In this document: positions 1 to 64,000 of the stretch, in pieces
How the letters are laid out: every line of letters starts with the position of its first letter
Position numbering within the stretch: the first letter of the stretch is position 1
Origin: Limnohabitans planktonicus II-D5
GTDB taxonomy: Bacteria; Pseudomonadota; Gammaproteobacteria; Burkholderiales; Burkholderiaceae_C
Assembly: GCF_001270065.2 (NCBI RefSeq)
Contig: NZ_LFYT02000003.1
Span: 62,001 to 126,000, forward strand
DNA: 64,000 nucleotides
Reading direction: 5' to 3'
Notes under the pieces: model-generated
The model's input: only the letters and a program-made list of their open reading frames with translations
What the model was told of the DNA's origin: nothing
Database searches by the model: none
Program-made: the position numbers and the translations under genes

Positions 1-191
1 GGGACAAGGGCTTGCCAGCGCCGCCAGAGGGGGCTCGCGGCACCAAGCGCAAAGTGGTGGATCGTCGTCTGGCGGATGCAGAACGAAACCGTTCGCCCAT
101 CCAGGCCCTCAAGGCTTCGGTGAAAAAGGCAGGCGTCAAAAAGCAGGCGAGCAAGAAAAAGAGCCCAAGACCCAGCAAGTCGCGCCGCTGA
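1..191 (+). CDS. C-terminal fragment of an unidentified protein
   Basis: An open frame enters from the left edge (codons in phase with base 3) and stops with TGA at 189-191, giving about 62 residues of the C-terminus. The end is extremely basic: the last 25 or so residues are mostly Lys, Ser, Arg and Pro, including KKAGVKKQASKKK. Such a tail is typical of RNA- or DNA-binding proteins (for example RNA helicases or pseudouridine synthases in Burkholderiales), but no family motif remains in the visible part. I do not assign a function. It converges on the nnr gene, with 17 bases between the two stop codons. Confidence 0.5.
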   Translation, partial: DKGLPAPPEGARGTKRKVVDRRLADAERNRSPIQALKASVKKAGVKKQASKKKSPRPSKSRR

Positions 192-208
192 AAGCCCGGC
201 TGGGCATT

Positions 209-1705
209 TCAGCGCAAACTGCTGGCCAATCGGCTGGCGGTCAGCGCTGTGTGCTCGGGCCATTCATCGGCAAGCGCCCCGTGCTGATGCACGGCTGAGC
301 AAGCGGCTTCGAATGCGCTCATGCCCTGCGCCAGACGTGCGCCCATCAAACCCGCCAGAACGTCGCCTGTGCCGCCTGTGGCCAGCTTGCCGTTGCCGGT
401 GGTGTTGATCCGGGGTGTTTGCCCTGGGGCCGCAATCACCGTTCCCGAGCCTTTCAACACCACGGTGCAGTGGAGCCAATCAGCCAAGTCTTGGGCTGCT
501 TTCAGGCGGTTGTTCTGGATGTCGCTGCTGGTGGTCTTGAGCAGTCGGGCTGCTTCAAGGGGGTGCGGGGTGATCACGGTGGGCTGGTTTGCCGACCTTT
601 GTTGTAGCAGGCTTTGCAGGTGGGCGTCTTGGGCCAAGGCGTTCAGGGCATCGGCATCCAGCACCAGTCGGGCGCTGCCTTGCAGAACTTCGGGCATGAC
701 GGCGATCACGGCTTGCCCTCCGCCACAGCCGCAGACCACAGATGATGTGTACAGGCTCAAACTTGACCAGTCGCGGCGCATCACATCGCTGGGGATGTCC
801 GTGCAGGGGGCGTCATCGAGCAGGTGGAGCATGACGCGGCCTGCACCGGCATGCAGGCTGGCCGTGGCGGCAAGTACCGCTGCGCCGGTCATGCCCATGC
901 CGCGCCGTGCCATGGATTCACCGCCGATGACCACCACATCACCATGACTGCCTTTGTGGCTGGCGTGGCTTTTGGTCAAGGTTGAGGGGCGCGGGTTCAA
1001 GCAGGCCTGAGGTGTTGTGTCGGTGGGCGGTCTGTGGGTGGGGCCTGCCAGGGTGTCCAGCCAGATGTGGCCACACAAGTCCCGGCCATGGCCCATGAAC
1101 ATGCCGGGTTTTGCGGCGATGAAAGTCAGGGTGTGTTCGGCATGAATGGCTTGTGGCTCGGCATCCACGCAGCCCAGCAGCTGACCGGATTCAGGGTTCA
1201 GACCCGTGGGAATGTCCAGGGCCAGGATGTGCGCTTGGGCGTTGTTGATGGCCTGAATCCAGGAGCGCATGGCCTGTGACAGGGGGCGGCTGGCCCCCAG
1301 CCCCAGCAGGGCGTCGATGCACAGGTCTTCTTCGGTCATGCTTTGAAGGTCGTTCCAGGGCATGTGCTGCGTGATGTGAATGCCTGTCTGCTTGGCCCGC
1401 TGCCAGGCCGACCGGGCATCTGCAGGCAGGGCTTCAGGCTCACCGAGCAAGCTGACGATCACAGATTTTCCCCACTGGTGCAAATGGCAAGCGGCTGCCA
1501 GGCCATCGCCGCCGTTGTTGCCAGGGCCCGCAGCAATCCAGATGCGCTGGGCATGCGGCGCGATCGACAGGGCCAGTTGCGCGGCTGCCAGGCCCGCTTT
1601 GTCCATCAATGGGCTCGGGCTGCTGCGTTGCAGGCTTCCTTCGAGCATGCGCATGCCCTCGTTGTTAAAAACAGGCCAACAGGCGGTGGCGCTCAGGCGC
1701 TGCAT
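209..1705 (-). CDS. nnr: Bifunctional NAD(P)H-hydrate repair enzyme (epimerase + ADP-dependent dehydratase)
   Basis: Repairs hydrated NAD(P)H. The N-terminal YjeF_N domain (about residues 1-220) epimerises the R and S hydrates; the C-terminal ribokinase-like domain (about 240-498) dehydrates the S form using ADP. Visible motifs are AAGPGNNGGDGLAAA in the N-domain and GNGKLATGGTGDVLAG near the C-terminus, the latter being the nucleotide-binding signature of the dehydratase. The length, about 498 residues, is normal for the fused bacterial protein. I chose the ATG at 1705; a GTG three codons upstream (1714) is also possible, and neither has a clear Shine-Dalgarno. It lies 12 bases behind the amidase gene on the same strand and is probably cotranscribed with it. 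Confidence 0.93.
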   Translation of the reverse strand: MQRLSATACWPVFNNEGMRMLEGSLQRSSPSPLMDKAGLAAAQLALSIAPHAQRIWIAAGPGNNGGDGLAAACHLHQWGKSVIVSLLGEPEALPADARSAWQRAKQTGIHITQHMPWNDLQSMTEEDLCIDALLGLGASRPLSQAMRSWIQAINNAQAHILALDIPTGLNPESGQLLGCVDAEPQAIHAEHTLTFIAAKPGMFMGHGRDLCGHIWLDTLAGPTHRPPTDTTPQACLNPRPSTLTKSHASHKGSHGDVVVIGGESMARRGMGMTGAAVLAATASLHAGAGRVMLHLLDDAPCTDIPSDVMRRDWSSLSLYTSSVVCGCGGGQAVIAVMPEVLQGSARLVLDADALNALAQDAHLQSLLQQRSANQPTVITPHPLEAARLLKTTSSDIQNNRLKAAQDLADWLHCTVVLKGSGTVIAAPGQTPRINTTGNGKLATGGTGDVLAGLMGARLAQGMSAFEAACSAVHQHGALADEWPEHTALTASRLASSLR

Positions 1706-1717
1706 GTGTGTCACTTG

Positions 1718-3073
1718 TCAATGGGCTTGCAGCAAAGGCTCCAGCAGCAAAGCCAGCTGCAGGACGGTGTCGTCGTGCATGGCCGCATGCCAGGCCATCA
1801 GGCCCACAGGCAAGTCGCCTGCTTGGTGACAGGGCAGGGAAATGGCGCAGCCATCCAGGGTGTTGATGGCGCTGGTGTTGCGCAGCAAAAGGCCATTGAC
1901 TCTGAAGAATTCAGCGTCTCGTTCAGCGCCTGGGGCCACATCCGCCAGTTTGGGGGCCGTGATGGGCGTGGTGGGGGAAAGGATGGCGTCATAGCCCAAC
2001 AATGCCTTTTCGACCCGGCGAATCCACGCGCTGCGGGCGTTGACCAGGTCGATGTACTGGTGTGCTTTCATGGGGGCGCCCAGTTGAATGCGTTGCGCGA
2101 CGCGGGGGTCGTATTGGTCGGCATGTGCCGCGAGCAAGTGTTGGTGCCAGGCGAAACTTTCCGCCGGGCTGAAGCCCCCCGCGCTCATCATGGTGCCAAG
2201 CTCTGTGAGTTCGGGCAGGGCAATTTCTTCAATCTGGGCCCCGGCTGCACGCAGCGTGACCAGGCTGCGTTCAAAAGCCCTTGTGACGTGGGGGTCCATG
2301 TGGTCTTGCATCAGGTTGTTCACCACTGCGAGGCGGTAGTGGGGCAGGGGGCGGTGGGCGCTTGGCACTTTTCGGGCCGACAAAATTTCGTGGGCCAAAA
2401 TCGTGTCGCGCACAGAGCGTGTCATGGCACAGACGGTGTCCAAAGTGGTGGATAAAGGCAGGGCACCTTGGGTGGGTACACTGCGAGCCGTGTTTTTGAA
2501 GCCCACCAGGCCGTTCAAGGCTGCCGGGATGCGGATCGATCCGCCGGTGTCTGAGCCCAATCCGATGAAGGCGGCTCCCGTGGCCACTGACACGGCAGCC
2601 CCGGAGCTGGAGCCGCCAGGCACGCGTGGCTCAAAGGTGGAGCCTGCTGCCGAATTGGTCAGCGCGTCCCAGGCCGCAGGCGTGCCGTGGTGTGGATTGA
2701 CGCCCACCCCCGAAAATGCAAACTCCACCATATTGGTTCGCCCGATCAGTCCAGCGCCTGCGGCACGCAGCCTGGCGACGGCTTGAGAATCCACGCTGGC
2801 GGGCGCTTGGCCTTGTAAGACCACGGAGCCTGCGGCGGTGACTTGTCCCTGAACGTCGAACAAATCCTTGATCGAGACTGCCAGACCCGCCATAGGTCGT
2901 TTCTGCAGGGCTTGTGTGGAATCAGACTTGTTAAGACATTCGGGTGTCAGCTGGATGAAGGCGTGCTGACACGAGTCACTTTGGGCCAAAGCCAAACATT
3001 CTTCGGCCACCGCTTGGGCGTGAATATGGCCCTGCTCAATGGCTTGTCGGGTGGCGATCAGGTCTTTTCTCAT
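1718..3073 (-). CDS. Amidase, amidase-signature family
   Basis: A 451-residue hydrolase of the amidase-signature family (GatA/AtzF/indoleacetamide hydrolase relatives), which cleave C-N amide bonds with a Ser-cisSer-Lys triad. The Lys motif is visible as GLAVSIKDLFDV, the Gly/Ser-rich signature as VPGGSSSGAAVSVATGAA, and the nucleophile region as GLGSDTGGSIRIPA. The frame is open 41 codons further upstream, but that part runs over the rpsB promoter; the ATG at 3073, giving MRKDLIATRQAIEQG, fits the family start. It is not GatA itself, because no gatB or gatC is near. The substrate cannot be told from sequence. It is divergent from rpsB. Confidence 0.88.
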   Translation of the reverse strand: MRKDLIATRQAIEQGHIHAQAVAEECLALAQSDSCQHAFIQLTPECLNKSDSTQALQKRPMAGLAVSIKDLFDVQGQVTAAGSVVLQGQAPASVDSQAVARLRAAGAGLIGRTNMVEFAFSGVGVNPHHGTPAAWDALTNSAAGSTFEPRVPGGSSSGAAVSVATGAAFIGLGSDTGGSIRIPAALNGLVGFKNTARSVPTQGALPLSTTLDTVCAMTRSVRDTILAHEILSARKVPSAHRPLPHYRLAVVNNLMQDHMDPHVTRAFERSLVTLRAAGAQIEEIALPELTELGTMMSAGGFSPAESFAWHQHLLAAHADQYDPRVAQRIQLGAPMKAHQYIDLVNARSAWIRRVEKALLGYDAILSPTTPITAPKLADVAPGAERDAEFFRVNGLLLRNTSAINTLDGCAISLPCHQAGDLPVGLMAWHAAMHDDTVLQLALLLEPLLQAH

Positions 3074-3106
3074 GGGGTGGGGCCATATTGGGGTAAGTGC
3101 GGATGC

Positions 3107-3112
3107 TATAAT
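3107..3112 (+). promoter_or_regulatory. Probable -10 box of the rpsB-tsf promoter
   Basis: A perfect TATAAT lies 165 bases before rpsB, in the divergent gap between the amidase gene and rpsB. The -35 region is weak (no good TTGACA at 16-18 bases). The long leader that follows (about 3119-3276) would be the rpsB mRNA 5' region, where ribosomal protein S2 feedback control acts in other proteobacteria; I do not see a clearly recognisable fold by eye. Confidence 0.6.
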
Positions 3113-3276
3113 CCTAAGGCTTTGTTGAGCTTGACGTCTGTCTTTCGGGTGTCTCATCCGTCGGCCATGATTCAAATCAAACAAACACACTCGCAAACCA
3201 GTCCCGTCAAGGTGTTGCGCTGAGGTGTCAGCGTGATCAGTGGATTGGTTTTAGAACTAACCTTTGGAGTATTCAT

Positions 3277-4026
3277 ATGTCCGTTACCATGCGCGAAATG
3301 CTGGAAGCCGGTGTCCACTTTGGTCACCAAACCCGTTTCTGGAACCCCAAGATGGCCCCGTTCATCTTCGGTCATCGCAACAAGATCCACATCATCAACC
3401 TGGAAAAATCGCTCCCGATGTTCCAGGACGCGATCAAGTTCGCCAAGCAACTTTCTGCCAACCGCGGCAACATCCTGATGGTGGGCACCAAGCGCCAAGC
3501 CCGTGAACTGGTGGCTGCCGAAGCCCAACGCGCTGGCGTGCCTTTTGTCGACCAACGCTGGTTGGGCGGCATGCTGACCAACTTCAAAACCGTCAAGACC
3601 TCGATCAAGCGTCTGAAGGACATGAAGGCTCAGCAAGAAGTCGGCCTCGAGAGCCTGAGCAAAAAAGAACAGCTGATGTTCAAGCGCGAGATGGAAAAGC
3701 TCGAAAAAGACATCGGTGGCATCCAGGACATGGCTGCTTTGCCTGATGCGATTTTCGTGATCGACGTCGGTTACCACAAAATTGCCATCTCGGAAGCCAA
3801 GAAATTGGGCATCCCATTGATCGGTGTGGTGGACTCCAACCACTCGCCCGAAGGCATCGACTACATCATCCCCGGCAACGACGACTCGGCCAAGGCCGTG
3901 GCTTTGTACGCCCGTGGTATTGCTGACGCGATCATTGAAGGCCGTGCCAACGCCGTCAACGACGTGGTCAAGGCCGTGACTGAAGGCGCTGACGAGTTCG
4001 TTGAAGAAGACAACGCTTCTGCCTGA
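3277..4026 (+). CDS. rpsB: 30S ribosomal protein S2
   Basis: Small-subunit protein that helps hold S1 on the 30S particle. The 249-residue product opens with [20 protein letters not shown] and contains [18 protein letters not shown] and [14 protein letters not shown], all S2 signatures, and ends in the usual acidic tail ([12 protein letters not shown]). A Shine-Dalgarno-like TTTGGAG precedes the ATG. It is followed by a rho-independent terminator and then tsf, the standard rpsB-tsf pair; partial read-through probably supplies tsf. Confidence 0.98.
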
Positions 4027-4043
4027 GTTTCCAAGACTCGATG

Positions 4044-4070
4044 AAAGGGGCTTCTTGGCCCCTTTTTTTT
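4044..4070 (+). terminator. Rho-independent terminator or attenuator between rpsB and tsf
   Basis: The stem GGGGC (4047-4051) pairs with GCCCC (4058-4062) across a 6-base loop, flanked by AAA/TTT pairs and followed by eight T residues. Its place within the rpsB-tsf pair suggests it lowers tsf expression relative to rpsB rather than ending the operon fully. Confidence 0.85.
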
Positions 4071-4104
4071 AACCTGACTTTTAGACTGAATACGGAGAAA
4101 TCAA

Positions 4105-4998
4105 ATGGCTGCAATTACCGCAAGCATGGTCGCTGAACTGCGCGCAAAAACCGACGCCCCCATGATGGAGTGCAAAAAAGCCCTGACCGAAGCTGAAGGC
4201 GATATGGCCAAAGCGGAAGAGTTGTTGCGCGTCAAGCTGGGCACCAAGGCTGGCAAGGCCGCTTCCCGCGTGACCGCTGAAGGCGTGGTGACCAGCTTTG
4301 TGAACGGCACCACAGGCGCCATGATCGAAGTGAACTGCGAAACCGACTTCGTGACCAAAAACGACAGCTTCCTGGCTTTGGCCAACGCCGCTGCCAAGCT
4401 GGTGGCTGAGCACAACCCTGCCGACATCGCCGCTTTGGGCGAGTTGCCTTACAGCCAGGACGGTTTTGGCCCGACTCTGGAAGAAGTGCGCAAGGGCCTG
4501 ATCGGCAAGATCGGCGAGAACATGAGCTTCCGCCGCTTCAAGCGTGCTGCTGGCGCAGCCAAGATCGCCAACTACCTGCACGGCACCCGCATCGGCGTGT
4601 TGGTCGAGTACGAAGGTGACGAAACTGCCGCCAAAGATGTCGCCATGCACGTGGCTGCCATGAAGCCCGTGTCCCTGACCAGCGCCGAAGTGCCCGCCGA
4701 GTTGATTGAAAAAGAACGCTCGGTCGCTGCGGCCAAGGCGGCCGAGTCCGGCAAGCCTGCCGACATCGCCACCAAAATGGTCGAAGGCTCGGTGCAGAAG
4801 TACCTCAAAGAAGTGTCTTTGTTCAACCAGTCTTTCGTCAAGAACGACAAGCAGACCGTCGAGCAGATGCTCAAGGCCGCTGGCACCACCGTGAGCGCAT
4901 TCACTTTGTACGTGGTCGGCGAAGGCATTGAGAAGAAGGTCGACGACTTCGCCGCTGAAGTGGCCGCTCAAGTGGCTGCTGCACAAGGCGCAGCCTGA
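4105..4998 (+). CDS. tsf: Translation elongation factor Ts
   Basis: Nucleotide exchange factor for EF-Tu. The 297-residue protein begins [20 protein letters not shown], with the conserved UBA-like N-terminal segment ([15 protein letters not shown]), and contains the EF-Tu contact region [11 protein letters not shown]. Length fits beta-proteobacterial Ts. The ATG is preceded by TACGGAGAAATCAA. It follows rpsB and precedes pyrH, as in nearly all proteobacteria. Confidence 0.98.
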
Positions 4999-5057
4999 TT
5001 TCACTCCCCTGCTGATTTGCCAACCCATCGTCCACATTGAACCCCAAGGAGCCCTTC

Positions 5058-5780
5058 ATGTCCTCAGCCAAGCCAGCCTTTAAGCGCATTTTGCTCAAGC
5101 TGTCCGGTGAGGCCTTGATGGGGGACGATGCCTTTGGCATCAACCGCGTCACCATCGTGCGCATGGCCCAAGAGATCGCCGAGATCAACCGCATGGGCGT
5201 TCAGGTGGCGGTGGTCATTGGTGGCGGCAACATCTTCCGCGGTGTGGCCGGGGGTGCAGTAGGCATGGACCGTGCCACGGCCGATTACATGGGCATGCTG
5301 GCCACGGTGATGAACTCCTTGGCCTTGGCCGACGCCTTGGACAAGGCGGGCCTGACGGCACGCGTCATGTCGGCCATTGGCATCGACCAGGTGGTCGAGC
5401 CCTATGTGCGCCCCAAGGCTTTGCAGTACCTCGAAGAGGGCAAGGTCGTGGTGTTCGCTGCGGGCACGGGCAATCCGTTTTTCACGACCGACACGGCCGC
5501 TGCTTTGCGCGGTGCCGAGATCGGTGCCGAGATGGTGCTCAAGGCCACCAAGGTCGATGGTGTCTACACCGCCGATCCGAAAAAAGACCCCTTGGCCACG
5601 CGTTACAGCGAAATCAGCTTCGACGAGGCCATTTCGCGCAATCTGGGCATCATGGACGCCACGGCTTTTGCCTTGTGCCGCGACCAGAAACTGCCGATCA
5701 AGGTGTTTTCGATCATCAAGAACGGCGCTTTGAAGCGCGTGGTGCTGGGTGAGGACGAAGGCACCCTAGTTTATGCTTGA
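5058..5780 (+). CDS. pyrH: UMP kinase
   Basis: Phosphorylates UMP to UDP using ATP in pyrimidine nucleotide synthesis; an amino-acid-kinase-fold hexamer controlled by GTP and UTP in proteobacteria. The sequence [14 protein letters not shown], the glycine-rich [11 protein letters not shown] and the [15 protein letters not shown] segment are the family signatures. The frame runs open to a TTG at 5037, but the ATG at 5058 has AAGGA eight bases upstream and gives the family-standard 240-residue protein. It sits between tsf and frr. Confidence 0.97.
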
Positions 5781-5804
5781 GCCCGTTCTGACGAGGAGAA
5801 CCCC

Positions 5805-6365
5805 ATGACCATTGCAGACATCAAGAAAACAACTGAAACCAAAATGGAGCAATCCATTGCGGCCTTCAAAAATAACCTGACCAAGATTCGCACCGGGCGT
5901 GCCAATCCGGCCTTGCTCGACACCATCCATGTCGATTATTACGGCTCCATGGTGCCTTTGTCGCAAGTGGCCAACGTGTCTTTGATGGACTCGCGCACCA
6001 TCAGCGTGCAGCCTTGGGAAAAAGGCATGGGCGCCAAGATCGAAAAAGCCATCCGCGAAAGCGATTTGGGCCTGAACCCCGCTTCCATGGGCGATTTGAT
6101 CCGCGTGCCCATGCCGCCCATGAGCGAAGAGCGCCGCAAGGAAATGACCAAGCTCGCCCGCACTGAAGGTGAGAACGGCAAAATTGCCATCCGCAATCTG
6201 CGCCGTGACGCCAATGAGTCGGTCAAAAAGCTGGTCAAGGACAAATTGGCATCAGAAGATGACCAAAAGCGTGCAGAGGCGGATGTGCAAAAATTGACCG
6301 ACAAGCGCATGACAGAAATTGACCAGTTGGTAACTGCCAAAGAGCAAGAAATCATGGCCGTCTGA
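5805..6365 (+). CDS. frr: Ribosome recycling factor
   Basis: Splits post-termination ribosomes together with EF-G. The 186-residue protein has the canonical [17 protein letters not shown] segment (here [21 protein letters not shown]) and the Arg/Lys-rich helix with [25 protein letters not shown] precedes the ATG, and the gene is 24 bases after pyrH. In related genomes uppS follows directly; here a terminator and then cdsA follow (see findings). Confidence 0.98.
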
Positions 6366-6401
6366 ATGTGAGCTGATGCCGTGGCTGTCCACGGCCCGCA
6401 C

Positions 6402-6428
6402 GGCCGCCCGATTGGCGGCCTTTTTTTT
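6402..6428 (+). terminator. Strong rho-independent terminator after frr
   Basis: A perfect 7-bp GC stem, GGCCGCC (6402-6408) with GGCGGCC (6414-6420), a 5-base loop and eight T residues. The T-run abuts the cdsA ribosome-binding site (GGAGAAACC), so cdsA translation signals begin inside the terminator tail. This 72-base gap is all that separates frr from cdsA. Confidence 0.88.
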
Positions 6429-6437
6429 GGAGAAACC

Positions 6438-7286
6438 ATGCTCAAGCAAAGAATCATCACCGCCTTGGTGATGTTGACTGTTTTGTTGCCTGCACTGTTC
6501 GCCTCGGATTCCGGGCTGTTCATGGGCTTGACGATGCTCTTGATCGCCGCAGGTGCCTGGGAGTGGGGTCGCATGAATGGCGTGAGCACTTGGGTGGCTT
6601 GGTTGGGCGCAGGCATTTGTTGGCTGCTGTGTATGGGGGCCATGCAGTCGGGATGGGTGCAGCATGCGCCTGCTTCAGTTTGGTGGCTGTCAGGGCTGCT
6701 GTGGGTGCTTTTGGGGGCCTGGATGATTCGCCGAGGTGTGGCGGGGTGGTTACGCTGGCCACAAGGTTTGCGCTGGACCGTGGGTTTATGCCTTTTGGCC
6801 TTGGCTTGGCTGGCGATGGCGCAGGCCCATCACAGGGGTGTCAATTTTTTACTTTCAGTTCTGGTCTTGGTTTGGGCTGCTGATGTTTTTGCTTATATCT
6901 TTGGCCGTACATGGGGAGGGCGATGGGTCCCCTTCAAATTGGCTCCAGGCATCAGTCCGGGCAAAAGTTGGGAAGGTGTTCTTGGCGGCATGTTCGGTGT
7001 CTTGCTTGTCGCTGTGGTCTGGGCCCAAGTTGATCGGTATGCTGGGCTGTCGAATTTGAGTTTTTTCAGTTTGTTGTTTCAGCAAGGTGGGTGGGTGGCC
7101 ATACCTGCTTTGCTTTTCATGTCCACCATGAGTGTGGTGGGTGATTTGGTGGAGTCACTGGTCAAACGCAGTGCAGGATTGAAGGACAGTTCGGGTTTGT
7201 TGCCTGGTCACGGCGGCGTACTCGACCGTGTGGATGCCTTGCTGCCGACCTTGCCTTTGGCCATGATGATGCTGGCCTGGATGTAA
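6438..7286 (+). CDS. cdsA: Phosphatidate cytidylyltransferase (CDP-diglyceride synthase)
   Basis: Inner-membrane enzyme that makes CDP-diacylglycerol from CTP and phosphatidate, the branch point for phospholipid synthesis. The 282-residue protein is almost wholly hydrophobic with several membrane helices. The C-terminal CdsA signature is clear: SVVGDLVESLVKRSAGLKD followed by LLPGHGGVLDRVDALL. I chose the ATG at 6438 (GGAGAAACC upstream) over an in-frame GTG at 6381, which lies upstream of the terminator stem. dxr follows after 10 bases. Confidence 0.96.
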   Translation: MLKQRIITALVMLTVLLPALFASDSGLFMGLTMLLIAAGAWEWGRMNGVSTWVAWLGAGICWLLCMGAMQSGWVQHAPASVWWLSGLLWVLLGAWMIRRGVAGWLRWPQGLRWTVGLCLLALAWLAMAQAHHRGVNFLLSVLVLVWAADVFAYIFGRTWGGRWVPFKLAPGISPGKSWEGVLGGMFGVLLVAVVWAQVDRYAGLSNLSFFSLLFQQGGWVAIPALLFMSTMSVVGDLVESLVKRSAGLKDSSGLLPGHGGVLDRVDALLPTLPLAMMMLAWM

Positions 7287-7296
7287 AAGGATTGAG

Positions 7297-8493
7297 ATGA
7301 CTGTCAAACAAAACATCACCATTTTGGGGTCGACCGGCTCGATTGGCACCAACACGCTGGATGTCATTTCGCGCCATCCCGAACGGTTTTCGGTTTACGC
7401 CCTGACTGCATCCAGTCAGGTGGATGTGATGTTGGCGCAATGTGCGCAATTCAAGCCTGCCATGGCCGTCATGGCCCGTGAGGATGCAGGTCGTGCTTTG
7501 GCCGATAAAGTCAAGGCGGAGGGCTTGCCTGTAGAGGTGCGCTGGGGCGCGACCGCTTTGGATGAGGTGGCCAGTGCTCCGGGTGTCGATGCGGTGATGG
7601 CGGCTATTGTGGGGGCAGCAGGTTTGTCGCCTTGCCTGGCTGCTGCGCGAGCGGGCAAGAGATTGCTGCTGGCCAACAAGGAAGCTTTGGTCGTAGGCGG
7701 GGAAGTGTTTTTGTCAGCGGTGCGCGATGGCGGTGCGACTTTGCTGCCCATCGACAGCGAACACTCGGCCATTTTTCAATCATTGCCAGATGATCCGGCA
7801 ACTTGGCAGCGACGTGTGCACAAAATCATCTTGACGGCATCGGGTGGGCCTTTTCGCACGCGCGAGCCCCAGAGCCTGAAAGACGTCACGCCGGAGCAGG
7901 CGTGTGCGCATCCCAATTGGGTCATGGGTCGGAAAATATCCGTGGATTCGGCCACCATGATGAACAAGGCCTTGGAGGTCATTGAGGCCCGTTATTTGTT
8001 TGGCGTGCTGCCTGATCAGTTGGAGGTGGTGATTCATCCACAGAGCGTGATTCACTCCATGGTTCAGTACCGTGATCATTCTGTGGTGGCTCAGCTGGGA
8101 ACGCCTGATATGCGTGGTCCCATTGCTTATGGCCTCAGTTGGCCCGAGCGCATTGAATCAGGCGCTGCCGCCCTTGATTTCCATGCCTTGGCTGCGATGA
8201 CTTTTGAGGCCATGGATGCGCGCGACCATGCACAGCGGTTTCCGGGACTGAAGCTGGCTTGGGAAACCTTGAAAGGGGCACCGGGCAGTTGTGCCGTGCT
8301 CAATGCGGCCAATGAAGTGGCTGTGGATGCGTTTTTGAACCGGCAAATCCGATTCGATCAAATCCACGAGGTCAATCAAGGTACCTTGGATTCATTGGTC
8401 TGGATGGCACCTGAGAGTTTGGAAAATTTGATGGTCTTGGATCAGCGCAGCCGTGAGGCTGCTCTGGCGGTCGTTTCTCGTCTGAAGTCTTGA
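7297..8493 (+). CDS. dxr: 1-deoxy-D-xylulose-5-phosphate reductoisomerase
   Basis: Converts DXP to MEP with NADPH, the committed step of the non-mevalonate isoprenoid pathway. The 398-residue protein has the N-terminal dinucleotide-binding motif ILGSTGSIGTNTLDVI, the substrate and metal site LLPIDSEHSAIFQ, the loop ASGGPFRT and the conserved HPNWVMGRKISVDSATMMNK (metal and fosmidomycin-binding region). AGG upstream of the ATG. The usual downstream neighbour rseP is absent; a short leader and bamA follow. Confidence 0.98.
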   Translation: MTVKQNITILGSTGSIGTNTLDVISRHPERFSVYALTASSQVDVMLAQCAQFKPAMAVMAREDAGRALADKVKAEGLPVEVRWGATALDEVASAPGVDAVMAAIVGAAGLSPCLAAARAGKRLLLANKEALVVGGEVFLSAVRDGGATLLPIDSEHSAIFQSLPDDPATWQRRVHKIILTASGGPFRTREPQSLKDVTPEQACAHPNWVMGRKISVDSATMMNKALEVIEARYLFGVLPDQLEVVIHPQSVIHSMVQYRDHSVVAQLGTPDMRGPIAYGLSWPERIESGAAALDFHALAAMTFEAMDARDHAQRFPGLKLAWETLKGAPGSCAVLNAANEVAVDAFLNRQIRFDQIHEVNQGTLDSLVWMAPESLENLMVLDQRSREAALAVVSRLKS

Positions 8494-8594
8494 TGCGCTT
8501 GGTCACGTCTTTGCTGATGCAAAGCTGCTTTTTCGCATGTGTCCTGATGTATTATCTTTCGGGTGTCGGTCGTGCTTGGTCAGAGGGTGACTGA
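8493..8594 (+). CDS. Possible 33-residue small ORF behind dxr
   Basis: An ATG overlaps the last base of the dxr TGA stop and opens a 33-codon frame: a short hydrophobic stretch, with MQSCFFACVLMYYLSG in the middle, ending in a polar tail. The position (stop-start overlap, in the slot where rseP normally lies) would allow translational coupling. It does not resemble the RseP N-terminus, and no HExxH motif is present. It may be a small membrane peptide, a leader peptide or chance. Confidence 0.2.
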   Translation: MRLVTSLLMQSCFFACVLMYYLSGVGRAWSEGD

Positions 8595-8659
8595 GCGGAT
8601 TTGAGTCAGATCTTTTGTGGTCGAATTTGCTGCAAAAATGGTGTTTTAACAATTCTCAG

Positions 8660-8698
8660 GATGCATCAATGCCACCATGTGTTGGTGTCTGATGCATC
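8660..8698 (+). promoter_or_regulatory. Two-part stem-loop in the bamA leader
   Basis: The outer arms GATGCATCA (8660-8668) and TGATGCATC (8690-8698) are exact reverse complements over 9 bp. Inside them a second stem, CACCA (8673-8677) with TGGTG (8683-8687), closes a 5-base loop. There is no following T-run, so it is unlikely to be a plain terminator. It ends 22 bases before the bamA ATG, close enough to affect ribosome binding or mRNA stability. Confidence 0.55.
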
Positions 8699-8720
8699 TT
8701 GATGTCTCCACGGTTGCTTC

Positions 8721-11030
8721 ATGAATTTTTCAATTACTCGCGCCTTTTCACAACCCGCGTCCATGGCTGCATTGACCACACTGTTGGCCTGCATGCCTGC
8801 CTGGGCCGTGACGCCATTCACTGTGCGTGATATCCGGGTTGAAGGTTTGCAGCGCATTGAGCCCGGTACGGTGTTTGCATCGCTGCCTTTACGAGTGGGT
8901 GATCAATACTCGGATGACAAAGGTGCTGCGGCTATTCGCGCGCTCTTTGCTTTGGGATTGTTCAAGGATGTTCGCCTTGAAACACAGGGTGATGTGTTGG
9001 TTGTGGTCGTTGAAGAGCGTCCTTCCGTGGCGCTTGTCGAGTTTGTGGGGCTCAAGGAGTTCGACAAGGATGTTCTGATCAAGGCGCTGAAAGAAGTGGG
9101 CTTGTCAGAAGGGCGTCCTTTTGACAAGGCCCTTGCGGACAAGGCCGAGCAGGAACTGAAGCGCCAATACATCAACCGAAGCCTTTATGGCGCAGAGGTC
9201 GTTTCAACTGCCACCCCCATAGACCGCAACCGGGTCAACCTGACCTTTACGATCACCGAAGGTGGGCCTGCGAAGATCAGTCAAATTCAGATTGTGGGCA
9301 ATAAGGCTTTCACCGAATCTGAATTGAGAGATCAATTCAATTTGGACACGGGTGGCTGGATGAGCTGGTACACCAAGTCAGACCGCTATTCGCGCACCAA
9401 ACTCAATGCTGACTTGGAGGCCTTGCGGTCTTTTTATCTGGCCAGGGGGTTTTTGGAGTTTCGCATTGATTCCACCCAGGTGGCCATGTCGCCCAACAAA
9501 CAGGACATGTCCATCACGATCAATGTGACTGAAGGTGAGCGATTCGTGGTTTCTGGCGTCAAGCTCGACGGCAATTACCTGGATAAAGAAGACGAATTCA
9601 GGACTTTGGTCAAAATCAAGCCCGGTCAAGCCTACAACGCAGAAACTGTGGCAGAAACGACAAAGGCGTTCACCGATTACTTTGGGAAGTTTGGTTTTGC
9701 CTTTGCTCGCGTCGAAGCCAAGCCTGAAATTGATCGTCAAAACAACCGTGTCCAGTTTGTTTTAATGGCCGAGCCCTCTCGTCGGGCTTATGTTCGTCGC
9801 ATCAACATTGCGGGCAACAACCGCACGCGAGACGAGGTGATTCGCCGTGAGTTCCGTCAATTTGAAGCGGCTTGGTACGACGGTGACAAGATCCGATTGT
9901 CACGCGACAGAGTGGACCGTTTGGGTTATTTCACGGACGTGAATGTGGAAACACAAGAAGTGCCCGGTGCGCCGGATCAGGTTGATTTGGTTTTGTCTGT
10001 GGTTGAAAAGCCCACAGGCAGTGTCACACTGGGGGCTGGTTTTTCTTCTGCTGAAAAAGTGGCGCTGAGCTTTGGTATTCAGCAAGAAAATGCCTTCGGA
10101 TCTGGCAACTATCTGGCTATTTCGGTCAACACCAGCAAGTTTAACCAGAACCTGGTCTTGAGTACGACCGATCCTTATTTCACCCAAAATGGGGTTTCCC
10201 GTACTTTGGATGTCTTTCACCGCACAACGCGTCCTTTATTGGGCGATCTGAATGCTTACAGTCTGGTGAACTCGGGATTGGGTCTTCGCTTTGGTGTCCC
10301 TGTTACCGAAACAGATCGGGTTTTCATGGGGCTCAACGTTGAGCAGACCCAGATCCGCGAGGGAACGACTCTGGGTTTGCCCGTTGAATACAAAGACTAT
10401 GCAGCTCAGTTTGGATCAACCAGCACTGCTTTGCCCTTGACTTTGGGTTGGGCTCGTGACGGTCGTGACAGTGCTTTGGTGCCCACCCGTGGCTCTTTGC
10501 AGCGTTTCAATTCTGATGTCAGTGTGGCAGGCGATGTGCGTTACATCCGCAGTAATTATCAGTTTCAGCAGTACATTCCCCTCAGCAAAAAATACACATT
10601 GGCATTCAATACCGATCTGGGTTGGGGTAAAGGCCTGAATGGTCAGCCTTACCCACTCTTCAAGAACTTTTATGTCGGCGGGCTGGGGAGTGTTCGGGGT
10701 TTTGAGCAGTCGACGCTGGGGCCTAGTTCAAAGACAACGGGCATTTACTTGGGTGGACCTAAGAAAATGGTCTTCAATGCCGAGTTCATCACGCCATTCC
10801 CCGGCGCTGGCAATGACAAAACCCTTCGCATGTTTGGTTTCGTGGATGCAGGCTACGCCTTCAAAGACTCTGAAAATGTAGCGTTCAGTGCTTTGCGGGC
10901 TTCGGCAGGTGTCGGCTTGAGCTGGATTTCACCCATGGGGCCCTTGCGCTTTTCGTATGCGAACCCGATTCGCAAGCAGAGTGGCGATAAAATTCAACAA
11001 CTTCAATTCCAAATCGGAACATCCTTCTAA
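8721..11030 (+). CDS. bamA: Outer-membrane protein assembly factor BamA
   Basis: Central subunit of the BAM complex, which inserts beta-barrel proteins into the outer membrane. The 769-residue product has an N-terminal signal peptide (cleavage near PAWA-VTPF, residue 30), about five POTRA repeats (to residue 420 or so; the first starts FTVRDIRVEGLQRIEPG), and a C-terminal 16-strand barrel with the conserved loop-6 VRGFE segment (GGLGSVRGFEQS). It ends in QFQIGTSF, a barrel beta-signal with terminal Phe. The stop codon overlaps the skp start by one base. Its unusual structured leader replaces rseP. Confidence 0.97.
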   Translation: MNFSITRAFSQPASMAALTTLLACMPAWAVTPFTVRDIRVEGLQRIEPGTVFASLPLRVGDQYSDDKGAAAIRALFALGLFKDVRLETQGDVLVVVVEERPSVALVEFVGLKEFDKDVLIKALKEVGLSEGRPFDKALADKAEQELKRQYINRSLYGAEVVSTATPIDRNRVNLTFTITEGGPAKISQIQIVGNKAFTESELRDQFNLDTGGWMSWYTKSDRYSRTKLNADLEALRSFYLARGFLEFRIDSTQVAMSPNKQDMSITINVTEGERFVVSGVKLDGNYLDKEDEFRTLVKIKPGQAYNAETVAETTKAFTDYFGKFGFAFARVEAKPEIDRQNNRVQFVLMAEPSRRAYVRRINIAGNNRTRDEVIRREFRQFEAAWYDGDKIRLSRDRVDRLGYFTDVNVETQEVPGAPDQVDLVLSVVEKPTGSVTLGAGFSSAEKVALSFGIQQENAFGSGNYLAISVNTSKFNQNLVLSTTDPYFTQNGVSRTLDVFHRTTRPLLGDLNAYSLVNSGLGLRFGVPVTETDRVFMGLNVEQTQIREGTTLGLPVEYKDYAAQFGSTSTALPLTLGWARDGRDSALVPTRGSLQRFNSDVSVAGDVRYIRSNYQFQQYIPLSKKYTLAFNTDLGWGKGLNGQPYPLFKNFYVGGLGSVRGFEQSTLGPSSKTTGIYLGGPKKMVFNAEFITPFPGAGNDKTLRMFGFVDAGYAFKDSENVAFSALRASAGVGLSWISPMGPLRFSYANPIRKQSGDKIQQLQFQIGTSF

Positions 11031-11548
11031 TGACCATGATTCGCAAACACTTCACCTTGGCCCTGATTGCAGGTGCCAGCGTATTCGCATCATTTGCTCA
11101 AGCGCAGGAATTTAAATTGGGCTTTGTGAATACCGAACGCATCTTCCGCGAGGCAGCGACTGCCAAGCAAGCGCAAGCCAAACTTGAGCAGGAGTTTTCT
11201 CGACGCGAAAAGGAACTGGTAGAGGCGGGTAACACCCTGAAGCTGGCGTCTGAAAAATTTGAGCGAGAAGCGCCCACTTTGCCAGAGTCCCAGCGGACAG
11301 CTCGTCAAAAGCAGTTGATTGATCAGGATCGTGAATTCCAGCGCAAGCGCCGTGAATTTCAGGAAGATCTCAACGCCCGCAAAAACGAAGAGCAGCAGGT
11401 GGTGGTCGAGCGTGCAAACCGTGCGGTCAAACAAGTCGCCGAGTCTGAAAAATACGATGTGATTTTCCAGGAAGCGGTGTATATCAATCCCAAGCATGAC
11501 ATCACCGAAAAAGTCATCAAGGCGCTCAATGCGTCTGCTGGCAAATAA
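11030..11548 (+). CDS. skp: Periplasmic chaperone Skp (OmpH family)
   Basis: Trimeric periplasmic holdase that carries unfolded outer-membrane proteins to BAM. The 172-residue precursor has a signal peptide ending FASFAQAQ, then the family opening LGFVNTERIFREA, followed by a long charged coiled coil (about residues 40-130). The ATG overlaps the bamA TAA stop (TAATG), implying translational coupling; a second ATG two codons in is possible. The bamA-skp-lpxD order is standard in proteobacteria. Confidence 0.94.
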   Translation: MTMIRKHFTLALIAGASVFASFAQAQEFKLGFVNTERIFREAATAKQAQAKLEQEFSRREKELVEAGNTLKLASEKFEREAPTLPESQRTARQKQLIDQDREFQRKRREFQEDLNARKNEEQQVVVERANRAVKQVAESEKYDVIFQEAVYINPKHDITEKVIKALNASAGK

Positions 11549-11572
11549 GCCGTCCCGCGCCTGCTTCGCATT

Positions 11573-12559
11573 GTGTCGTTGAAACTTGGCTCGATCGTCG
11601 GGACCCTCGGCGGTCGATTGTTGGGAAGCCCGGATCTGCTCATGACGGGGCTGGCACCTTTGCAGTCTGCGCATTCCCATCAAATCAGCTTTTTGAGCCA
11701 ACCCAGGTACCGCAGCCAATTGCCCGCCAGCCAGGCCGGTTGCGTGATTGTCGGGGTTGATATGGAAGACGAGGTCAAGGATCGTTTGTCAGCGATCATC
11801 ACCGACGACCCCTATCTTTACTTTGCACGTCTGACCCGCTTGTGGAAAAGTGAACACCGGCAAACTGCAGGTCCTCGCATTCATCCATCCGCTGTCATTG
11901 ATTCAACCGCAGTCATTGCCTCAGATGCCGTGGTTGGTCCCTTGTGCGTGATCGAACGAGGCGCTCAGCTAGGGGCGGGTACTGTGCTCAAATCCCGCGT
12001 GTCGATTGGCGAAGATTGCATCGTAGGTGCGCGCTGTCTGCTGCATTCTGGCGTAGTGATCGGTGCCGACGGCTTTGGTTTTGCGCCGCACCAAGGGCAG
12101 TGGGAAAAAATCGAACAGTTGGGTGCGGTGCGCATTGGTGATGATGTGGAGATTGGTGCCAATACCTGTATTGATCGCGGCGCATTGGAAGACACGGTCA
12201 TCGAAGACGGCGTCAAGCTCGATAACCTGATTCAGATTGGACACAACGTTCACGTCGGTCGTCACACCGCCATGGCCGGGTGTGTGGGCGTTGCGGGCAG
12301 TGCCCGAATTGGCGCGCATTGCACTGTGGGTGGAGGCGCTGTGGTGCTGGGGCATTTGACCGTGGCCGATCATGTTCACATTTCGGCGGCTTCTGTGGTC
12401 ACGCGCTCTATTTTGAAGCCCGGACAATATACAGGTATGTTTCCCTTGGACAGCAATGCGAATTGGGAAAAAAATGCGGCGACCCTCAAACAATTGTCTC
12501 GCTTGCGTGATCGCATCAAATCGCTTGAAAGCGACAATCAAAACAACAAGGAAAATTGA
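11573..12559 (+). CDS. lpxD: UDP-3-O-(or N-)acylglucosamine N-acyltransferase LpxD
   Basis: Adds the second acyl chain, on nitrogen 2, in lipid A synthesis. A GTG start gives 328 residues: an N-terminal uridine-binding domain (about 1-100), then left-handed beta-helix hexapeptide repeats (about 105-290) such as [13 protein letters not shown], and a C-terminal helix. The catalytic His lies in [12 protein letters not shown]. If the gnn genes downstream work as inferred, its substrate would be a 3-N-acyl rather than 3-O-acyl sugar. It ends overlapping the fabZ start region. Confidence 0.96.
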
Positions 12560-12561
12560 TC

Positions 12562-13002
12562 ATGATGGATATTCATAAAATTTTGAAACAGCTGCCGCAC
12601 CGGTATCCTTTTTTGTTGGTGGATCGTGTGTTGGAGATTGAAAAAGGCGTGCGCATCAAAGCCTTGAAGAATGTCACCATCAATGAACCTTTTTTCACCG
12701 GGCACTTTCCACACCGTCCCGTGATGCCGGGAGTGCTGATGCTGGAGGCCCTGGCCCAGGCTGCTGCCTTGTTGTCCTTTGACACGCTCGACTCCACACC
12801 CGATGACAACACGGTGTATTACTTCGCCGGGATTGATGGTGCCCGATTCAAGCGGCCCGTGGAGCCGGGTGATCAATTGACCCTGGAAGTTCAGCTCGAC
12901 CGCATGAAGGCCGGCATTTTTAAATTCAAGGCACAGGCCAAAGTCGGTGATGAGTTGGCCTGCGAGGCCGATTTGATGTGCACCATGCGCAAAATTGCCT
13001 GA
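12562..13002 (+). CDS. fabZ: 3-hydroxyacyl-ACP dehydratase FabZ
   Basis: Hot-dog-fold dehydratase of type II fatty acid synthesis; it competes with LpxA for 3-hydroxyacyl-ACP. The 146-residue protein carries [16 protein letters not shown], the active-site His in [23 protein letters not shown] (written in part: [12 protein letters not shown]) and the catalytic Glu in the same helix. The ATG at 12562 (or 12565) has AAGGAAAA upstream; an in-frame TTG at 12556 overlaps the lpxD stop and is less likely. Confidence 0.97.
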
Positions 13003-13008
13003 GGACCT

Positions 13009-13824
13009 ATGGCGACTATCCACTCCACCGCTTTGGTCGATCCAGCCGCACAACTGGACCCTTCTGTGACCGTTGGCCCCTACACCATCATTGGCCCGAA
13101 CGTGGTCATCGGGGCTGGCTCCACGGTGGGCTCGCATTGCACGATCGAAGGCCACACCACCATCGGTCAAAACAACCACATCCACAGCTACTCCTCGCTG
13201 GGGGCCGCACCGCAAGATAAAAAATACGCGGGTGAGCCCACCCGATTGGTGATCGGCAATGGCAACACCATTCGGGAGTTTTGCACCTTCAATGCCGGTA
13301 CCGTCAACGGTGGCGGTGTGACCCAAGTGGGTGATGACAACCTGTTCATGGCTTACGTCCATTTGGCGCACGATTGCCAAATTGGCAGCCACACGATTTT
13401 TGCCAACAACTCGCAACTGGCGGGTCATGTGGTGGTGGGCGACTGGGTCATCCTGGGTGGCTTCACGGTGGTACGACAGTTCTTGCGTTTGGGTGCGCAC
13501 AGCTTCACGGCGATGTGCACCTTGTTGTTTGCAGACCTGCCGCCTTATGTGACGTGCCAGGGCCAGCCTGCTTCTGCCCGCACTGTGAATGCTGAAGGTC
13601 TGCGCCGCCGGGGGTATTCTCCGGCCCGAATCGCTGCGGTGCGCGCTATGCACAAGGCGCTTTACCGGGAAAACCTGACTTTGGAGGCTGCAAAAGAGCG
13701 CATCCTGCAGATGGCCAAGGACAAACCCGAGGTTCAGGCCGATGTGGACATGATGCATGACTTTTTGTCCGGCGTTTCGCCTAAAGTGGGCATTGTGCGG
13801 TCGCGTCGTCGCTCGGTTGATTGA
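13009..13824 (+). CDS. lpxA: Acyl-ACP--UDP-N-acetylglucosamine acyltransferase LpxA
   Basis: First enzyme of lipid A synthesis, moving 3-hydroxyacyl from ACP to position 3 of the sugar nucleotide. The 271-residue protein shows hexapeptide repeats and the conserved QDKKYAGEPTRL substrate loop. The catalytic His is in YVHLAHDCQIG, and LAGHV is kept. Two differences from E. coli LpxA stand out by hand alignment: the His160 position is Arg (FTVVRQF against MTAVHQF), and the Gly173 chain-length ruler position is Met (TAMCTLL). Met there is linked to shorter (C10) chains in Pseudomonas. It is followed by gnnA and gnnB homologues, which suggests a diamino-sugar substrate. Confidence 0.95.
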   Translation: MATIHSTALVDPAAQLDPSVTVGPYTIIGPNVVIGAGSTVGSHCTIEGHTTIGQNNHIHSYSSLGAAPQDKKYAGEPTRLVIGNGNTIREFCTFNAGTVNGGGVTQVGDDNLFMAYVHLAHDCQIGSHTIFANNSQLAGHVVVGDWVILGGFTVVRQFLRLGAHSFTAMCTLLFADLPPYVTCQGQPASARTVNAEGLRRRGYSPARIAAVRAMHKALYRENLTLEAAKERILQMAKDKPEVQADVDMMHDFLSGVSPKVGIVRSRRRSVD

Positions 13825-13876
13825 ACAATTCAAGGGCCTGGAATTTTTCCGGGCCTGAGCATGAAAGGAGGGCCCC

Positions 13877-14818
13877 GTGGCCCTGTTGCGTTGCGCCGTC
13901 ATTGGCGTTGGTTATCTGGGCAAATTTCATGCTCAAAAGTACGCCAAAATTCCCGAGTGTCAGCTCGTCGCGGTCGTGGACAGTCGGCAAGAGCAGGCCG
14001 ATGCTGTCGCCGGGCCTTTGGGCTGCGAGGCACTGACGGATTACCGTGCATTGATTGGTCAGGTCGACGCGGTCTCCATCGTGGTGCCCACACAGGGTCA
14101 TTACGACGTGTGCGCAGATTTTCTGAGAGCCGGGGTGCATGTCTTGGTCGAAAAGCCCATGACCACCACCTTGGAGCAGGCCGATGAACTGATTCGCTTG
14201 GCCAAGGAGAACCGGTGCGTGTTGGCGGTGGGCCATCTGGAGCGCTTCAACCCGGCCGCTTTGGCGCTGGAGCCCTTGTTGTCCAACCCCCGATTCATCG
14301 ACAGCTCACGCCTGGCCCCTTTCAAGCCGCGTGCAACCGATGTGAGTGTTTTGCTCGATCTGATGATCCACGATGTGGATTTGATTTTGTCGCTGGTCGA
14401 CAGTGAGTTGGAGAGCGTGGAATGTTCCGGCGCGCGTGTATTGACCTCTGACATTGACATTGCCAATGCCCGGATTCGCTTTGCCAACGGTTGCGTAGCC
14501 AACGTGACGGCCAGCCGCGTCAGCGCCAAGAGCGAACGCAAGATGCGCGTGTTCCAACATCAGGCCTGCCATTCGCTGGACTTTCAGGCCCGCACCCTGA
14601 CGACTTACCGTGGTGCCACCGACCCGAAAGCCGATCCCGAGCAAGCCATTGAGCGGCATGAGCAATCGTTCGGTGAAGCTGACTCGCTGTTTGCGGAGAT
14701 TGTGGATTTTGTTGACAGTATTCGTGGGCAGCGCCCCCCCAAGGTGAGCGGCGAGGCGGGCCGTCGCGCGTTGGAAGCCGTTCAACGCATCACCGAAGCC
14801 ACCCGTCTGATTTCCTGA
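13877..14818 (+). CDS. gnnA: Gfo/Idh/MocA oxidoreductase, probable GnnA (UDP-GlcNAc 3-dehydrogenase)
   Basis: Predicted to oxidise C3 of UDP-GlcNAc to the 3-keto sugar with NAD. The 313-residue protein has an N-terminal Rossmann fold (CAVIGVGYLGKFHAQKY), the family signature VLVEKPMTTT (Lys of the EKP motif), GHLERFNPAA, and the C-terminal domain motif LLDLMIHDVDLIL. A GTG start follows AGGAGGG seven bases upstream. It lies between lpxA and lpxB and 25 bases before an aminotransferase gene, the arrangement described for gnnA-gnnB in Acidithiobacillus ferrooxidans. A WlbA-like role in another amino sugar is the alternative, but the lpx setting argues for lipid A. Confidence 0.8.
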   Translation: MALLRCAVIGVGYLGKFHAQKYAKIPECQLVAVVDSRQEQADAVAGPLGCEALTDYRALIGQVDAVSIVVPTQGHYDVCADFLRAGVHVLVEKPMTTTLEQADELIRLAKENRCVLAVGHLERFNPAALALEPLLSNPRFIDSSRLAPFKPRATDVSVLLDLMIHDVDLILSLVDSELESVECSGARVLTSDIDIANARIRFANGCVANVTASRVSAKSERKMRVFQHQACHSLDFQARTLTTYRGATDPKADPEQAIERHEQSFGEADSLFAEIVDFVDSIRGQRPPKVSGEAGRRALEAVQRITEATRLIS

Positions 14819-14843
14819 TTTTTGATTTTTTGAAAGGACCGCC

Positions 14844-15944
14844 ATGCGCATCCCTATGGTCGATCTGGTCGCGCAATACCGCGATCTTCAGCCCCAGCTG
14901 GAGCCCGCTTTTTTGAGTGCCCTGAATGCTGCCCAATTCATTTTGGGCCCCAATGTCCAGGCTTTTGAGAAAGAGGCTGCGGACTACCTGGGCGTGGCCC
15001 ACGCCATCACTTGCGCCAACGGCACGGATGCCTTGCACCTGGCCTTGCTGGCGGCCGACATTGGCCCGGGGGACGAGGTCATCACCACGCCCTTTACCTT
15101 CATTGCCACCGCCGAGGCGATTGCCTATGTGGGGGCCAAAGCGGTGTTTGTGGACATCGATCCACGCACCTTCAACATCGACGTTGAGCAGACCCGCCGT
15201 GCGATCACATCCAAAACCAAGGCTTTGCTGCCTGTGCATTTGTTTGGACAGCCTGCTGACCTCGCGCCGCTCATGGCTTTGGCCCAAGAGCACCGCTTGC
15301 AGTTGGTGGAAGATTGCGCGCAGTCCTTCGGTGCTGATATCGGTGGCCGCAAAACCGGCGCCATGGGCGATGTGGCAGCTTTCAGCTTCTTTCCCAGTAA
15401 AAACCTGGGATGCTACGGTGACGGCGGCATGGTGACCACGCAGTCCGATGCCATGGCCGAAAAGCTGCGCATGCTGCGCAACCACGGCAGCAAAGTGCGT
15501 TATTACCACGACATCATTGGCTACAACAGCCGCCTCGACGAGTTACAGGCGGTGGTTTTGCGTGCCAAGATGCCCTTGATCGATCGTTACAACCAGGAGC
15601 GCCGCCGCGTGGCCCACCGCTACAACGCGGGTTTGGCTGGGTTGAATGTACAAACGCCTTATGAAGACGGTGTGGGCCTGCACGTCTACCACCAATACAC
15701 CTTGCTGACCGATGACCGTGCAGCCATCCAGCAGGCCTTGACTGCGCAACAAATCGCCAGCGCTGTTTATTACCCCGTGCCATTGCACCAGCAAAAAGTG
15801 TTTGCCTCCATCGCGTCTGGTGCCAGCTTTCCGGTGACCGAATCGGTGGCCGAGCGTTGCCTGTCTTTGCCGATCTACCCGGAGCTGAGCAACGAAGCCA
15901 TTGACGAGGTGTGCGGCGTGATTCGCCAGGCTTTGAAGGCGTGA
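14844..15944 (+). CDS. gnnB: DegT/DnrJ/EryC1 aminotransferase, probable GnnB (makes UDP-GlcNAc3N)
   Basis: PLP-dependent sugar aminotransferase predicted to aminate the 3-keto product of GnnA, giving UDP-2-acetamido-3-amino-glucose. The 366-residue protein has the family landmarks ANGTDALHLAL, TPFTFIATAEA, VEDCAQSFGA (PLP-binding Asp) and SFFPSKNLGCYGDGG, with the Schiff-base Lys at residue 186. A C-terminal YYPVPLHQQ motif is also typical. AAAGGA precedes the ATG. Its stop codon overlaps the lpxB start (TGATG), so it is translationally tied to lipid A synthesis. It could instead be a WbpE/WlbC-type enzyme for O-antigen, but no O-antigen genes are near. Confidence 0.8.
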   Translation: MRIPMVDLVAQYRDLQPQLEPAFLSALNAAQFILGPNVQAFEKEAADYLGVAHAITCANGTDALHLALLAADIGPGDEVITTPFTFIATAEAIAYVGAKAVFVDIDPRTFNIDVEQTRRAITSKTKALLPVHLFGQPADLAPLMALAQEHRLQLVEDCAQSFGADIGGRKTGAMGDVAAFSFFPSKNLGCYGDGGMVTTQSDAMAEKLRMLRNHGSKVRYYHDIIGYNSRLDELQAVVLRAKMPLIDRYNQERRRVAHRYNAGLAGLNVQTPYEDGVGLHVYHQYTLLTDDRAAIQQALTAQQIASAVYYPVPLHQQKVFASIASGASFPVTESVAERCLSLPIYPELSNEAIDEVCGVIRQALKA

Positions 15945-17116
15945 TGGCGCAAGCACGGCCAATATCGACCATGGCCACGCCAGACTTGCGTGTGAGCATG
16001 GTGGCGGCCGAGCGTTCGGGCGACATGCTTGCGGCCTTGTTGTTGCAAGGCATGCAAAAAACCTGGCCACTCTTGCAAGCTTCGGGCATTGGCGGACCGC
16101 AGATGGATGCGACCGGTTTTGTGTCGCGCTGGTCATGTGACGAGCTGTCGGTGCGAGGTTTGGTGGAGGCGCTTTGGCGATACCGCCACATCAATGGCAT
16201 CCGGCAGGCCTTGATTCAGGATTTGCTGGCCTCGCCCCCGGACTTGTATGTGGGTGTGGATGCCTCCGATTTCAACTTGCCCGTTGAGCGCTTGCTGCGG
16301 CAAAAGGGTGTTCCCACGGTCCAGTTGGTGTGTCCTTCCATATGGGCCTGGCGTCCAGAGCGTGTGAAAAAAATCCGCGACAGCGTGGACCATGTGCTGT
16401 GTATTTACCCTTTTGAGCCGGATTTGTTGGCCCAGCATGGGATCAGTGGCACCTTTGTGGGACACCCTGTAGCCGATGTCATTGCGCTCACACCTGACCG
16501 TCAGCAAGCTCGGCTGGCATTGGGCTTGCCAGTCGATGCCACCGTTGTGGCCTTGTTGCCCGGCAGCAGACCCTCCGAGGTCAAAGGTTTGGCTTTGTCA
16601 TTTTTGCAAGCGGCTCAGCTCATGCTCCAGCAAAGGCCAGAATTGAAATTTGTCTTGCCGACGCACGGGCTCTTGAAGCCCATGATCGATGCCGCTATTG
16701 CCCAAGTCGGCATGCAAACTCATGTGCAGGTGGTGATGGGCCGTTCGCACGAGGTGCAAGCGGCTTGTGATGTGGCGCTGGTGGCCAGCGGTACGGCCAC
16801 CTTGGAAACTGCTTTGCACAAGCGTCCCATGGTCATCGCGTACAAAATGCAATGGCTGTCCTGGCAGATAGCCAACCGTCAGCGTTTGCTGCCTTGGGTT
16901 GGTTTACCCAATATTCTGTGCAACGAAAGTTTGGTGCCTGAATTTTTGCAAGAGCAAGTTCAACCCACGGCGCTGGCCCAAGCGGTCATGCGGTGGCTGG
17001 ACGATCCTGACGCAGTGACCCACATACAGCAGCGGTTCGCCGATCTGCACCATCAATTGCGTCAGGACATGCCGACGGTGGCGACCCATGCGATCCAAAA
17101 AATCATTGCTGCTTGA
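15944..17116 (+). CDS. lpxB: Lipid-A-disaccharide synthase LpxB
   Basis: GT-B-fold (family GT19) glycosyltransferase that joins lipid X to UDP-diacylglucosamine at the inner membrane. Signatures visible are [45 protein letters not shown] and [11 protein letters not shown]. The N-terminal motif, normally AGExSGD, reads AAERSGD here. The ATG at 15944 overlaps the gnnB stop; a second ATG at 15971 is also near the family start. The 390-residue length is normal. The 3' end overlaps rnhB by 29 bases. Confidence 0.95.
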
Positions 17117-17711
17117 ACAAAAAACCTTGAACTGGGACACCTCTGGCCTGATGGCTGGCGTGGACGAGGCCGGCCGCGGCCCCTTGGCTGGCCCGGTGGT
17201 CGCGGCTGCCGTGATCCTGGACGACCTGGACCCCATTCAAGGTTTGAACGATTCCAAAAAACTCACAGCCAGGCGCCGTGAGGCCTTGTTTGACGAAATT
17301 CGGGCGCGTGCTTTGTGTTTTGCCATTGCTGAAGCGAGCGTGCAGGAAATCGACCGAATCAACATCTTGCAGGCCACGATGCTTGCGATGAAGCGTGCCG
17401 TGGAGGCTTTGCGGCTGCCGCCCAAACTGGTTCTGGTGGATGGAAATCGCTTACCCAAGCTGGCCATGAGGGCTGAAGCTGTTGTGCAGGGCGATGCCTT
17501 GGTGCCAGCCATCTCTGCTGCATCCATCTTGGCCAAGGTTCACCGCGACCGTTTGTGTGTAGAGATGCACGAGCGCTACCCCGCGTATGGTTTTGACCAG
17601 CACAAAGGCTATGGTACGGCCCTTCACATGGCCGCTTTGCAAGCGCACGGCCCGGCAGACTGCCACAGACTGACATTCGCCCCAGTGGCCAGGAGTGTGC
17701 GATGCATCTGA
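17088..17711 (+). CDS. rnhB: Ribonuclease HII
   Basis: Removes RNA from RNA-DNA hybrids and single misincorporated ribonucleotides. The 207-residue protein contains [19 protein letters not shown] with the catalytic Asp-Glu pair, LNDSKKLT, the second Asp in [12 protein letters not shown], and [15 protein letters not shown] with the last metal ligand. The ATG lies inside the end of lpxB (29-base overlap), as often found in beta-proteobacteria. Its stop overlaps the next gene. Confidence 0.96.
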
Positions 17712-18475
17712 TCACGTCCCGCGAGAACCCTCATGTGAAGGCCTGGCGACGATTGGCCCAAGACAGCACTGCCTACCGCAAATCAGGGCAATTTTGGCTG
17801 GAGGGCGATCACCTGTGCCGCGCGGCGCTTGAGCGCGGTGTACGCCCATTGCAGGTGGTACTGACCGAGTCGTTTCAGTTAGAGCAGGGTAACGCGTGGG
17901 TGGGATTGACAGATCAGGTGTTTGTCTTGCCGGACACTTTGTTTGCCAGTCTGAGTGGCTTGGAGTCGCCTGCTCGAATGGGCTTCGTGGTGGCTTGGGC
18001 GGCTGAAAACCAGGTCTTGCCCGCTGTCGCTACTGTGGTACTGGACCGATTGCAAGATGCGGGTAATGTGGGTGCCATCTTGCGATGCGCTTCGGCTTTC
18101 GGTTACCGTCAGGTCTTGGCTGTCAAGGGTACAGCAGCCCTGTGGTCTCCTAAGGTTCTCAGGGCGGGCATGGGGGCGCATTTCGGCTTGCAATTGATAG
18201 AGTCTGTCAGTCCCGCTGAAGTCGCTGCTTTACATGTGCCCCTATTGACCACCAGCTCGCACCAAGGCCCTTTTTTGCACGAGTTGCTTCGTCGGGGCGA
18301 ACTGCCCACACAATGCGCTTGGGTGTTCGGTCACGAAGGGCAGGGCGTGAGTGAATACTTGATGGCCATGGCTCGCCTGTCCGTGCGAATTGCCCAGCCC
18401 GGCGGAGAGGAGTCTTTGAATGTGGCCACTGCGGCGGCTATTTGTTTGCATGCCAGCGCGAGCGCTGGTCTCTAA
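17702..18475 (+). CDS. TrmH/SpoU-family RNA 2'-O-methyltransferase
   Basis: SPOUT-class methyltransferase predicted to 2'-O-methylate a ribose in rRNA or tRNA with SAM. The 257-residue protein has the N-terminal substrate-binding domain (about 1-100) and the three SpoU motifs: [14 protein letters not shown] (motif 1), [13 protein letters not shown] (motif 2) and [17 protein letters not shown] (motif 3, knot and SAM site). The ATG overlaps the end of rnhB by 10 bases, indicating cotranslation. It resembles RlmB-like proteins, but the exact modified nucleotide cannot be named from sequence. Confidence 0.9.
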
Positions 18476-18538
18476 GGCCGGGGTGGTTGGAAGGCTCTTC
18501 AGGGTCTGATTTGTCAGGGTTTTCAACTAGTCCTCAGT

Positions 18539-18544
18539 TATAAT
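18539..18544 (+). promoter_or_regulatory. Probable -10 box of the carAB promoter
   Basis: A perfect TATAAT lies 128 bases before the carA start, in the 196-base gap after the methyltransferase gene. A TTGTCA upstream (18511-18516) is too far (22 bases) for an ideal -35. The leader of about 120 bases could hold pyrimidine or arginine control, but no clear palindrome was seen. Confidence 0.55.
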
Positions 18545-18671
18545 GAGAGGCTTTCCCGCATCAACCTGTACGCCACAGTCCATCCCAGGCCCATTCCTCG
18601 AACAAGCAGCCAAAAAGAGATCACATCTCTGGTGAGTGCTGAGGCGTACCCGAACTATTCCGGAGAACCCA

Positions 18672-19834
18672 GTGCTTTTGTCTCTTCAGGGAACCTTCCC
18701 GCCCGCCATCCTGGCGCTCGCAGACGGCACGGTCTTTATCGGCAACTCGATTGGAGCCACCGGCTCCACTGTCGGCGAAGTGGTGTTCAACACCTCTCTC
18801 ACCGGCTACCAGGAAATCCTCACTGACCCCAGCTATTGCCAGCAGATCGTCACCTTGACTTATCCGCACATTGGTAACTACGGCGTCAATGTGGAAGACA
18901 TCGAAGCCGATCAAGTCCATGCTGCTGGCTTGATCATCAAAGACTTGCCTTTGATCGCAAGCAACTTCCGTTCTGGCCAAACCTTGTCGGCTTATTTGAT
19001 TGATGCAGGTACGGTGGCCATTGCCAACATCGACACCCGTCAACTCACCCGTATCTTGCGTACCAAAGGCGCGCAAAATGGGGCGATTGTGGGCTTGGCC
19101 AAAGGTCAAGAAGTCACGCAGGCATTGATCAACCAAGCCTTAGCAGCCGCCAAGGCCGCGCCCCATATGGCAGGTCTCGATTTGGCACAAAAAGTGACCG
19201 TGGCCCAACCGTACGAGTGGACGCAAACCGAATGGAAGCTGGGGGAAGGCTACGGCAATTTGGCTGAACCCAAGTTCCACGTGGTGGCTTATGACTACGG
19301 CGTCAAGAAAAACATCTTGCGCATGTTGGCCCAGCGCGGTTGCAAAGTGACGGTGGTGCCAGCCAAGACCCCTGCAGCTGACGTGCTCAAACACAAGCCC
19401 GACGGCGTTTTCTTGTCGAACGGTCCTGGTGATCCGCAGCCTTGCGACTACGCCATTGCAGCAGCGGCCGAGCTGATCGAAACCGGCATCCCCACATTCG
19501 GCATTTGCCTGGGGCACCAGATCATGGCTTTGGCCAGCGGTGCCAAGACTTTCAAGATGAAGTTTGGCCACCACGGTGCCAATCACCCCGTGAAAGACCT
19601 TGACTCGGGGCGCGTGTCCATCACCAGCCAAAACCACGGTTTTGCGGTGGATGAAAAGTCCTTGCCTGCCAACTTGCGTGCCACACACTTGTCCTTGTTC
19701 GACGGCACTTTGCAGGGCCTGACCCGCACCGACAAGCCAGCTTTTTGCTTCCAAGGGCATCCTGAGGCATCGCCCGGCCCGCACGACATTGCTTACCTCT
19801 TTGACCGCTTCATCAATCTGATGGAGAAAAAATA

Positions 19835-19835
<1 letters not shown>
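18672..19835 (+). CDS. carA: Carbamoyl-phosphate synthase, small (glutaminase) subunit
   Basis: Hydrolyses glutamine and channels ammonia to CarB for carbamoyl phosphate, shared by arginine and pyrimidine synthesis. The N-terminal CPSase_sm domain has [18 protein letters not shown]; the C-terminal class I amidotransferase has the nucleophile Cys in [15 protein letters not shown] and the His/Glu pair in [14 protein letters not shown] chose the GTG at 18672, which has GGAG six bases before it and gives 387 residues ([19 protein letters not shown]). The frame is open up to 18636. The TAA stop overlaps the carB ATG by one base. Confidence 0.96.
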
Positions 19836-23095
<3,260 letters not shown>

Positions 23096-23140
23096 AGCCC
23101 CCGCCTTGCATTCAGGTGCAAGGCATAATGCAATTCACGA

Positions 23141-23173
23141 CCGCCGAGTTTCAACCCTCGGCGGTTTGCTTTT
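23141..23173 (+). terminator. Hairpin between carB and greA
   Basis: CCGCCGAG (23141-23148) pairs with CTCGGCGG (23157-23164) over 8 bp, followed by TTTGCTTTT. It probably ends the carAB message or attenuates read-through into greA, whose RBS (TTGGAGAAAAG) follows at once. A second perfect stem, CCTTGCA (23104-23110) with TGCAAGG (23117-23123), lies just upstream, and a CATAAT at 23124-23129 may be a -10 box for greA. Confidence 0.7.
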
Positions 23174-23185
23174 GGAGAAAAGAAC

Positions 23186-23662
23186 ATGTCAACCATCCCG
23201 ATCACAAAACGCGGCGCTGAAAAACTCAAGGACGAGTTGCATCGCCTCAAAACGGTCGACCGTCCCGGTGTGATTCAAGCCATTGCAGAAGCGCGCGCGC
23301 AGGGTGACCTGAGCGAAAACGCAGAGTACGATGCGGCCAAAGACCGTCAAGGCTTCATTGAAGGCCGGATTCAGGAAATCGAAGGCAAGCTGTCGGCCGC
23401 GCAGATCATTGACCCAGCGTCGGTGGATGCGGGTGGTCGCGTGGTGTTTGGCACCACCGTCGAACTCGAAGACGAGAGCTCTGGAGAGGCCGTGACCTAC
23501 CAGATCGTGGGCGAGGACGAAGCCGATTTGAAGCTGGGTTTGATCAACATCAGCAGCCCTATTGCCCGGGCCTTGATCGGCAAGGAAGAGGGCGATGTGG
23601 CCGAAGTGCAGGCCCCGGGCGGCGTGCGCCGTTACGAGATCGTGGGCGTGTCTTACGTTTAA
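23186..23662 (+). CDS. greA: Transcription elongation factor GreA
   Basis: Rescues backtracked RNA polymerase by stimulating transcript cleavage through its secondary channel. The 158-residue protein has the N-terminal coiled coil with [18 protein letters not shown], the acidic tip that reaches the active site, and a C-terminal FKBP-like domain with the [17 protein letters not shown] segment. TTTTGGAGAAAAG precedes the ATG. carB-greA linkage is common in Burkholderiales. Confidence 0.97.
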
Positions 23663-23670
23663 GGCAAAAC

Positions 23671-23694
23671 AAAGGCCGCTGTCTAGCGGCCTTT
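23671..23694. terminator. Bidirectional terminator between greA and yhbY
   Basis: AAAGGCCGCT (23671-23680) pairs exactly with AGCGGCCTTT (23685-23694) around a GTCT loop. The A-rich left and T-rich right flanks allow use from both strands, fitting the convergent greA and yhbY genes. Confidence 0.8.
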
Positions 23695-23742
23695 GTAGGT
23701 GGTGCCAGCCCGATGCGGGCGCTGTCATTGAAGCCGGAGCTT

Positions 23743-24216
23743 TCAGTCGTGGCGGCCTTTTTTGACCGATTTTTGTTTGGGTTTGGCACGCTTGATCTGG
23801 CCGCCAGCGGCCAGGCGTTGGTTGCCCAGCACACGAACGGTTTTGACCTCGGGGCGCTGTCCGCCACGTGAGCTGTACTTGAGTATCTTGAAGTCGCGTG
23901 GTCCGGCTTTGCGGTCCTCGTCGTGCTCTTTGACTTTTTCGGGCTGTGGTCGCCAAAGGATCAGCAGTTTGCCGATGTGCTGGATGGGCGCTGCGTTAAG
24001 TTGGTCAGCCAGTTGAGCGAACATGGCTTCGCGTGCAGCGCGGTCATCGCCCAACACGCGGATCTTGATCAGGCCGTGGGCGTTCAGGGCCGCTTCGGTT
24101 TCCTTGACGACGGCAGGGGTCAGGCCATCGCCGCCGATCATGACGACCGGATCAAGGTGGTGGGCATCGGCGCGAAAAACTTTGCGCTCGGCAGGTGTAA
24201 GTTGTATTTGGGGCAT
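23743..24216 (-). CDS. yhbY: YhbY/CRM-domain RNA-binding protein with basic tail
   Basis: Ribosome-assembly-linked protein with a CRM domain that associates with the pre-50S particle. The core (residues 1-95) shows [31 protein letters not shown] and [13 protein letters not shown], the GxxG-type RNA-binding fold. The 157-residue protein is longer than the about 97-residue E. coli protein: a charged C-terminal extension of some 60 residues ends [13 protein letters not shown]. The ATG at 24216 is divergent from rlmE with only 31 bases between, so the two promoters must overlap. The frame is open further upstream but runs into rlmE. Confidence 0.9.
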
Positions 24217-24247
24217 CCCCGTATTATCCCCGCAAGGACGCAAAAGA

Positions 24248-24910
24248 ATGAAAGTCAAAACTAAAAGTAAAAAGGTCAATAAAGCCTGGTTGAATGACCA
24301 TGTGAATGACACCTATGTGAAACTGGCCCTGAAAGAGGGTTACCGTGCGCGCGCTGCTTACAAATTGAAGGAAATCGACGAAACCCTGGGCCTGATTCGC
24401 CCAGGTGATTTGGTTGTTGACCTCGGATCTGCGCCGGGTGCCTGGAGCCAATACCTGCGCCGCCGTTTGTCGCCTGATGGCGCGGCGGTGGGTGAACTCA
24501 ACGGCAGCATCATCGCCCTGGACATTTTGCCGATGGCCCCTGTGGAAGGGGTGCATTTCATTCAGGGTGATTTCCGTGAAAACGAGGTGGCCGCCCAGTT
24601 GGAAGCGGCACTGCAGGGGCGACACGCCGATGTGGTGGTGTCTGATATGGCCCCCAACCTGTCGGGCATTGAATCGTCAGACGCTGCCCGCGTTCAGCAT
24701 TTGATCGAGTTGGCAGTCGAATTTGCTCAGAACCACATGAAGCCTCAAGGGGCCTTGGTGGTCAAGGTCTTTCATGGCAGTGGCTACAGCCAGATCGTCA
24801 AGATGTTCAAAGAGACATTCAAAGTGGTCAAACCCATCAAGCCCAAGTCATCACGCGACAAGTCCTCTGAGACGTTTTTGGTCGGCAGGGGCCTGATTCA
24901 TGGGGTTTGA
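24248..24910 (+). CDS. rlmE: 23S rRNA (uridine-2'-O)-methyltransferase RlmE (FtsJ)
   Basis: Methylates U2552 (E. coli numbering) in the 23S A-loop late in 50S assembly. The 220-residue Rossmann-fold protein has [15 protein letters not shown] (first catalytic Lys), the SAM motif [15 protein letters not shown], the catalytic Asp in [11 protein letters not shown] and the Lys in [10 protein letters not shown], with a final Glu in [10 protein letters not shown], the K-D-K-E tetrad. The ATG at 24248 matches the family start. The rlmE-ftsH order is conserved. Confidence 0.96.
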
Positions 24911-24941
24911 TGGTGAAAATCCTGCCTTTTCAAGGGCCAAA

Positions 24942-24964
24942 CCCTCATGCTTTTGTCATGAGGG
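24942..24964 (+). promoter_or_regulatory. Hairpin overlapping the likely ftsH promoter
   Basis: CCCTCATG (24942-24949) pairs with CATGAGGG (24957-24964), an 8-bp stem without a T-run. A plausible promoter overlaps it: TTGTCA at 24953-24958 and TAGAAT at 24978-24983, 19 bases apart, ending 33 bases before the ftsH start. The stem may act as an rlmE terminator or an operator; I cannot tell which. Confidence 0.4.
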
Positions 24965-25016
24965 CCTTCCACAGGCCTAGAATGAGAGCAGTCTTTATTT
25001 TCGATTGGAGCCTCTC

Positions 25017-26933
25017 TTGAATAACCCCTGGTTTTCCAAAATTGCCGTTTGGATGGTGATTGCCATGGTGCTGTTCACCTTGTTCAAGCAATTTGACAAC
25101 CGTGGTGTCGCAGGTGCGAGTGCCGTTGGCTATTCAGATTTTCTCGAAGAGGTTCGCGGTAACCGTATCAAGAGTGCCACCATTTCCGAGAGCCCTGGTG
25201 GCACCGAGATTTTGGCCATCACCAACGACGACCGCCGCATCAAAACGACGGCCACTTACCTCGACCGAGGTCTGGTCGGTGACCTGATCAACAGTGGTGT
25301 TAAGTTCGACGTCAAGCCCCGCGAGGAGGGCTCCTTGCTCATGACCTTGCTGGTCAGTTGGGGCCCGATGCTCCTCCTGATTGGTGTTTGGGTGTATTTC
25401 ATGCGCCAGATGCAAGGCGGCGGCAAAGGTGGAGCGTTCAGCTTCGGCAAGTCCAAGGCCCGTATGCTGGACGAAAACAACAACCAGGTCACCTTCGCTG
25501 ACGTGGCAGGTTGCGACGAGGCCAAAGAGGAAGTCAAGGAGGTTGTGGACTTCCTGAAAGACCCCCAGAAATTCCAGAAACTGGGTGGTCGCATTCCCCG
25601 TGGTTTGTTGTTGGTCGGCCCTCCTGGAACGGGTAAAACCCTGCTGGCCAAAGGCATCGCTGGAGAAGCCAAGGTGCCGTTCTTCAGCATCTCTGGTTCC
25701 GACTTTGTGGAAATGTTTGTCGGTGTTGGCGCTGCCCGTGTCCGTGACATGTTCGAAAACGCCAAAAAGAACGCCCCTTGCATCATCTTCATTGACGAGA
25801 TCGACGCGGTCGGTCGTCAGCGTGGCGCTGGCCTGGGCGGTGGTAACGACGAGCGTGAGCAAACCCTCAACCAGATGCTGGTCGAGATGGATGGCTTTGA
25901 AACGAATCTGGGTGTGATCGTGGTAGCGGCCACCAACCGCCCTGACATTCTGGACGCTGCCTTACTGCGTCCGGGTCGTTTTGACCGCCAGGTGTACGTG
26001 ACCTTGCCCGACATCCGTGGTCGTGAGCAGATTTTGAATGTGCACATGCGCAAAGTGCCCATTGGTCAGGACGTCAATGCCGGTGTGATCGCGCGTGGCA
26101 CGCCTGGCATGAGCGGTGCTGATTTGGCCAACCTGTGCAACGAAGCGGCTTTGATGGCAGCCCGTCGTAACGCCCGTGTGGTCGAGATGGTCGACTTTGA
26201 AAAGGCCAAGGACAAAATCCTGATGGGCCCTGAGCGCAAAAGTATGGTCATGCCCGAGCATGAGCGTCGCAACACGGCTTATCACGAAGCGGGTCATGCC
26301 TTGATTGGCAAGTTGCTGCCCAAGTGCGATCCAGTCCACAAGGTCACCATCATCCCCCGAGGCCGTGCCCTGGGTGTGACGATGAGCCTGCCTGAGCAAG
26401 ACCGATACAGTTACGACAAGGAATTCATGCTGAACCAGATCAGCATGCTCTTCGGTGGCCGTATTGCCGAGGAGGTGTTCATGCACCAGATGACCACGGG
26501 TGCCAGCAATGACTTCGAGCGGGCCACATCCATCGCCCGTGACATGGTGATGCGTTACGGCATGACTGATGCCCTGGGTCCGATGGTCTATGCCGAGAAT
26601 GAAGGCGAAGTGTTTTTGGGCCGATCAGTCACCAAGACCACCAACATGAGCGAGTCCACCATGCAAAAAGTGGACATGGAAGTGCGCCGAATCATTGATG
26701 AACAGTACAAACTGGCCCGCAGTCTGATCGAAGAGCACAGTGCCCAGATGCATGCCATGGCCAAAGCTTTGCTCGAATGGGAAACCATCGACAAGGACCA
26801 GATCGATGACATCATGGCTGGACGTGATCCATTGCCTCCCAAGGACTGGACGCCCCGCACGCCTCCCTCAGGTGGCAATAGCGGTGGCGGTACACCGGGT
26901 GTGCAACCGGAGCCAGCCACGACGGCGGCTTGA
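25017..26933 (+). CDS. ftsH: ATP-dependent zinc metalloprotease FtsH
   Basis: Hexameric inner-membrane AAA+ protease that degrades misassembled membrane proteins, sigma-32 and LpxC, and so helps set lipopolysaccharide levels. The 638-residue protein has two membrane helices (about 5-22 and 105-125) around a small periplasmic domain, Walker [15 protein letters not shown] near residue 200, Walker [13 protein letters not shown], second-region-of-homology [19 protein letters not shown], and the zinc site [10 protein letters not shown] near residue 423. I chose the TTG at 25017 ([11 protein letters not shown]) with GGAG eight bases upstream; a TTG at 25005 is less likely. The tail is Pro/Gly-rich. 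Confidence 0.97.
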
Positions 26934-26958
26934 TTTTCAAGTCCGTTGTTCAAAAGAG

Positions 26959-26980
26959 CGGGGCCTTAGGCCCCGTTTTT
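26959..26980 (+). terminator. Rho-independent terminator after ftsH
   Basis: CGGGGCC (26959-26965) pairs with GGCCCCG (26969-26975) around a TTA loop, followed by TTTTT. It lies 17 bases before the folP start, so folP depends on read-through or its own promoter. Confidence 0.82.
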
Positions 26981-26996
26981 CATGGGAAGAACTTTG

Positions 26997-27881
26997 ATGC
27001 CATCCACACCCTTGTCGCCGCCATCCGTCAATCACTGGCAAACCTCGCGTTTTGACTTGGAGTTGACGCAGCCTTTGGTGATGGGCATTGTCAATGTCAC
27101 GCCAGATTCATTTTCCGATGGCGGGCTGCATGCTGAGACCTCACAGGCTCTGCGCCACGCCGAACAACTGCTGCGCGAGGGGGCGGACATCTTGGACATC
27201 GGTGCAGAATCCACGCGTCCTGGCGCTGTCGTTGTGCCCTTGGAACAAGAATTGGCACGGCTTGAGCCCTTGTTGCGCGAAGCGGTGCGCTGGCAGGTTC
27301 CCATTTCTGTGGACACTTACAAACCCGAAGTGATGCAGGTTTGCCTGGACTGGGGTGTCGACATCGTCAATGACATTTGGGCTTTGCGTCAGCCTGGCGC
27401 TCAGCAAGTGGTTGCGGCTCACCCCAGGTGTGGCGTGTGTTTGATGCACATGCACCGGGACCCCCAGACCATGCAAGTTCAACCGATGACGGGTGATGTG
27501 TTGTTCGAGGTGGATGCCTTTTTGCGTGACCGTGTGAACGCCTTGCTGGATTTGGGTGTTTCGGCATCCCGAGTTGTGCTGGACCCCGGCATTGGCTTTG
27601 GCAAAACCGTAGCGCAGAATTTTCAGATCCTGGCCAGACAATCCGATTTGTTGCACTTGGGTTTTCCGATCTTGGCCGGATGGTCCCGCAAATCTGCCCT
27701 GGGGGCCGCACTTGCGCAAGACGGACTGGTGCCAGAACCTGCGCAAAGACAAGTAGCCAGCGTGGCTGCTGCATTGATGGCGGTGGAGCGAGGTGCTTCG
27801 GTGCTCAGAGTGCATGACGTCAAGTACACGGTGGATGCTCTCAAAATTTGGCTCGCCATGCATCAGCAAACCAGCGCCTGA
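26997..27881 (+). CDS. folP: Dihydropteroate synthase
   Basis: Condenses 6-hydroxymethyl-dihydropterin diphosphate with p-aminobenzoate in folate synthesis; the sulfonamide target. The 294-residue TIM barrel has the two signatures [17 protein letters not shown] and [15 protein letters not shown], plus [13 protein letters not shown] and the late GWSRKSALG loop. The ATG at 26997 has GGAAG eight bases before it; another ATG at 26982 sits in the terminator tail and is unlikely. The ftsH-folP-glmM order is conserved. Confidence 0.96.
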
Positions 27882-27969
27882 TCAAACGCAGGGCCTGAAG
27901 TCGTCAGTTTTGGAGCTTGTTGGGACGGCTAGAATTCCGGCACTCAATACACAATTCAGGATCATTCAG

Positions 27970-29298
27970 ATGGCACGTCAATATTTCGGGACCGACGGCA
28001 TTCGTGGCACGGTGGGCCAAAGCCCCATCACGCCCGATTTCATCTTGCGTTTGGCGCATGCCGTGGGCCGTGTATTGAAATCCCAAGAGGCGCACCCCAC
28101 CGTGTTGATCGGTAAAGACACCCGCATATCCGGTTACATGCTGGAAAGTGCCTTGGAGTCGGGCTTCAATTCTGCGGGGGTGGATGTCGTTTTGTTGGGG
28201 CCGGTTCCTACTCCTGCCGTGGCTTACCTGACCCGTGCGCAGCGCGCTTCACTGGGGGTTGTCATCAGTGCAAGTCACAACCCCTTTGCCGACAACGGGA
28301 TCAAATTTTTCAGCGCTCAAGGTAAAAAGTTGTCAGACACTTGGGAAGAGACCGTGGAAGCGACCTTGCTGGAGGCGCCTGTTTGGGTGGACTCTGCTGC
28401 ACTGGGTAAAACCCGCCGCTTGGACGATGCAGCAGGCCGGTACATTGAATTTTGCAAGAGCACTTTTTCGAACGACTTGACGCTCAAGGGCCTGAAGATC
28501 GTGGTGGATGCTGCGCATGGTGCGGCCTACCAAATCGCCCCGAAGGTCTTTCATGAATTGGGAGCTGAGGTCATCGCCATCGGCTGCTCGCCCGATGGGT
28601 TAAATATCAACAAAGAAGTGGGTGCCACGCATCCTGCGGCATTGGTTCAGGCTGTGAAAGACCATCGAGCCGATTACGGCATTGCTTTGGATGGCGATGC
28701 CGACCGCCTGCAGTTTGTGGACGCGAGCGGGCGTTTGTTCAATGGCGATGAACTCTTGTATTTGATGGTGGCTGACCGCTTGGCCCGCGACGAAGCCGTA
28801 CCGGGTGCGGTGGGCACTTTGATGACCAACTTGGCGGTCGAAGTCGCTCTCAAGCAGCGTGGCGTGGAGTTTGTGCGGGCCAAAGTAGGTGACCGCTATG
28901 TGCTCGAGGTCTTGCACGACAAAGGCTGGTTGCTGGGGGGCGAGGGCTCTGGCCATTTGTTGGCTCTGGACAAGCACACCACTGGCGATGGTCTGGTCAG
29001 TGCCTTGCAAGTGTTGCAGGCTTGTGTGGGCAGCGGCAAGACCATGTCGCAATTGCTGGAGGGCATCACGCTGTTCCCTCAAACCCTCATCAATGTCCGC
29101 TTGGCCCCCGGTTTTGACTGGCAAGGTCACCAGCCTTTGTGGGATGCCACACGCAATGCAGAAGCCGAGCTGGGCGATTCGGGTCGGGTCTTGATCCGTG
29201 CCAGTGGCACCGAGCCTTTGGTGCGCGTCATGGTCGAGGCACGCGATGCGGTACAAGCGCGCGAATGTGCCCAACGCATCGCAGCGACTCTTTCTTGA
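27970..29298 (+). CDS. glmM: Phosphoglucosamine mutase
   Basis: Interconverts glucosamine-6-phosphate and glucosamine-1-phosphate, feeding UDP-GlcNAc for peptidoglycan and lipid A. The 442-residue phosphohexomutase begins [15 protein letters not shown] after the Met, with the phospho-serine loop [19 protein letters not shown], the metal loop [13 protein letters not shown], the sugar-binding GEGSGHLL and the C-terminal phosphate site [13 protein letters not shown]. The frame is open upstream, but the ATG at 27970 matches the family. A TAGAAT at 27930-27935 could be its -10 box. Confidence 0.97.
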
Positions 29299-29368
29299 TG
29301 TCTGCCACTTGCCCCTGATGGGCTCATTGTTGGTGTGCGAGTGGACTGGATGCAGGTGTTATCCAGCT

Positions 29369-30190
29369 TCAGTAGACCAGCCGCTCCGGCTTGATTTCTT
29401 GCAAGATGGTGGTCGCAATTTCTTCGATTGACTTGGTTGTTGTCGACAGCCAGCGGATGCCCGAGCGGCGCATCATCGCCTCTGCTTCCGAGACTTCCAT
29501 GCGGCAGTTTTCAATGCTGGCGTAACGCGAATTGGGGCGCCGTTCGGCGCGTATCTCGGCCAAACGGTCCGGGTGAATGCTCAGGCCGAAAATCTTTTTA
29601 CGGTGCGGCACCAAAGCCGGTGGCAATTGGCGGCGGTCAAAGTCTTCTGGAATCAAAGGGTAGTTGGCGGCTTTGAGGCCGTGCTGCATGGCCAGGTAAA
29701 GGCTGGTGGGGGTTTTTCCGCTGCGGCTCACGCCCACCAATATCACCTCGGCCGACTCCAGATCGCGGTTGGATTGCCCATCGTCATGTGCCAGAGAGAA
29801 GTTGATGGCCTCGATCCTGTCGTGGTATTCCTTGCTTTTGCTCACATCCGAAAAGCGACCCACTCGGTGGTGGGATTTGATGCCCAGCTCGTTTTCAAGC
29901 GGATTCACAAACGTTCCAAACATGTCCAGCAGCATGCCTTGGCAGTGCTCTTGCAAAACCTTGAGCACATCCATGTTCACCAAGGTGGTGAACACGATGG
30001 GTTTCTTGCCTTCTGTTTCGCCCGTGTGGTTGATCTTCCGCACGGCTTGGTGCGCTTTGTCGATGGTGTCGGTGAAGGGCAATCGCACATGTCGGGTTTT
30101 CATGTCGAACTGGGCCAGGATGGCGTTGCCAAAAGTCTCTGCCGTGATGCCCGTGCCGTCAGAGACGAAAAAAACAGTGCGTTTTGACAT
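29369..30190 (-). CDS. ppsR: PEP synthetase regulatory protein (bifunctional kinase/pyrophosphorylase)
   Basis: ADP-dependent kinase and phosphate-dependent pyrophosphorylase that switches PEP synthase off and on by phosphorylating a Thr next to the catalytic His. The 273-residue DUF299 protein opens [19 protein letters not shown] and has the P-loop-like [15 protein letters not shown] near residue 150. The ATG at 30190 is preferred over an upstream in-frame ATG (30208). It is divergent from ppsA, its target, with a 146-base shared control region. Confidence 0.95.
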
Positions 30191-30213
30191 GCTTGTAACT
30201 TTTTTCAAATGCG

Positions 30214-30236
30214 GGGGTCAACAAGACCCCTAAAAT
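30214..30236. promoter_or_regulatory. Hairpin and possible ppsA -10 box in the ppsR-ppsA divergent region
   Basis: GGGGTC (30214-30219) and GACCCC (30225-30230) form a perfect 6-bp stem around AACAA. It is directly followed by TAAAAT (30231-30236), a fair -10 box for ppsA. The palindrome lies where a repressor or activator could act on both divergent genes. Confidence 0.35.
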
Positions 30237-30336
30237 GAATCGATTATCCATCGTGGTCAGCTCGGGGTTCCATTCCAAGAACAACAAAAACCCTGACCTG
30301 TGACTCTGGAGCCCGGTTTTAACTTTGGAGCTTTGC

Positions 30337-32727
30337 ATGTCTGATCTTTTCAACGAGACCGCTTTGGTCGTTCCCTTTGAGCTTTTGCGCATGACCGATG
30401 TCGAGTCGGTCGGCGGCAAAAACGCCAGCTTGGGGGAGATGATTTCCCAGCTGCCTTCGGGCGTGCGCGTGCCCACGGGCTTTGCCACCACCGCCCACGC
30501 CTTTCGCCAGTTTTTGGCGTTTGGCGGCCTGACCGAGCGCATCAATGCCCGACTCGATGTGCTGGACACCGAGGACGTGCGCGCTTTGGCTGCAGCAGGT
30601 GCCGAAATCCGCGCCATGGTTGAAGCCCAACCTTTCCCGGCCGATCTGGAACAAGCCATCCGCGCAGAATTTGTGCGACTGCAGGGCGGTCATCCCGAGG
30701 CCTCATTTGCGGTGCGCTCTTCAGCCACAGCCGAAGATTTGCCCGATGCTTCCTTTGCCGGGCAACAAGAAACCTTCTTGAACGTGGTCGGCATCGACGA
30801 TGTACTGCACAAGATGAAAGAGGTGTTCGCCTCTTTGTACAACGACCGCGCCATCAGTTACCGCGTGCACAAGGGTTTTGCCCACGCCGATGTGGCCTTG
30901 TCGGCGGGGGTGCAGCGCATGGTGCGCTCTGATCTCGGTGCGGCGGGCGTCATGTTCACCATCGACACTGAGTCGGGCTTTGAAGACGTGGTGTTCATCA
31001 CCTCCAGTTACGGCCTGGGCGAAACGGTGGTGCAGGGCGCGGTGAACCCTGATGAGTTTTATGTGCACAAGCCGATGCTGGCCGCGGGCAAGCGCTGCGT
31101 GATCCGCCGCAACCTGGGCTCCAAACTGATCGAGATGGTGTTCGCCACCTCCGAAGAAAAGGCTGCGTCGGGCAAGCTGGTCAAAACCACCGACGTGCCC
31201 ACCGAACTGCGCAACCGCTACAGCCTGACCGATGACGAGGTCGAGCAATTGGCCCGCTATGCGGTGGTGATCGAACAGCATTACGGCCGCCCCATGGACA
31301 TCGAGTGGGGCAAAGACGGCACTGACGGCTTGCTCTACATCTTGCAAGCACGCCCCGAGACCGTGAAAAGCCAGGCCAAAGGCACGCCCGAGTTGCGTTA
31401 CAAGCTCAAAGGCAAAAGCGCCATCCTGGCCGAGGGCAGGGCGATTGGCCAAAAGATCGGCACGGGTCCGGTGCGCTTGGTCCACCACATCAGCGAAATG
31501 GACAAGGTCCAGCCTGGCGATGTGCTGGTGACCGACATGACCGACCCGAACTGGGAGCCGGTCATGAAGCGTGCGAGCGCCATTGTCACCAACCGGGGCG
31601 GGCGCACCTGCCACGCCGCCATCATTGCCCGCGAGCTGGGCATTCCGGCAGTGGTGGGTTGCGGCAACGCCACCGAACAATTGACGGAGGGTACGCTGGT
31701 CACCGTCAGCTGCGCCGAGGGCGATACCGGCCACATTTACGACGGCTTGCTGGAAACCGAGATCAGCGAGATCCAGCGCGGCGTGCTGCCTGAGATCAAG
31801 ACCAAGATCATGATGAACGTGGGCAACCCCCAGCTGGCCTTTGACTTTGCCCAGCTGCCCAATGCAGGCGTGGGCTTGGCCCGTCTGGAATTCATCATCA
31901 ACAACAACATTGGCGTGCATCCCAAGGCCATCCTGGACTACCCCGCCATCGACGCCGATCTGAAAAAAGCCGTGGAATCTGTGGCCCGTGGCCACGCTTC
32001 TCCCCGAGCTTTTTACGTCGACAAGGTCGCCGAAGGTGTGGCCAGCATCGCGGCTGCTTTCTGGCCCAAGCCGGTCATCGTGCGTTTGTCGGACTTCAAG
32101 AGCAACGAATACCGCAAGCTCATTGGCGGCAGCCGTTATGAGCCTGAAGAAGAAAACCCGATGCTGGGTTTCCGTGGTGCAGCACGGTATATCAGCCGCG
32201 ATTTTGGAGAAGCTTTTGCCATGGAGTGCGAAGCCCTCAAACGCGTTCGCGGTGAGATGGGCCTGACCAATGTTCAGATCATGGTGCCCTTTGTGCGCAC
32301 CTTGGGCCAAGCCGAAAAGGTCACCCAACTGCTGGCCAGCCAAGGCTTGCGCCGAGGCGAAGAGGGCCTCAAGGTCATCATGATGTGTGAAGTGCCGAGC
32401 AATGCCATCCTGGCCGAGCAGTTCCTCGAGTTCTTCGACGGCTTCTCGATTGGCTCGAACGATCTGACGCAGCTGACTTTGGGTCTCGACCGCGATTCGG
32501 GCATGGAGCTGCTGGCGGCTGATTTTGACGAACGCGATCCGGCGGTCACGGCCTTGATCGCGCAAGCCATCAAAGCCTGCTTGGCGCAGGGCAAATACAT
32601 CGGCATTTGCGGTCAGGGCCCCTCGGACCATCCGGACTTTGCGCATTGGTTGATGGACCAGGGCATCAGCTCGATCTCGCTGAACCCGGACACCGTGATC
32701 GAGACCTGGACCAATCTGGGCAATTGA
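30337..32727 (+). CDS. ppsA: Phosphoenolpyruvate synthase
   Basis: Makes PEP from pyruvate and ATP (releasing AMP and phosphate), needed for gluconeogenesis from three-carbon substrates. The 796-residue protein has the N-terminal ATP-grasp domain ([37 protein letters not shown]), the swivelling phosphohistidine domain with [17 protein letters not shown] (His near residue 426, preceded by the Thr that PpsR modifies), and the PEP-utilising TIM barrel with [17 protein letters not shown]. The ATG at 30337 has TTGGAG upstream. Confidence 0.97.
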
Positions 32728-32749
32728 TGCGGCAACCCAAGCCCTTGCG

Positions 32750-34888
32750 ATGAAATCACCCATGGCAGCCCGTCCCTCTTCGGCCTACCACTGGCGGCTT
32801 CACCGCAATGTGCTGATTTACATGGCCATCCTCGTCAGCTTGATGGGGGCCATGGCTTGGGCTGAACGGTGGGGTTTGTCACGCAACCTGATTGGCCCCA
32901 TCTTTTTGTTCAGCACGGTGATGATGTATGCCTTGATCGGCATTTCCAGCCGCACCACCGACGAAGACGAGTATTACGTGGCCGGTCGGCGCATCCCGGC
33001 GATGTACAACGGCATGGCCACGGCAGCGGACTGGATGAGCGCGGCGTCTTTCATCAGTTTGGCGGGGGCGCTCTACCTGCAGGGCTTTTCAGGCAGTGGC
33101 CAGCAGCCCGGTGGTTTGGCTTATGTGTTGGGCTGGACAGGGGGGTTTTGTCTGGTCGCTTTGTTGATTGCGCCCCAGTTGCGTGCCATGAAGCTTTATA
33201 CCTTGCCGGACTATTTCGATCAGCGCTACGGCGGCCGCTGGCCCCGCATCATTGCCGCCTTGGCGTCTGTTTTGTGTTCCTTCACCTATGTGGTGGCGCA
33301 GATTTATGGCATTGGCTTGATCGCCTCTCGACTGACGGGTGTTCAGTTCGAAATTGGAATTTTGCTGGGCCTCGGAGGGGTCTTGCTGTGTTCTTTTTTG
33401 GGGGGGATGCGCGCTATCACTTGGACTCAGGTGGCGCAATACATCATGCTCTTGCTGGCCTTCATGATTCCAGTGTCGTGGCTCGCTTATAAGCAATTGG
33501 GCACCCCCTTGGCCCCCTTGGCCTACGGCAAGCAATTGGCTCAAATTGAGGCCATTGAGCAAAAACTGATCAACGACCCCGCTGAAATCGAAGTTCGGCA
33601 AGCCTTTGCTCGTCGTGCCCAAATTTTTGAAGACCGCTTGAAAAATATCGATGGCGCGATGGTGGCTTTGCGTCAAGAGCTGGAAGAAAAAATTCGCCTT
33701 CTGAAGGCTCAATCGGCGGATTACTCGGCCATTGCCCAAGCCCGGCGTGAGCTGTTGGCCGTACCTCGCGATGCCGCCACTGCCCGTGATCAGTGGACGA
33801 GGGCCATGCACGACAACCGGGAGCGGTCCAAGCCCTTGGGGGGCATGCCCCCGCACGCACAGGCTTTTGCCGGCAATCCTGAAGGTAGCCCAGAAGAGAT
33901 CAAGTTGTTTGGTGAGTCCCGACTGAACTTTTTGGCCTTGGTCTTTTGTCTCATGGTCGGGACCGCGGGTTTGCCGCATTTGTTGACCCGCTTTTACACA
34001 GTGCCCTCGGTGGCCGAGGCACGCACCTCAGTCGCATGGTCCCTGTTTTTCATCGGTTTGCTTTACTTAAGCGTTCCCGCCTTGGCCGTGATGGTCAAGT
34101 TCGAGGTGCTCAACAACCTGGTGGGAAGCAGTTTTGAGGACCTGCCCAGCTGGATGGCCCAATGGGCTCGCCTGGATTCGGCGCTCCTGGAGTTTTCCGA
34201 TGTCAACGGGGACAGGGTTTTGCAACTGGGCGAGCTGAAACTTGGGGCCGACATGGTCATGCTGGCTACGCCCGAGATGGGTGGTATGCCCTTTGTGGTG
34301 TCGGGCCTGGTGGCTGCAGGTGGCTTGGCGGCCGCTTTGTCAACGGCTGATGGCTTGCTTTTGACCATCAGCAATGCGCTGGTGCATGACATCGGACCCG
34401 GTCGCGAGCACAAACCCAAATCCTCCGAAGGTCGTGTCATTTTGTCCAAATTTGCACTGCTGGCTGTGGCGATGTTGGCAGCCGTGGTGGCTGCTTTCAA
34501 GCCTGCCGAAATTTTGGCTTTGGTGTCTACTTCGTTCTCGCTGGCGGCTGCCGCATTTTTCCCCGGTATGGTCTTGGGTATGGTCTGGCGAAAAGTGCAT
34601 CGCCCCGCGGTGGTGGCTGGCATGCTGGCGGGGTTGGGCGTCACGCTGTACTACATGATGATCAACTCGCCTGGTTTCCGCCACTTTTGGGGTTTGGCTC
34701 CCAGTGACGGCTTGTGGTTTGGCATTCAGCCACTGTCGGCCGGTGTTTTCGGTGTGCCAGTTGGTTTTTTGGTGATGGTCGTATTGACCTGCTTGTTGCC
34801 CAGTTCATGGGTGATGACATCTGCGCCGCATGCTGCCACAGCTTCTGGTGTCAAGCGCAACTATCTGGGCTCTGAAGTCGAGCTATAA
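32750..34888 (+). CDS. Sodium:solute symporter (VC_2705-like subfamily) with large cytoplasmic or periplasmic insert
   Basis: A 712-residue member of the sodium:solute symporter family (APC superfamily, LeuT-fold), related to acetate and pyruvate carriers. About 12-13 hydrophobic helices are visible; the family segments EDEYYVAGRRIPAMYNGMA, PGGLAYVLGWTGGF and YTLPDYFDQRYGGRWP are present. Two insertions set it apart: about 140 polar residues with coiled-coil character between helices (residues 245-387), and a segment at 452-510 with an EF-hand-like loop, DVNGDRVLQLGE (484-495). The substrate is unknown; position behind ppsA fits uptake of a small carboxylate. The stop codon lies inside the rpsF promoter. 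Confidence 0.88.
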   Translation: MKSPMAARPSSAYHWRLHRNVLIYMAILVSLMGAMAWAERWGLSRNLIGPIFLFSTVMMYALIGISSRTTDEDEYYVAGRRIPAMYNGMATAADWMSAASFISLAGALYLQGFSGSGQQPGGLAYVLGWTGGFCLVALLIAPQLRAMKLYTLPDYFDQRYGGRWPRIIAALASVLCSFTYVVAQIYGIGLIASRLTGVQFEIGILLGLGGVLLCSFLGGMRAITWTQVAQYIMLLLAFMIPVSWLAYKQLGTPLAPLAYGKQLAQIEAIEQKLINDPAEIEVRQAFARRAQIFEDRLKNIDGAMVALRQELEEKIRLLKAQSADYSAIAQARRELLAVPRDAATARDQWTRAMHDNRERSKPLGGMPPHAQAFAGNPEGSPEEIKLFGESRLNFLALVFCLMVGTAGLPHLLTRFYTVPSVAEARTSVAWSLFFIGLLYLSVPALAVMVKFEVLNNLVGSSFEDLPSWMAQWARLDSALLEFSDVNGDRVLQLGELKLGADMVMLATPEMGGMPFVVSGLVAAGGLAAALSTADGLLLTISNALVHDIGPGREHKPKSSEGRVILSKFALLAVAMLAAVVAAFKPAEILALVSTSFSLAAAAFFPGMVLGMVWRKVHRPAVVAGMLAGLGVTLYYMMINSPGFRHFWGLAPSDGLWFGIQPLSAGVFGVPVGFLVMVVLTCLLPSSWVMTSAPHAATASGVKRNYLGSEVEL

Positions 34889-34889
34889 T
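34884..34889 (+). promoter_or_regulatory. Probable -10 box of the rpsF operon
   Basis: A perfect TATAAT overlaps the stop codon of the symporter gene, 82 bases before rpsF. No good -35 box is seen at 16-18 bases upstream. Confidence 0.6.
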
Positions 34890-34904
34890 CGCAGGCTTCG
34901 CCTT

Positions 34905-34938
34905 GCCGCACCCCGACCAGACGCTGGGGGCGGCTTTT
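34905..34938 (+). promoter_or_regulatory. Stem-loop in the rpsF leader, candidate autoregulatory site or attenuator
   Basis: GCCGC (34905-34909) plus CCCC (34911-34914) pair with GGGG (34926-34929) and GCGGC (34930-34934); the single A at 34910 is bulged and an 11-base loop closes the stem. TTTT follows directly. In other bacteria the S6:S18 complex binds a structured rpsF leader; this stem is the candidate here, though the known CCG-bulge motif is not matched with certainty. Confidence 0.45.
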
Positions 34939-34970
34939 CCAACCTTTAGGGTTAACCGCAAGGAGTCTCA

Positions 34971-35336
34971 ATGCGTCATTACGAAATCATTTTGCTGATC
35001 CATCCCGATCAGTCCGAACAAGTTCCAGCCATGCTGGAGCGTTACAAAGGCATGATCACCGCCGGCGGTGGCAGCATCCACCGTGTCGAAGACTGGGGCC
35101 GCCGTCAACTGGCATACCAGATCAACAAGCTTGGCAAAGCGCACTACCTGTGCGTGAACATCGAAGCCGATCAGGCTGTGATGGCGGAGCTCGAGCACGC
35201 CTTCAAGTTCAACGACGCCGTGCTGCGTCACCTGACGGTGCTGAAGAAAAAAGCCGACACAGGTCCTTCGTCCATGATGAAGACGGTCGAGCGCGAAGAA
35301 GCCCGCAAGTCACAACAAGCCGAATTCGCCGCTTGA
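34971..35336 (+). CDS. rpsF: 30S ribosomal protein S6
   Basis: Small-subunit protein binding 16S rRNA together with S18. The 121-residue product begins [19 protein letters not shown] and has [20 protein letters not shown], the family core. AAGGAG precedes the ATG. First gene of the rpsF-priB-rpsR-rplI operon. Confidence 0.98.
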
Positions 35337-35353
35337 TGCTGACCTGTTGAGGA

Positions 35354-35641
35354 GTGAACCGTACCGAACTGAATGCCTGTATTGCCGAGCAAGCCGCTTT
35401 GCGATACACCCCCGCCGGTTTGCCTGCTCTCGATTTGATTCTGGAGCATGCCTCTGAAGTAGAAGAGGCTGGGCAAATGCGCAAAGTCCAGTTGAAGCTT
35501 CGTGCCTTGGCCATCGGGTCATTGGCCGAAAGACTGGCCAAGCAAGCGGTTGGCAGTGTTTGGACGTTCAAGGGCTTTTTAGCCACCCCTCGACAAGGCA
35601 AAAGTGTCGTGTTGCACATTCAAGAGTTTCAGCAAGATTAA
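35354..35641 (+). CDS. priB: Primosomal replication protein N (PriB)
   Basis: Single-domain OB-fold protein that works with PriA in replication restart. The 95-residue product, from a GTG start with GAGGAG upstream, begins [20 protein letters not shown] and contains the [17 protein letters not shown] strand-helix and [20 protein letters not shown], like beta-proteobacterial PriB. Its place between rpsF and rpsR confirms the call. Confidence 0.93.
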
Positions 35642-35655
35642 TTTCAGGAGGCCCC

Positions 35656-35937
35656 ATGGCCACGTTCAAAAAATTCAACAAAGACAAGCGCCCCAAGCGC
35701 AACACCCAGTCACTGCTGTTCAAGCGCAAGCGTTTTTGCCGCTTCACAGTGACCGGCGTCGAAGAAATCGACTACAAAGATGTGGACACTCTGCGTGACT
35801 TCATCGCCGAAAACGGCAAGATCATTCCCGCACGTCTGACTGGCACCCGTGCCATCTTCCAGCGTCAGCTCAACACCGCCATCAAGCGCGCACGCTTTTT
35901 GGCCATGTTGCCCTACACCGACCAGCACAAAGTCTAA
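35656..35937 (+). CDS. rpsR: 30S ribosomal protein S18
   Basis: Binds 16S rRNA as a dimer with S6. The 93-residue protein has [19 protein letters not shown] and the C-terminal signature [20 protein letters not shown]. The ATG at 35656 follows CAGGAGGCCCC. Length is slightly above E. coli S18 because of a longer basic N-terminus. Confidence 0.97.
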
Positions 35938-35948
35938 GGAGTCCAACC

Positions 35949-36401
35949 ATGCAAATCATTCTGCTCGAAAAGGTTGTGAACCTGGGTAATCTGGGCGATA
36001 TCGTCAAAGTCAAAGACGGCTACGCACGCAACTTCCTGATCCCCCAAGGCCGCGCACGCCGCGCCACCGAAGCCAACAAGGCCGAGTTCGAAGCTCGCCG
36101 CGTTGAATTGGAAAAAGCCGCTGCTGCCAAGTTGGCCGAAGCCCAGGCCCAAGGCGAGAAGCTGTCTGGCCTGGTGGTCAAGCTGTCGCAAAAAGCGGGT
36201 GTGGATGGCCGTTTGTTTGGTTCCGTGACCAACCACGACATTGCCGAAGAGCTGAACAAGCAAGGCTATAAACTGGTCAAGTCTCAGATCCGCATGCCTT
36301 TGGGCCCCATCAAAACAGTGAGTGATTCCACGGTGTCCGTGGCCTTGCACACCGATGTGGTGGTCGAAGTGACGGTGACGGTCTACGGCGAAACTGCCTG
36401 A
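35949..36401 (+). CDS. rplI: 50S ribosomal protein L9
   Basis: Elongated two-domain large-subunit protein that helps keep the reading frame. The N-domain has [20 protein letters not shown] and [20 protein letters not shown]; a long helix leads to a C-domain with [19 protein letters not shown]. The 150-residue length is normal. AAGGAG precedes the ATG, and a strong terminator follows. Confidence 0.98.
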
Positions 36402-36417
36402 TTGTTGACCACTCATC

Positions 36418-36460
36418 AAAAAGCCGCCTGGCGAAGAGCTCGGCGGCTTTTTGTTTTTTT
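36418..36460 (+). terminator. Terminator of the rpsF operon
   Basis: AAAAAGCCGCC (36418-36428) pairs with GGCGGCTTTTT (36442-36452) across a 13-base loop, followed by GTTTTTTT. A strong rho-independent terminator that separates rplI from dnaB. Confidence 0.9.
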
Positions 36461-36509
36461 GAGTAGCGCCTTTGCATTCCTCTGCGCGTTCTTTTGCACT
36501 GCCCACCGT

Positions 36510-36518
36510 TTATCCACA
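36510..36518 (+). promoter_or_regulatory. Consensus DnaA box upstream of dnaB
   Basis: TTATCCACA matches the DnaA-box consensus TTATNCACA exactly, 62 bases before the dnaB start and 50 bases after the preceding terminator, so it is in the dnaB promoter region. A single box is not an origin; transcriptional control by DnaA is the reasonable reading. Confidence 0.5.
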
Positions 36519-36579
36519 GGCTTATCCCGTGACGATGTTCAAGAGCGGGGCTACCATTGAGTTTTTCATACTGTCTTAG

Positions 36580-38004
36580 ATGTCTGCTGTATTCACGAAC
36601 CATTTGAACGAGTTCCCCGCTGATTTGTCGATTGACAGTCAAGTGGCCAAATTGCGGGTGCCTCCACACTCGATTGAAGCAGAGTCCAGTGTCCTGGGAG
36701 GATTGTTGCTGGACAACAGCGCTTGGGACAGGGTTGGGGATTTGCTGGTGGATTCGGATTTTTACCGCCATGAGCACAAACTCATCTACACCGCGATTGG
36801 GGCGCTGATCAATGCGTCCAAACCAGCGGACGTCATCACGGTCAGCGAGCAGCTGCAAAACCAGGGCAAGTCTGAAGAGATGGGGGGGCTGGGCTATTTG
36901 AACTCGTTGGCCCAGTATGTGCCGAGCGCCAGCAATATCCGCCGCTATGCAGAGATCGTGCGTGAGCGCTCCATCTTGCGCAAATTGGTGACCGCCAGCG
37001 ATGAAATCGCCACCAATGCCTTTAACCCGCAAGGCAAGGCGATTGACCGCATTCTGGATGAAGCCGAACAAAAGATCTTCAACATTGGCGAAGAAGGCTC
37101 CCGCATGAAGCAGGGCTTTCAGTCCATGGATACGCTGGTTGTGGAGTTGCTCGACCGCGTTCAGGAGATGGCGGACAACCCCAATGACATCACGGGTGTC
37201 CCTACCGGTTTTTATGACCTCGATCGCATGACATCAGGCCTGCAACCAGGCGATATGGTGGTGTTGGCGGCGCGCCCATCCATGGGCAAGACGGCATTTG
37301 CGATCAACATTGCAGAACATGTGGCTTTGAACGAAGGTCTGCCTGTTGCTGTGTTTTCCATGGAAATGGGTGCATCCCAGTTGGCTGTGCGTGTCGTGGG
37401 CTCGATTGGTCGCGTGGATCAGGGGCATTTGCGCACCGGCAAATTGACCGATGAGGAATGGCCGCGGCTGACCGAAGCCATCGAAAAACTCAGAACGGTG
37501 TCCTTGCACATTGACGAAACACCAGGCCTGACCCCATCTGAATTACGCGCCAATGCCAGGCGCCTGGCACGCCAGTGCGGCAAGTTGGGCCTGATCGTGG
37601 TGGACTACTTACAACTGATGAGTGGTTCCGGCTCTTCGGGCGGCGATAACCGCGCCACCGAATTGGGCGAAATTTCGCGCGGCTTGAAAATGCTGGCCAA
37701 GGAATTGCAATGCCCGGTGATTGCCTTGTCTCAGTTGAACCGAAGCGTGGAGCAGCGCACAGACAAACGCCCGATGATGAGCGATTTGCGTGAATCGGGG
37801 GCCATTGAGCAGGATGCAGACATCATCATGTTCATTTACCGCGATGATTACTACAACAAGGATTCGAAAGATCCAGGCGTGGCGGAAATCATCATTGGCA
37901 AGCAGCGTAATGGTCCCACGGGAACCGTTCGGCTTGCGTTCCTGAAGAACCTGACGCGCTTTGAAAGCCTCGCATCCGGTGGGCTAGGCAGCGACGATTA
38001 CTGA
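36580..38004 (+). CDS. dnaB: Replicative DNA helicase DnaB
   Basis: Hexameric 5'-3' helicase that unwinds the replication fork. The 474-residue protein has the N-terminal domain with PPHSIEAESSVLGGLLLDN, a linker, and the RecA-like C-domain with Walker A ARPSMGKTAFAINIAEH (near residue 230), Walker B IVVDYLQLM, and the arginine-rich RSVEQRTDKRPMMSDLRESG. No intein interrupts it. It has no obvious Shine-Dalgarno; the ATG at 36580 gives a slightly long N-terminus. Confidence 0.97.
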   Translation: MSAVFTNHLNEFPADLSIDSQVAKLRVPPHSIEAESSVLGGLLLDNSAWDRVGDLLVDSDFYRHEHKLIYTAIGALINASKPADVITVSEQLQNQGKSEEMGGLGYLNSLAQYVPSASNIRRYAEIVRERSILRKLVTASDEIATNAFNPQGKAIDRILDEAEQKIFNIGEEGSRMKQGFQSMDTLVVELLDRVQEMADNPNDITGVPTGFYDLDRMTSGLQPGDMVVLAARPSMGKTAFAINIAEHVALNEGLPVAVFSMEMGASQLAVRVVGSIGRVDQGHLRTGKLTDEEWPRLTEAIEKLRTVSLHIDETPGLTPSELRANARRLARQCGKLGLIVVDYLQLMSGSGSSGGDNRATELGEISRGLKMLAKELQCPVIALSQLNRSVEQRTDKRPMMSDLRESGAIEQDADIIMFIYRDDYYNKDSKDPGVAEIIIGKQRNGPTGTVRLAFLKNLTRFESLASGGLGSDDY

Positions 38005-38021
38005 TCGCCGCCGCCAATCTC

Positions 38022-39695
38022 TCAGAGTGTTTCGCTGGCGAAATCGGCCAAACGAGAGCGTTCACCCCGAGCCAGCGTGATGTGCCCGCCGTGTGCCCAG
38101 CCTTTGAATCGGTCCACCGCATAGGTCAAACCGGACGAGCCTTCGGTCAAGTAGGGTGTGTCAATTTGGGCCAGATTGCCCATGCAGATGATCTTGGTGC
38201 CAGGCCCCGCGCGCGTGATCAAGGTTTTCATCTGCTTGGGCGTCAGGTTTTGCGCTTCGTCGATGATCACGTACTTGTTCATGAAGGTGCGGCCGCGCAT
38301 GAAATTCATGCTCTTGATCTTGATGCGACTCTTGATCAGTTCGTTGGTCGCGGCTCGCCCCCATTCACCCGCATTGCCACCGTCGCCCTTGGCCAAAAAC
38401 TCCAGGTTGTCGTCCAGAGCGCCCATCCAGGGGCCCATTTTTTCCTCTTCGGTGCCGGGCAGAAAGCCAATGTCTTCGCCCACGCTCACCGTGGCCCGGG
38501 TCATGATGATTTCGGTGTAGCGGCGATCATCCAGGACCTGGGTGAGGCCCGCAGCCAGTGCCATCAGTGTTTTGCCTGTTCCGGCGGTTCCTGCCAAGGT
38601 GACGAAGTCGATGTCCGGGTCGGTCAGCAAGTTCATCGCGAAGTTCTGTTCGCGATTGCGGGTCGTGACACCCCAAACAGCATTCTTCAAATGGGTGAAA
38701 TCTTTCAGCGTGCGCAACACCGCTGTCTTGTCTCGAATTTCAGTCACGCGGGCATACAGGCTGGGCTCGCCGGGGGCTTCAAAGTACACAAACTGGTTCA
38801 TGAACAAGCTGGGCACGATGGGGCCTGAAATTCTGTAAAACGTGCTGGTGCCTTGTTGCCAGCTTTCAACGGTTTTGCCATGCTGGGTCCAGAAATCCGC
38901 AGGCAAAGCCAAGGAGCCGGGGTAGAGCAAATCGCCGTCTTCCAGCGTCTTGTCGTTTTGATAGTCTTCGGCCTGCAGGCCCAAAGCGCGGGCCTTGACC
39001 CGCATGTTGATGTCTTTGGAGACCAGCACCACCTCGCGCGGGGCGTGCAACTGGCCCAAAGCCTTGACGACGCCCAGAATCTGGTTGTCCGCCTTGCCTT
39101 GAGGCAGTGCCAAGGGCAGGCTCAGATCAAGCGCTTGTGTCTGAAAGAACAACTGTCCCAGCGCGTCGCTGTAACCTGTGGTGTTCAAGGGCGAACCTTT
39201 GCCCAGATCGGCGCCTTGGGCACAAGCCAGTGCATCCAATGATCGACTGGCCTGACGGGCATTGCGGGCCACTTCGGTCATGCCTTTTTTGTGACCATCG
39301 AGCTCTTCCAGCACGATCATCGGCAAAAACACGTCGTGCTCTTCAAAACGGAACAGGCTCATCGGGTCATGCATCAACACATTGGTGTCGAGCACAAAAA
39401 GCTTGGTGGGGCCGTTTCTGCGCTTGGGTTTGCTCGTGGGGGCTGCGGGTTTTGTGGTCTTGGGGCTCGAGCGAACGGGCGCTGGGGCAGGTGAGGGCAG
39501 GGCGCTTGGGCGCTTTTCGACGGCAGCTGTGTTGGCTTGCACTTTGCGAGGCGTGGTGGCTGTCTGGGTGCTGCGGGTTTTGGCCGGGGTCACTTGCGCT
39601 GTTTTTGTGAGCAGTTTGGGATCTGCAGGCTGTGCATCGAAAGCCTTGGGGGACAAGCGACTGGCGCGTTGGGCTGGGGCGGGTGGCAATGGCAT
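38022..39695 (-). CDS. PhoH-family ATPase with N-terminal PIN domain (PhoH2-like)
   Basis: Predicted ATP-driven RNA helicase/ribonuclease. The 557-residue protein has a low-complexity Ala/Pro/Thr/Lys-rich N-terminus (about 1-95), a PIN nuclease domain starting KLFVLDTNVLMHDP with acidic residues through VLEELDGHKKG, and a C-terminal PhoH ATPase with Walker A GTAGTGKTLMALAAG, Walker B KYVIIDEAQNLTP and the GPGTKIICMGNLAQID segment. The frame is open upstream, but that part holds the terminator of the next gene, so the ATG at 39695 (AGAGG upstream) is preferred. It converges with dnaB. Confidence 0.92.
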   Translation of the reverse strand: MPLPPAPAQRASRLSPKAFDAQPADPKLLTKTAQVTPAKTRSTQTATTPRKVQANTAAVEKRPSALPSPAPAPVRSSPKTTKPAAPTSKPKRRNGPTKLFVLDTNVLMHDPMSLFRFEEHDVFLPMIVLEELDGHKKGMTEVARNARQASRSLDALACAQGADLGKGSPLNTTGYSDALGQLFFQTQALDLSLPLALPQGKADNQILGVVKALGQLHAPREVVLVSKDINMRVKARALGLQAEDYQNDKTLEDGDLLYPGSLALPADFWTQHGKTVESWQQGTSTFYRISGPIVPSLFMNQFVYFEAPGEPSLYARVTEIRDKTAVLRTLKDFTHLKNAVWGVTTRNREQNFAMNLLTDPDIDFVTLAGTAGTGKTLMALAAGLTQVLDDRRYTEIIMTRATVSVGEDIGFLPGTEEEKMGPWMGALDDNLEFLAKGDGGNAGEWGRAATNELIKSRIKIKSMNFMRGRTFMNKYVIIDEAQNLTPKQMKTLITRAGPGTKIICMGNLAQIDTPYLTEGSSGLTYAVDRFKGWAHGGHITLARGERSRLADFASETL

Positions 39696-39746
39696 GAACA
39701 AAAGCCTCTTCAAAAAAAGTGGGGGGCGGGTTGGTGCAGAAAAAAG

Positions 39747-39776
39747 AAAAGCCGCCTGGGTTTCCAAGCGGCTTTT
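39747..39776 (-). terminator. Terminator of the peroxiredoxin gene (minus strand)
   Basis: AAAAGCCGC (39747-39755) and GCGGCTTTT (39768-39776) form a 9-bp stem. Read on the minus strand the stem is followed by a T-rich run (complement of 39735-39746), fitting termination of the gene at 39865-40341. Confidence 0.78.
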
Positions 39777-39864
39777 GGCAGATGTGAGGGGCTGAACTTC
39801 AGCGGCATGGAACCATTATGCATGAGCCCCATGACATCTCATTCTCATGAATTTCCAATGCCGC

Positions 39865-40341
39865 TTAGCCTGCCTTCTTGAGGTCATTGACCGCTTGGAG
39901 CACTTCCTCGACATGGCCGGGCACTTTCAGGCCGCGCCATTCTTGCTTCAAGGTGCCATCGGCACCAATCAGAAAAGTGCTGCGCTCAATGCCTTTGACT
40001 TTCTTGCCATACATGATCTTGTTTTTGACCACACCGAACATGTGGCACATTTTTTCTTCGGTATCGGCAATCAGCTCGAAAGGCAGTTCCAGCTTGGCTT
40101 TGAAGTCGTCGTGAGACTTCATATTGTCTCGGGAGACCCCCAGCACCATGGCACCAGCTTTGACAAAATCCTTGTATTTGTCGCGGAACTGCATGGCTTC
40201 TGTGGTGCAACCTGGTGTGTTGTCTTTGGGGTAGAAAAACAAAACTACAGTTTGACCGACATGAGAGATGTTCGAAACTTTCAGGCCGCTTGTAGCGTTC
40301 GCTTCAAATTCTGGGAGGGGTTTGTTTAGAACGATCGCCAT
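39865..40341 (-). CDS. bcp: Peroxiredoxin, Bcp/PrxQ type
   Basis: Thiol peroxidase reducing hydrogen and organic peroxides. The 158-residue protein has the peroxidatic Cys in FYPKDNTPGCTTEAMQFRD, plus the FFYPKD strand and the Arg in GIERSTFLIG. The resolving Cys that E. coli Bcp carries five residues later is replaced by Met; the only other Cys is in EKMCHMFG, a possible alternative partner. It starts at an ATG with a short upstream gap and has its own terminator. Confidence 0.94.
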   Translation of the reverse strand: MAIVLNKPLPEFEANATSGLKVSNISHVGQTVVLFFYPKDNTPGCTTEAMQFRDKYKDFVKAGAMVLGVSRDNMKSHDDFKAKLELPFELIADTEEKMCHMFGVVKNKIMYGKKVKGIERSTFLIGADGTLKQEWRGLKVPGHVEEVLQAVNDLKKAG

Positions 40342-40503
40342 AAAACTCTGATCTCGCTTGACTGTTTGAGCTTAGTCCACTGGGTGTGTCCTATCGCTGC
40401 ACTTGAAGCCCGTAAGCCTCGACAACCTTCTATTTTACTCTGAAGCCACGTCCACCGACTCACCGAACACCGCTTTGCGCGTGCGTGTGGATAAATGCAT
40501 GCT

Positions 40504-40881
40504 TTAAGTTTCGATGAGCAAAAGGGCGGTGACTTTTCGCCCTTCACTGGCCAGGATGTTGTAAGTGCGACAAGCAGCCGCTGTGTCCATGGTTTCTACG
40601 CCGATGCCCAAGCAAATCAATGGGGCCAGCCATTCGGGCTTCGGAAAGCGCAGTTTGGTGCCGCTGCCAAAAATCACCAATTCGGCACCAGTGGTGTCGG
40701 CATGCGCGAAATCTTGATCGCTCAGCGTGTCGAAGTGCTGAGCAGACCAAGGACCTGGGGGGGTGTTGGGCAGGCTGCTCACGCGCATGGCTTGCGTGAA
40801 TTTTTGGCCGTTCACTTCAATCCAGCCTTCGCCATAGGCATTGATGGTGGGCGCATTCGATTTGTCGGGTTGGAGTTTCAT
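40504..40881 (-). CDS. Mth938-like (DUF498) domain protein
   Basis: A 125-residue protein of the Mth938/NDUFAF3-like fold. The core has YGEGWIEVNGQKFTQAM, AELVIFGSGTKLRFP and the late GIGVETMDTAAACRTYNIL, typical of the family. Bacterial members have no firmly known function; the eukaryotic relative helps assemble respiratory complex I. It lies behind bcp in reverse, separated by 162 bases, and is divergent from alaA. Confidence 0.88.
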   Translation of the reverse strand: MKLQPDKSNAPTINAYGEGWIEVNGQKFTQAMRVSSLPNTPPGPWSAQHFDTLSDQDFAHADTTGAELVIFGSGTKLRFPKPEWLAPLICLGIGVETMDTAAACRTYNILASEGRKVTALLLIET

Positions 40882-41010
40882 GTCGCGATGTGGCTGTGGT
40901 AATGGACTGCGCGCAACATCAGCATGTTGTGCGTGCCGTTGCGGCTGAAATGTGCTTGAAATGTGGTCAAATTATAGGTTTTCCCCAACGCACCCGCCTT
41001 TGGAGGCACT

Positions 41011-42252
41011 TTGAAGCCCATTCAGAAATCTGCCAAGCTCGCCAACGTTTGTTATGACATTCGCGGACCCATCATGGACCGAGCGCGTCAGATGGAAGAA
41101 GACGGCCACAAGATCATCAAACTGAACATCGGCAACCTGGCGGTTTTTGGCTTCGATGCCCCTGAAGAAATTCAGCAAGACATGATCCGTAACCTGCCCA
41201 ATTCGGCGGGTTACTCGGACAGCAAAGGCATATTTGCCGCCCGCAAAGCCGTGATGCACGAGACCCAGAAACAAGGCATTTTGGGTGTCACGCTGGATGA
41301 CATTTACCTGGGCAACGGGGCCAGCGAATTGATCGTGATGGCCACCAACGGTTTGTTGGACGATGGCGACGAGTTGCTCTTGCCATCGCCCGATTACCCG
41401 CTGTGGACAGCGGCGGCCAGTTTGTCGGGCGGCACGCCCGTGCATTACCGCTGTGACGAGGCCAATGGCTGGATGCCTGATTTGGACGACATCCGTGCCA
41501 AGGTCACACCGCGCACCAAGGGCATTGTGGTCATCAACCCCAACAACCCCACGGGAGCCTTGTACGCCGATGAGTTGCTCAAGGGCATTGTGGCGATTGC
41601 GCGTGAGCATGGCCTGGTGATTTTTGCCGACGAGGTGTATGACAAGGTCTTGTACGACGGCGTCAAGCACACGCCCTTGGCCAGTTTGTCGCAAGACGTG
41701 GTGACCTTGACCTTCAACTCCTTGTCCAAAAGCTATCGCTCCTGCGGTTACCGTGCGGGGTGGATGGTGATTTCGGGCGACAAGAAAAGAGCCCGCGATT
41801 ACATCGAGGGCCTGAACATGCTGTCGAACATGCGTTTGTGCGCCAACGTGCCGGGCCAATGGGCCATTCAAACGGCGCTGGGTGGGCACCAGAGCATCAA
41901 TGAATTGGTGTGCGAGGGGGGGCGCTTGCGCAAGCAGCGCGATTTGGCGCACCAACTGATCTCGGCGATCCCGGGTGTCAGCTGCGTCAAACCTCGTGCG
42001 GCTTTGTACATGTTCCCCAAGCTCGACCCCCACATTTACCCGGTGCAAGATGACCAGGATTTCTTTTTGCAACTGCTGGAAGAAACCAAGGTCATGCTGG
42101 TCCAAGGTACGGGCTTCAACTGGCCCGATGCCGACCATTTTCGCATCGTGTTTTTGCCGCATGAAGACGACTTGCGCGAGGCGATTGCCCGTGTCGCCCG
42201 TTTTCTGGAGGGGGCGCGCAAACGTTTTGGCACCGAAGCCGTTTTGGCCTGA
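41011..42252 (+). CDS. alaA: Alanine-forming aminotransferase AlaA type
   Basis: PLP enzyme of fold type I that makes alanine from pyruvate and glutamate. The 413-residue sequence follows E. coli AlaA closely through most of its length: LANVCYDIRGPIMDRARQ, GYSDSKGIFAARKAVM, PSPDYPLWTAA, VINPNNPTGALY, FADEVYDKVLYDG, the Schiff-base Lys in FNSLSKSYRSCGYRAGW, and LYMFPKLDP. The start is TTG at 41011 with TGGAGG before it. It probably leads the operon alaA-hom-thrC-moeA-moaD-moaE. Confidence 0.93.
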   Translation: MKPIQKSAKLANVCYDIRGPIMDRARQMEEDGHKIIKLNIGNLAVFGFDAPEEIQQDMIRNLPNSAGYSDSKGIFAARKAVMHETQKQGILGVTLDDIYLGNGASELIVMATNGLLDDGDELLLPSPDYPLWTAAASLSGGTPVHYRCDEANGWMPDLDDIRAKVTPRTKGIVVINPNNPTGALYADELLKGIVAIAREHGLVIFADEVYDKVLYDGVKHTPLASLSQDVVTLTFNSLSKSYRSCGYRAGWMVISGDKKRARDYIEGLNMLSNMRLCANVPGQWAIQTALGGHQSINELVCEGGRLRKQRDLAHQLISAIPGVSCVKPRAALYMFPKLDPHIYPVQDDQDFFLQLLEETKVMLVQGTGFNWPDADHFRIVFLPHEDDLREAIARVARFLEGARKRFGTEAVLA

Positions 42253-42303
42253 ATTCAATCCCTGCCCGAGTCTTTCGGGCGCATTGCAGTAAAGAAGATA
42301 AAA

Positions 42304-43626
42304 ATGAAACCGATCAAAGTGGGCCTCTTGGGCATGGGCACTGTGGGCAGCGGCACTTTCAATGTGCTCAAGCGCAACCAGGAAGAAATCCAGCGCCGTG
42401 CAGGCCGTGGCATTGAAATCACCATGGTGGCCGATCTGGACGTGGCGCGGGCCCAAGCCCTGGTGGGCGAGGGCGTTCAGGTGGTGGGCGATGCCCGCGC
42501 GGTGATTGCCAACCCCGAGATCGATATCGTCATTGAGTTGATTGGTGGTTACGGCATTGCCAAAGCACTGGTGATGGAGGCCATTGCCGCAGGCAAGCAT
42601 GTGGTTACTGCCAACAAGGCCTTGCTGGCGGTGCATGGCACCGAAATTTTTGCAGCCGCTCAGGCCAAGGGCGTGATGGTGGCTTTCGAAGCGGCCGTGG
42701 CAGGCGGCATTCCAATCATCAAGGCGCTGCGCGAAGGCTTGACGGCCAACAGCATCCAGTGGGTTGCGGGCATCATCAACGGCACCACCAACTTCATCTT
42801 GTCCGAGATGCGCGACAAGGGCCTTGACTTTGGTGTGGTGCTCAAGGAAGCCCAGCGACTGGGTTATGCCGAAGCCGATCCGACCTTTGACATCGAAGGC
42901 GTGGACGCCGCGCACAAAGTGACCCTGATGAGCGCGATCGCCTTTGGCATTCCGGTGCAGTTTGACAAAGCCTATGTCGAAGGCATCACCAAGTTGGGCG
43001 CAGCCGACATCAAGTACGCCGAGCAGTTGGGCTACCGCATCAAGCTTTTGGGCATCACCAAGCGTACCGCGCAAGGCATTGAGTTGCGCGTGCACCCCAG
43101 CCTGGTGCCGACCCAGCGTTTGATTGCCAACGTCGAAGGCGCGATGAACGCCGTGATGGTGCAAGGCGATGCCGTGGGCACGACCTTGTATTACGGCAAA
43201 GGCGCAGGCTCTGAGCCCACCGCCAGCGCCGTGATCGCCGATTTGGTGGACATCACCCGTTTGCACACCGCCGATCCGCTCAACCGCGTGCCGCATCTGG
43301 CTTTCCAGCCGGGGGCCATGAGCAACTTGGCCGTATTGCCGATGGCCGAAGTCGTGACCAGCTATTACCTGCGTTTGCGCGTGGCCGATCAAGCGGGCGT
43401 GCTGGCCAAGCTGACCGGTTTGCTGGCCGATGCGGGCATCAGCATCGACGCGGTCTTGCAGCGTGAGGCCGATCAGGTCAGCCAAGCGGGTGAAAACCAG
43501 ACCGATGTGATCATCCTGACCCACGACACGCGTGAAGGCACTCTGAACGAGGTGTTGGCCCAGATGCAAGCCTTGCCCACCGTGATGGCACCCATCGTCC
43601 GCATTCGCAAGGAAGAGTTGAACTGA
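42304..43626 (+). CDS. hom: Homoserine dehydrogenase
   Basis: Reduces aspartate semialdehyde to homoserine for threonine and methionine. The 440-residue protein has the Rossmann motif KVGLLGMGTVGSGTFN, the catalytic region VVTANKALLAVHGTE, GIINGTTNFILSEM and a C-terminal ACT domain (about 355-440; ADQAGVLAKLTGLLADAGIS) for feedback control, usually by threonine. Stand-alone, not fused to aspartokinase. A small hairpin (GCCCGA/TCGGGC, 42264-42280) lies in the 51-base gap after alaA. Its stop overlaps the thrC ATG. Confidence 0.97.
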   Translation: MKPIKVGLLGMGTVGSGTFNVLKRNQEEIQRRAGRGIEITMVADLDVARAQALVGEGVQVVGDARAVIANPEIDIVIELIGGYGIAKALVMEAIAAGKHVVTANKALLAVHGTEIFAAAQAKGVMVAFEAAVAGGIPIIKALREGLTANSIQWVAGIINGTTNFILSEMRDKGLDFGVVLKEAQRLGYAEADPTFDIEGVDAAHKVTLMSAIAFGIPVQFDKAYVEGITKLGAADIKYAEQLGYRIKLLGITKRTAQGIELRVHPSLVPTQRLIANVEGAMNAVMVQGDAVGTTLYYGKGAGSEPTASAVIADLVDITRLHTADPLNRVPHLAFQPGAMSNLAVLPMAEVVTSYYLRLRVADQAGVLAKLTGLLADAGISIDAVLQREADQVSQAGENQTDVIILTHDTREGTLNEVLAQMQALPTVMAPIVRIRKEELN

Positions 43627-45071
43627 TGCGTTATCTGTCCACCCGTGGTCATGCTGACCGCAAACAATTTTGTGAAATCTTGCTCGAAGGCCTGGCGCCC
43701 GACGGCGGCTTGTACCTGCCCGAAAGTTACCCCCAGCTGGATGCCGCCAGGCTCCAGGCGCTGCGTCAGGTCTGGCAAAGCCGTGGCTATGCGGGCCTGG
43801 CGTTTGAAGTGCTGTCGCTCTACATCGACGACATTCCTGCCGCCGACCTGAAAGCGCTGTGCGAGAAAACCTACACCGAAGCGGTGTTTGGCACCCCGCA
43901 AATCGTCCCCCTCAAGCCCTTGCAGGCCGCGGGTCACGCACGGCCCGAGATGTTCCTGGAAGCCTTGTCCAATGGCCCCACCTTGGCCTTCAAGGACATG
44001 GCCATGCAGTTGTTGGGCAACTTGTTCGAGTACGAACTGGCTCGCCGGGGCGAAGAGCTGAACATTTTGGGCGCGACATCCGGCGACACCGGCAGCGCGG
44101 CCGAATACGCCATGCGCGGCAAGGCCGGTGTGCGCGTCTTCATGACCAGCCCGAACGGGCGCATGAGCCCCTTCCAGCAAGCGCAGATGTTCAGCCTGCT
44201 CGACGAGAACATCCACAACATCGCCATCGACGGCGTGTTCGACGACTGCCAGGACATCGTCAAGGCCGTCTCCAACGATCTGGATTTCAAGCGCCAATAC
44301 AAAATCGGCACGGTGAACTCCATCAATTGGGCGCGTTTGCTGGCCCAGGTGGTGTATTACTTTGCAGGTTACTTCCAGGCCACCCAAAGCAACGACCAGA
44401 AAGTCAGCTTCACGGTGCCCAGCGGTAACTTTGGCAATGTGTGTGCAGGTCATGTGGCCCGCATGATGGGTTTGCCGATTGACCGCTTGGTGGTGGCCAC
44501 CAACGAAAACGATGTGCTTGACGAGTTTTTCCGCACCGGCGTTTACCGCGTGCGCGGCACGGCCGACACGCATGAAACCTCCAGCCCCTCCATGGACATT
44601 TCCAAGGCCAGCAACTTCGAGCGCTTTGTGTTTGACTTGCTGGAGCGCGATGGCGACCAAACCAAAGCGATTTTTGGCGAAGGTTTGAGCCGCCAAGGCT
44701 TCTTCGATTTGTCGGGCGACCCACGCTTTGCCCAAGCCGCCACCACCTATGGTTTCGACAGCGGTCGCAGCACCCACGCCGACCGACTTCAAACGATTCA
44801 ACAAGTGTTTGCCGCTTACGGCATGATGATCGACACCCATACAGCCGACGGTGTGAAGGTGGCCAAAGAGCACCTGAATCCACAGGTACCCATGATCGTT
44901 CTGGAAACAGCCTTGCCCATCAAGTTTGCGTCGACCATTGTCGAGGCGCTGGGCCGTGAGCCTGTGCGGCCGCCGCAGTTTGAAGGCATTGAGCAATTGC
45001 CCAAACGGGTCCAGGTCATGCCCGCCGATGTGGCGCAGATCAAGTCCTACATTGCCCAACATTGCGATTGA
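43626..45071 (+). CDS. thrC: Threonine synthase
   Basis: PLP enzyme that converts O-phosphohomoserine to threonine. The 481-residue protein has MRYLSTRGHADRKQFCEIL, the Schiff-base Lys at residue 123 in PTLAFKDMAMQLLGN, NILGATSGDTGSAAEYA, TVNSINWARLLAQVVYYF and TVPSGNFGNVCAGHVAR, all of the long ThrC class. Its ATG overlaps the hom stop (TGATG), indicating coupled translation. Confidence 0.97.
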   Translation: MRYLSTRGHADRKQFCEILLEGLAPDGGLYLPESYPQLDAARLQALRQVWQSRGYAGLAFEVLSLYIDDIPAADLKALCEKTYTEAVFGTPQIVPLKPLQAAGHARPEMFLEALSNGPTLAFKDMAMQLLGNLFEYELARRGEELNILGATSGDTGSAAEYAMRGKAGVRVFMTSPNGRMSPFQQAQMFSLLDENIHNIAIDGVFDDCQDIVKAVSNDLDFKRQYKIGTVNSINWARLLAQVVYYFAGYFQATQSNDQKVSFTVPSGNFGNVCAGHVARMMGLPIDRLVVATNENDVLDEFFRTGVYRVRGTADTHETSSPSMDISKASNFERFVFDLLERDGDQTKAIFGEGLSRQGFFDLSGDPRFAQAATTYGFDSGRSTHADRLQTIQQVFAAYGMMIDTHTADGVKVAKEHLNPQVPMIVLETALPIKFASTIVEALGREPVRPPQFEGIEQLPKRVQVMPADVAQIKSYIAQHCD

Positions 45072-45080
45072 CCCCCCCAC

Positions 45081-46337
45081 ATGAGCACGGCACGTTCTCC
45101 CTTGATGCCCCTGGACCAGGCCCTGCAGACGCTGCTGGCCCAGATTGAGCCGCTGCCTGGCTCGCAAGAGGTGGCCACGTTCGATGCGGATGGTCGTGTC
45201 TTGGCCCGCGATGTGGTGTCGAGCTTGCAGGTGCCCGCTTTTGACAATTCGTCGATGGATGGCTATGCCGTGCGCAGTGCGGACATCGCCCAGGTGGGTG
45301 ATCAACTGCAGGTCACGCAGCGCATTCCCGCCGGGCACCACGGCCAGGCTTTGCAGCCCGGACAAGCTGCACGCATCTTCACGGGGGCACCAGTTCCTGC
45401 AGGGGCCGATGCCATCGTGATGCAAGAACAAGCCGAAGTGGTGTCTGACGAGGTGCAGCCCTGGGTTCGGTTCATGGTCAAGCCAGAAGCCGGGCAATGG
45501 ATTCGCCAAAGCGGTGAAGACATCCGCCAGGGGGAAACGGCCCTGCGGCGGGGACAAAAACTGGGGCCTGCCGAGCTGGGTTTGGCGGCCAGTTTGGGTC
45601 TGGCCCATCTGCAGGTGATGCCGCGTCCGCGAGTGGCCCTGTTTTCCACCGGTGATGAGCTGGTGATGCCTGGGGATGTGCCGCCAGACCAGATGCCTGC
45701 GGGGTCCATTTACAACTCCAACCGCTTTTTCTTGCGGGCTTTGTTGCACCGATTCGGTTGCGAAGTCAGCGATCTGGGCATTGTGGCCGACCGCCGTGAT
45801 GCGACGGTGGCTGCCCTGAAAACAGCTGCCGACCACCATGACTTGATCCTGACCAGCGGCGGTGTGTCGGTGGGTGAAGAAGATCACGTCAAACCGGCTG
45901 TGCAATCCCTGGGCGCCCTGGCGCTTTGGCAAATCGGCATGAAGCCCGGCAAACCTTTTGCCTATGGCCACATCAACCGTGCCACCACCCCTGGTGCGGC
46001 ACATTTTGTGGGTTTGCCCGGCAATCCGGTGTCCAGTTACATGACCTTTTTGTTGCTCGTCAGGCCCTTGATTTTGAAGTTGCAGGGTGTTGATCAACTC
46101 ACCCCCCCTTGCCTGAAATTGCCTGCCCACTTTGAACTGCCCAAGGCAGACAAACGCCGAGAGTTTTTGCGTGCTCGCCGCAACGCGCAAGGTGGCCTGG
46201 ATCTGTTTCCCAACCAAAGCTCTGGGGTGCTGACGTCCGTGGTCTGGGGTGACGGTGTGGTGGATAACCCTGCAGGGCAGACCATTGCACGGGGTGATCT
46301 GGTCGATTTTTGGCCTTTTTCGGAGTGGTTGGCATGA
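45081..46337 (+). CDS. moeA: Molybdopterin molybdenumtransferase MoeA
   Basis: Inserts molybdate into adenylated molybdopterin. The 418-residue protein shows VPAFDNSSMDGYAVRS, GAPVPAGADAIVMQEQ, ALFSTGDELVMPGD and the signature TSGGVSVGEEDHVKPAV, with a C-terminal beta-barrel domain. It follows thrC after 10 bases, with no strong RBS. Its stop overlaps the moaD start (ATGA). Confidence 0.96.
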   Translation: MSTARSPLMPLDQALQTLLAQIEPLPGSQEVATFDADGRVLARDVVSSLQVPAFDNSSMDGYAVRSADIAQVGDQLQVTQRIPAGHHGQALQPGQAARIFTGAPVPAGADAIVMQEQAEVVSDEVQPWVRFMVKPEAGQWIRQSGEDIRQGETALRRGQKLGPAELGLAASLGLAHLQVMPRPRVALFSTGDELVMPGDVPPDQMPAGSIYNSNRFFLRALLHRFGCEVSDLGIVADRRDATVAALKTAADHHDLILTSGGVSVGEEDHVKPAVQSLGALALWQIGMKPGKPFAYGHINRATTPGAAHFVGLPGNPVSSYMTFLLLVRPLILKLQGVDQLTPPCLKLPAHFELPKADKRREFLRARRNAQGGLDLFPNQSSGVLTSVVWGDGVVDNPAGQTIARGDLVDFWPFSEWLA

Positions 46338-46585
46338 AAGTTCAAGTGCGTTACTTTGCCTCGCTGCGTGAAAGCATTGGGCATGCCTCGGAGGGCGTGC
46401 ACACCGAAAGCCTCGATGTGGCGGCGTTGCGCGCCGAATTGATCGCCCGTGGTGGTGCTTATGCGCAATGTCTGGCGCTCGGGCGGCCCGTGCGCGTGGC
46501 GGTCAATCAGGTCATGGCCCAAGAGCACACCGCTTTGACTGCTGAATGCGAAGTGGGTTTTTTCCCGCCCGTCACTGGAGGCTGA
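46334..46585 (+). CDS. moaD: Molybdopterin synthase small (sulfur carrier) subunit MoaD
   Basis: Ubiquitin-like carrier whose C-terminal Gly-Gly is thiocarboxylated to donate sulfur to precursor Z. The 83-residue product begins MKVQVRYFASLRESIG and ends FFPPVTGG, the required di-glycine. The ATG overlaps the moeA stop by four bases (ATGA). Confidence 0.95.
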   Translation: MKVQVRYFASLRESIGHASEGVHTESLDVAALRAELIARGGAYAQCLALGRPVRVAVNQVMAQEHTALTAECEVGFFPPVTGG

Positions 46586-46589
46586 AGCC

Positions 46590-47078
46590 ATGACATCACG
46601 CGTGTCTATCCAAACCGAAGACTTTGATGTCTCTGCCGAGCTGAGCACTTTGCGTGGACAAGACCTGCGCGTGGGCGCGGTGTGCAGCTTTGTGGGTACG
46701 GTGCGCGATACACGCGCCTTGACGGGCGCAGCGCACGATGAAGTGCAGGCCATGGAGCTGGAGCATTACCCGGGCATGACCGAAAAGTCGATCGAGGCCA
46801 TGATTGAAGAAGCGCACCGCCGTTTTGATTTTTATGCCGCTCGGGTGGTGCACCGCGTGGGGCGTTTGTTGCCTGCCGATCAGATTGTGCTGGTGGCGGT
46901 GACTTCTGCGCACCGTGGCGAGAGTTTCAAGGCCTGTGAGTTTCTGATGGACTACCTCAAGACCCAGGCACCATTTTGGAAAAAAGAACAAACCCCGCAA
47001 GGCGCGCAGTGGGTCGATGCGCGTGTCTCGGACGATGCTGCACTGGCACGCTGGGGCATTGAGGCGACCAACGCCTGA
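46590..47078 (+). CDS. moaE: Molybdopterin synthase catalytic subunit MoaE
   Basis: Pairs with MoaD to build the dithiolene of molybdopterin. The 162-residue protein contains GAVCSFVGTVRDTR, LELEHYPGMTEKSIEAM, VVHRVGRLLPADQIVLV and the catalytic Lys region DYLKTQAPFWKKEQ. It starts four bases after moaD. No molybdoenzyme is encoded in this window. Confidence 0.96.
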   Translation: MTSRVSIQTEDFDVSAELSTLRGQDLRVGAVCSFVGTVRDTRALTGAAHDEVQAMELEHYPGMTEKSIEAMIEEAHRRFDFYAARVVHRVGRLLPADQIVLVAVTSAHRGESFKACEFLMDYLKTQAPFWKKEQTPQGAQWVDARVSDDAALARWGIEATNA

Positions 47079-47088
47079 TATTCACGCC

Positions 47089-47643
47089 TCAATGGGTGTA
47101 ACGCGGTGGGGCAGCGGCCTCGCTGGGGGCGGCTTCAGCAGGGGCTGCGGCCGGTGCAGCCGTGTAGCCCCAATCTGCTTTCACCAATGCTTGCTGGATC
47201 AGGTGAATCAGTCCGTGCACCAAAGACGCTTGCAAGTTCAGCTGGCAAGACTTGACGGGGGCGTCAGGGACTTTTTCCTGAAAATTGATCGACAGCCCGC
47301 CACCCGCTTGCAAATTCAATTGCGCGTCGGTGATCAGCAAGGGCTCATCGCCCAGGGGCAATTGCTGGGCCTTGGCTTCAAAGGGCGTTGAAAAATCTGC
47401 CTTTTGCAAAAAAGCGTCGCGTTTGAGTTCGGTCAGCATTTGCTTGGCTGCCGGGTCGGCCGCTGCCACACCGGGCTGCGCGGCTTCCAACCGAACCACC
47501 GACTGGTCGATGGCGGGCATCAAGCGTGAGCACATCCGCCGAGTCAGCCAGAACCTGAACTCCTGGCTGTCTTGGGTGTTCAGTCGCAAAAGCAGCCGAT
47601 CCTGGCGCTCTTCATAAGTGACGGAAAGTTGGTGAATGTTCAT
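47089..47643 (-). CDS. Conserved hypothetical protein of unknown function
   Basis: A 184-residue protein with no recognised motif. It begins [20 protein letters not shown], has an amphipathic mixed alpha/beta middle, and ends in an Ala/Pro/Glu-rich low-complexity tail ([20 protein letters not shown]). There is no signal peptide or membrane segment. It converges with moaE and is divergent from clpB across 87 bases that contain the clpB heat-shock promoter. I recall similar uncharacterised proteins in this position in Comamonadaceae. The open frame extends upstream through clpB, but that part is a shadow. Confidence 0.72.
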
Positions 47644-47681
47644 GAGCTTGATTTTAGGCAAACTCCAAAGCGTGTTGTGGC

Positions 47682-47709
47682 CTTGAAAATGTCCTGCATC
47701 CCCCAAGTT
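47682..47709 (+). promoter_or_regulatory. Sigma-32 (heat-shock) promoter of clpB
   Basis: CTTGAAA (47682-47688) and CCCCAAGTT (from 47701) match the RpoH consensus CTTGAAA / CCCCATnT with 12 bases between, within the accepted 11-16. It ends about 22 bases before the clpB ATG, so the leader is short. Confidence 0.7.
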
Positions 47710-47730
47710 AGGAAGCATTGGAGAACCATT

Positions 47731-50337
47731 ATGCGCATTGACAAATTGACCACCAAATTTCAAGAAGCCCTCGCCGATGCCCAATCTTTGGCCTTGGGGC
47801 GTGATCATGCTTACATTGAACCTGTGCACTTGTTGCTGAGCATGCTCAAGCAAGACGAAGGCCCCAAAGCCTTGCTTTTGCGTGCGGGCGTGCAGGTGCA
47901 GGGCCTGCAGGCCGCATCCGAAGCTGCTGTGGCGCGCTTGCCCCAGGTGACAGGGCAAGACCAGGTGCAAGTGGGGCCGGATCTGGTCAAGCTGCTGCAG
48001 GCGGCCGAGAAAGAGTCCATCAAGCGGGGGGATGCCTTCATTGCCAGTGAACTGTTCTTGCTGGCCGTGGCTGACCACAAAGGCGAATTGGGGCGCATGG
48101 CCAAAGAATATGGACTCAACCGCAAGAGCCTAGAGACGGCCATCACCGCCATTCGAGGCGGCGAATCCGTGGGCAGTGCCGAGTCGGAAGGCCAGCGCGA
48201 AGCCCTCAAAAAATACTGCATCGACCTGACAGAGCGCGCCCGTTTGGGCAAGCTGGACCCGGTCATTGGGCGCGACGATGAAATTCGCCGTGCCATCCAG
48301 GTCTTGCAGCGCAGGACCAAAAACAACCCGGTGCTGATCGGCGAGCCAGGCGTGGGCAAGACCGCGATAGTCGAGGGCCTGGCCCAGCGCATCGTGGCGG
48401 GCGAGGTGCCCGATTCGCTCAAAGGCAAACGCGTGCTGTCGCTGGACATGGCCGCTTTGCTCGCTGGGGCCAAATTCCGGGGCGAATTTGAAGAGCGGCT
48501 CAAAACCGTTCTGAGCGAATTGGCCAAGGACGAGGGGCAGACCATCGTCTTCATAGATGAGCTGCACACCATGGTGGGCGCAGGCAAAGCCGAAGGTGCC
48601 ATGGATGCGGGCAATATGCTCAAGCCTGCATTGGCCCGTGGCGAGTTGCATTGCGTGGGTGCCACGACGCTGGACGAATATCGCAAATACATCGAAAAAG
48701 ATGCGGCACTGGAGCGGCGCTTCCAGAAAATTCTGGTCAACGAGCCCAGCGTGGAAGCCACCATTGCCATCTTGCGTGGGCTGCAAGAGAAGTACGAAAT
48801 CCACCATGGCGTGGACATCACCGACCCGGCCATTGTGGCTGCAGCCGAGCTGAGCCACCGCTACATCACCGACCGATTCCTGCCCGACAAGGCGATTGAT
48901 TTGATTGATGAAGCGGCGGCCAAGATCAAGATTGAAATCGATTCCAAACCCGAAGTCATGGACAAGCTCGACCGGCGTCTGATCCAGTTGCAGATCGAGC
49001 GTGAAGCTGTGCGCAGGGAGCACGATGAGTCCTCGCAAAAACGCTTTGCCTTGATCGAAGAAGAAATCGTCAAGCTGCAAAAAGAAGCCTCCGATCTGGA
49101 AGAAATCTGGCACGCTGAAAAAGCGCAGGCGCAGGGCGGCCAGCAAGTGCGTGAGCAGATTGACCAATTGCGCCAGCAAATTGAAGAGTTGACCCGCCAA
49201 GGCGATTTCAACAAAGTGGCCGAGTTGCAGTACGGCCAGTTGCCCGCTTTGGAGAAAACGCTCAAAGAAGTGCAGGCCAAAGAGGCTGCGCCCGGTGAAA
49301 AGCCGGTTCACCGCTTGTTGCGTACCCAAGTAGGGGCTGAAGAAATTGCGGAAGTGGTCTCCCGTGCCACCGGCATTCCGGTGTCCAAAATGATGCAGGG
49401 CGAGCGTGAAAAGCTGTTGCAGATGGAAGCCAAACTGCACCAGCGCGTGGTGGGGCAAGACGAGGCCATCGCCGCTGTGGCCAACGCGATTCGCCGTTCG
49501 CGCTCGGGTTTGTCCGACCCCAATCGTCCCACAGGCTCTTTCCTGTTCCTGGGCCCCACTGGCGTGGGCAAGACCGAGCTGTGCAAGGCCTTGGCGGGTT
49601 TCCTGTTTGACAGCGAAGACCACCTGATCCGCATGGACATGAGTGAGTTCATGGAAAAGCACTCAGTGGCCCGCCTGATCGGCGCGCCTCCGGGCTATGT
49701 GGGTTACGAGGAGGGCGGTTACCTGACCGAGGCCGTGCGCCGCAAGCCCTACAGCGTGTTGCTGCTCGATGAGGTGGAAAAAGCCCACCCGGATGTCTTC
49801 AACATCCTGCTGCAAGTGCTTGACGACGGTCGCCTGACCGATGGGCAAGGCCGCACCGTGGACTTCAAAAACACGGTGATCGTGATGACCTCGAATTTGG
49901 GATCGCACCTGATTCAGGCCATGGTGGGGCAGCCCGCTGAAGACATCAAGGACGCGGTGTGGGATGAGCTCAAAGCCCATTTCCGCCCTGAGTTTTTGAA
50001 CCGCATTGATGAGACGGTGGTGTTCCACGGCCTGGATGCCCAGCACATTGCCTCGATTGCCAGCATCCAGCTGCAAGCGCTCAAAGACCGCCTGGCCCGC
50101 ATGGATCTGGGTCTGCAGGTCACCCCTGCAGCCCTGGCGGAACTGGCCAAAGTGGGTTTTGATCCGGTGTTTGGTGCCCGTCCCCTGAAGCGGGCGATCC
50201 AGCAGCGCCTTGAAAACCCCTTGTCCCGTTTGCTGCTGGAAGGGCGTTTCTTGCCCAAGAGCACCATCGAGGTGTCGGTAGACCCTGTTCAGCACCCGGG
50301 ACAGTTTGACTTCAAAGTGCTCGAAACCGCAGCCTGA
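47731..50337 (+). CDS. clpB: ATP-dependent chaperone ClpB
   Basis: Hexameric disaggregase that works with DnaK after heat stress. The 868-residue protein has the N-domain (about 1-145), AAA-1 with Walker [14 protein letters not shown] near residue 205, the coiled-coil middle domain (about 410-525, e.g. [20 protein letters not shown]), and AAA-2 with [14 protein letters not shown] near residue 609 plus the sensor [10 protein letters not shown]. The ATG at 47731 gives [18 protein letters not shown], the usual start. No internal GTG start was examined in detail. Confidence 0.98.
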
Positions 50338-50356
50338 ACCTCGATAGGTGGATGAG

Positions 50357-50388
50357 AGGGGCTGGATGGCGACATCCAACCCTTTTTT
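50357..50388 (+). terminator. Terminator after clpB
   Basis: TGGATG (50363-50368) pairs with CATCCA (50373-50378) over a GCGA tetraloop, extended by GGG/CCC pairs after one mismatch, and followed by TTTTTT (50383-50388). Confidence 0.8.
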
Positions 50389-50467
50389 GTCAATGTCCAA
50401 AGGCTTGCGTGGCACCCATCAACCGGTGTGACAGCGCTACCAAGAGGGTGTGGGCACAATGCGCCCC

Positions 50468-52168
50468 ATGAACTCAAAAATCGCTGGCCACCTGCTTGTT
50501 GAATGCCTTTTGGCCCAAGGCGTTTCCCATGCTTTCGGGGTGCCAGGCGAAAGCTATCTGGCGGTGCTGGACGGTTTTCATCTGCACCGCGACCAGATCC
50601 GCTTTGTGACTTGTCGCCAGGAAGGCGGCGCCGCATTCATGGCCGAAGCCCAGGGCCGACTCACGGGTCGTCCGGGGGTGTGTTTTGTGACACGCGGCCC
50701 CGGCGCGACCAATGCCTCCATTGGGGTGCACACGGCATTTCAGGACTCCACGCCGATGGTGTTGTTTGTGGGCGATGTGGCCAGCGACACGCGCGATCGT
50801 GAAGCCTTTCAGGAAATGGACTACACGCATTTCTTTGGCTCCTCGACCAAAGGCATGGCCAAACGGGTGGAGCGCGTGGATGACCCCAAGCGCCTGCCCG
50901 AGTATGTGGCGCGTGCATTTGCCACGGCCATGAACGGGCGTCCCGGTCCGGTGGTGCTGGTGCTGCCTGAAGACATGCTGACCCAGCCCGTTCAGGCAGC
51001 CCAGGCGCTGCCACGCGTGGAGCCCGTGCAGGCCTGGAGCGACCCTGGCGCACTGCGCAGTTTGCGTGACATGCTGTTGGCTGCGCGAAAACCTTTGGTC
51101 ATTTGTGGTGGCGGCGGCTGGACGGTTCAAGCTGCACAGGCCTTGCAGCGATTTGCCGAAAACTGGCAGTTGCCCGTGGCCAATGCGTTTCGTTTTCAGG
51201 ACACCTTCGACAACCACCATCCTCAATACGCTGGTGATGTGGGCATTGGCATCAACCCCGCCTTGGCCGCACGCATCAAGGAGTCCGACCTGATCTTGGC
51301 CATTGGCCCGCGTTTGGGCGAGATGACCACCGGTGGCTACACACTGCTTCAGGTGCCCAAGCCGGTCCAAAAGCTGGTGCACATCCATGGCAGTGCAGAA
51401 GAATTGAACCGCGTCTACCAAGCTGACTTGGCGATCCTGTCGACGATGAATGCCGCAGCCCGCAGTCTGGAGGTCCTGACCGCGCCGCCTGAGGTGCCAT
51501 GGACGGCCTGGACGCGGCAAGTCCATGAGGGGTATCTGAACAACCTGCAGCCCCAACATTTGCCTGGCGACATTGACATGCCTGCCATCGTGGGGCTGTT
51601 GCAAAAGCATTTGCAAAGCGATGCAGTTTTGACCAATGGCGCGGGCAACTTTGCCAGCTGGATACACCGCTTTTTCAAGCACCATGGTCTGGTCAAAGGG
51701 CACAAGACCCAATTGGCCCCCACGGTCGGGGCCATGGGTTATGGCGTGCCGGCGGGCATTGCGGCCAGCTTGTTGACAGGGCGCATGGTGTTCACCATCG
51801 CTGGGGACGGTGATTTTCTGATGAATGGACAAGAGTTGGCCACAGCCACTCAGCATGGTGCCAAAACCATCATCTTGCTGTTGAACAACGGCATGTACGG
51901 CACGATCCGCATGCACCAAGAGCGAGAGTATCCACAGCACGTCACCGGTTCCCAGCTGCAAAACCCTGACTTTGTGGCCTTGGCTCAAGCTTATGGCTAT
52001 GCCGCCACCCGCATACGCCAAACCGATGAGTTTGAGCCTGCACTGACAGCCGCATTGGCCCGCCCGCAAGGCACATTGATTGAGGTGATGCTGGACCCCG
52101 AGGTCATCACCACCCGAGGCACTTTGCAGGCCATCACCGATGCCGCATTGGCCAGACCTGCAACTTGA
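50468..52168 (+). CDS. Thiamine-diphosphate-dependent enzyme, acetolactate synthase-like
   Basis: A 566-residue three-domain ThDP enzyme (PYR, central and PP domains). The activating Glu is in CRQEGGAAFMAEAQGRLTG; the ThDP-Mg site is AGDGDFLMNGQELATA through LLNNGMYGTI. It resembles large subunits of acetolactate synthase, but no regulatory small subunit (ilvN/ilvH) is near and it is shorter than IlvB, so it may be a decarboxylase or carboligase of another pathway. In-frame starts exist at 50450, 50459 and 50468; none has an ideal RBS, and the last gives the family-like MNSKIAGHLLVECL. It stands alone between two terminators. Confidence 0.85.
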   Translation: MNSKIAGHLLVECLLAQGVSHAFGVPGESYLAVLDGFHLHRDQIRFVTCRQEGGAAFMAEAQGRLTGRPGVCFVTRGPGATNASIGVHTAFQDSTPMVLFVGDVASDTRDREAFQEMDYTHFFGSSTKGMAKRVERVDDPKRLPEYVARAFATAMNGRPGPVVLVLPEDMLTQPVQAAQALPRVEPVQAWSDPGALRSLRDMLLAARKPLVICGGGGWTVQAAQALQRFAENWQLPVANAFRFQDTFDNHHPQYAGDVGIGINPALAARIKESDLILAIGPRLGEMTTGGYTLLQVPKPVQKLVHIHGSAEELNRVYQADLAILSTMNAAARSLEVLTAPPEVPWTAWTRQVHEGYLNNLQPQHLPGDIDMPAIVGLLQKHLQSDAVLTNGAGNFASWIHRFFKHHGLVKGHKTQLAPTVGAMGYGVPAGIAASLLTGRMVFTIAGDGDFLMNGQELATATQHGAKTIILLLNNGMYGTIRMHQEREYPQHVTGSQLQNPDFVALAQAYGYAATRIRQTDEFEPALTAALARPQGTLIEVMLDPEVITTRGTLQAITDAALARPAT

Positions 52169-52204
52169 ATCGTGGTCTCCGGGCGCGCAACTTGTACACC
52201 GCGC

Positions 52205-52239
52205 CCATGAAAAAACCCGCCGAGGCGGGTTTTTTCATG
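52205..52239. terminator. Long bidirectional terminator
   Basis: A near-perfect palindrome: CCATGAAAAAACCCGC (52205-52220) pairs with GCGGGTTTTTTCATGG (52225-52240) around CGAG. It serves the convergent ThDP-enzyme gene and the histone-like gene. Confidence 0.88.
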
Positions 52240-52252
52240 GGGGGTGTCTGAA

Positions 52253-52633
52253 TTACTTCAGGTGCTTGCCGATCAAGCCAGCCATTTCAAACATGGTGAC
52301 CTGGGCTTTGCCGAACACGGCCTTGAGCTTGTCGTCGGCGTTGATGGCGCGACGGTTCACGCTGTCTTGCAGGTTGTGCTTCTTGATGTAAACCCACATC
52401 TTGCTGACCACTTCAGTGCGTGGCAGTGGCGTTGCGCCAACCACAGCAGCCAAGGCTGCGCTGGGTGTCAATGCTTTCATGAAAGCTGGGTTAGGCGTGC
52501 GCTTTTTGGCAGGAGCTGCCTTTTTAGCGGGCGCTTTGGCAGCTGCTGTTTTAGCAGGAGCCGCTGTTTTGGCTGTTGCTGCTTTTTTAGCGGGAGCAGC
52601 TTTTTTTGCCGGGGTTTTTTTCGCAGTTGCCAT
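52253..52633 (-). CDS. Histone H1-like / SWIB-MDM2 domain fusion protein
   Basis: A 126-residue basic protein. Residues 1-45 are Lys/Ala/Pro repeats of the AAPAKK type, as in histone H1-like bacterial proteins; residues 48-126 form a SWIB/MDM2 domain (FMKALTPSAALAAVVG, SKMWVYIKKHNLQD, RRAINADDKLKAVFGK, FEMAGLIGKHLK). In eukaryotes SWIB is found in chromatin-remodelling complexes; in Burkholderiales and Chlamydia such proteins are thought to act on the nucleoid or on DNA topology. It probably binds DNA through the tail. Single gene with its own terminator. Confidence 0.88.
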   Translation of the reverse strand: MATAKKTPAKKAAPAKKAATAKTAAPAKTAAAKAPAKKAAPAKKRTPNPAFMKALTPSAALAAVVGATPLPRTEVVSKMWVYIKKHNLQDSVNRRAINADDKLKAVFGKAQVTMFEMAGLIGKHLK

Positions 52634-52890
52634 GATGGAAGTTCCTTTGATCGGAAGTTGGTTTCTCCGCTGAGAAACAGTTTGTTTTCAGCTGAACGCA
52701 TGCTACTGGAGAAACAGCCTCTTTCCAAGCAGATGTGTCAACTTTTACTCAGGGTTGTTGCGTATTTGTTTCGCTCGGAGGGCATTTTTTTGCTTTCGGC
52801 CCGTTTTTTGCCTTAGGCACCCTGAAAAAAACCTGCATTTCACTCTTGGCTTTGTGCATTTTGGAATAGCTCATTGGATGACAAAGGACA
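52634..52890. other. AT-richer intergenic region upstream of the histone-like gene
   Basis: This 257-base stretch is part of the longest gap in the window (52634-53108). It should contain the minus-strand promoter of the SWIB gene. A 104-codon minus-strand frame crosses it (52749-53063), but its composition (many Ser, Arg, Gln; no motif) does not look like a real protein. Nothing else recognisable was seen. Confidence 0.4.
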
Positions 52891-53103
52891 GTGCGTTTTT
52901 CGTTTTCGACCTGTGATTTTTGCGATGCCCATCGGTATCCGTGGACTGGGGCTTCACACCATGCCCGCCTCAGATGCGATCGGGGGCTGCGTGATGTTGC
53001 CAGCCTTATCCAAGGCGATTGTGTGAACCCAGGTGACTGGCTCTGTGCCCACGCAGACGGCATGATGGTCCGAGCAGAAGTTGTCTGTGGTTGCTTTGAC
53101 TGA
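52891..53103 (+). pseudogene. Probable remnant of rraA (ribonuclease E activity regulator), internally deleted
   Basis: A GTG-started 70-codon frame joins two pieces that look like the two ends of RraA: FSTCDFCDAH (like the RraA N-terminus) and LRDVASLIQGDCVNPGDWL with ADGMMV (like its C-terminus). The middle of the about 160-residue protein is missing. In the second frame (from about 52926) the same DNA reads IGIRGLGLHTMPA, like the RraA segment before the C-terminus, so a frameshift is also present. The comparison is from memory of the family, not a search. It could alternatively be a small Cys-rich protein. Confidence 0.5.
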
Positions 53104-53111
53104 CGCTGTTG

Positions 53112-53771
53112 ATGAACAGTGATAATCAGGGGATGGACATCTTGCTACAACTCATTGATTTCATCCTCCACGTAGACCGCTACTTGGAGCTCTTTGTGAG
53201 CCAGTACGGCGCCTGGGTATATGCCCTGCTGTTTGCGATCATTTTTGTCGAGACAGGTCTGGTGGTCATGCCGTTTTTGCCGGGCGACTCCTTGCTGTTC
53301 ATCGTGGGGGCCTTGTGTGGTGCCGAATTGCTCAATTTGCCCTTGACCATGGGGCTGTTGCTGGCGGCGGCCATTTTGGGTGATCAGACCAACTACACCA
53401 TCGGTCGGTACTTCGGTCCCAAAGTCTTTCGTTGGGAAAACTCCCGTTTTTTCAACCGGCAGGCCTTCATGCAGGCCCATGCTTTTTATGAAAAATACGG
53501 CGGCGTCACCATCATCCTGGCCCGTTTCATGCCTTTTGTTCGCACCTTTGTGCCCTTTGTCGCAGGCGTGGCTGAGATGACGCGCAGCAAATTCACGTTC
53601 TTCAACGTGGTGGGCGGGGTGATTTGGGTGGTGGGCCTGATGCTGGCAGGTTATTTGTTCGGCAACTTGCCCTTTGTGCAGACCCACCTGTCCAAAATCA
53701 TTTGGGCTTTGATTCTGGTGCCCGGACTGATCGCGATTTTCGGTGCCTGGCGGGCGCGCCAATCGGTTTGA
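53112..53771 (+). CDS. DedA-family membrane protein (YqjA/YghB type)
   Basis: Inner-membrane protein of the DedA/VTT superfamily, members of which flip polyprenyl or other phospholipids and support proton-motive force and cell division. The 219-residue protein has several membrane helices and the family motifs FAIIFVETGLVVMPFLPGDS, GDQTNYTIGRYFG and ILARFMPFVRTFVPFVAG (essential Arg residues). Possible starts are TTG 53109, ATG 53112 and ATG 53133; the last gives MDILLQLIDFILHVDRY, close to relatives. It follows the rraA remnant. Confidence 0.92.
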   Translation: MNSDNQGMDILLQLIDFILHVDRYLELFVSQYGAWVYALLFAIIFVETGLVVMPFLPGDSLLFIVGALCGAELLNLPLTMGLLLAAAILGDQTNYTIGRYFGPKVFRWENSRFFNRQAFMQAHAFYEKYGGVTIILARFMPFVRTFVPFVAGVAEMTRSKFTFFNVVGGVIWVVGLMLAGYLFGNLPFVQTHLSKIIWALILVPGLIAIFGAWRARQSV

Positions 53772-53888
53772 GGCCCAGTTCGGGTAGGCATGTTCTTCAG
53801 TTCATGCCCGCCCGCGTCGGTGCAAAAGCCGCCGATCGATCAACAAACCATCGCGTAGGTCGGTAGCCTCAGCCCCGACATGGGGCGC

Positions 53889-54818
53889 TCAAAACGCCAG
53901 CACTTCAGCCCAGGTCGGCGGCTGGCAGCCCTGGCGGGTGCAATTGATGGCGGCAGCTTTCATGGACAGCTCGAGTGTCTTGTCCACACGCCCTGCGGCA
54001 TCGGCAGGCTGCAATGCCCAGTCGGCAAGGGTGTTGCCCCAAAAGGTATCGCCTGCGCCCACCGTGTCGGCCACCTTGACAAGGTGTGCAGGCAGGTTGT
54101 GGTGTTGGCCGTCAATGTCCAGATCAGCACCATCACCCCCAAAGGTCAGGGCAATGCGGCTCAATGCACCGGGCCTCGCCATGGAGCGCAGTGCAGCAAG
54201 CACGGTGGCCGATTGGGTCCGTGTGACGTTCTCAAAGCCCAGCGTGTGCAGGTCTTCGTCGCTGGCCTTGAGCCAGTCGGCGTGCACCATGACCGATCTC
54301 ACCGCCGCCACGTAGGCTGCTGGATCGTCGGCTAGTTTGGGGCGCAGGTTGATGTCCACGCTCACGGTCCAGCCCAGGGCTTTGACGCCCTGCACGATGG
54401 CCAGCACTTTTTCGTTCTCGGGGGGCACCAGGGCCAGAGAGCCTGTGTGCAGGATGCCGGGCGGGGCGTTTTTCAGTTGGGCCAGCAGACCGTCCACGCT
54501 GTAGTCGCGGTCGGCAATGCCTTCGCGGTAAAAGCCGTAGCTGGGCTGGCCATTGGTGACTTGCACCACGGCCAACGAGGTGGGTTTTGTCGAGGCCAGG
54601 GTCAGCACCTGAACGCCATTGGCCACCAGCTGCGCATGCAGTTGCTGGCCAAAGTGGTCGGCGGACAGCGGGTTCAGGTAGCTCACCGCGGCGCCGCGCA
54701 ATGCGGCAGCACGGGCCATGTTGAAGGGGCTGCCGCCCATGAGGGGCAAGAGTCGACCGTCAGGCTGGGCGATGCAGTCCATCAGGGCTTCGCCCAACAC
54801 AAAAATGGAAGTTGTCAT
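53889..54818 (-). CDS. PfkB-family sugar kinase, fructokinase-like
   Basis: Ribokinase-family kinase predicted to phosphorylate the sugar brought in by the adjoining transporter. The 309-residue protein starts MTTSIFVLGEALMDCIAQ, with MGGSPFNMARAAALRG (first PfkB signature) and DTVGAGDTFWGNTLADW (second signature, catalytic Asp). The layout resembles bacterial fructokinases. It is the last gene of the minus-strand arm (binding protein, permease, kinase), 24 bases behind the permease gene. Confidence 0.9.
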   Translation of the reverse strand: MTTSIFVLGEALMDCIAQPDGRLLPLMGGSPFNMARAAALRGAAVSYLNPLSADHFGQQLHAQLVANGVQVLTLASTKPTSLAVVQVTNGQPSYGFYREGIADRDYSVDGLLAQLKNAPPGILHTGSLALVPPENEKVLAIVQGVKALGWTVSVDINLRPKLADDPAAYVAAVRSVMVHADWLKASDEDLHTLGFENVTRTQSATVLAALRSMARPGALSRIALTFGGDGADLDIDGQHHNLPAHLVKVADTVGAGDTFWGNTLADWALQPADAAGRVDKTLELSMKAAAINCTRQGCQPPTWAEVLAF

Positions 54819-54842
54819 GTTAAAAATCAGAAGAGGGGAGAT

Positions 54843-55787
54843 TCACTTTTTGAGCAGGTGTTTGCGGCGCACCACGTCGATCCACACCGCGATGATCACC
54901 ACCGCACCGATGGCCATCATTTGTTTGAACTGCGAGACTTCCATCAGGTTCATGCCGTTGCGGATCATGGTGATCAACACCGCGCCCAGCAAGCTGCCCC
55001 AGATGCTTCCGCGCCCGCCAAACAAAGAGGTGCCGCCCAAAATGACAGCGGCAATGGCGTCCAGCTCAAACATTTGTGCCATCTTGCCGCTGGACGAATC
55101 CATGCGCGCCATCAGCACGATGGCCGCCATGGCACAGGCCAGGCCCGAGATGACGTACACGCCCAGCTTGTACCAGCGGATGTTGATGCCCACTTGGCGG
55201 GCGCCCATTTCGTTGGAGCCCATGGCGTACACATAGCGGCCGATCTTGGTGCTCGACAGCACGCAGGCCATCACCACAAAAAAGATGCCCGTGATCAAAG
55301 TCGGCATGGGAATGCCGAACACGTCGCCATAGCCGATGAAAGGGAAGGGTGCGGGCAGGCCTGCGTTGTCAAAGCCGCCGGTCAGATCAAAAGCCAGGCC
55401 GCGCCACAGCGTCAGGCCGCCCAGGGTGACGATGAACGCGGGGATGCCCACGAACGCCACCAAATACCCGTTGAACAGCCCCACGGAAGCGCCAATGGCC
55501 AGCGCCACGAGCATGGCCAGGTAGGGGTTGACGCCGAGTTTGACCATCATGTAACCCGCCACAGCCCCCGCCAAAGCGGTCAGGGCGCCCACGGCCAGGT
55601 CGACACCGCCCGTGAGGATCACAAAGGTTTGTCCACCCGCGAGCAAGGCAATGACCGAGGCCTGCACCAGGATGTTGGACAGGTTGCCGGTGGTCAAAAA
55701 GTAGGGCGAGGCCAGGCTGAGCAAGACGCCCAAAACCAGCACGGCCACCAGTGCGCCGAACCACTCTTGTCGGGTGATGGATTTCAT
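54843..55787 (-). CDS. Sugar ABC transporter permease (RbsC/FrcC-like)
   Basis: Membrane subunit of a carbohydrate ABC importer (BPD_transp_2 family). The 314-residue protein has 8-10 hydrophobic helices, ILTGGVDLAVGALTALAG and the permease coupling region LDAIAAVILGGTSLFGGRGS, as in RbsC. The ATG at 55787 starts MKSITRQEWFG; the open frame upstream is only the translated REP-like hairpin. It is separated from the binding-protein gene by that 158-base gap. Confidence 0.93.
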   Translation of the reverse strand: MKSITRQEWFGALVAVLVLGVLLSLASPYFLTTGNLSNILVQASVIALLAGGQTFVILTGGVDLAVGALTALAGAVAGYMMVKLGVNPYLAMLVALAIGASVGLFNGYLVAFVGIPAFIVTLGGLTLWRGLAFDLTGGFDNAGLPAPFPFIGYGDVFGIPMPTLITGIFFVVMACVLSSTKIGRYVYAMGSNEMGARQVGINIRWYKLGVYVISGLACAMAAIVLMARMDSSSGKMAQMFELDAIAAVILGGTSLFGGRGSIWGSLLGAVLITMIRNGMNLMEVSQFKQMMAIGAVVIIAVWIDVVRRKHLLKK

Positions 55788-55816
55788 AAATTCTCGATGT
55801 TCATTGCGGGTTTTCT

Positions 55817-55890
55817 GCAGGAGCCCACCCCTGTGGGCGAATGCTCGCGGGGGCACAAACGCCCATTCGCCCACAGGGGGGGGCTCCTGC
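55817..55890. repeat. REP-like long hairpin between binding-protein and permease genes
   Basis: Arms 55817-55843 and 55864-55890 are complementary over 27 bp with a single mismatch (A55827 against G55880) around a 20-base loop. The arm reads GCAGGAGCCCaCCCCTGTGG onward, much like repetitive extragenic palindromes (GTAGGAGC... type) in Pseudomonas and some Burkholderiales. It could stabilise the upstream binding-protein mRNA by protecting its 3' end. Only one copy lies in this window. Confidence 0.7.
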
Positions 55891-55945
55891 ATCAAAAGGT
55901 CAGCCCGAACACGCAGGTCCGGGCGCGCCATTTCTCGGCCTTGAC

Positions 55946-56950
55946 TTATTTGGCCTTGACCTTCATGAACTGGCCCACGCCGGAGTCGGTCGCGAACTTG
56001 TCCACGTTGGCCGGCAGCACCAGGAAGGAGCCGGTGTCGATGCGGGCTTCGACTTTTTCGCCTTTGGCTGCGGCAATGGCGGTTTGCACGCCCACTTCGC
56101 CGATCTTGGCCAGCATCTGCGCGGCGTTGGCTTGTTGCCAGCCGTCTTTCATCATGTCCAGGCCGCCGGGTGATCCATCAAAGCCCGCGATCAGGACCGC
56201 GCCGGGCTTTTTGCCTGCGGCCATCAAGGCTGCCTTGGCACCCAATGCACCGCCATCCCAAGCGCAAGCAATCACCTTGGCTTTGGGGTTGGCGCGCAGG
56301 GCTGATTCGACACCGTTTTGGGCCATGGTCTGGTCCCAGGTGGTGGGCACTTCCACGATCTTCACGTTCTTGCGCACTTCGTTGAGAGCGTCCACAAAGC
56401 CTTTTTTGCGCTCTTGTCCGGTGGACTGGCCTAGATCGCCGGTGACATAAATCACGGTGTCGCCGTCCTGGATTTGCTCGGCCGCCCACTTGCCCTGCAC
56501 GTTGGCCGCTTTGATGTTGTCGGTGGCTACATACGAGGTGATGTTGGCACCGGTGATGCCGGTGTCCACTGCGATGACGGGGATGCCTGCAGCCAGGGCC
56601 TTGCTCACGGCAGGGGCGATGCCTGCAGAGTCCACCGGGGCGATGGCAATGGCGTTGACTTTGCGGGTGATCATGTCTTCGACGATGGCCAGCTGCTTGG
56701 ACAGCTCGCCTTTTTCAGCGGCCAGCTCAATGAACTTCACACCGGGCACGGTACCCGCCTTTTTGGCCCCACCGTTGATCAGGGTCCAGCCTTCGTTGGT
56801 GTTGCCGTTGGTGATGTAGGCAATGGTCAGCTCGCTGGCCGCAGGCGCTGCGGCTGCGGGCTTGGCTTCTTCTTTTTTGCCACAGGCGATCAAGGAGGCG
56901 GCGACGGTGGCGGCCAGGGCCATGTGGCCGAGTGTGCGTTTGCTGATCAT
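55946..56950 (-). CDS. Sugar ABC transporter substrate-binding lipoprotein
   Basis: Periplasmic-binding-protein-like type I (Peripla_BP_4) receptor for a sugar. The 334-residue precursor has a signal peptide with a lipobox ending LIAC (Cys 23), a KKEEAKPAAAAPAAS linker, then ELTIAYITNGNTNEGWTLIN, the hinge segments NAIAIAPVDSAGIAPAVSKA and IPVIAVDTG, and VLIAGFDGSPGGLDMMKDG. The ATG at 56950 has GGAG upstream; an earlier in-frame start lacks a signal peptide fit. First gene of the minus arm; divergent from the ATPase gene. Confidence 0.94.
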   Translation of the reverse strand: MISKRTLGHMALAATVAASLIACGKKEEAKPAAAAPAASELTIAYITNGNTNEGWTLINGGAKKAGTVPGVKFIELAAEKGELSKQLAIVEDMITRKVNAIAIAPVDSAGIAPAVSKALAAGIPVIAVDTGITGANITSYVATDNIKAANVQGKWAAEQIQDGDTVIYVTGDLGQSTGQERKKGFVDALNEVRKNVKIVEVPTTWDQTMAQNGVESALRANPKAKVIACAWDGGALGAKAALMAAGKKPGAVLIAGFDGSPGGLDMMKDGWQQANAAQMLAKIGEVGVQTAIAAAKGEKVEARIDTGSFLVLPANVDKFATDSGVGQFMKVKAK

Positions 56951-57037
56951 GGGGGTTATCTCCGTTGTTGAGGTGTTGTTTGGTCGTGAAAGCGCGTTTT
57001 CTGACCGCAAACGGATTGGAAGCGAAAAAGTCGACTA

Positions 57038-57058
57038 AGTAAACCTAGTAGTTTTACT
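57038..57058. promoter_or_regulatory. 21-bp palindrome, probable operator of the divergent sugar genes
   Basis: AGTAAACCT (57038-57046), spacer AGT, AGTTTTACT (57050-57058): 9-bp arms with one mismatch. It lies in the 167-base divergent gap, 88 bases from the binding-protein start and 60 from the ATPase start, so one bound repressor could control both. The ROK regulator encoded downstream is the likely partner. Confidence 0.65.
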
Positions 57059-57117
57059 AATGCGCATTGGCATGTGTTCCGGCATGCTTGCGCCCATTCA
57101 CCGCGAAAGTAGCCGCC

Positions 57118-57906
57118 ATGTCGACACCCACACCTGTTCTTGAAATTCAGAAACTGACCAAGCATTACGGCGGCGTCAAAGCGCTGACTGACGCGCAATT
57201 TCGCCTTCTGCCGGGCGAGCACGCCGCCATCGTGGGCGACAACGGCGCAGGCAAAAGCACCTTTGTGCGCCTGATCACCGGGGCCGAGCAGCCCAATTCA
57301 GGCGACATCCTGCTGGACGGCGGCAAGGTGAATTTCGAGTCACCCCTCGATGCGAGAGAGCAGGGCATCGAAACCGTGTACCAGACGCTTGCACTGGCCG
57401 AAGACCTGGATGTGCCAGCCAATATTTTTTTAGGCCGAGAGATCACCCGCCTGAACTTGGGGCCGCTGTCCATCCTCAACCACAAGGCCATGCGCGAAAA
57501 ATCGGCGGCCATGTTGTCCACCACGGGCGTGAAGATTCAGGACATGTCCGAAAGCCTGCGCGGCATGTCGGGCGGTCAGCGCCAGTGCGTGGCGATTGCC
57601 CGTGCCGCCGGTTTTGCCAAAAAACTCATCATCCTGGACGAGCCGACCGCCGCGCTGGGGGTGCAGGAGACGGCCCGCGTGGAAGAAATCATCAAGGGCC
57701 TCAAGCAGCGCGGCATTCCACTCATCATCATCAGCCACAACCTGCGCCAGGTGTTTGATCTGGTGGACCGCATCTGGGTGTTCCGCCAAGGCCGCATCAT
57801 CTGCAGCCGCCTGACCCGCGAGACCAGCCCCGAAGAAATCGTGGGCCTGATCACCGGGGCGATTGACCCGGCCAGCCTGCGCTCTGAAGAGGCCGCCACA
57901 TGCTGA
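57118..57906 (+). CDS. Sugar ABC transporter ATP-binding protein, single-domain (FrcA-like)
   Basis: ATPase of the importer formed with the divergent permease and binding protein. At 262 residues it has one ABC domain, unlike the about 500-residue double-domain RbsA or MglA, and so resembles FrcA of the rhizobial fructose transporter. Walker A is GDNGAGKSTFVRLITGAE, the signature MSGGQRQCVAIARA, Walker B KLIILDEPTAALG, and the switch His in LIIISHNLRQV. The ATG at 57118 is preferred to an upstream in-frame ATG (57067) that lies next to the palindrome. Its end overlaps the mutarotase gene (ATGCTGA). Confidence 0.93.
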   Translation: MSTPTPVLEIQKLTKHYGGVKALTDAQFRLLPGEHAAIVGDNGAGKSTFVRLITGAEQPNSGDILLDGGKVNFESPLDAREQGIETVYQTLALAEDLDVPANIFLGREITRLNLGPLSILNHKAMREKSAAMLSTTGVKIQDMSESLRGMSGGQRQCVAIARAAGFAKKLIILDEPTAALGVQETARVEEIIKGLKQRGIPLIIISHNLRQVFDLVDRIWVFRQGRIICSRLTRETSPEEIVGLITGAIDPASLRSEEAATC

Positions 57907-58340
57907 AGGGGATCGACCCGCTGCTCACACCCGAGTTGCTGATGCACCTGTGCGCCATGGGGCACGGTGAATGGGTGGCGGTGGTGGATGCGAACTTCAC
58001 CGCCGACCATTTGAGTCAGCGCAAGCCCGTGGTGCGCCTGCCTGGCAACAGCCTGGAGCGGGTGAGCCGCGCCGTGCTGTCGGTGATTCCGCTGGCGGTG
58101 GATGTGGCGAAACCTGCGGCTTTCATGCGGGTGTGTCACAGCCCAGACGGTCACCGCACGCCTGCTCAGCAGGCCGTGGTGGATGTCGTGGTGGCCGAAG
58201 GCTTTCAACCCGAACAGGTCGAGGCGGTGGATCGCTATGCGTTTTACGAGAAAATCAAAGGGGCCAGCCTGATCGTGCAAAGCGGTGAAGGCACGGCCTA
58301 TGGCAACGCCTTGTTTTGTAAGGGCGTGATTCTTGTTTAA
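57900..58340 (+). CDS. RbsD/FucU-family sugar mutarotase
   Basis: Speeds interconversion of sugar anomers before kinase or isomerase action. The 146-residue protein is FucU-like: MLKGIDPLLTPELLMHLCAMGHG with the catalytic His, VVDANFTADHL (FucU usually has DAHF), the AFYEKIKGA segment and the final GTAYGNALFCKGV. The ATG overlaps the ATPase stop by seven bases. No fucose genes are near, so the sugar is not necessarily fucose. Confidence 0.88.
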   Translation: MLKGIDPLLTPELLMHLCAMGHGEWVAVVDANFTADHLSQRKPVVRLPGNSLERVSRAVLSVIPLAVDVAKPAAFMRVCHSPDGHRTPAQQAVVDVVVAEGFQPEQVEAVDRYAFYEKIKGASLIVQSGEGTAYGNALFCKGVILV

Positions 58341-58360
58341 CTTATTCCAGCATTTCTGAC

Positions 58361-59584
58361 ATGAACAGCGCCACCCCGAATTCAGCCATGCGTGGGTCCA
58401 ACCACGTCGGGATGCGCCAATTCAACGAGCGCATCGTGCTGCAGGCCATCCGTCACCACGGGGCCATCCCCAAAGCCGATTTGGCCCGCCTGACCCAGCT
58501 GTCCACCCAGACAGTGGCCATCATCGTGGGCCGTTTGCTCGACGATGGTCTGCTGCTCAAACAAGACCGGGTGCGCGGCAAGATCGGCCAGCCTTCGGTG
58601 CCGCTGTCGCTCAACCCGCAAGGGGCCTTCAGCGTGGGCATTCAGGTGGGGCGGCGCAATCTGGAGCTGTTGGTGGCCGATTTCACGGGCCAGCCGGTCC
58701 ATCGCGTAGAGGTGCTTTACGACTATCCAGACCCCGACGAGCTGTTTCAGTCCATGGCGCAAGGCTTGCAGACTTTGCAAGCACGCATGGGCGATCTCTG
58801 GCCTCGCACCGTGGGGGTGGGCCTGACCGCGCCGCTGTCGCTGCACAAATGGGCTGACCTGATGGGCGGGCAAGCCGCACAGGCCTTGGCCCTCTGGGAA
58901 CACATCGACTTGCTTGCACAAGTGCAGCGCCTGACCGATTTGCCGGTGGTGTTTGCCAAAGACACCACCGCCGCCTGCGTGGCCGAGCTGCTGCAAGGCC
59001 ATGGTCGCAGCGAGCGCAGCTTTTTGTACGTGTTTGTGGGCACCTTCATCGGAGGTGGCCTGGTGCTGTCGGGCCACATCATGAACGGAGAGCGCGGCAA
59101 CGCCGGGGCGATTGGCTCACTCCCCGTGGGTTTGGCCACGTCCGAGTCCAAGGGCTCAGGCATGCCGCCGCAGCTGCTGCAAAAAGCCTCGGGCTGGCAG
59201 CTCGAACAAGCCTTGCTGGCCGCAGACCACAACCCTTTGCTCATTCACCAAAGCGCCATCATGGATGCGGCTTATGCCGAATTCACCGGTCCGTGGATCG
59301 CCCAAGCCAGTCAAGCTTTGGCCATGACCGTGGCCAGTGCCGCCGCCTTGCTCGACCTGGACGCGGTGGTGATGGACGGCTCGCTCGGTGCACCCCTCAT
59401 GACCGCCTTGATGGCTGCCACGCAAGATGCGCTGGGCCAGTACCGGTTTGACGGCATGCACCAACCCCCGCTGTTGGCGGGGCAGGTGGGGGCGCATGCC
59501 CGTGCTTTGGGCGGGGCCTTGTTGCCGCTGCACAGCCAGTTTTTTCCGGACAAAGACATCTTCCTGAAACAGGACGCCGCATGA
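58361..59584 (+). CDS. ROK-family transcriptional regulator
   Basis: Repressor with an N-terminal winged HTH (about residues 15-75: HHGAIPKADLARLTQLSTQT) and a ROK sugar-kinase-like domain (about 85-400). It is probably the local regulator, sensing the imported sugar or its phosphate. The glucose-kinase-like GTFIGGGLVLSGHIMNGERG loop is present, but the zinc motif CxCGxxGCxE usual in ROK proteins is absent: after GNAGAIGSLPVG the sequence has no Cys. The 407-residue length is normal. Its stop overlaps the next ATG (ATGA). Confidence 0.91.
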   Translation: MNSATPNSAMRGSNHVGMRQFNERIVLQAIRHHGAIPKADLARLTQLSTQTVAIIVGRLLDDGLLLKQDRVRGKIGQPSVPLSLNPQGAFSVGIQVGRRNLELLVADFTGQPVHRVEVLYDYPDPDELFQSMAQGLQTLQARMGDLWPRTVGVGLTAPLSLHKWADLMGGQAAQALALWEHIDLLAQVQRLTDLPVVFAKDTTAACVAELLQGHGRSERSFLYVFVGTFIGGGLVLSGHIMNGERGNAGAIGSLPVGLATSESKGSGMPPQLLQKASGWQLEQALLAADHNPLLIHQSAIMDAAYAEFTGPWIAQASQALAMTVASAAALLDLDAVVMDGSLGAPLMTALMAATQDALGQYRFDGMHQPPLLAGQVGAHARALGGALLPLHSQFFPDKDIFLKQDAA

Positions 59585-60255
59585 AGTTCTACCTCGACTC
59601 GGCCGATGCAAGCCAATGGGCGCTGCCCGCAGGCTGCCCGCCTGTGCAGGGCGTGACGACCAACCCCACACTGGTCATGCAAGCCGGTTTGCCGGTCAGC
59701 CTGAGCGCTTATCTGCAATTGGTGGCGCAGGCGGGCGAGGCCCGCATGCCCGAGCTGATGCTGCAACTGCCCCGCGCCGACGTGGGCGAAGCCGCCCACT
59801 GGCTGGAAGTGCTGCTGCCTGCCGCCGTGCAGGCCCGCGTGCGCCTGAACATCAAGTTGCCGTGCCACCCCGACTGGCAGCCGGTACTGCGCGAGGTGCA
59901 GGCCTGGGGCGTGCCCACCTTGCTGACGGGCTTGTCCAACCCGGTGCAGTTGCTTTGGGCGCTGGCGCAGGGTGCCAATTTCGTCGCGCCTTATGTGGGC
60001 CGTCTGCAGGCCGATGGCCGTGATGTGTGGGCCTTGATCGAGGCTTGTGTCGCGGTACAGTCCGACGGCTTGCAACTGCTGGCCGCCAGCATCAAATCGG
60101 CCGATGTGCTCTCGCGCCTGATCGCCTGTGGTGCCCACGCGGTCACGGTGCGCCCGGAGTTTGCAGCAGGCTTGGCCACCGACCCCGTGACCCTGGATGC
60201 GATGGCGCAGTTTGACCGGGATGTGCAAGCTGGCTGGGTGCGCTCCTGTTCATGA
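59581..60255 (+). CDS. Fructose-6-phosphate aldolase / transaldolase-like protein
   Basis: A 224-residue class I aldolase of the small transaldolase (FSA/MipB) group. It begins MKFYLDSADASQW, has GVTTNPTLVMQAG, the predicted Schiff-base Lys at residue 92 in LNIKLPCHP (VKVPVT in E. coli FSA), and VAPYVGRLQADG. It might cleave a ketose phosphate from the imported sugar. The ATG overlaps the ROK stop, completing the four-gene plus-strand arm. Confidence 0.88.
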   Translation: MKFYLDSADASQWALPAGCPPVQGVTTNPTLVMQAGLPVSLSAYLQLVAQAGEARMPELMLQLPRADVGEAAHWLEVLLPAAVQARVRLNIKLPCHPDWQPVLREVQAWGVPTLLTGLSNPVQLLWALAQGANFVAPYVGRLQADGRDVWALIEACVAVQSDGLQLLAASIKSADVLSRLIACGAHAVTVRPEFAAGLATDPVTLDAMAQFDRDVQAGWVRSCS

Positions 60256-60417
60256 CAGGCAGCCTTCGGCAACAACGCTGACAAGCAAGGGGTCACAGAC
60301 TCACAGGTCCTGGCTGCACAGGCTTGTCAGGGCGGCAACAGCTTGGGTCAGTGGGCTGCGTCACAATGTGCGCCCGAGGCTGCCGCAATGGCACTTGGTA
60401 TTGAACACGAACAACAC

Positions 60418-61602
60418 ATGAGCACTGACGCATCGCATCTTCGACCCTGGCAGGTCATCATTGGCGGTATTTTTGGCTTGGTGCTGACCATCGGCCTGGC
60501 CCGTTTTGCCTACACCCCTTTATTGCCTGCTTTACAAATGCAAACCGGGCTGAACGACGCGAGTGCCGGGGCCTTGGCGGCGATCAATTACGCAGGCTAC
60601 ATGTCGGGCGCGCTGGCCGCAGCCTGGATCGACGACGTGCGCTGGCGGCACCGGCTCTACAGCATGGGCCTGTGGCTGTCACTGCTCACCGTGGCGGGCA
60701 TGGCCTTGTCGAGCTGGATGCCCGCCTGGGCGCTGTGGCGTTATCTGGGCGGTTTGTGCGGGGCCACAGGCATGTTGTTGGGTGCCGGTCTGGTGTTGGG
60801 CTGGCTGATGCGTCAAGGGCGACGGCCCGAGCTGGGGGTGCATTTCATTGGTCTGGGTCTGGGCATTGTGGTGTCGGCGGTGGGTGTTTGGGCCGTGTCC
60901 AAAATCTGGGCTTTGTGGTCAGACCAGTGGTTGGCCATGGCGGCTATCGGGTTGGTGTTTTTTGTGCCCGCCTGGGCCTGGCGGCCACCCGTGCCGCCAG
61001 CACCCGCTGTGGTCAGTGGTGCGCAGCTCTCCAATAAGGTGTCGCGCCGCTGGATGCTGACCATGGCGGGCAGCTACTTTGCCGCCGGTTGGGGCTTTGT
61101 GATCAGCGCTACTTTTACGGTGGCGATTGTGGAGCGTGAACCGGCTTTGGCCGGGCAGGGCGCACTGGCCTGGGCGCTGGTGGGTTTGGCGGCCATGCCT
61201 GCGGTGTTTTTGTGGGACAAGGTGGCCCGGCGTTGGGGTGACACACGGGCTTTGTTGTTGGCTTTTGGCTTGCAGACGGTGTCGGTGATCTTGCCTGCGT
61301 TGTCGGGGACGCTTGCGGCTGCATTGGGCGGTGCCATTGGTTACGGTGCAACTTTCATCGGGATCGTGAGCATGACGCTGGCTTTGGTGGGGCGCCGGGC
61401 GCCGCAAAACCCCGGCAAAGCCATGGCCCGCCTGACTTTGAGCTATGGGGCCGCACAAGTGATTGCGCCTGTGGTGGCCGGGGCCATGGCGCAGGCCACT
61501 GGCACATTCAAGGGGGCTCTGTGGCTCACTGCGGCTGTCATGGCGGCGGGTATGGCCTTATTGGCCACGCTGCCCAACGACACGCACAAGCCAAGGGCTT
61601 GA
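60418..61602 (+). CDS. YbfB/YjiJ-family MFS transporter
   Basis: A 394-residue major facilitator protein with about 12 membrane helices. The first helix region reads IIGGIFGLVLTIGLARFAYT, typical of the MFS_4 (YbfB/YjiJ) group, followed by GLNDASAGALAAINYAGYM. Substrate unknown; relatives are thought to export small molecules. The ATG at 60418 is preferred to an upstream in-frame start at 60343 since it leads directly into the first helix. The 162-base gap after the aldolase gene shows no clear motif, so it is probably a separate unit. Confidence 0.87.
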   Translation: MSTDASHLRPWQVIIGGIFGLVLTIGLARFAYTPLLPALQMQTGLNDASAGALAAINYAGYMSGALAAAWIDDVRWRHRLYSMGLWLSLLTVAGMALSSWMPAWALWRYLGGLCGATGMLLGAGLVLGWLMRQGRRPELGVHFIGLGLGIVVSAVGVWAVSKIWALWSDQWLAMAAIGLVFFVPAWAWRPPVPPAPAVVSGAQLSNKVSRRWMLTMAGSYFAAGWGFVISATFTVAIVEREPALAGQGALAWALVGLAAMPAVFLWDKVARRWGDTRALLLAFGLQTVSVILPALSGTLAAALGGAIGYGATFIGIVSMTLALVGRRAPQNPGKAMARLTLSYGAAQVIAPVVAGAMAQATGTFKGALWLTAAVMAAGMALLATLPNDTHKPRA

Positions 61603-61677
61603 GCCCTTGACTGCGCGGTGAGCAGCCCCAGTATTGACTGGATTGCCGGGCTTCGCTTGCAATAACTGCCTGTGGCC

Positions 61678-62385
61678 TCAGATGCCGAAACTGTGCAGCT
61701 GCACCAGGCCTTTGGGGGTCTTGAGGCTGGCCACGATGTCTGCAGGGCCGCTGTCAATGGGGATGCCTTCCAGGCCGATGGCGGCATAGGCCGTTTGCAG
61801 CTTGGCTCCGCTGGGGTGGCTCACCGTCAGACTTTGCAGGGTCACGCCCGATCGGGGCAGGCTGTTGCGCGGATGCAGGCGCAGCGGTTCGGTCGCGTCA
61901 GGTTTGCCCCATTGGATCAGGGTGGGCAGAGCACCATTGAAGAGGCGTTCGCCGTCTTCACGCACGGTGATTTGCCAGTTCAAAATACCTTTGCTGGATT
62001 TGCGGCTGGCGTGCACGATTTGGCCGCGCTCGATACCTTGCGTGCGCAGAGCATGCCGCGCGGCCTTGATGTCATCGGTGCTGGCCACAAAGGTGACGAG
62101 TCGGGGTTCATGTGCCACCGCCTTTTGCAAGATCGGATCGTCCATGTCAAACCAGCGGGCCACTTGTGTTCGCTTGGGCATCACGGCTTCGGGGTTGATG
62201 GCAATGATTTCAAAATAGGCCAGTGGATGGGCGGGCGAGGCGATTTTGAACAGGCGGTTGTGGGTGCCGTATTTTTCGTGCTCGCCGCCTGCGGCCGGTG
62301 TGATGCCCAGCGTGGCTTCACACCATGCTTGGCCTTGTTCCAGTGTGGCGGCCATGACCACCAGGTGGTCGATTTGTGTCTTCAT
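61678..62385 (-). CDS. VOC-superfamily protein (Glyoxalase_3-like)
   Basis: A 235-residue protein with two vicinal-oxygen-chelate-like halves, beginning MKTQIDHLVVMAATLEQGQ, then LGITPAAGGEHEKYGTHNRL and a metal-site-like YFEIIAINP. Members of this group are mostly uncharacterised. The ATG overlaps the stop of the NlpC/P60 gene upstream on the same strand (ATGA), so the two are cotranslated. The function cannot be stated beyond fold. Confidence 0.82.
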   Translation of the reverse strand: MKTQIDHLVVMAATLEQGQAWCEATLGITPAAGGEHEKYGTHNRLFKIASPAHPLAYFEIIAINPEAVMPKRTQVARWFDMDDPILQKAVAHEPRLVTFVASTDDIKAARHALRTQGIERGQIVHASRKSSKGILNWQITVREDGERLFNGALPTLIQWGKPDATEPLRLHPRNSLPRSGVTLQSLTVSHPSGAKLQTAYAAIGLEGIPIDSGPADIVASLKTPKGLVQLHSFGI

Positions 62386-62933
62386 GGTTTGGAGGATTCG
62401 GCTTCTACGGGCACCCTGCGGGCACCATTGAAGCGATTTTGCCAATAAGCGCTGCGCATGTCTTCAATCTTGACGGATTTGCCAGCTCTTGGGGAATGGA
62501 TGAATTTGCCGTCACCGACATAAATGCCCACGTGGCTGAAGGCACGTTTCATGGTGTTGAAAAACACCAAGTCACCGGGCTGGAGATCGCTGCGGTCAAT
62601 CACATCGGTGCTGCGAGCTTGCTCTTCTGCCCGGCGGGGCAAAATTTGGCCCACCGATTTTTCATAGAGGTGACGCACAAAACCACTGCAATCGAACCCG
62701 GAAGTTTCGCTGCTGCCGCCACGCCTGTAGGGCACGCCCAGCAAATCCATGGCCTGGGTGATGAGGCCCGTGGCCTTGTCACCGGCTTTGTCTTTGGTGT
62801 TGTAGAGGTGGCCCGTCAATTGAGACACCAAACCCTTGTCCGCCAAGGGTTTGAAGGCATCTTCGTCCACAGGGGCCGCCAGGGCGGCAGAGGACGACAA
62901 GAGCCAGAAAAGTGAAACGATGAACCTGCGCAT
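62382..62933 (-). CDS. NlpC/P60-family cell-wall hydrolase
   Basis: Secreted cysteine peptidase predicted to cut peptidoglycan stem peptides. The 183-residue precursor has a signal peptide ending SSAALAAPVDE, then the NlpC/P60 domain with the nucleophile Cys in SGFDCSGFVRHLYEK and the His in RAFSHVGIYVGDGKFIHSP. The ATG at 62933 fits the signal peptide; the frame extends to 62993. Cotranslated with the VOC gene. Confidence 0.93.
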   Translation of the reverse strand: MRRFIVSLFWLLSSSAALAAPVDEDAFKPLADKGLVSQLTGHLYNTKDKAGDKATGLITQAMDLLGVPYRRGGSSETSGFDCSGFVRHLYEKSVGQILPRRAEEQARSTDVIDRSDLQPGDLVFFNTMKRAFSHVGIYVGDGKFIHSPRAGKSVKIEDMRSAYWQNRFNGARRVPVEAESSKP

Positions 62934-63056
62934 AACGCCTGAGCATAACGGAAGTCGTTTATTGAAAATCGGGTGTACACCTTTGCTGTGCATGTTGATC
63001 GTTCATGGGGCGTGTTGGCTCCTGCGACAATCTCACCCATCAAAGATGGGGTGTTT

Positions 63057-63662
63057 ATGTTGATGGATGTTCAAGCGTGTCAGTTGGTGTTAGTCGATTT
63101 GCAAGCCAAACTCAAACCCGTAATGGTCGACGCCGACGGCGTGTGGGCCAATGCCGCCCGGTTGGCGCAGTTGGCTCAAGTGCTGGAAGTGCCGACCTGG
63201 GGCACGGAGCAAAATCCTTCCCGTTTGGGTGCCATGCCGCCTGAAATCCGCAGCCATTGCCGTCAAGTGCTGGCCAAAATGCAGTTCAGTGCTGTCGAGG
63301 AGGGCTTGGGGGAATGGCTGCAGCCTGAACCTCCTCAGGCTCTGCGTGGCAATGCGCGCAGTTTGCCGCGCCATCTGCAAAAAAACCAAGCAGCCGTGCA
63401 GGAGCGCAAGAGCATTGTGCTGGCCGGTTGTGAGGCGCACATTTGTCTGATGCAAACCGCACTCGACTTGCTGGAAGACGAGTTCGAGGTGTGGGTCGTG
63501 ACCGATGCCTGCGCATCTCGCACCGAGCGCAACCGCGATGCCGCCTATGACCGTCTGGCCGGAGCAGGGGCGGAACTGGTGACCGCCGAGATGGTGGCTT
63601 TTGAATGGTTGCGCTCGGCTGAACATCCAGACTTCAAGCTGCTGCAAAGCTTGTTCAAGTGA
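63057..63662 (+). CDS. Isochorismatase-like hydrolase
   Basis: A 201-residue cysteine-hydrolase-fold protein. The catalytic Asp is in QLVLVDLQAKLKP, the Lys in VLAKMQFSAVEE and the Cys in IVLAGCEAHICLMQTALDLL. Relatives such as YcaC are of unknown substrate. Between Lys and Cys it carries an extra polar segment rich in Gln, Arg and Pro. The start is the ATG at 63057 (or 63063); a GTG upstream at 62973 is less likely. Divergent from the NlpC/P60 gene. Confidence 0.86.
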   Translation: MLMDVQACQLVLVDLQAKLKPVMVDADGVWANAARLAQLAQVLEVPTWGTEQNPSRLGAMPPEIRSHCRQVLAKMQFSAVEEGLGEWLQPEPPQALRGNARSLPRHLQKNQAAVQERKSIVLAGCEAHICLMQTALDLLEDEFEVWVVTDACASRTERNRDAAYDRLAGAGAELVTAEMVAFEWLRSAEHPDFKLLQSLFK

Positions 63663-63739
63663 GTAAGTTGTTGCGGCTTTGAGGGTGAAGCCGGTACAGT
63701 CTTTCGGGTGACAAAGTCAGCTTCTTGCAAGTCCTTTGC

Positions 63740-63751
63740 TCATAATTATGA
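63740..63751. promoter_or_regulatory. Perfect 12-bp palindrome upstream of prpE
   Basis: TCATAATTATGA is fully self-complementary and includes a CATAAT that could be a -10 box (63741-63746). It lies 76 bases before the prpE start. Confidence 0.35.
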
Positions 63752-63826
63752 ATTCAGAAGAGTGGAGTGACTGGCCGATGGCGCACACTCGATGAATTCA
63801 TTTACGCAGGCATTCAGGAGACCTTC

Positions 63827-64000
63827 ATGGGCAGCTTTGCTGACTTTCACGCACGCTCGATCAACGACCGCGACGCTTTCTGGGCCGAGCAGGCCAAGCT
63901 GGTGGACTGGAAAGTCCAGCCCCAGCAAATTTGCGACTACAGCAATCCGCCGTTTGCCAAGTGGTTTGTGGGCGGTGAAACCAACCTCTGCCACAACGCT
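63827..64000 (+). CDS. prpE: Propionate--CoA ligase (acyl-CoA synthetase), N-terminal part
   Basis: The gene runs off the right edge; 58 residues are visible. They include ARSINDRDAFWAEQAKLVDW and SNPPFAKWFVGGETNLCHNA, the N-terminal ACAS_N region of PrpE/acetyl-CoA synthetase; the latter string is what I expect of beta-proteobacterial PrpE. It would activate propionate to propionyl-CoA using ATP. CAGGAG lies seven bases before the ATG. An acetyl-CoA synthetase is the alternative. Confidence 0.82.
   Translation, partial: MGSFADFHARSINDRDAFWAEQAKLVDWKVQPQQICDYSNPPFAKWFVGGETNLCHNA

Follow-up and report, generated by a model that had tools for sequence, protein, structure and literature searches.

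What lipid A does a bacterium make when two additional genes stand between lpxA and lpxB, and how did these genes come to be there? The question is raised by a 64,000-nucleotide stretch of the genome of Limnohabitans planktonicus II-D5 (hereafter the window), a member of a genus that NCBI taxonomy places in the Comamonadaceae. At positions 11573-17711, seven genes on the forward strand follow each other in the order lpxD, fabZ, lpxA, Gfo/Idh/MocA oxidoreductase, DegT aminotransferase, lpxB, and rnhB (Table 1). Open reading frames and matches to NCBIfam and Pfam confirmed the first-pass annotation in placing the oxidoreductase and aminotransferase genes, here termed gnnA and gnnB, between lpxA and lpxB. 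Its overlap of the second stop with the lpxB start is possible over a single base, as the gnnB TGA (15942-15944) ends on an ATG at 15944 in the lpxB frame; a GTG upstream at 15911, in the same frame, is the alternative start. With 52 bases between lpxA and gnnA and 25 between gnnA and gnnB, the pair has the single strand and tight spacing of a gnn-type lpx operon. We found no sigma-70-like promoter site in 12900-17200, which is compatible with a single operon without proving one; terminator-like sites were at chance level. The arrangement is not due to chance, since gnnA and gnnB matches with an lpxA-lpxB gap of ~2.1-2.2 kb recur in 17/17 other gnn-containing (gnn+) regions of the genus and in 3 Serpentinimonas-like genomes, and Geobacter-type loci have the same gene order; in the gnn- regions of the genus the gap is at most 55 bp.

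Table 1 Features of the lipid A locus, with positions in the window and median identities of genes to those of the window in gnn+ and gnn- congeners.
Feature	Position	Strand	Description	Median identity, gnn+/gnn-
Window	G000:C3:62001-126000		Genome of 4.87 Mb	
dxr				80.1/80.1
bamA				82.0/79.4
skp				66.3/83.7
lpxD	11573-12559	+	ORF list; NCBIfam LpxD	79.5/75.6
fabZ	12565..13002 (other start 12556)	+	NCBIfam FabZ; upstream edge of the putatively exchanged block	96.6/88.2
lpxA	13009..13824	+	NCBIfam LpxA, 335 bits (cut-off 226); cassette-type; predicted acceptor UDP-GlcNAc3N	93.7/67.8
LpxA His59-Ser60-Tyr61	13183..13191	+	E. coli 63-65; residue comparison	
LpxA Arg156	13474..13476	+	At E. coli His160; residue comparison	
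Hairpin	13834..13856	+	Lies after the lpxA stop and before the ribosome site of gnnA	
gnnA ribosome-binding site	13864..13872	+	AAAGGAGGG; read from DNA, aligned in gnn+ congeners	
gnnA	13877..14818	+	313 aa, GTG start; Pfam GFO_IDH_MocA; UDP-GlcNAc 3-dehydrogenase homologue	
gnnB	14844..15944	+	366 aa; Pfam DegT_DnrJ_EryC1; PLP aminotransferase homologue	
lpxB	15944..17116	+	NCBIfam LpxB, 301 bits (cut-off 190); cassette-type lipid A disaccharide synthase	86.7/54.3
rnhB	17088..17711	+	Named by eye; first gene beyond the downstream edge of the putatively exchanged block	86.5/85.9
rlmB				80.9/79.6
carA				92.5/92.9

The gap between lpxA and gnnA holds a possible hairpin, which shows compensatory changes and is kept in most gnn+ congeners, as judged from an alignment without Serpentinimonas that held 16 of the 18 gnn+ genomes (a 13-base gap is seen in G087 and G368). 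Folding energy alone does not set the lpxA-gnnA gap apart (z -0.78), and the support comes from covariation. When the pairing partners were slid by one column as a control, the pairs changed on both sides were equal in number (4), but the paired cells fell from 87 to 65%.

Sweet, Ribeiro and Raetz are said to have described in 2004 a two-step conversion of UDP-GlcNAc to UDP-GlcNAc3N by GnnA and GnnB of Acidithiobacillus ferrooxidans (work cited in PMC8036547), whose genes also lie between lpxA and lpxB, as in the window. By structure alignment, the closest solved structure to the GnnA of the window is A. ferrooxidans GnnA, ahead of WlbA and other Gfo/Idh/MocA enzymes; the two share the same fold and 44% identity. 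In a sequence tree of 38 rows (even-numbered named loci from L034 on), the A. ferrooxidans protein (7bvj) sits on a long branch outside the clade of the window and groups with other Burkholderiales GnnA outside lpx operons (support 96), so the function is transferred over a fair distance. The genome itself has no second GnnA match at E <= 1e-50, and two weak matches share 31-38% identity over short stretches. The best NCBIfam model, NF040723 (an archaeal UDP-GlcNAc 3-dehydrogenase equivalog), gave 202.1 bits, below its cut-off of 450, and was rejected.

GnnB matches PF01041 with 417.6 bits, and its SFFPSKNLGCYGDGG aligns with SFFPSKPLGCYGDGG of WbpE, placing it in the DegT family with the PLP lysine motif; we take the lysine of these two motifs to bind PLP. 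Its nearest relatives are from Serpentinimonas (81%) and Halothiobacillaceae (71%). In the GnnB tree, for which 11 of 18 gnn+ rows were used, 45 gnn-locus rows form a clade (support 98) that holds neither a reference enzyme nor a characterised GnnB anchor, and WbpE, 8e75 and three rows from two other loci form a separate branch (support 100). The O-antigen pair WlbA/WbpE (UDP-GlcNAc3NAcA) was therefore rejected, because the window protein is structurally nearer to A. ferrooxidans GnnA than to WlbA and GnnB stands apart from WbpE. A grouping of both proteins with WlbA and WbpE, which the first-pass annotation had named as one result that would speak against it, did not appear in the GnnB tree, or for WlbA in the structure alignment, the only comparison made with that protein. 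The closest GnnA and GnnB are gammaproteobacterial (Halothiobacillaceae, Methylococcales); LpxA and LpxB instead group with those of the family.

Within Limnohabitans, GnnA was detected in 23 of 90 genomes, including that of the window, and in 15 of the 56 that are at least 90% complete. Among the gnn+ genomes are Limnohabitans sp. T6-20, Hippo3, and G3-2, named, non-MAG records that carry the locus on long contigs, which makes errors of assembly or binning unlikely. A search for LpxA gave a single match in each of 88 of the 90 genomes. Its identity to the window protein is 85-100% in the 23 gnn+ genomes, where the top value is the window's own, and 63-71% in the remaining 65, with partial matches in two of them; no value lies between. 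We then compared 20-kb regions, 42 besides that of the window (17 gnn+, 25 gnn-), chosen mainly for long contigs. For most flanking genes, the median identities to the window are similar in both classes, whereas lpxA and lpxB split by class; skp runs in the opposite direction, the gnn- genomes being closer to the window than the gnn+ ones (Table 1). Since lpxA and lpxB also belong to another class, gnnAB is not merely set in an otherwise common operon, and we rejected a plain insertion into an operon that was otherwise inherited vertically within the genus. The lipid A acyltransferases do not co-vary: two PF03279 matches are present in 19/23 gnn+ and 60/67 gnn- genomes, with mostly none in the rest, and the two classes do not differ. 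We call the gnn+ version of the locus the cassette.

The two LpxA classes are separated by 15 alignment positions, one of which (265) is a stop-codon artefact. Of 18 sites chosen on the basis of the E. coli enzyme, just two, 63 and 160, tell the classes apart. The first belongs to a motif in which the histidine is present in 20/21 cassette LpxA and the serine and tyrosine in 21/21, with Phe-Gln-Phe in 40/40 gnn- LpxA. The second, which we take to be part of the E. coli active site, is Arg in 21/21 cassette LpxA and His in 40/40 gnn- and 22/22 other LpxA. Those 22 include five Geobacter-type LpxA encoded beside gnnAB, with His160 in 5/5; as other gnn-linked LpxA thus lack the Arg, Arg156 is particular to this lineage, a candidate rather than a proven selectivity switch. 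We know of no sequence rule for the amine selectivity of LpxA, which in Leptospira has been attributed to a turn of the backbone at the residue corresponding to Gln73, and a search of the open-licence literature found no paper naming both LpxA and His160. The catalytic His125, together with His122, Gln73, Asn198, and Arg204 (E. coli numbering), is intact in 21/21 cassette LpxA, and Asp74, Lys76, His144, and Gln161 are likewise kept. Position 173 is Met in 21/21 cassette LpxA and 38/40 others. Larger residues at this position shift E. coli LpxA toward 10-carbon chains (PMC6286764); 3-hydroxydecanoyl chains are hence expected in both classes.

Would such an LpxA use the amine alone? E. coli LpxA does not discriminate between UDP-GlcNAc and UDP-GlcNAc3N, so the cassette enzyme could still make some ester. 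In a variant of our main reading, GnnA and GnnB make UDP-GlcNAc3N and LpxA takes both acceptors, with the amine supply setting an ester/amide mixture or hybrid. We consider this quite possible, if less than an even prospect: most of the chosen active-site residues are unchanged, and the lipid A of Campylobacter jejuni is described as a GlcN3N/GlcN hybrid (PMC7956469). However, the LpxA class tracks gnnAB in 88/88 genomes with LpxA, and the LpxB class does so in the 42 regions, a pattern for which a tolerant LpxA alone seems too little.

We then asked how the two versions are distributed over the species. The rpoB+rpoC tree held 49 genomes, 36 of them from the genus (14 gnn+, 22 gnn-); rpoB was matched in 53 of the 90 genus genomes, and the rest lacked a usable rpoB or a fetched lpx region. 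On this tree, gnn+ and gnn- species interleave, the label changing 6 times within the genus (the group table has 7, of which no fewer than 5 are forced by starred branches). The trees throughout come from 'quick' searches with no bootstraps, and recombination may have affected rpoB+rpoC as well. A single clade of gnn+ congeners was rejected (p-AU 7.7e-49). In nucleotide trees of single genes, the label changes 4 times for dxr, bamA, and skp and 3 times for lpxD on the upstream side, once for fabZ, lpxA, and lpxB, and 8, 8, and 7 times for rnhB, rlmB, and carA downstream. With all rows included, fabZ requires 2 changes, as it follows the cassette inside the genus but not with Serpentinimonas. 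The exchanged unit would thus extend over ~4.5 kb from fabZ, at its edge, to lpxB, its downstream edge, at rnhB, being sharp by the tree counts and its upstream edge gradual.

The LpxA and LpxB protein trees drew on 28 of 80 named loci, selected mostly for holding lpxA; three were dropped as copies of genomes already included, and 24 rows from these loci could be used in each tree. In both trees, one branch with support 100 separates 18 gnn+ Limnohabitans and 3 Serpentinimonas from the 25 gnn- congeners together with 15 other members of the family, and a single clade of all Limnohabitans on LpxA+LpxB was rejected (p-AU 2e-4). Serpentinimonas, placed in the cassette clade here, groups with other genera on rpoB+rpoC. 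Pairs of genomes give the same picture. The gnn+ genome G327 and the gnn- genome G300 (93.3% identical in rpoBC) share 78-83% in the flanks and 90% in carA vs 68% in lpxA and 60% in lpxB. Compared with the more distant gnn+ genome G319 (rpoBC 90.0%), G327 shows 66-73% from dxr to lpxD vs 85% in fabZ, 90% in lpxA, 88% in gnnA, and 84% in both gnnB and lpxB. Less in line with this picture, the downstream rnhB of G327 is about equally close to G319 (83%) and G300 (81%). The class split of LpxA and LpxB with gnn, flanks that do not split, interleaving on rpoB+rpoC, and the single LpxA/LpxB branch together indicate that the fabZ/lpxA-gnnA-gnnB-lpxB block likely behaves as an allelic cassette exchanged in place, its versions having been swapped several times; we infer homologous recombination as the means. 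As the LpxA/LpxB split is old, the exchange is read from trees rather than seen, and as the congeners that branch deepest on rpoB+rpoC, namely G087, G368, and G311, are gnn+, we assign it no direction.

These patterns could also arise if an ancestor had held both versions of the locus and each lineage had lost one or the other, and the two LpxA classes are indeed deeply diverged, each with a single origin in the genus. We regard such an old polymorphism without exchange as unlikely: each genome with a detected lpxA has a single match, which in the 42 regions occupies the same place with the same flanks, 8 label changes are required for the neighboring rnhB but just 1 for lpxB, and Serpentinimonas has the cassette without the matching species position.

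Another explanation is that GnnA and GnnB serve a different pathway, e.g., an O-antigen 2,3-diamino sugar, and lie in the lpx operon by accident, leaving an ordinary lipid A. Their wider distribution gives this some support. At E <= 1e-50, GnnA was found in 8 of 299 sampled family genomes and 3 of 141 genera, namely the genus of the window, Serpentinimonas (g74), and g98, whose weaker match (45%) lies beside a 37% LpxA-like protein, with an ordinary LpxA elsewhere in the genome. In the order, 19/399 genomes have GnnA at E <= 1e-60. In the 17 order loci outside the genus, neither lpxB nor an lpxA above 37% was found in the stretches compared (~1.5 kb on each side, some shorter); four widened regions also had no lpxB or fabZ, one of them with an LpxA-like gene behind gnnB. 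It is to these GnnA that A. ferrooxidans GnnA is closer in the tree. Nevertheless, co-inheritance with a distinct LpxA class in 88/88 genomes and the separation from WlbA and WbpE described above make this explanation very unlikely. Least probable, in our judgment, is faster evolution in place of replacement, whereby LpxA and LpxB diverged in place after a gnnAB insertion, alike in several lineages: the common substitutions do include otherwise conserved LpxA positions (160, 64), but the cassette versions of LpxA and LpxB group in a single supported clade rather than in parallel ones, and lpxA, gnnA, gnnB, and lpxB of G327 are 84-91% identical in nucleotides to those of G319 and G301 vs 65-73% for dxr-lpxD, distances that point to a jump at the block edges.

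From the operon, the homologies, the co-inheritance of four genes, the single LpxA match per genome, and the sharp downstream edge, all read from sequence, we conclude that lpxA-gnnA-gnnB-lpxB, with fabZ at its edge, is probably one of two forms that the lipid A locus can take in Limnohabitans. Species are likely to have swapped these forms in place through homologous recombination, and the gnn+ form is predicted to give amide-linked chains at sugar position 3. GnnA, using NAD+, would turn the 3-OH of UDP-GlcNAc into a ketone, and GnnB would transaminate this 3-ketone to UDP-GlcNAc3N. The cassette LpxA would place a 3-hydroxyacyl chain on the amine, LpxC and LpxD, neither of them part of the cassette, would finish UDP-2,3-diacyl-GlcN3N (LpxD adding the 2-N chain), and the cassette LpxB would join the disaccharide. 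A selective LpxA would lead to four amide chains in lipid A, a non-selective one to a mixed product. The results support the lipid A with 2,3-diamino-glucose and N-linked position-3 chains proposed in the first-pass annotation. A stricter form, which we judge equally likely to hold or to fail, sees the ester and amide types as mutually exclusive chemotypes, alleles of one essential locus, with the whole fabZ/lpxA-gnnA-gnnB-lpxB block swapped via recombination in shared flanks and LpxA committed to the amine by the change of His160 to Arg; LpxA, GnnAB, and LpxB would then have to travel together.

In A. ferrooxidans, which has the same assigned two-step conversion, GnnA fold, and gene position, the pathway is, as far as is known, a trait of the species, whereas in Limnohabitans it is an alternative within the genus that changes together with LpxA and LpxB. 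The order lpxA-gnnA-gnnB-lpxB is also found in the Geobacter-type loci L040, L047, L063, L065, L084, and L057 (the last cut by a contig end); in the first five, fabZ lies ahead, as does lpxD where the contig reaches, but LpxA and LpxB are only 42-47% and 34-36% identical to those of the window. The same enzymes are predicted in C. jejuni, rhizobia, Phyllobacterium, Oligotropha, and Granulibacter, GlcN3N was chemically found in the lipid A of Phyllobacterium and Granulibacter, and the accessible parts of these reports mention no exchanged four-gene cassette (PMC8036547, PMC5644692, PMC7663294). Inactivation of the gnn pair in C. jejuni is stated to increase TLR4 activation and sensitivity to antimicrobial peptides (PMC8036547), and the pair of Phyllobacterium, unlike that of the window, lies apart from lpxD-lpxA-lpxB (PMC5644692). 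Block exchange of LPS genes among related species is described for the rfb cluster of Leptospira, which encodes a serovar-determining surface antigen, in contrast to the essential lipid A genes of the Limnohabitans block (PMC9736851).

What does this mean for the genus? Lipid A backbone chemistry appears to be swappable among near relatives, isolates included. Lipid A is the essential and usually conserved part of LPS, and variation is normally discussed for the O-antigen or for late modifications. Genus-level taxonomy would then be an unsafe guide for predicting LPS type. The two versions may also offer a clean comparison of two LpxA and two LpxB classes, from which to learn what sets acceptor choice, and a natural experiment on the benefit of amide-linked lipid A with regard to alkali, hydrolases, predators, phages, and antimicrobial peptides.

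In an alignment of 16 Limnohabitans genomes that carry gnnA-gnnB between lpxA and lpxB (gnn+), a hairpin in the lpxA-gnnA gap retains its stem despite sequence variation, with 87% paired cells and changes on both sides in 4 of its 8 pairs. The alignment contains 14 further pair types vs. a mean of 9.5 after shuffling, and none of 500 shuffles reached 14. The lack of a T run after the hairpin makes a role as terminator improbable. In the genomes G087 and G368 the gap measures only 13 bases.

Features in the window and in loci fetched from other genomes.
Feature	Location	Remarks
Hairpin, between lpxA stop and gnnA ribosome site	window 13834-13856	basis: alignment of 16 gnn+ genomes
bamA, skp	window 8721-11548; counterparts in L166-L207, L220-L222	second split in same region
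LpxA-like protein, 37% identity, with gnnA-gnnB	L281 9326-10018	Burkholderiales
LpxA-like protein, 37% identity, with gnnA	L010 2382-3191	Burkholderiales

Near the lpx genes, bamA and skp display a second split. Identity of skp to the window is 63-68% in 12 of the 17 gnn+ congeners, 81-97% in the remaining five, and 75-94% across the 25 congeners lacking gnnA-gnnB at this position (gnn-). Of four gnn+/gnn- pairs, the two that include genome G316 also show a fall in identity over bamA's C-terminal third. Separately, the rpoB+rpoC tree places G080 and G184 (group g81), which are assigned to another genus, within the Limnohabitans group; the genus boundary may therefore be wrong, or rpoBC may have recombined.

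Other gnn arrangements were seen in Thioalkalivibrio (L034/L041) and, across L037, L042, L086, L088, L094 and L096, in Methylococcaceae and Legionella. In the first two lineages, gnnA-gnnB is followed by an LpxB of only 30-34% identity, and lpxA is on the opposite strand or outside the stretch examined. In four Legionella records, lpxB (33-36%) directly follows gnnA, with no adjoining gnnB. The two Burkholderiales loci have no lpx operon within reach of gnnA, and their LpxA-like proteins are perhaps N-acyltransferases for another diamino sugar.

At the equivalent of E. coli LpxA position 173, the window protein has Met, common to the LpxA found with gnnAB and to ordinary Limnohabitans LpxA; the exceptions are Ile in one gnn- congener and Phe in one family member. 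This residue points to 10-carbon hydroxy chains in both predicted lipid A types.

Carriers of gnnAB include Serpentinimonas (L180-L182) and Thioalkalivibrio (L034/L041), lineages known from highly alkaline waters. Such an origin would fit the alkali stability of amide-linked chains; Limnohabitans, being freshwater, does not fit this idea.
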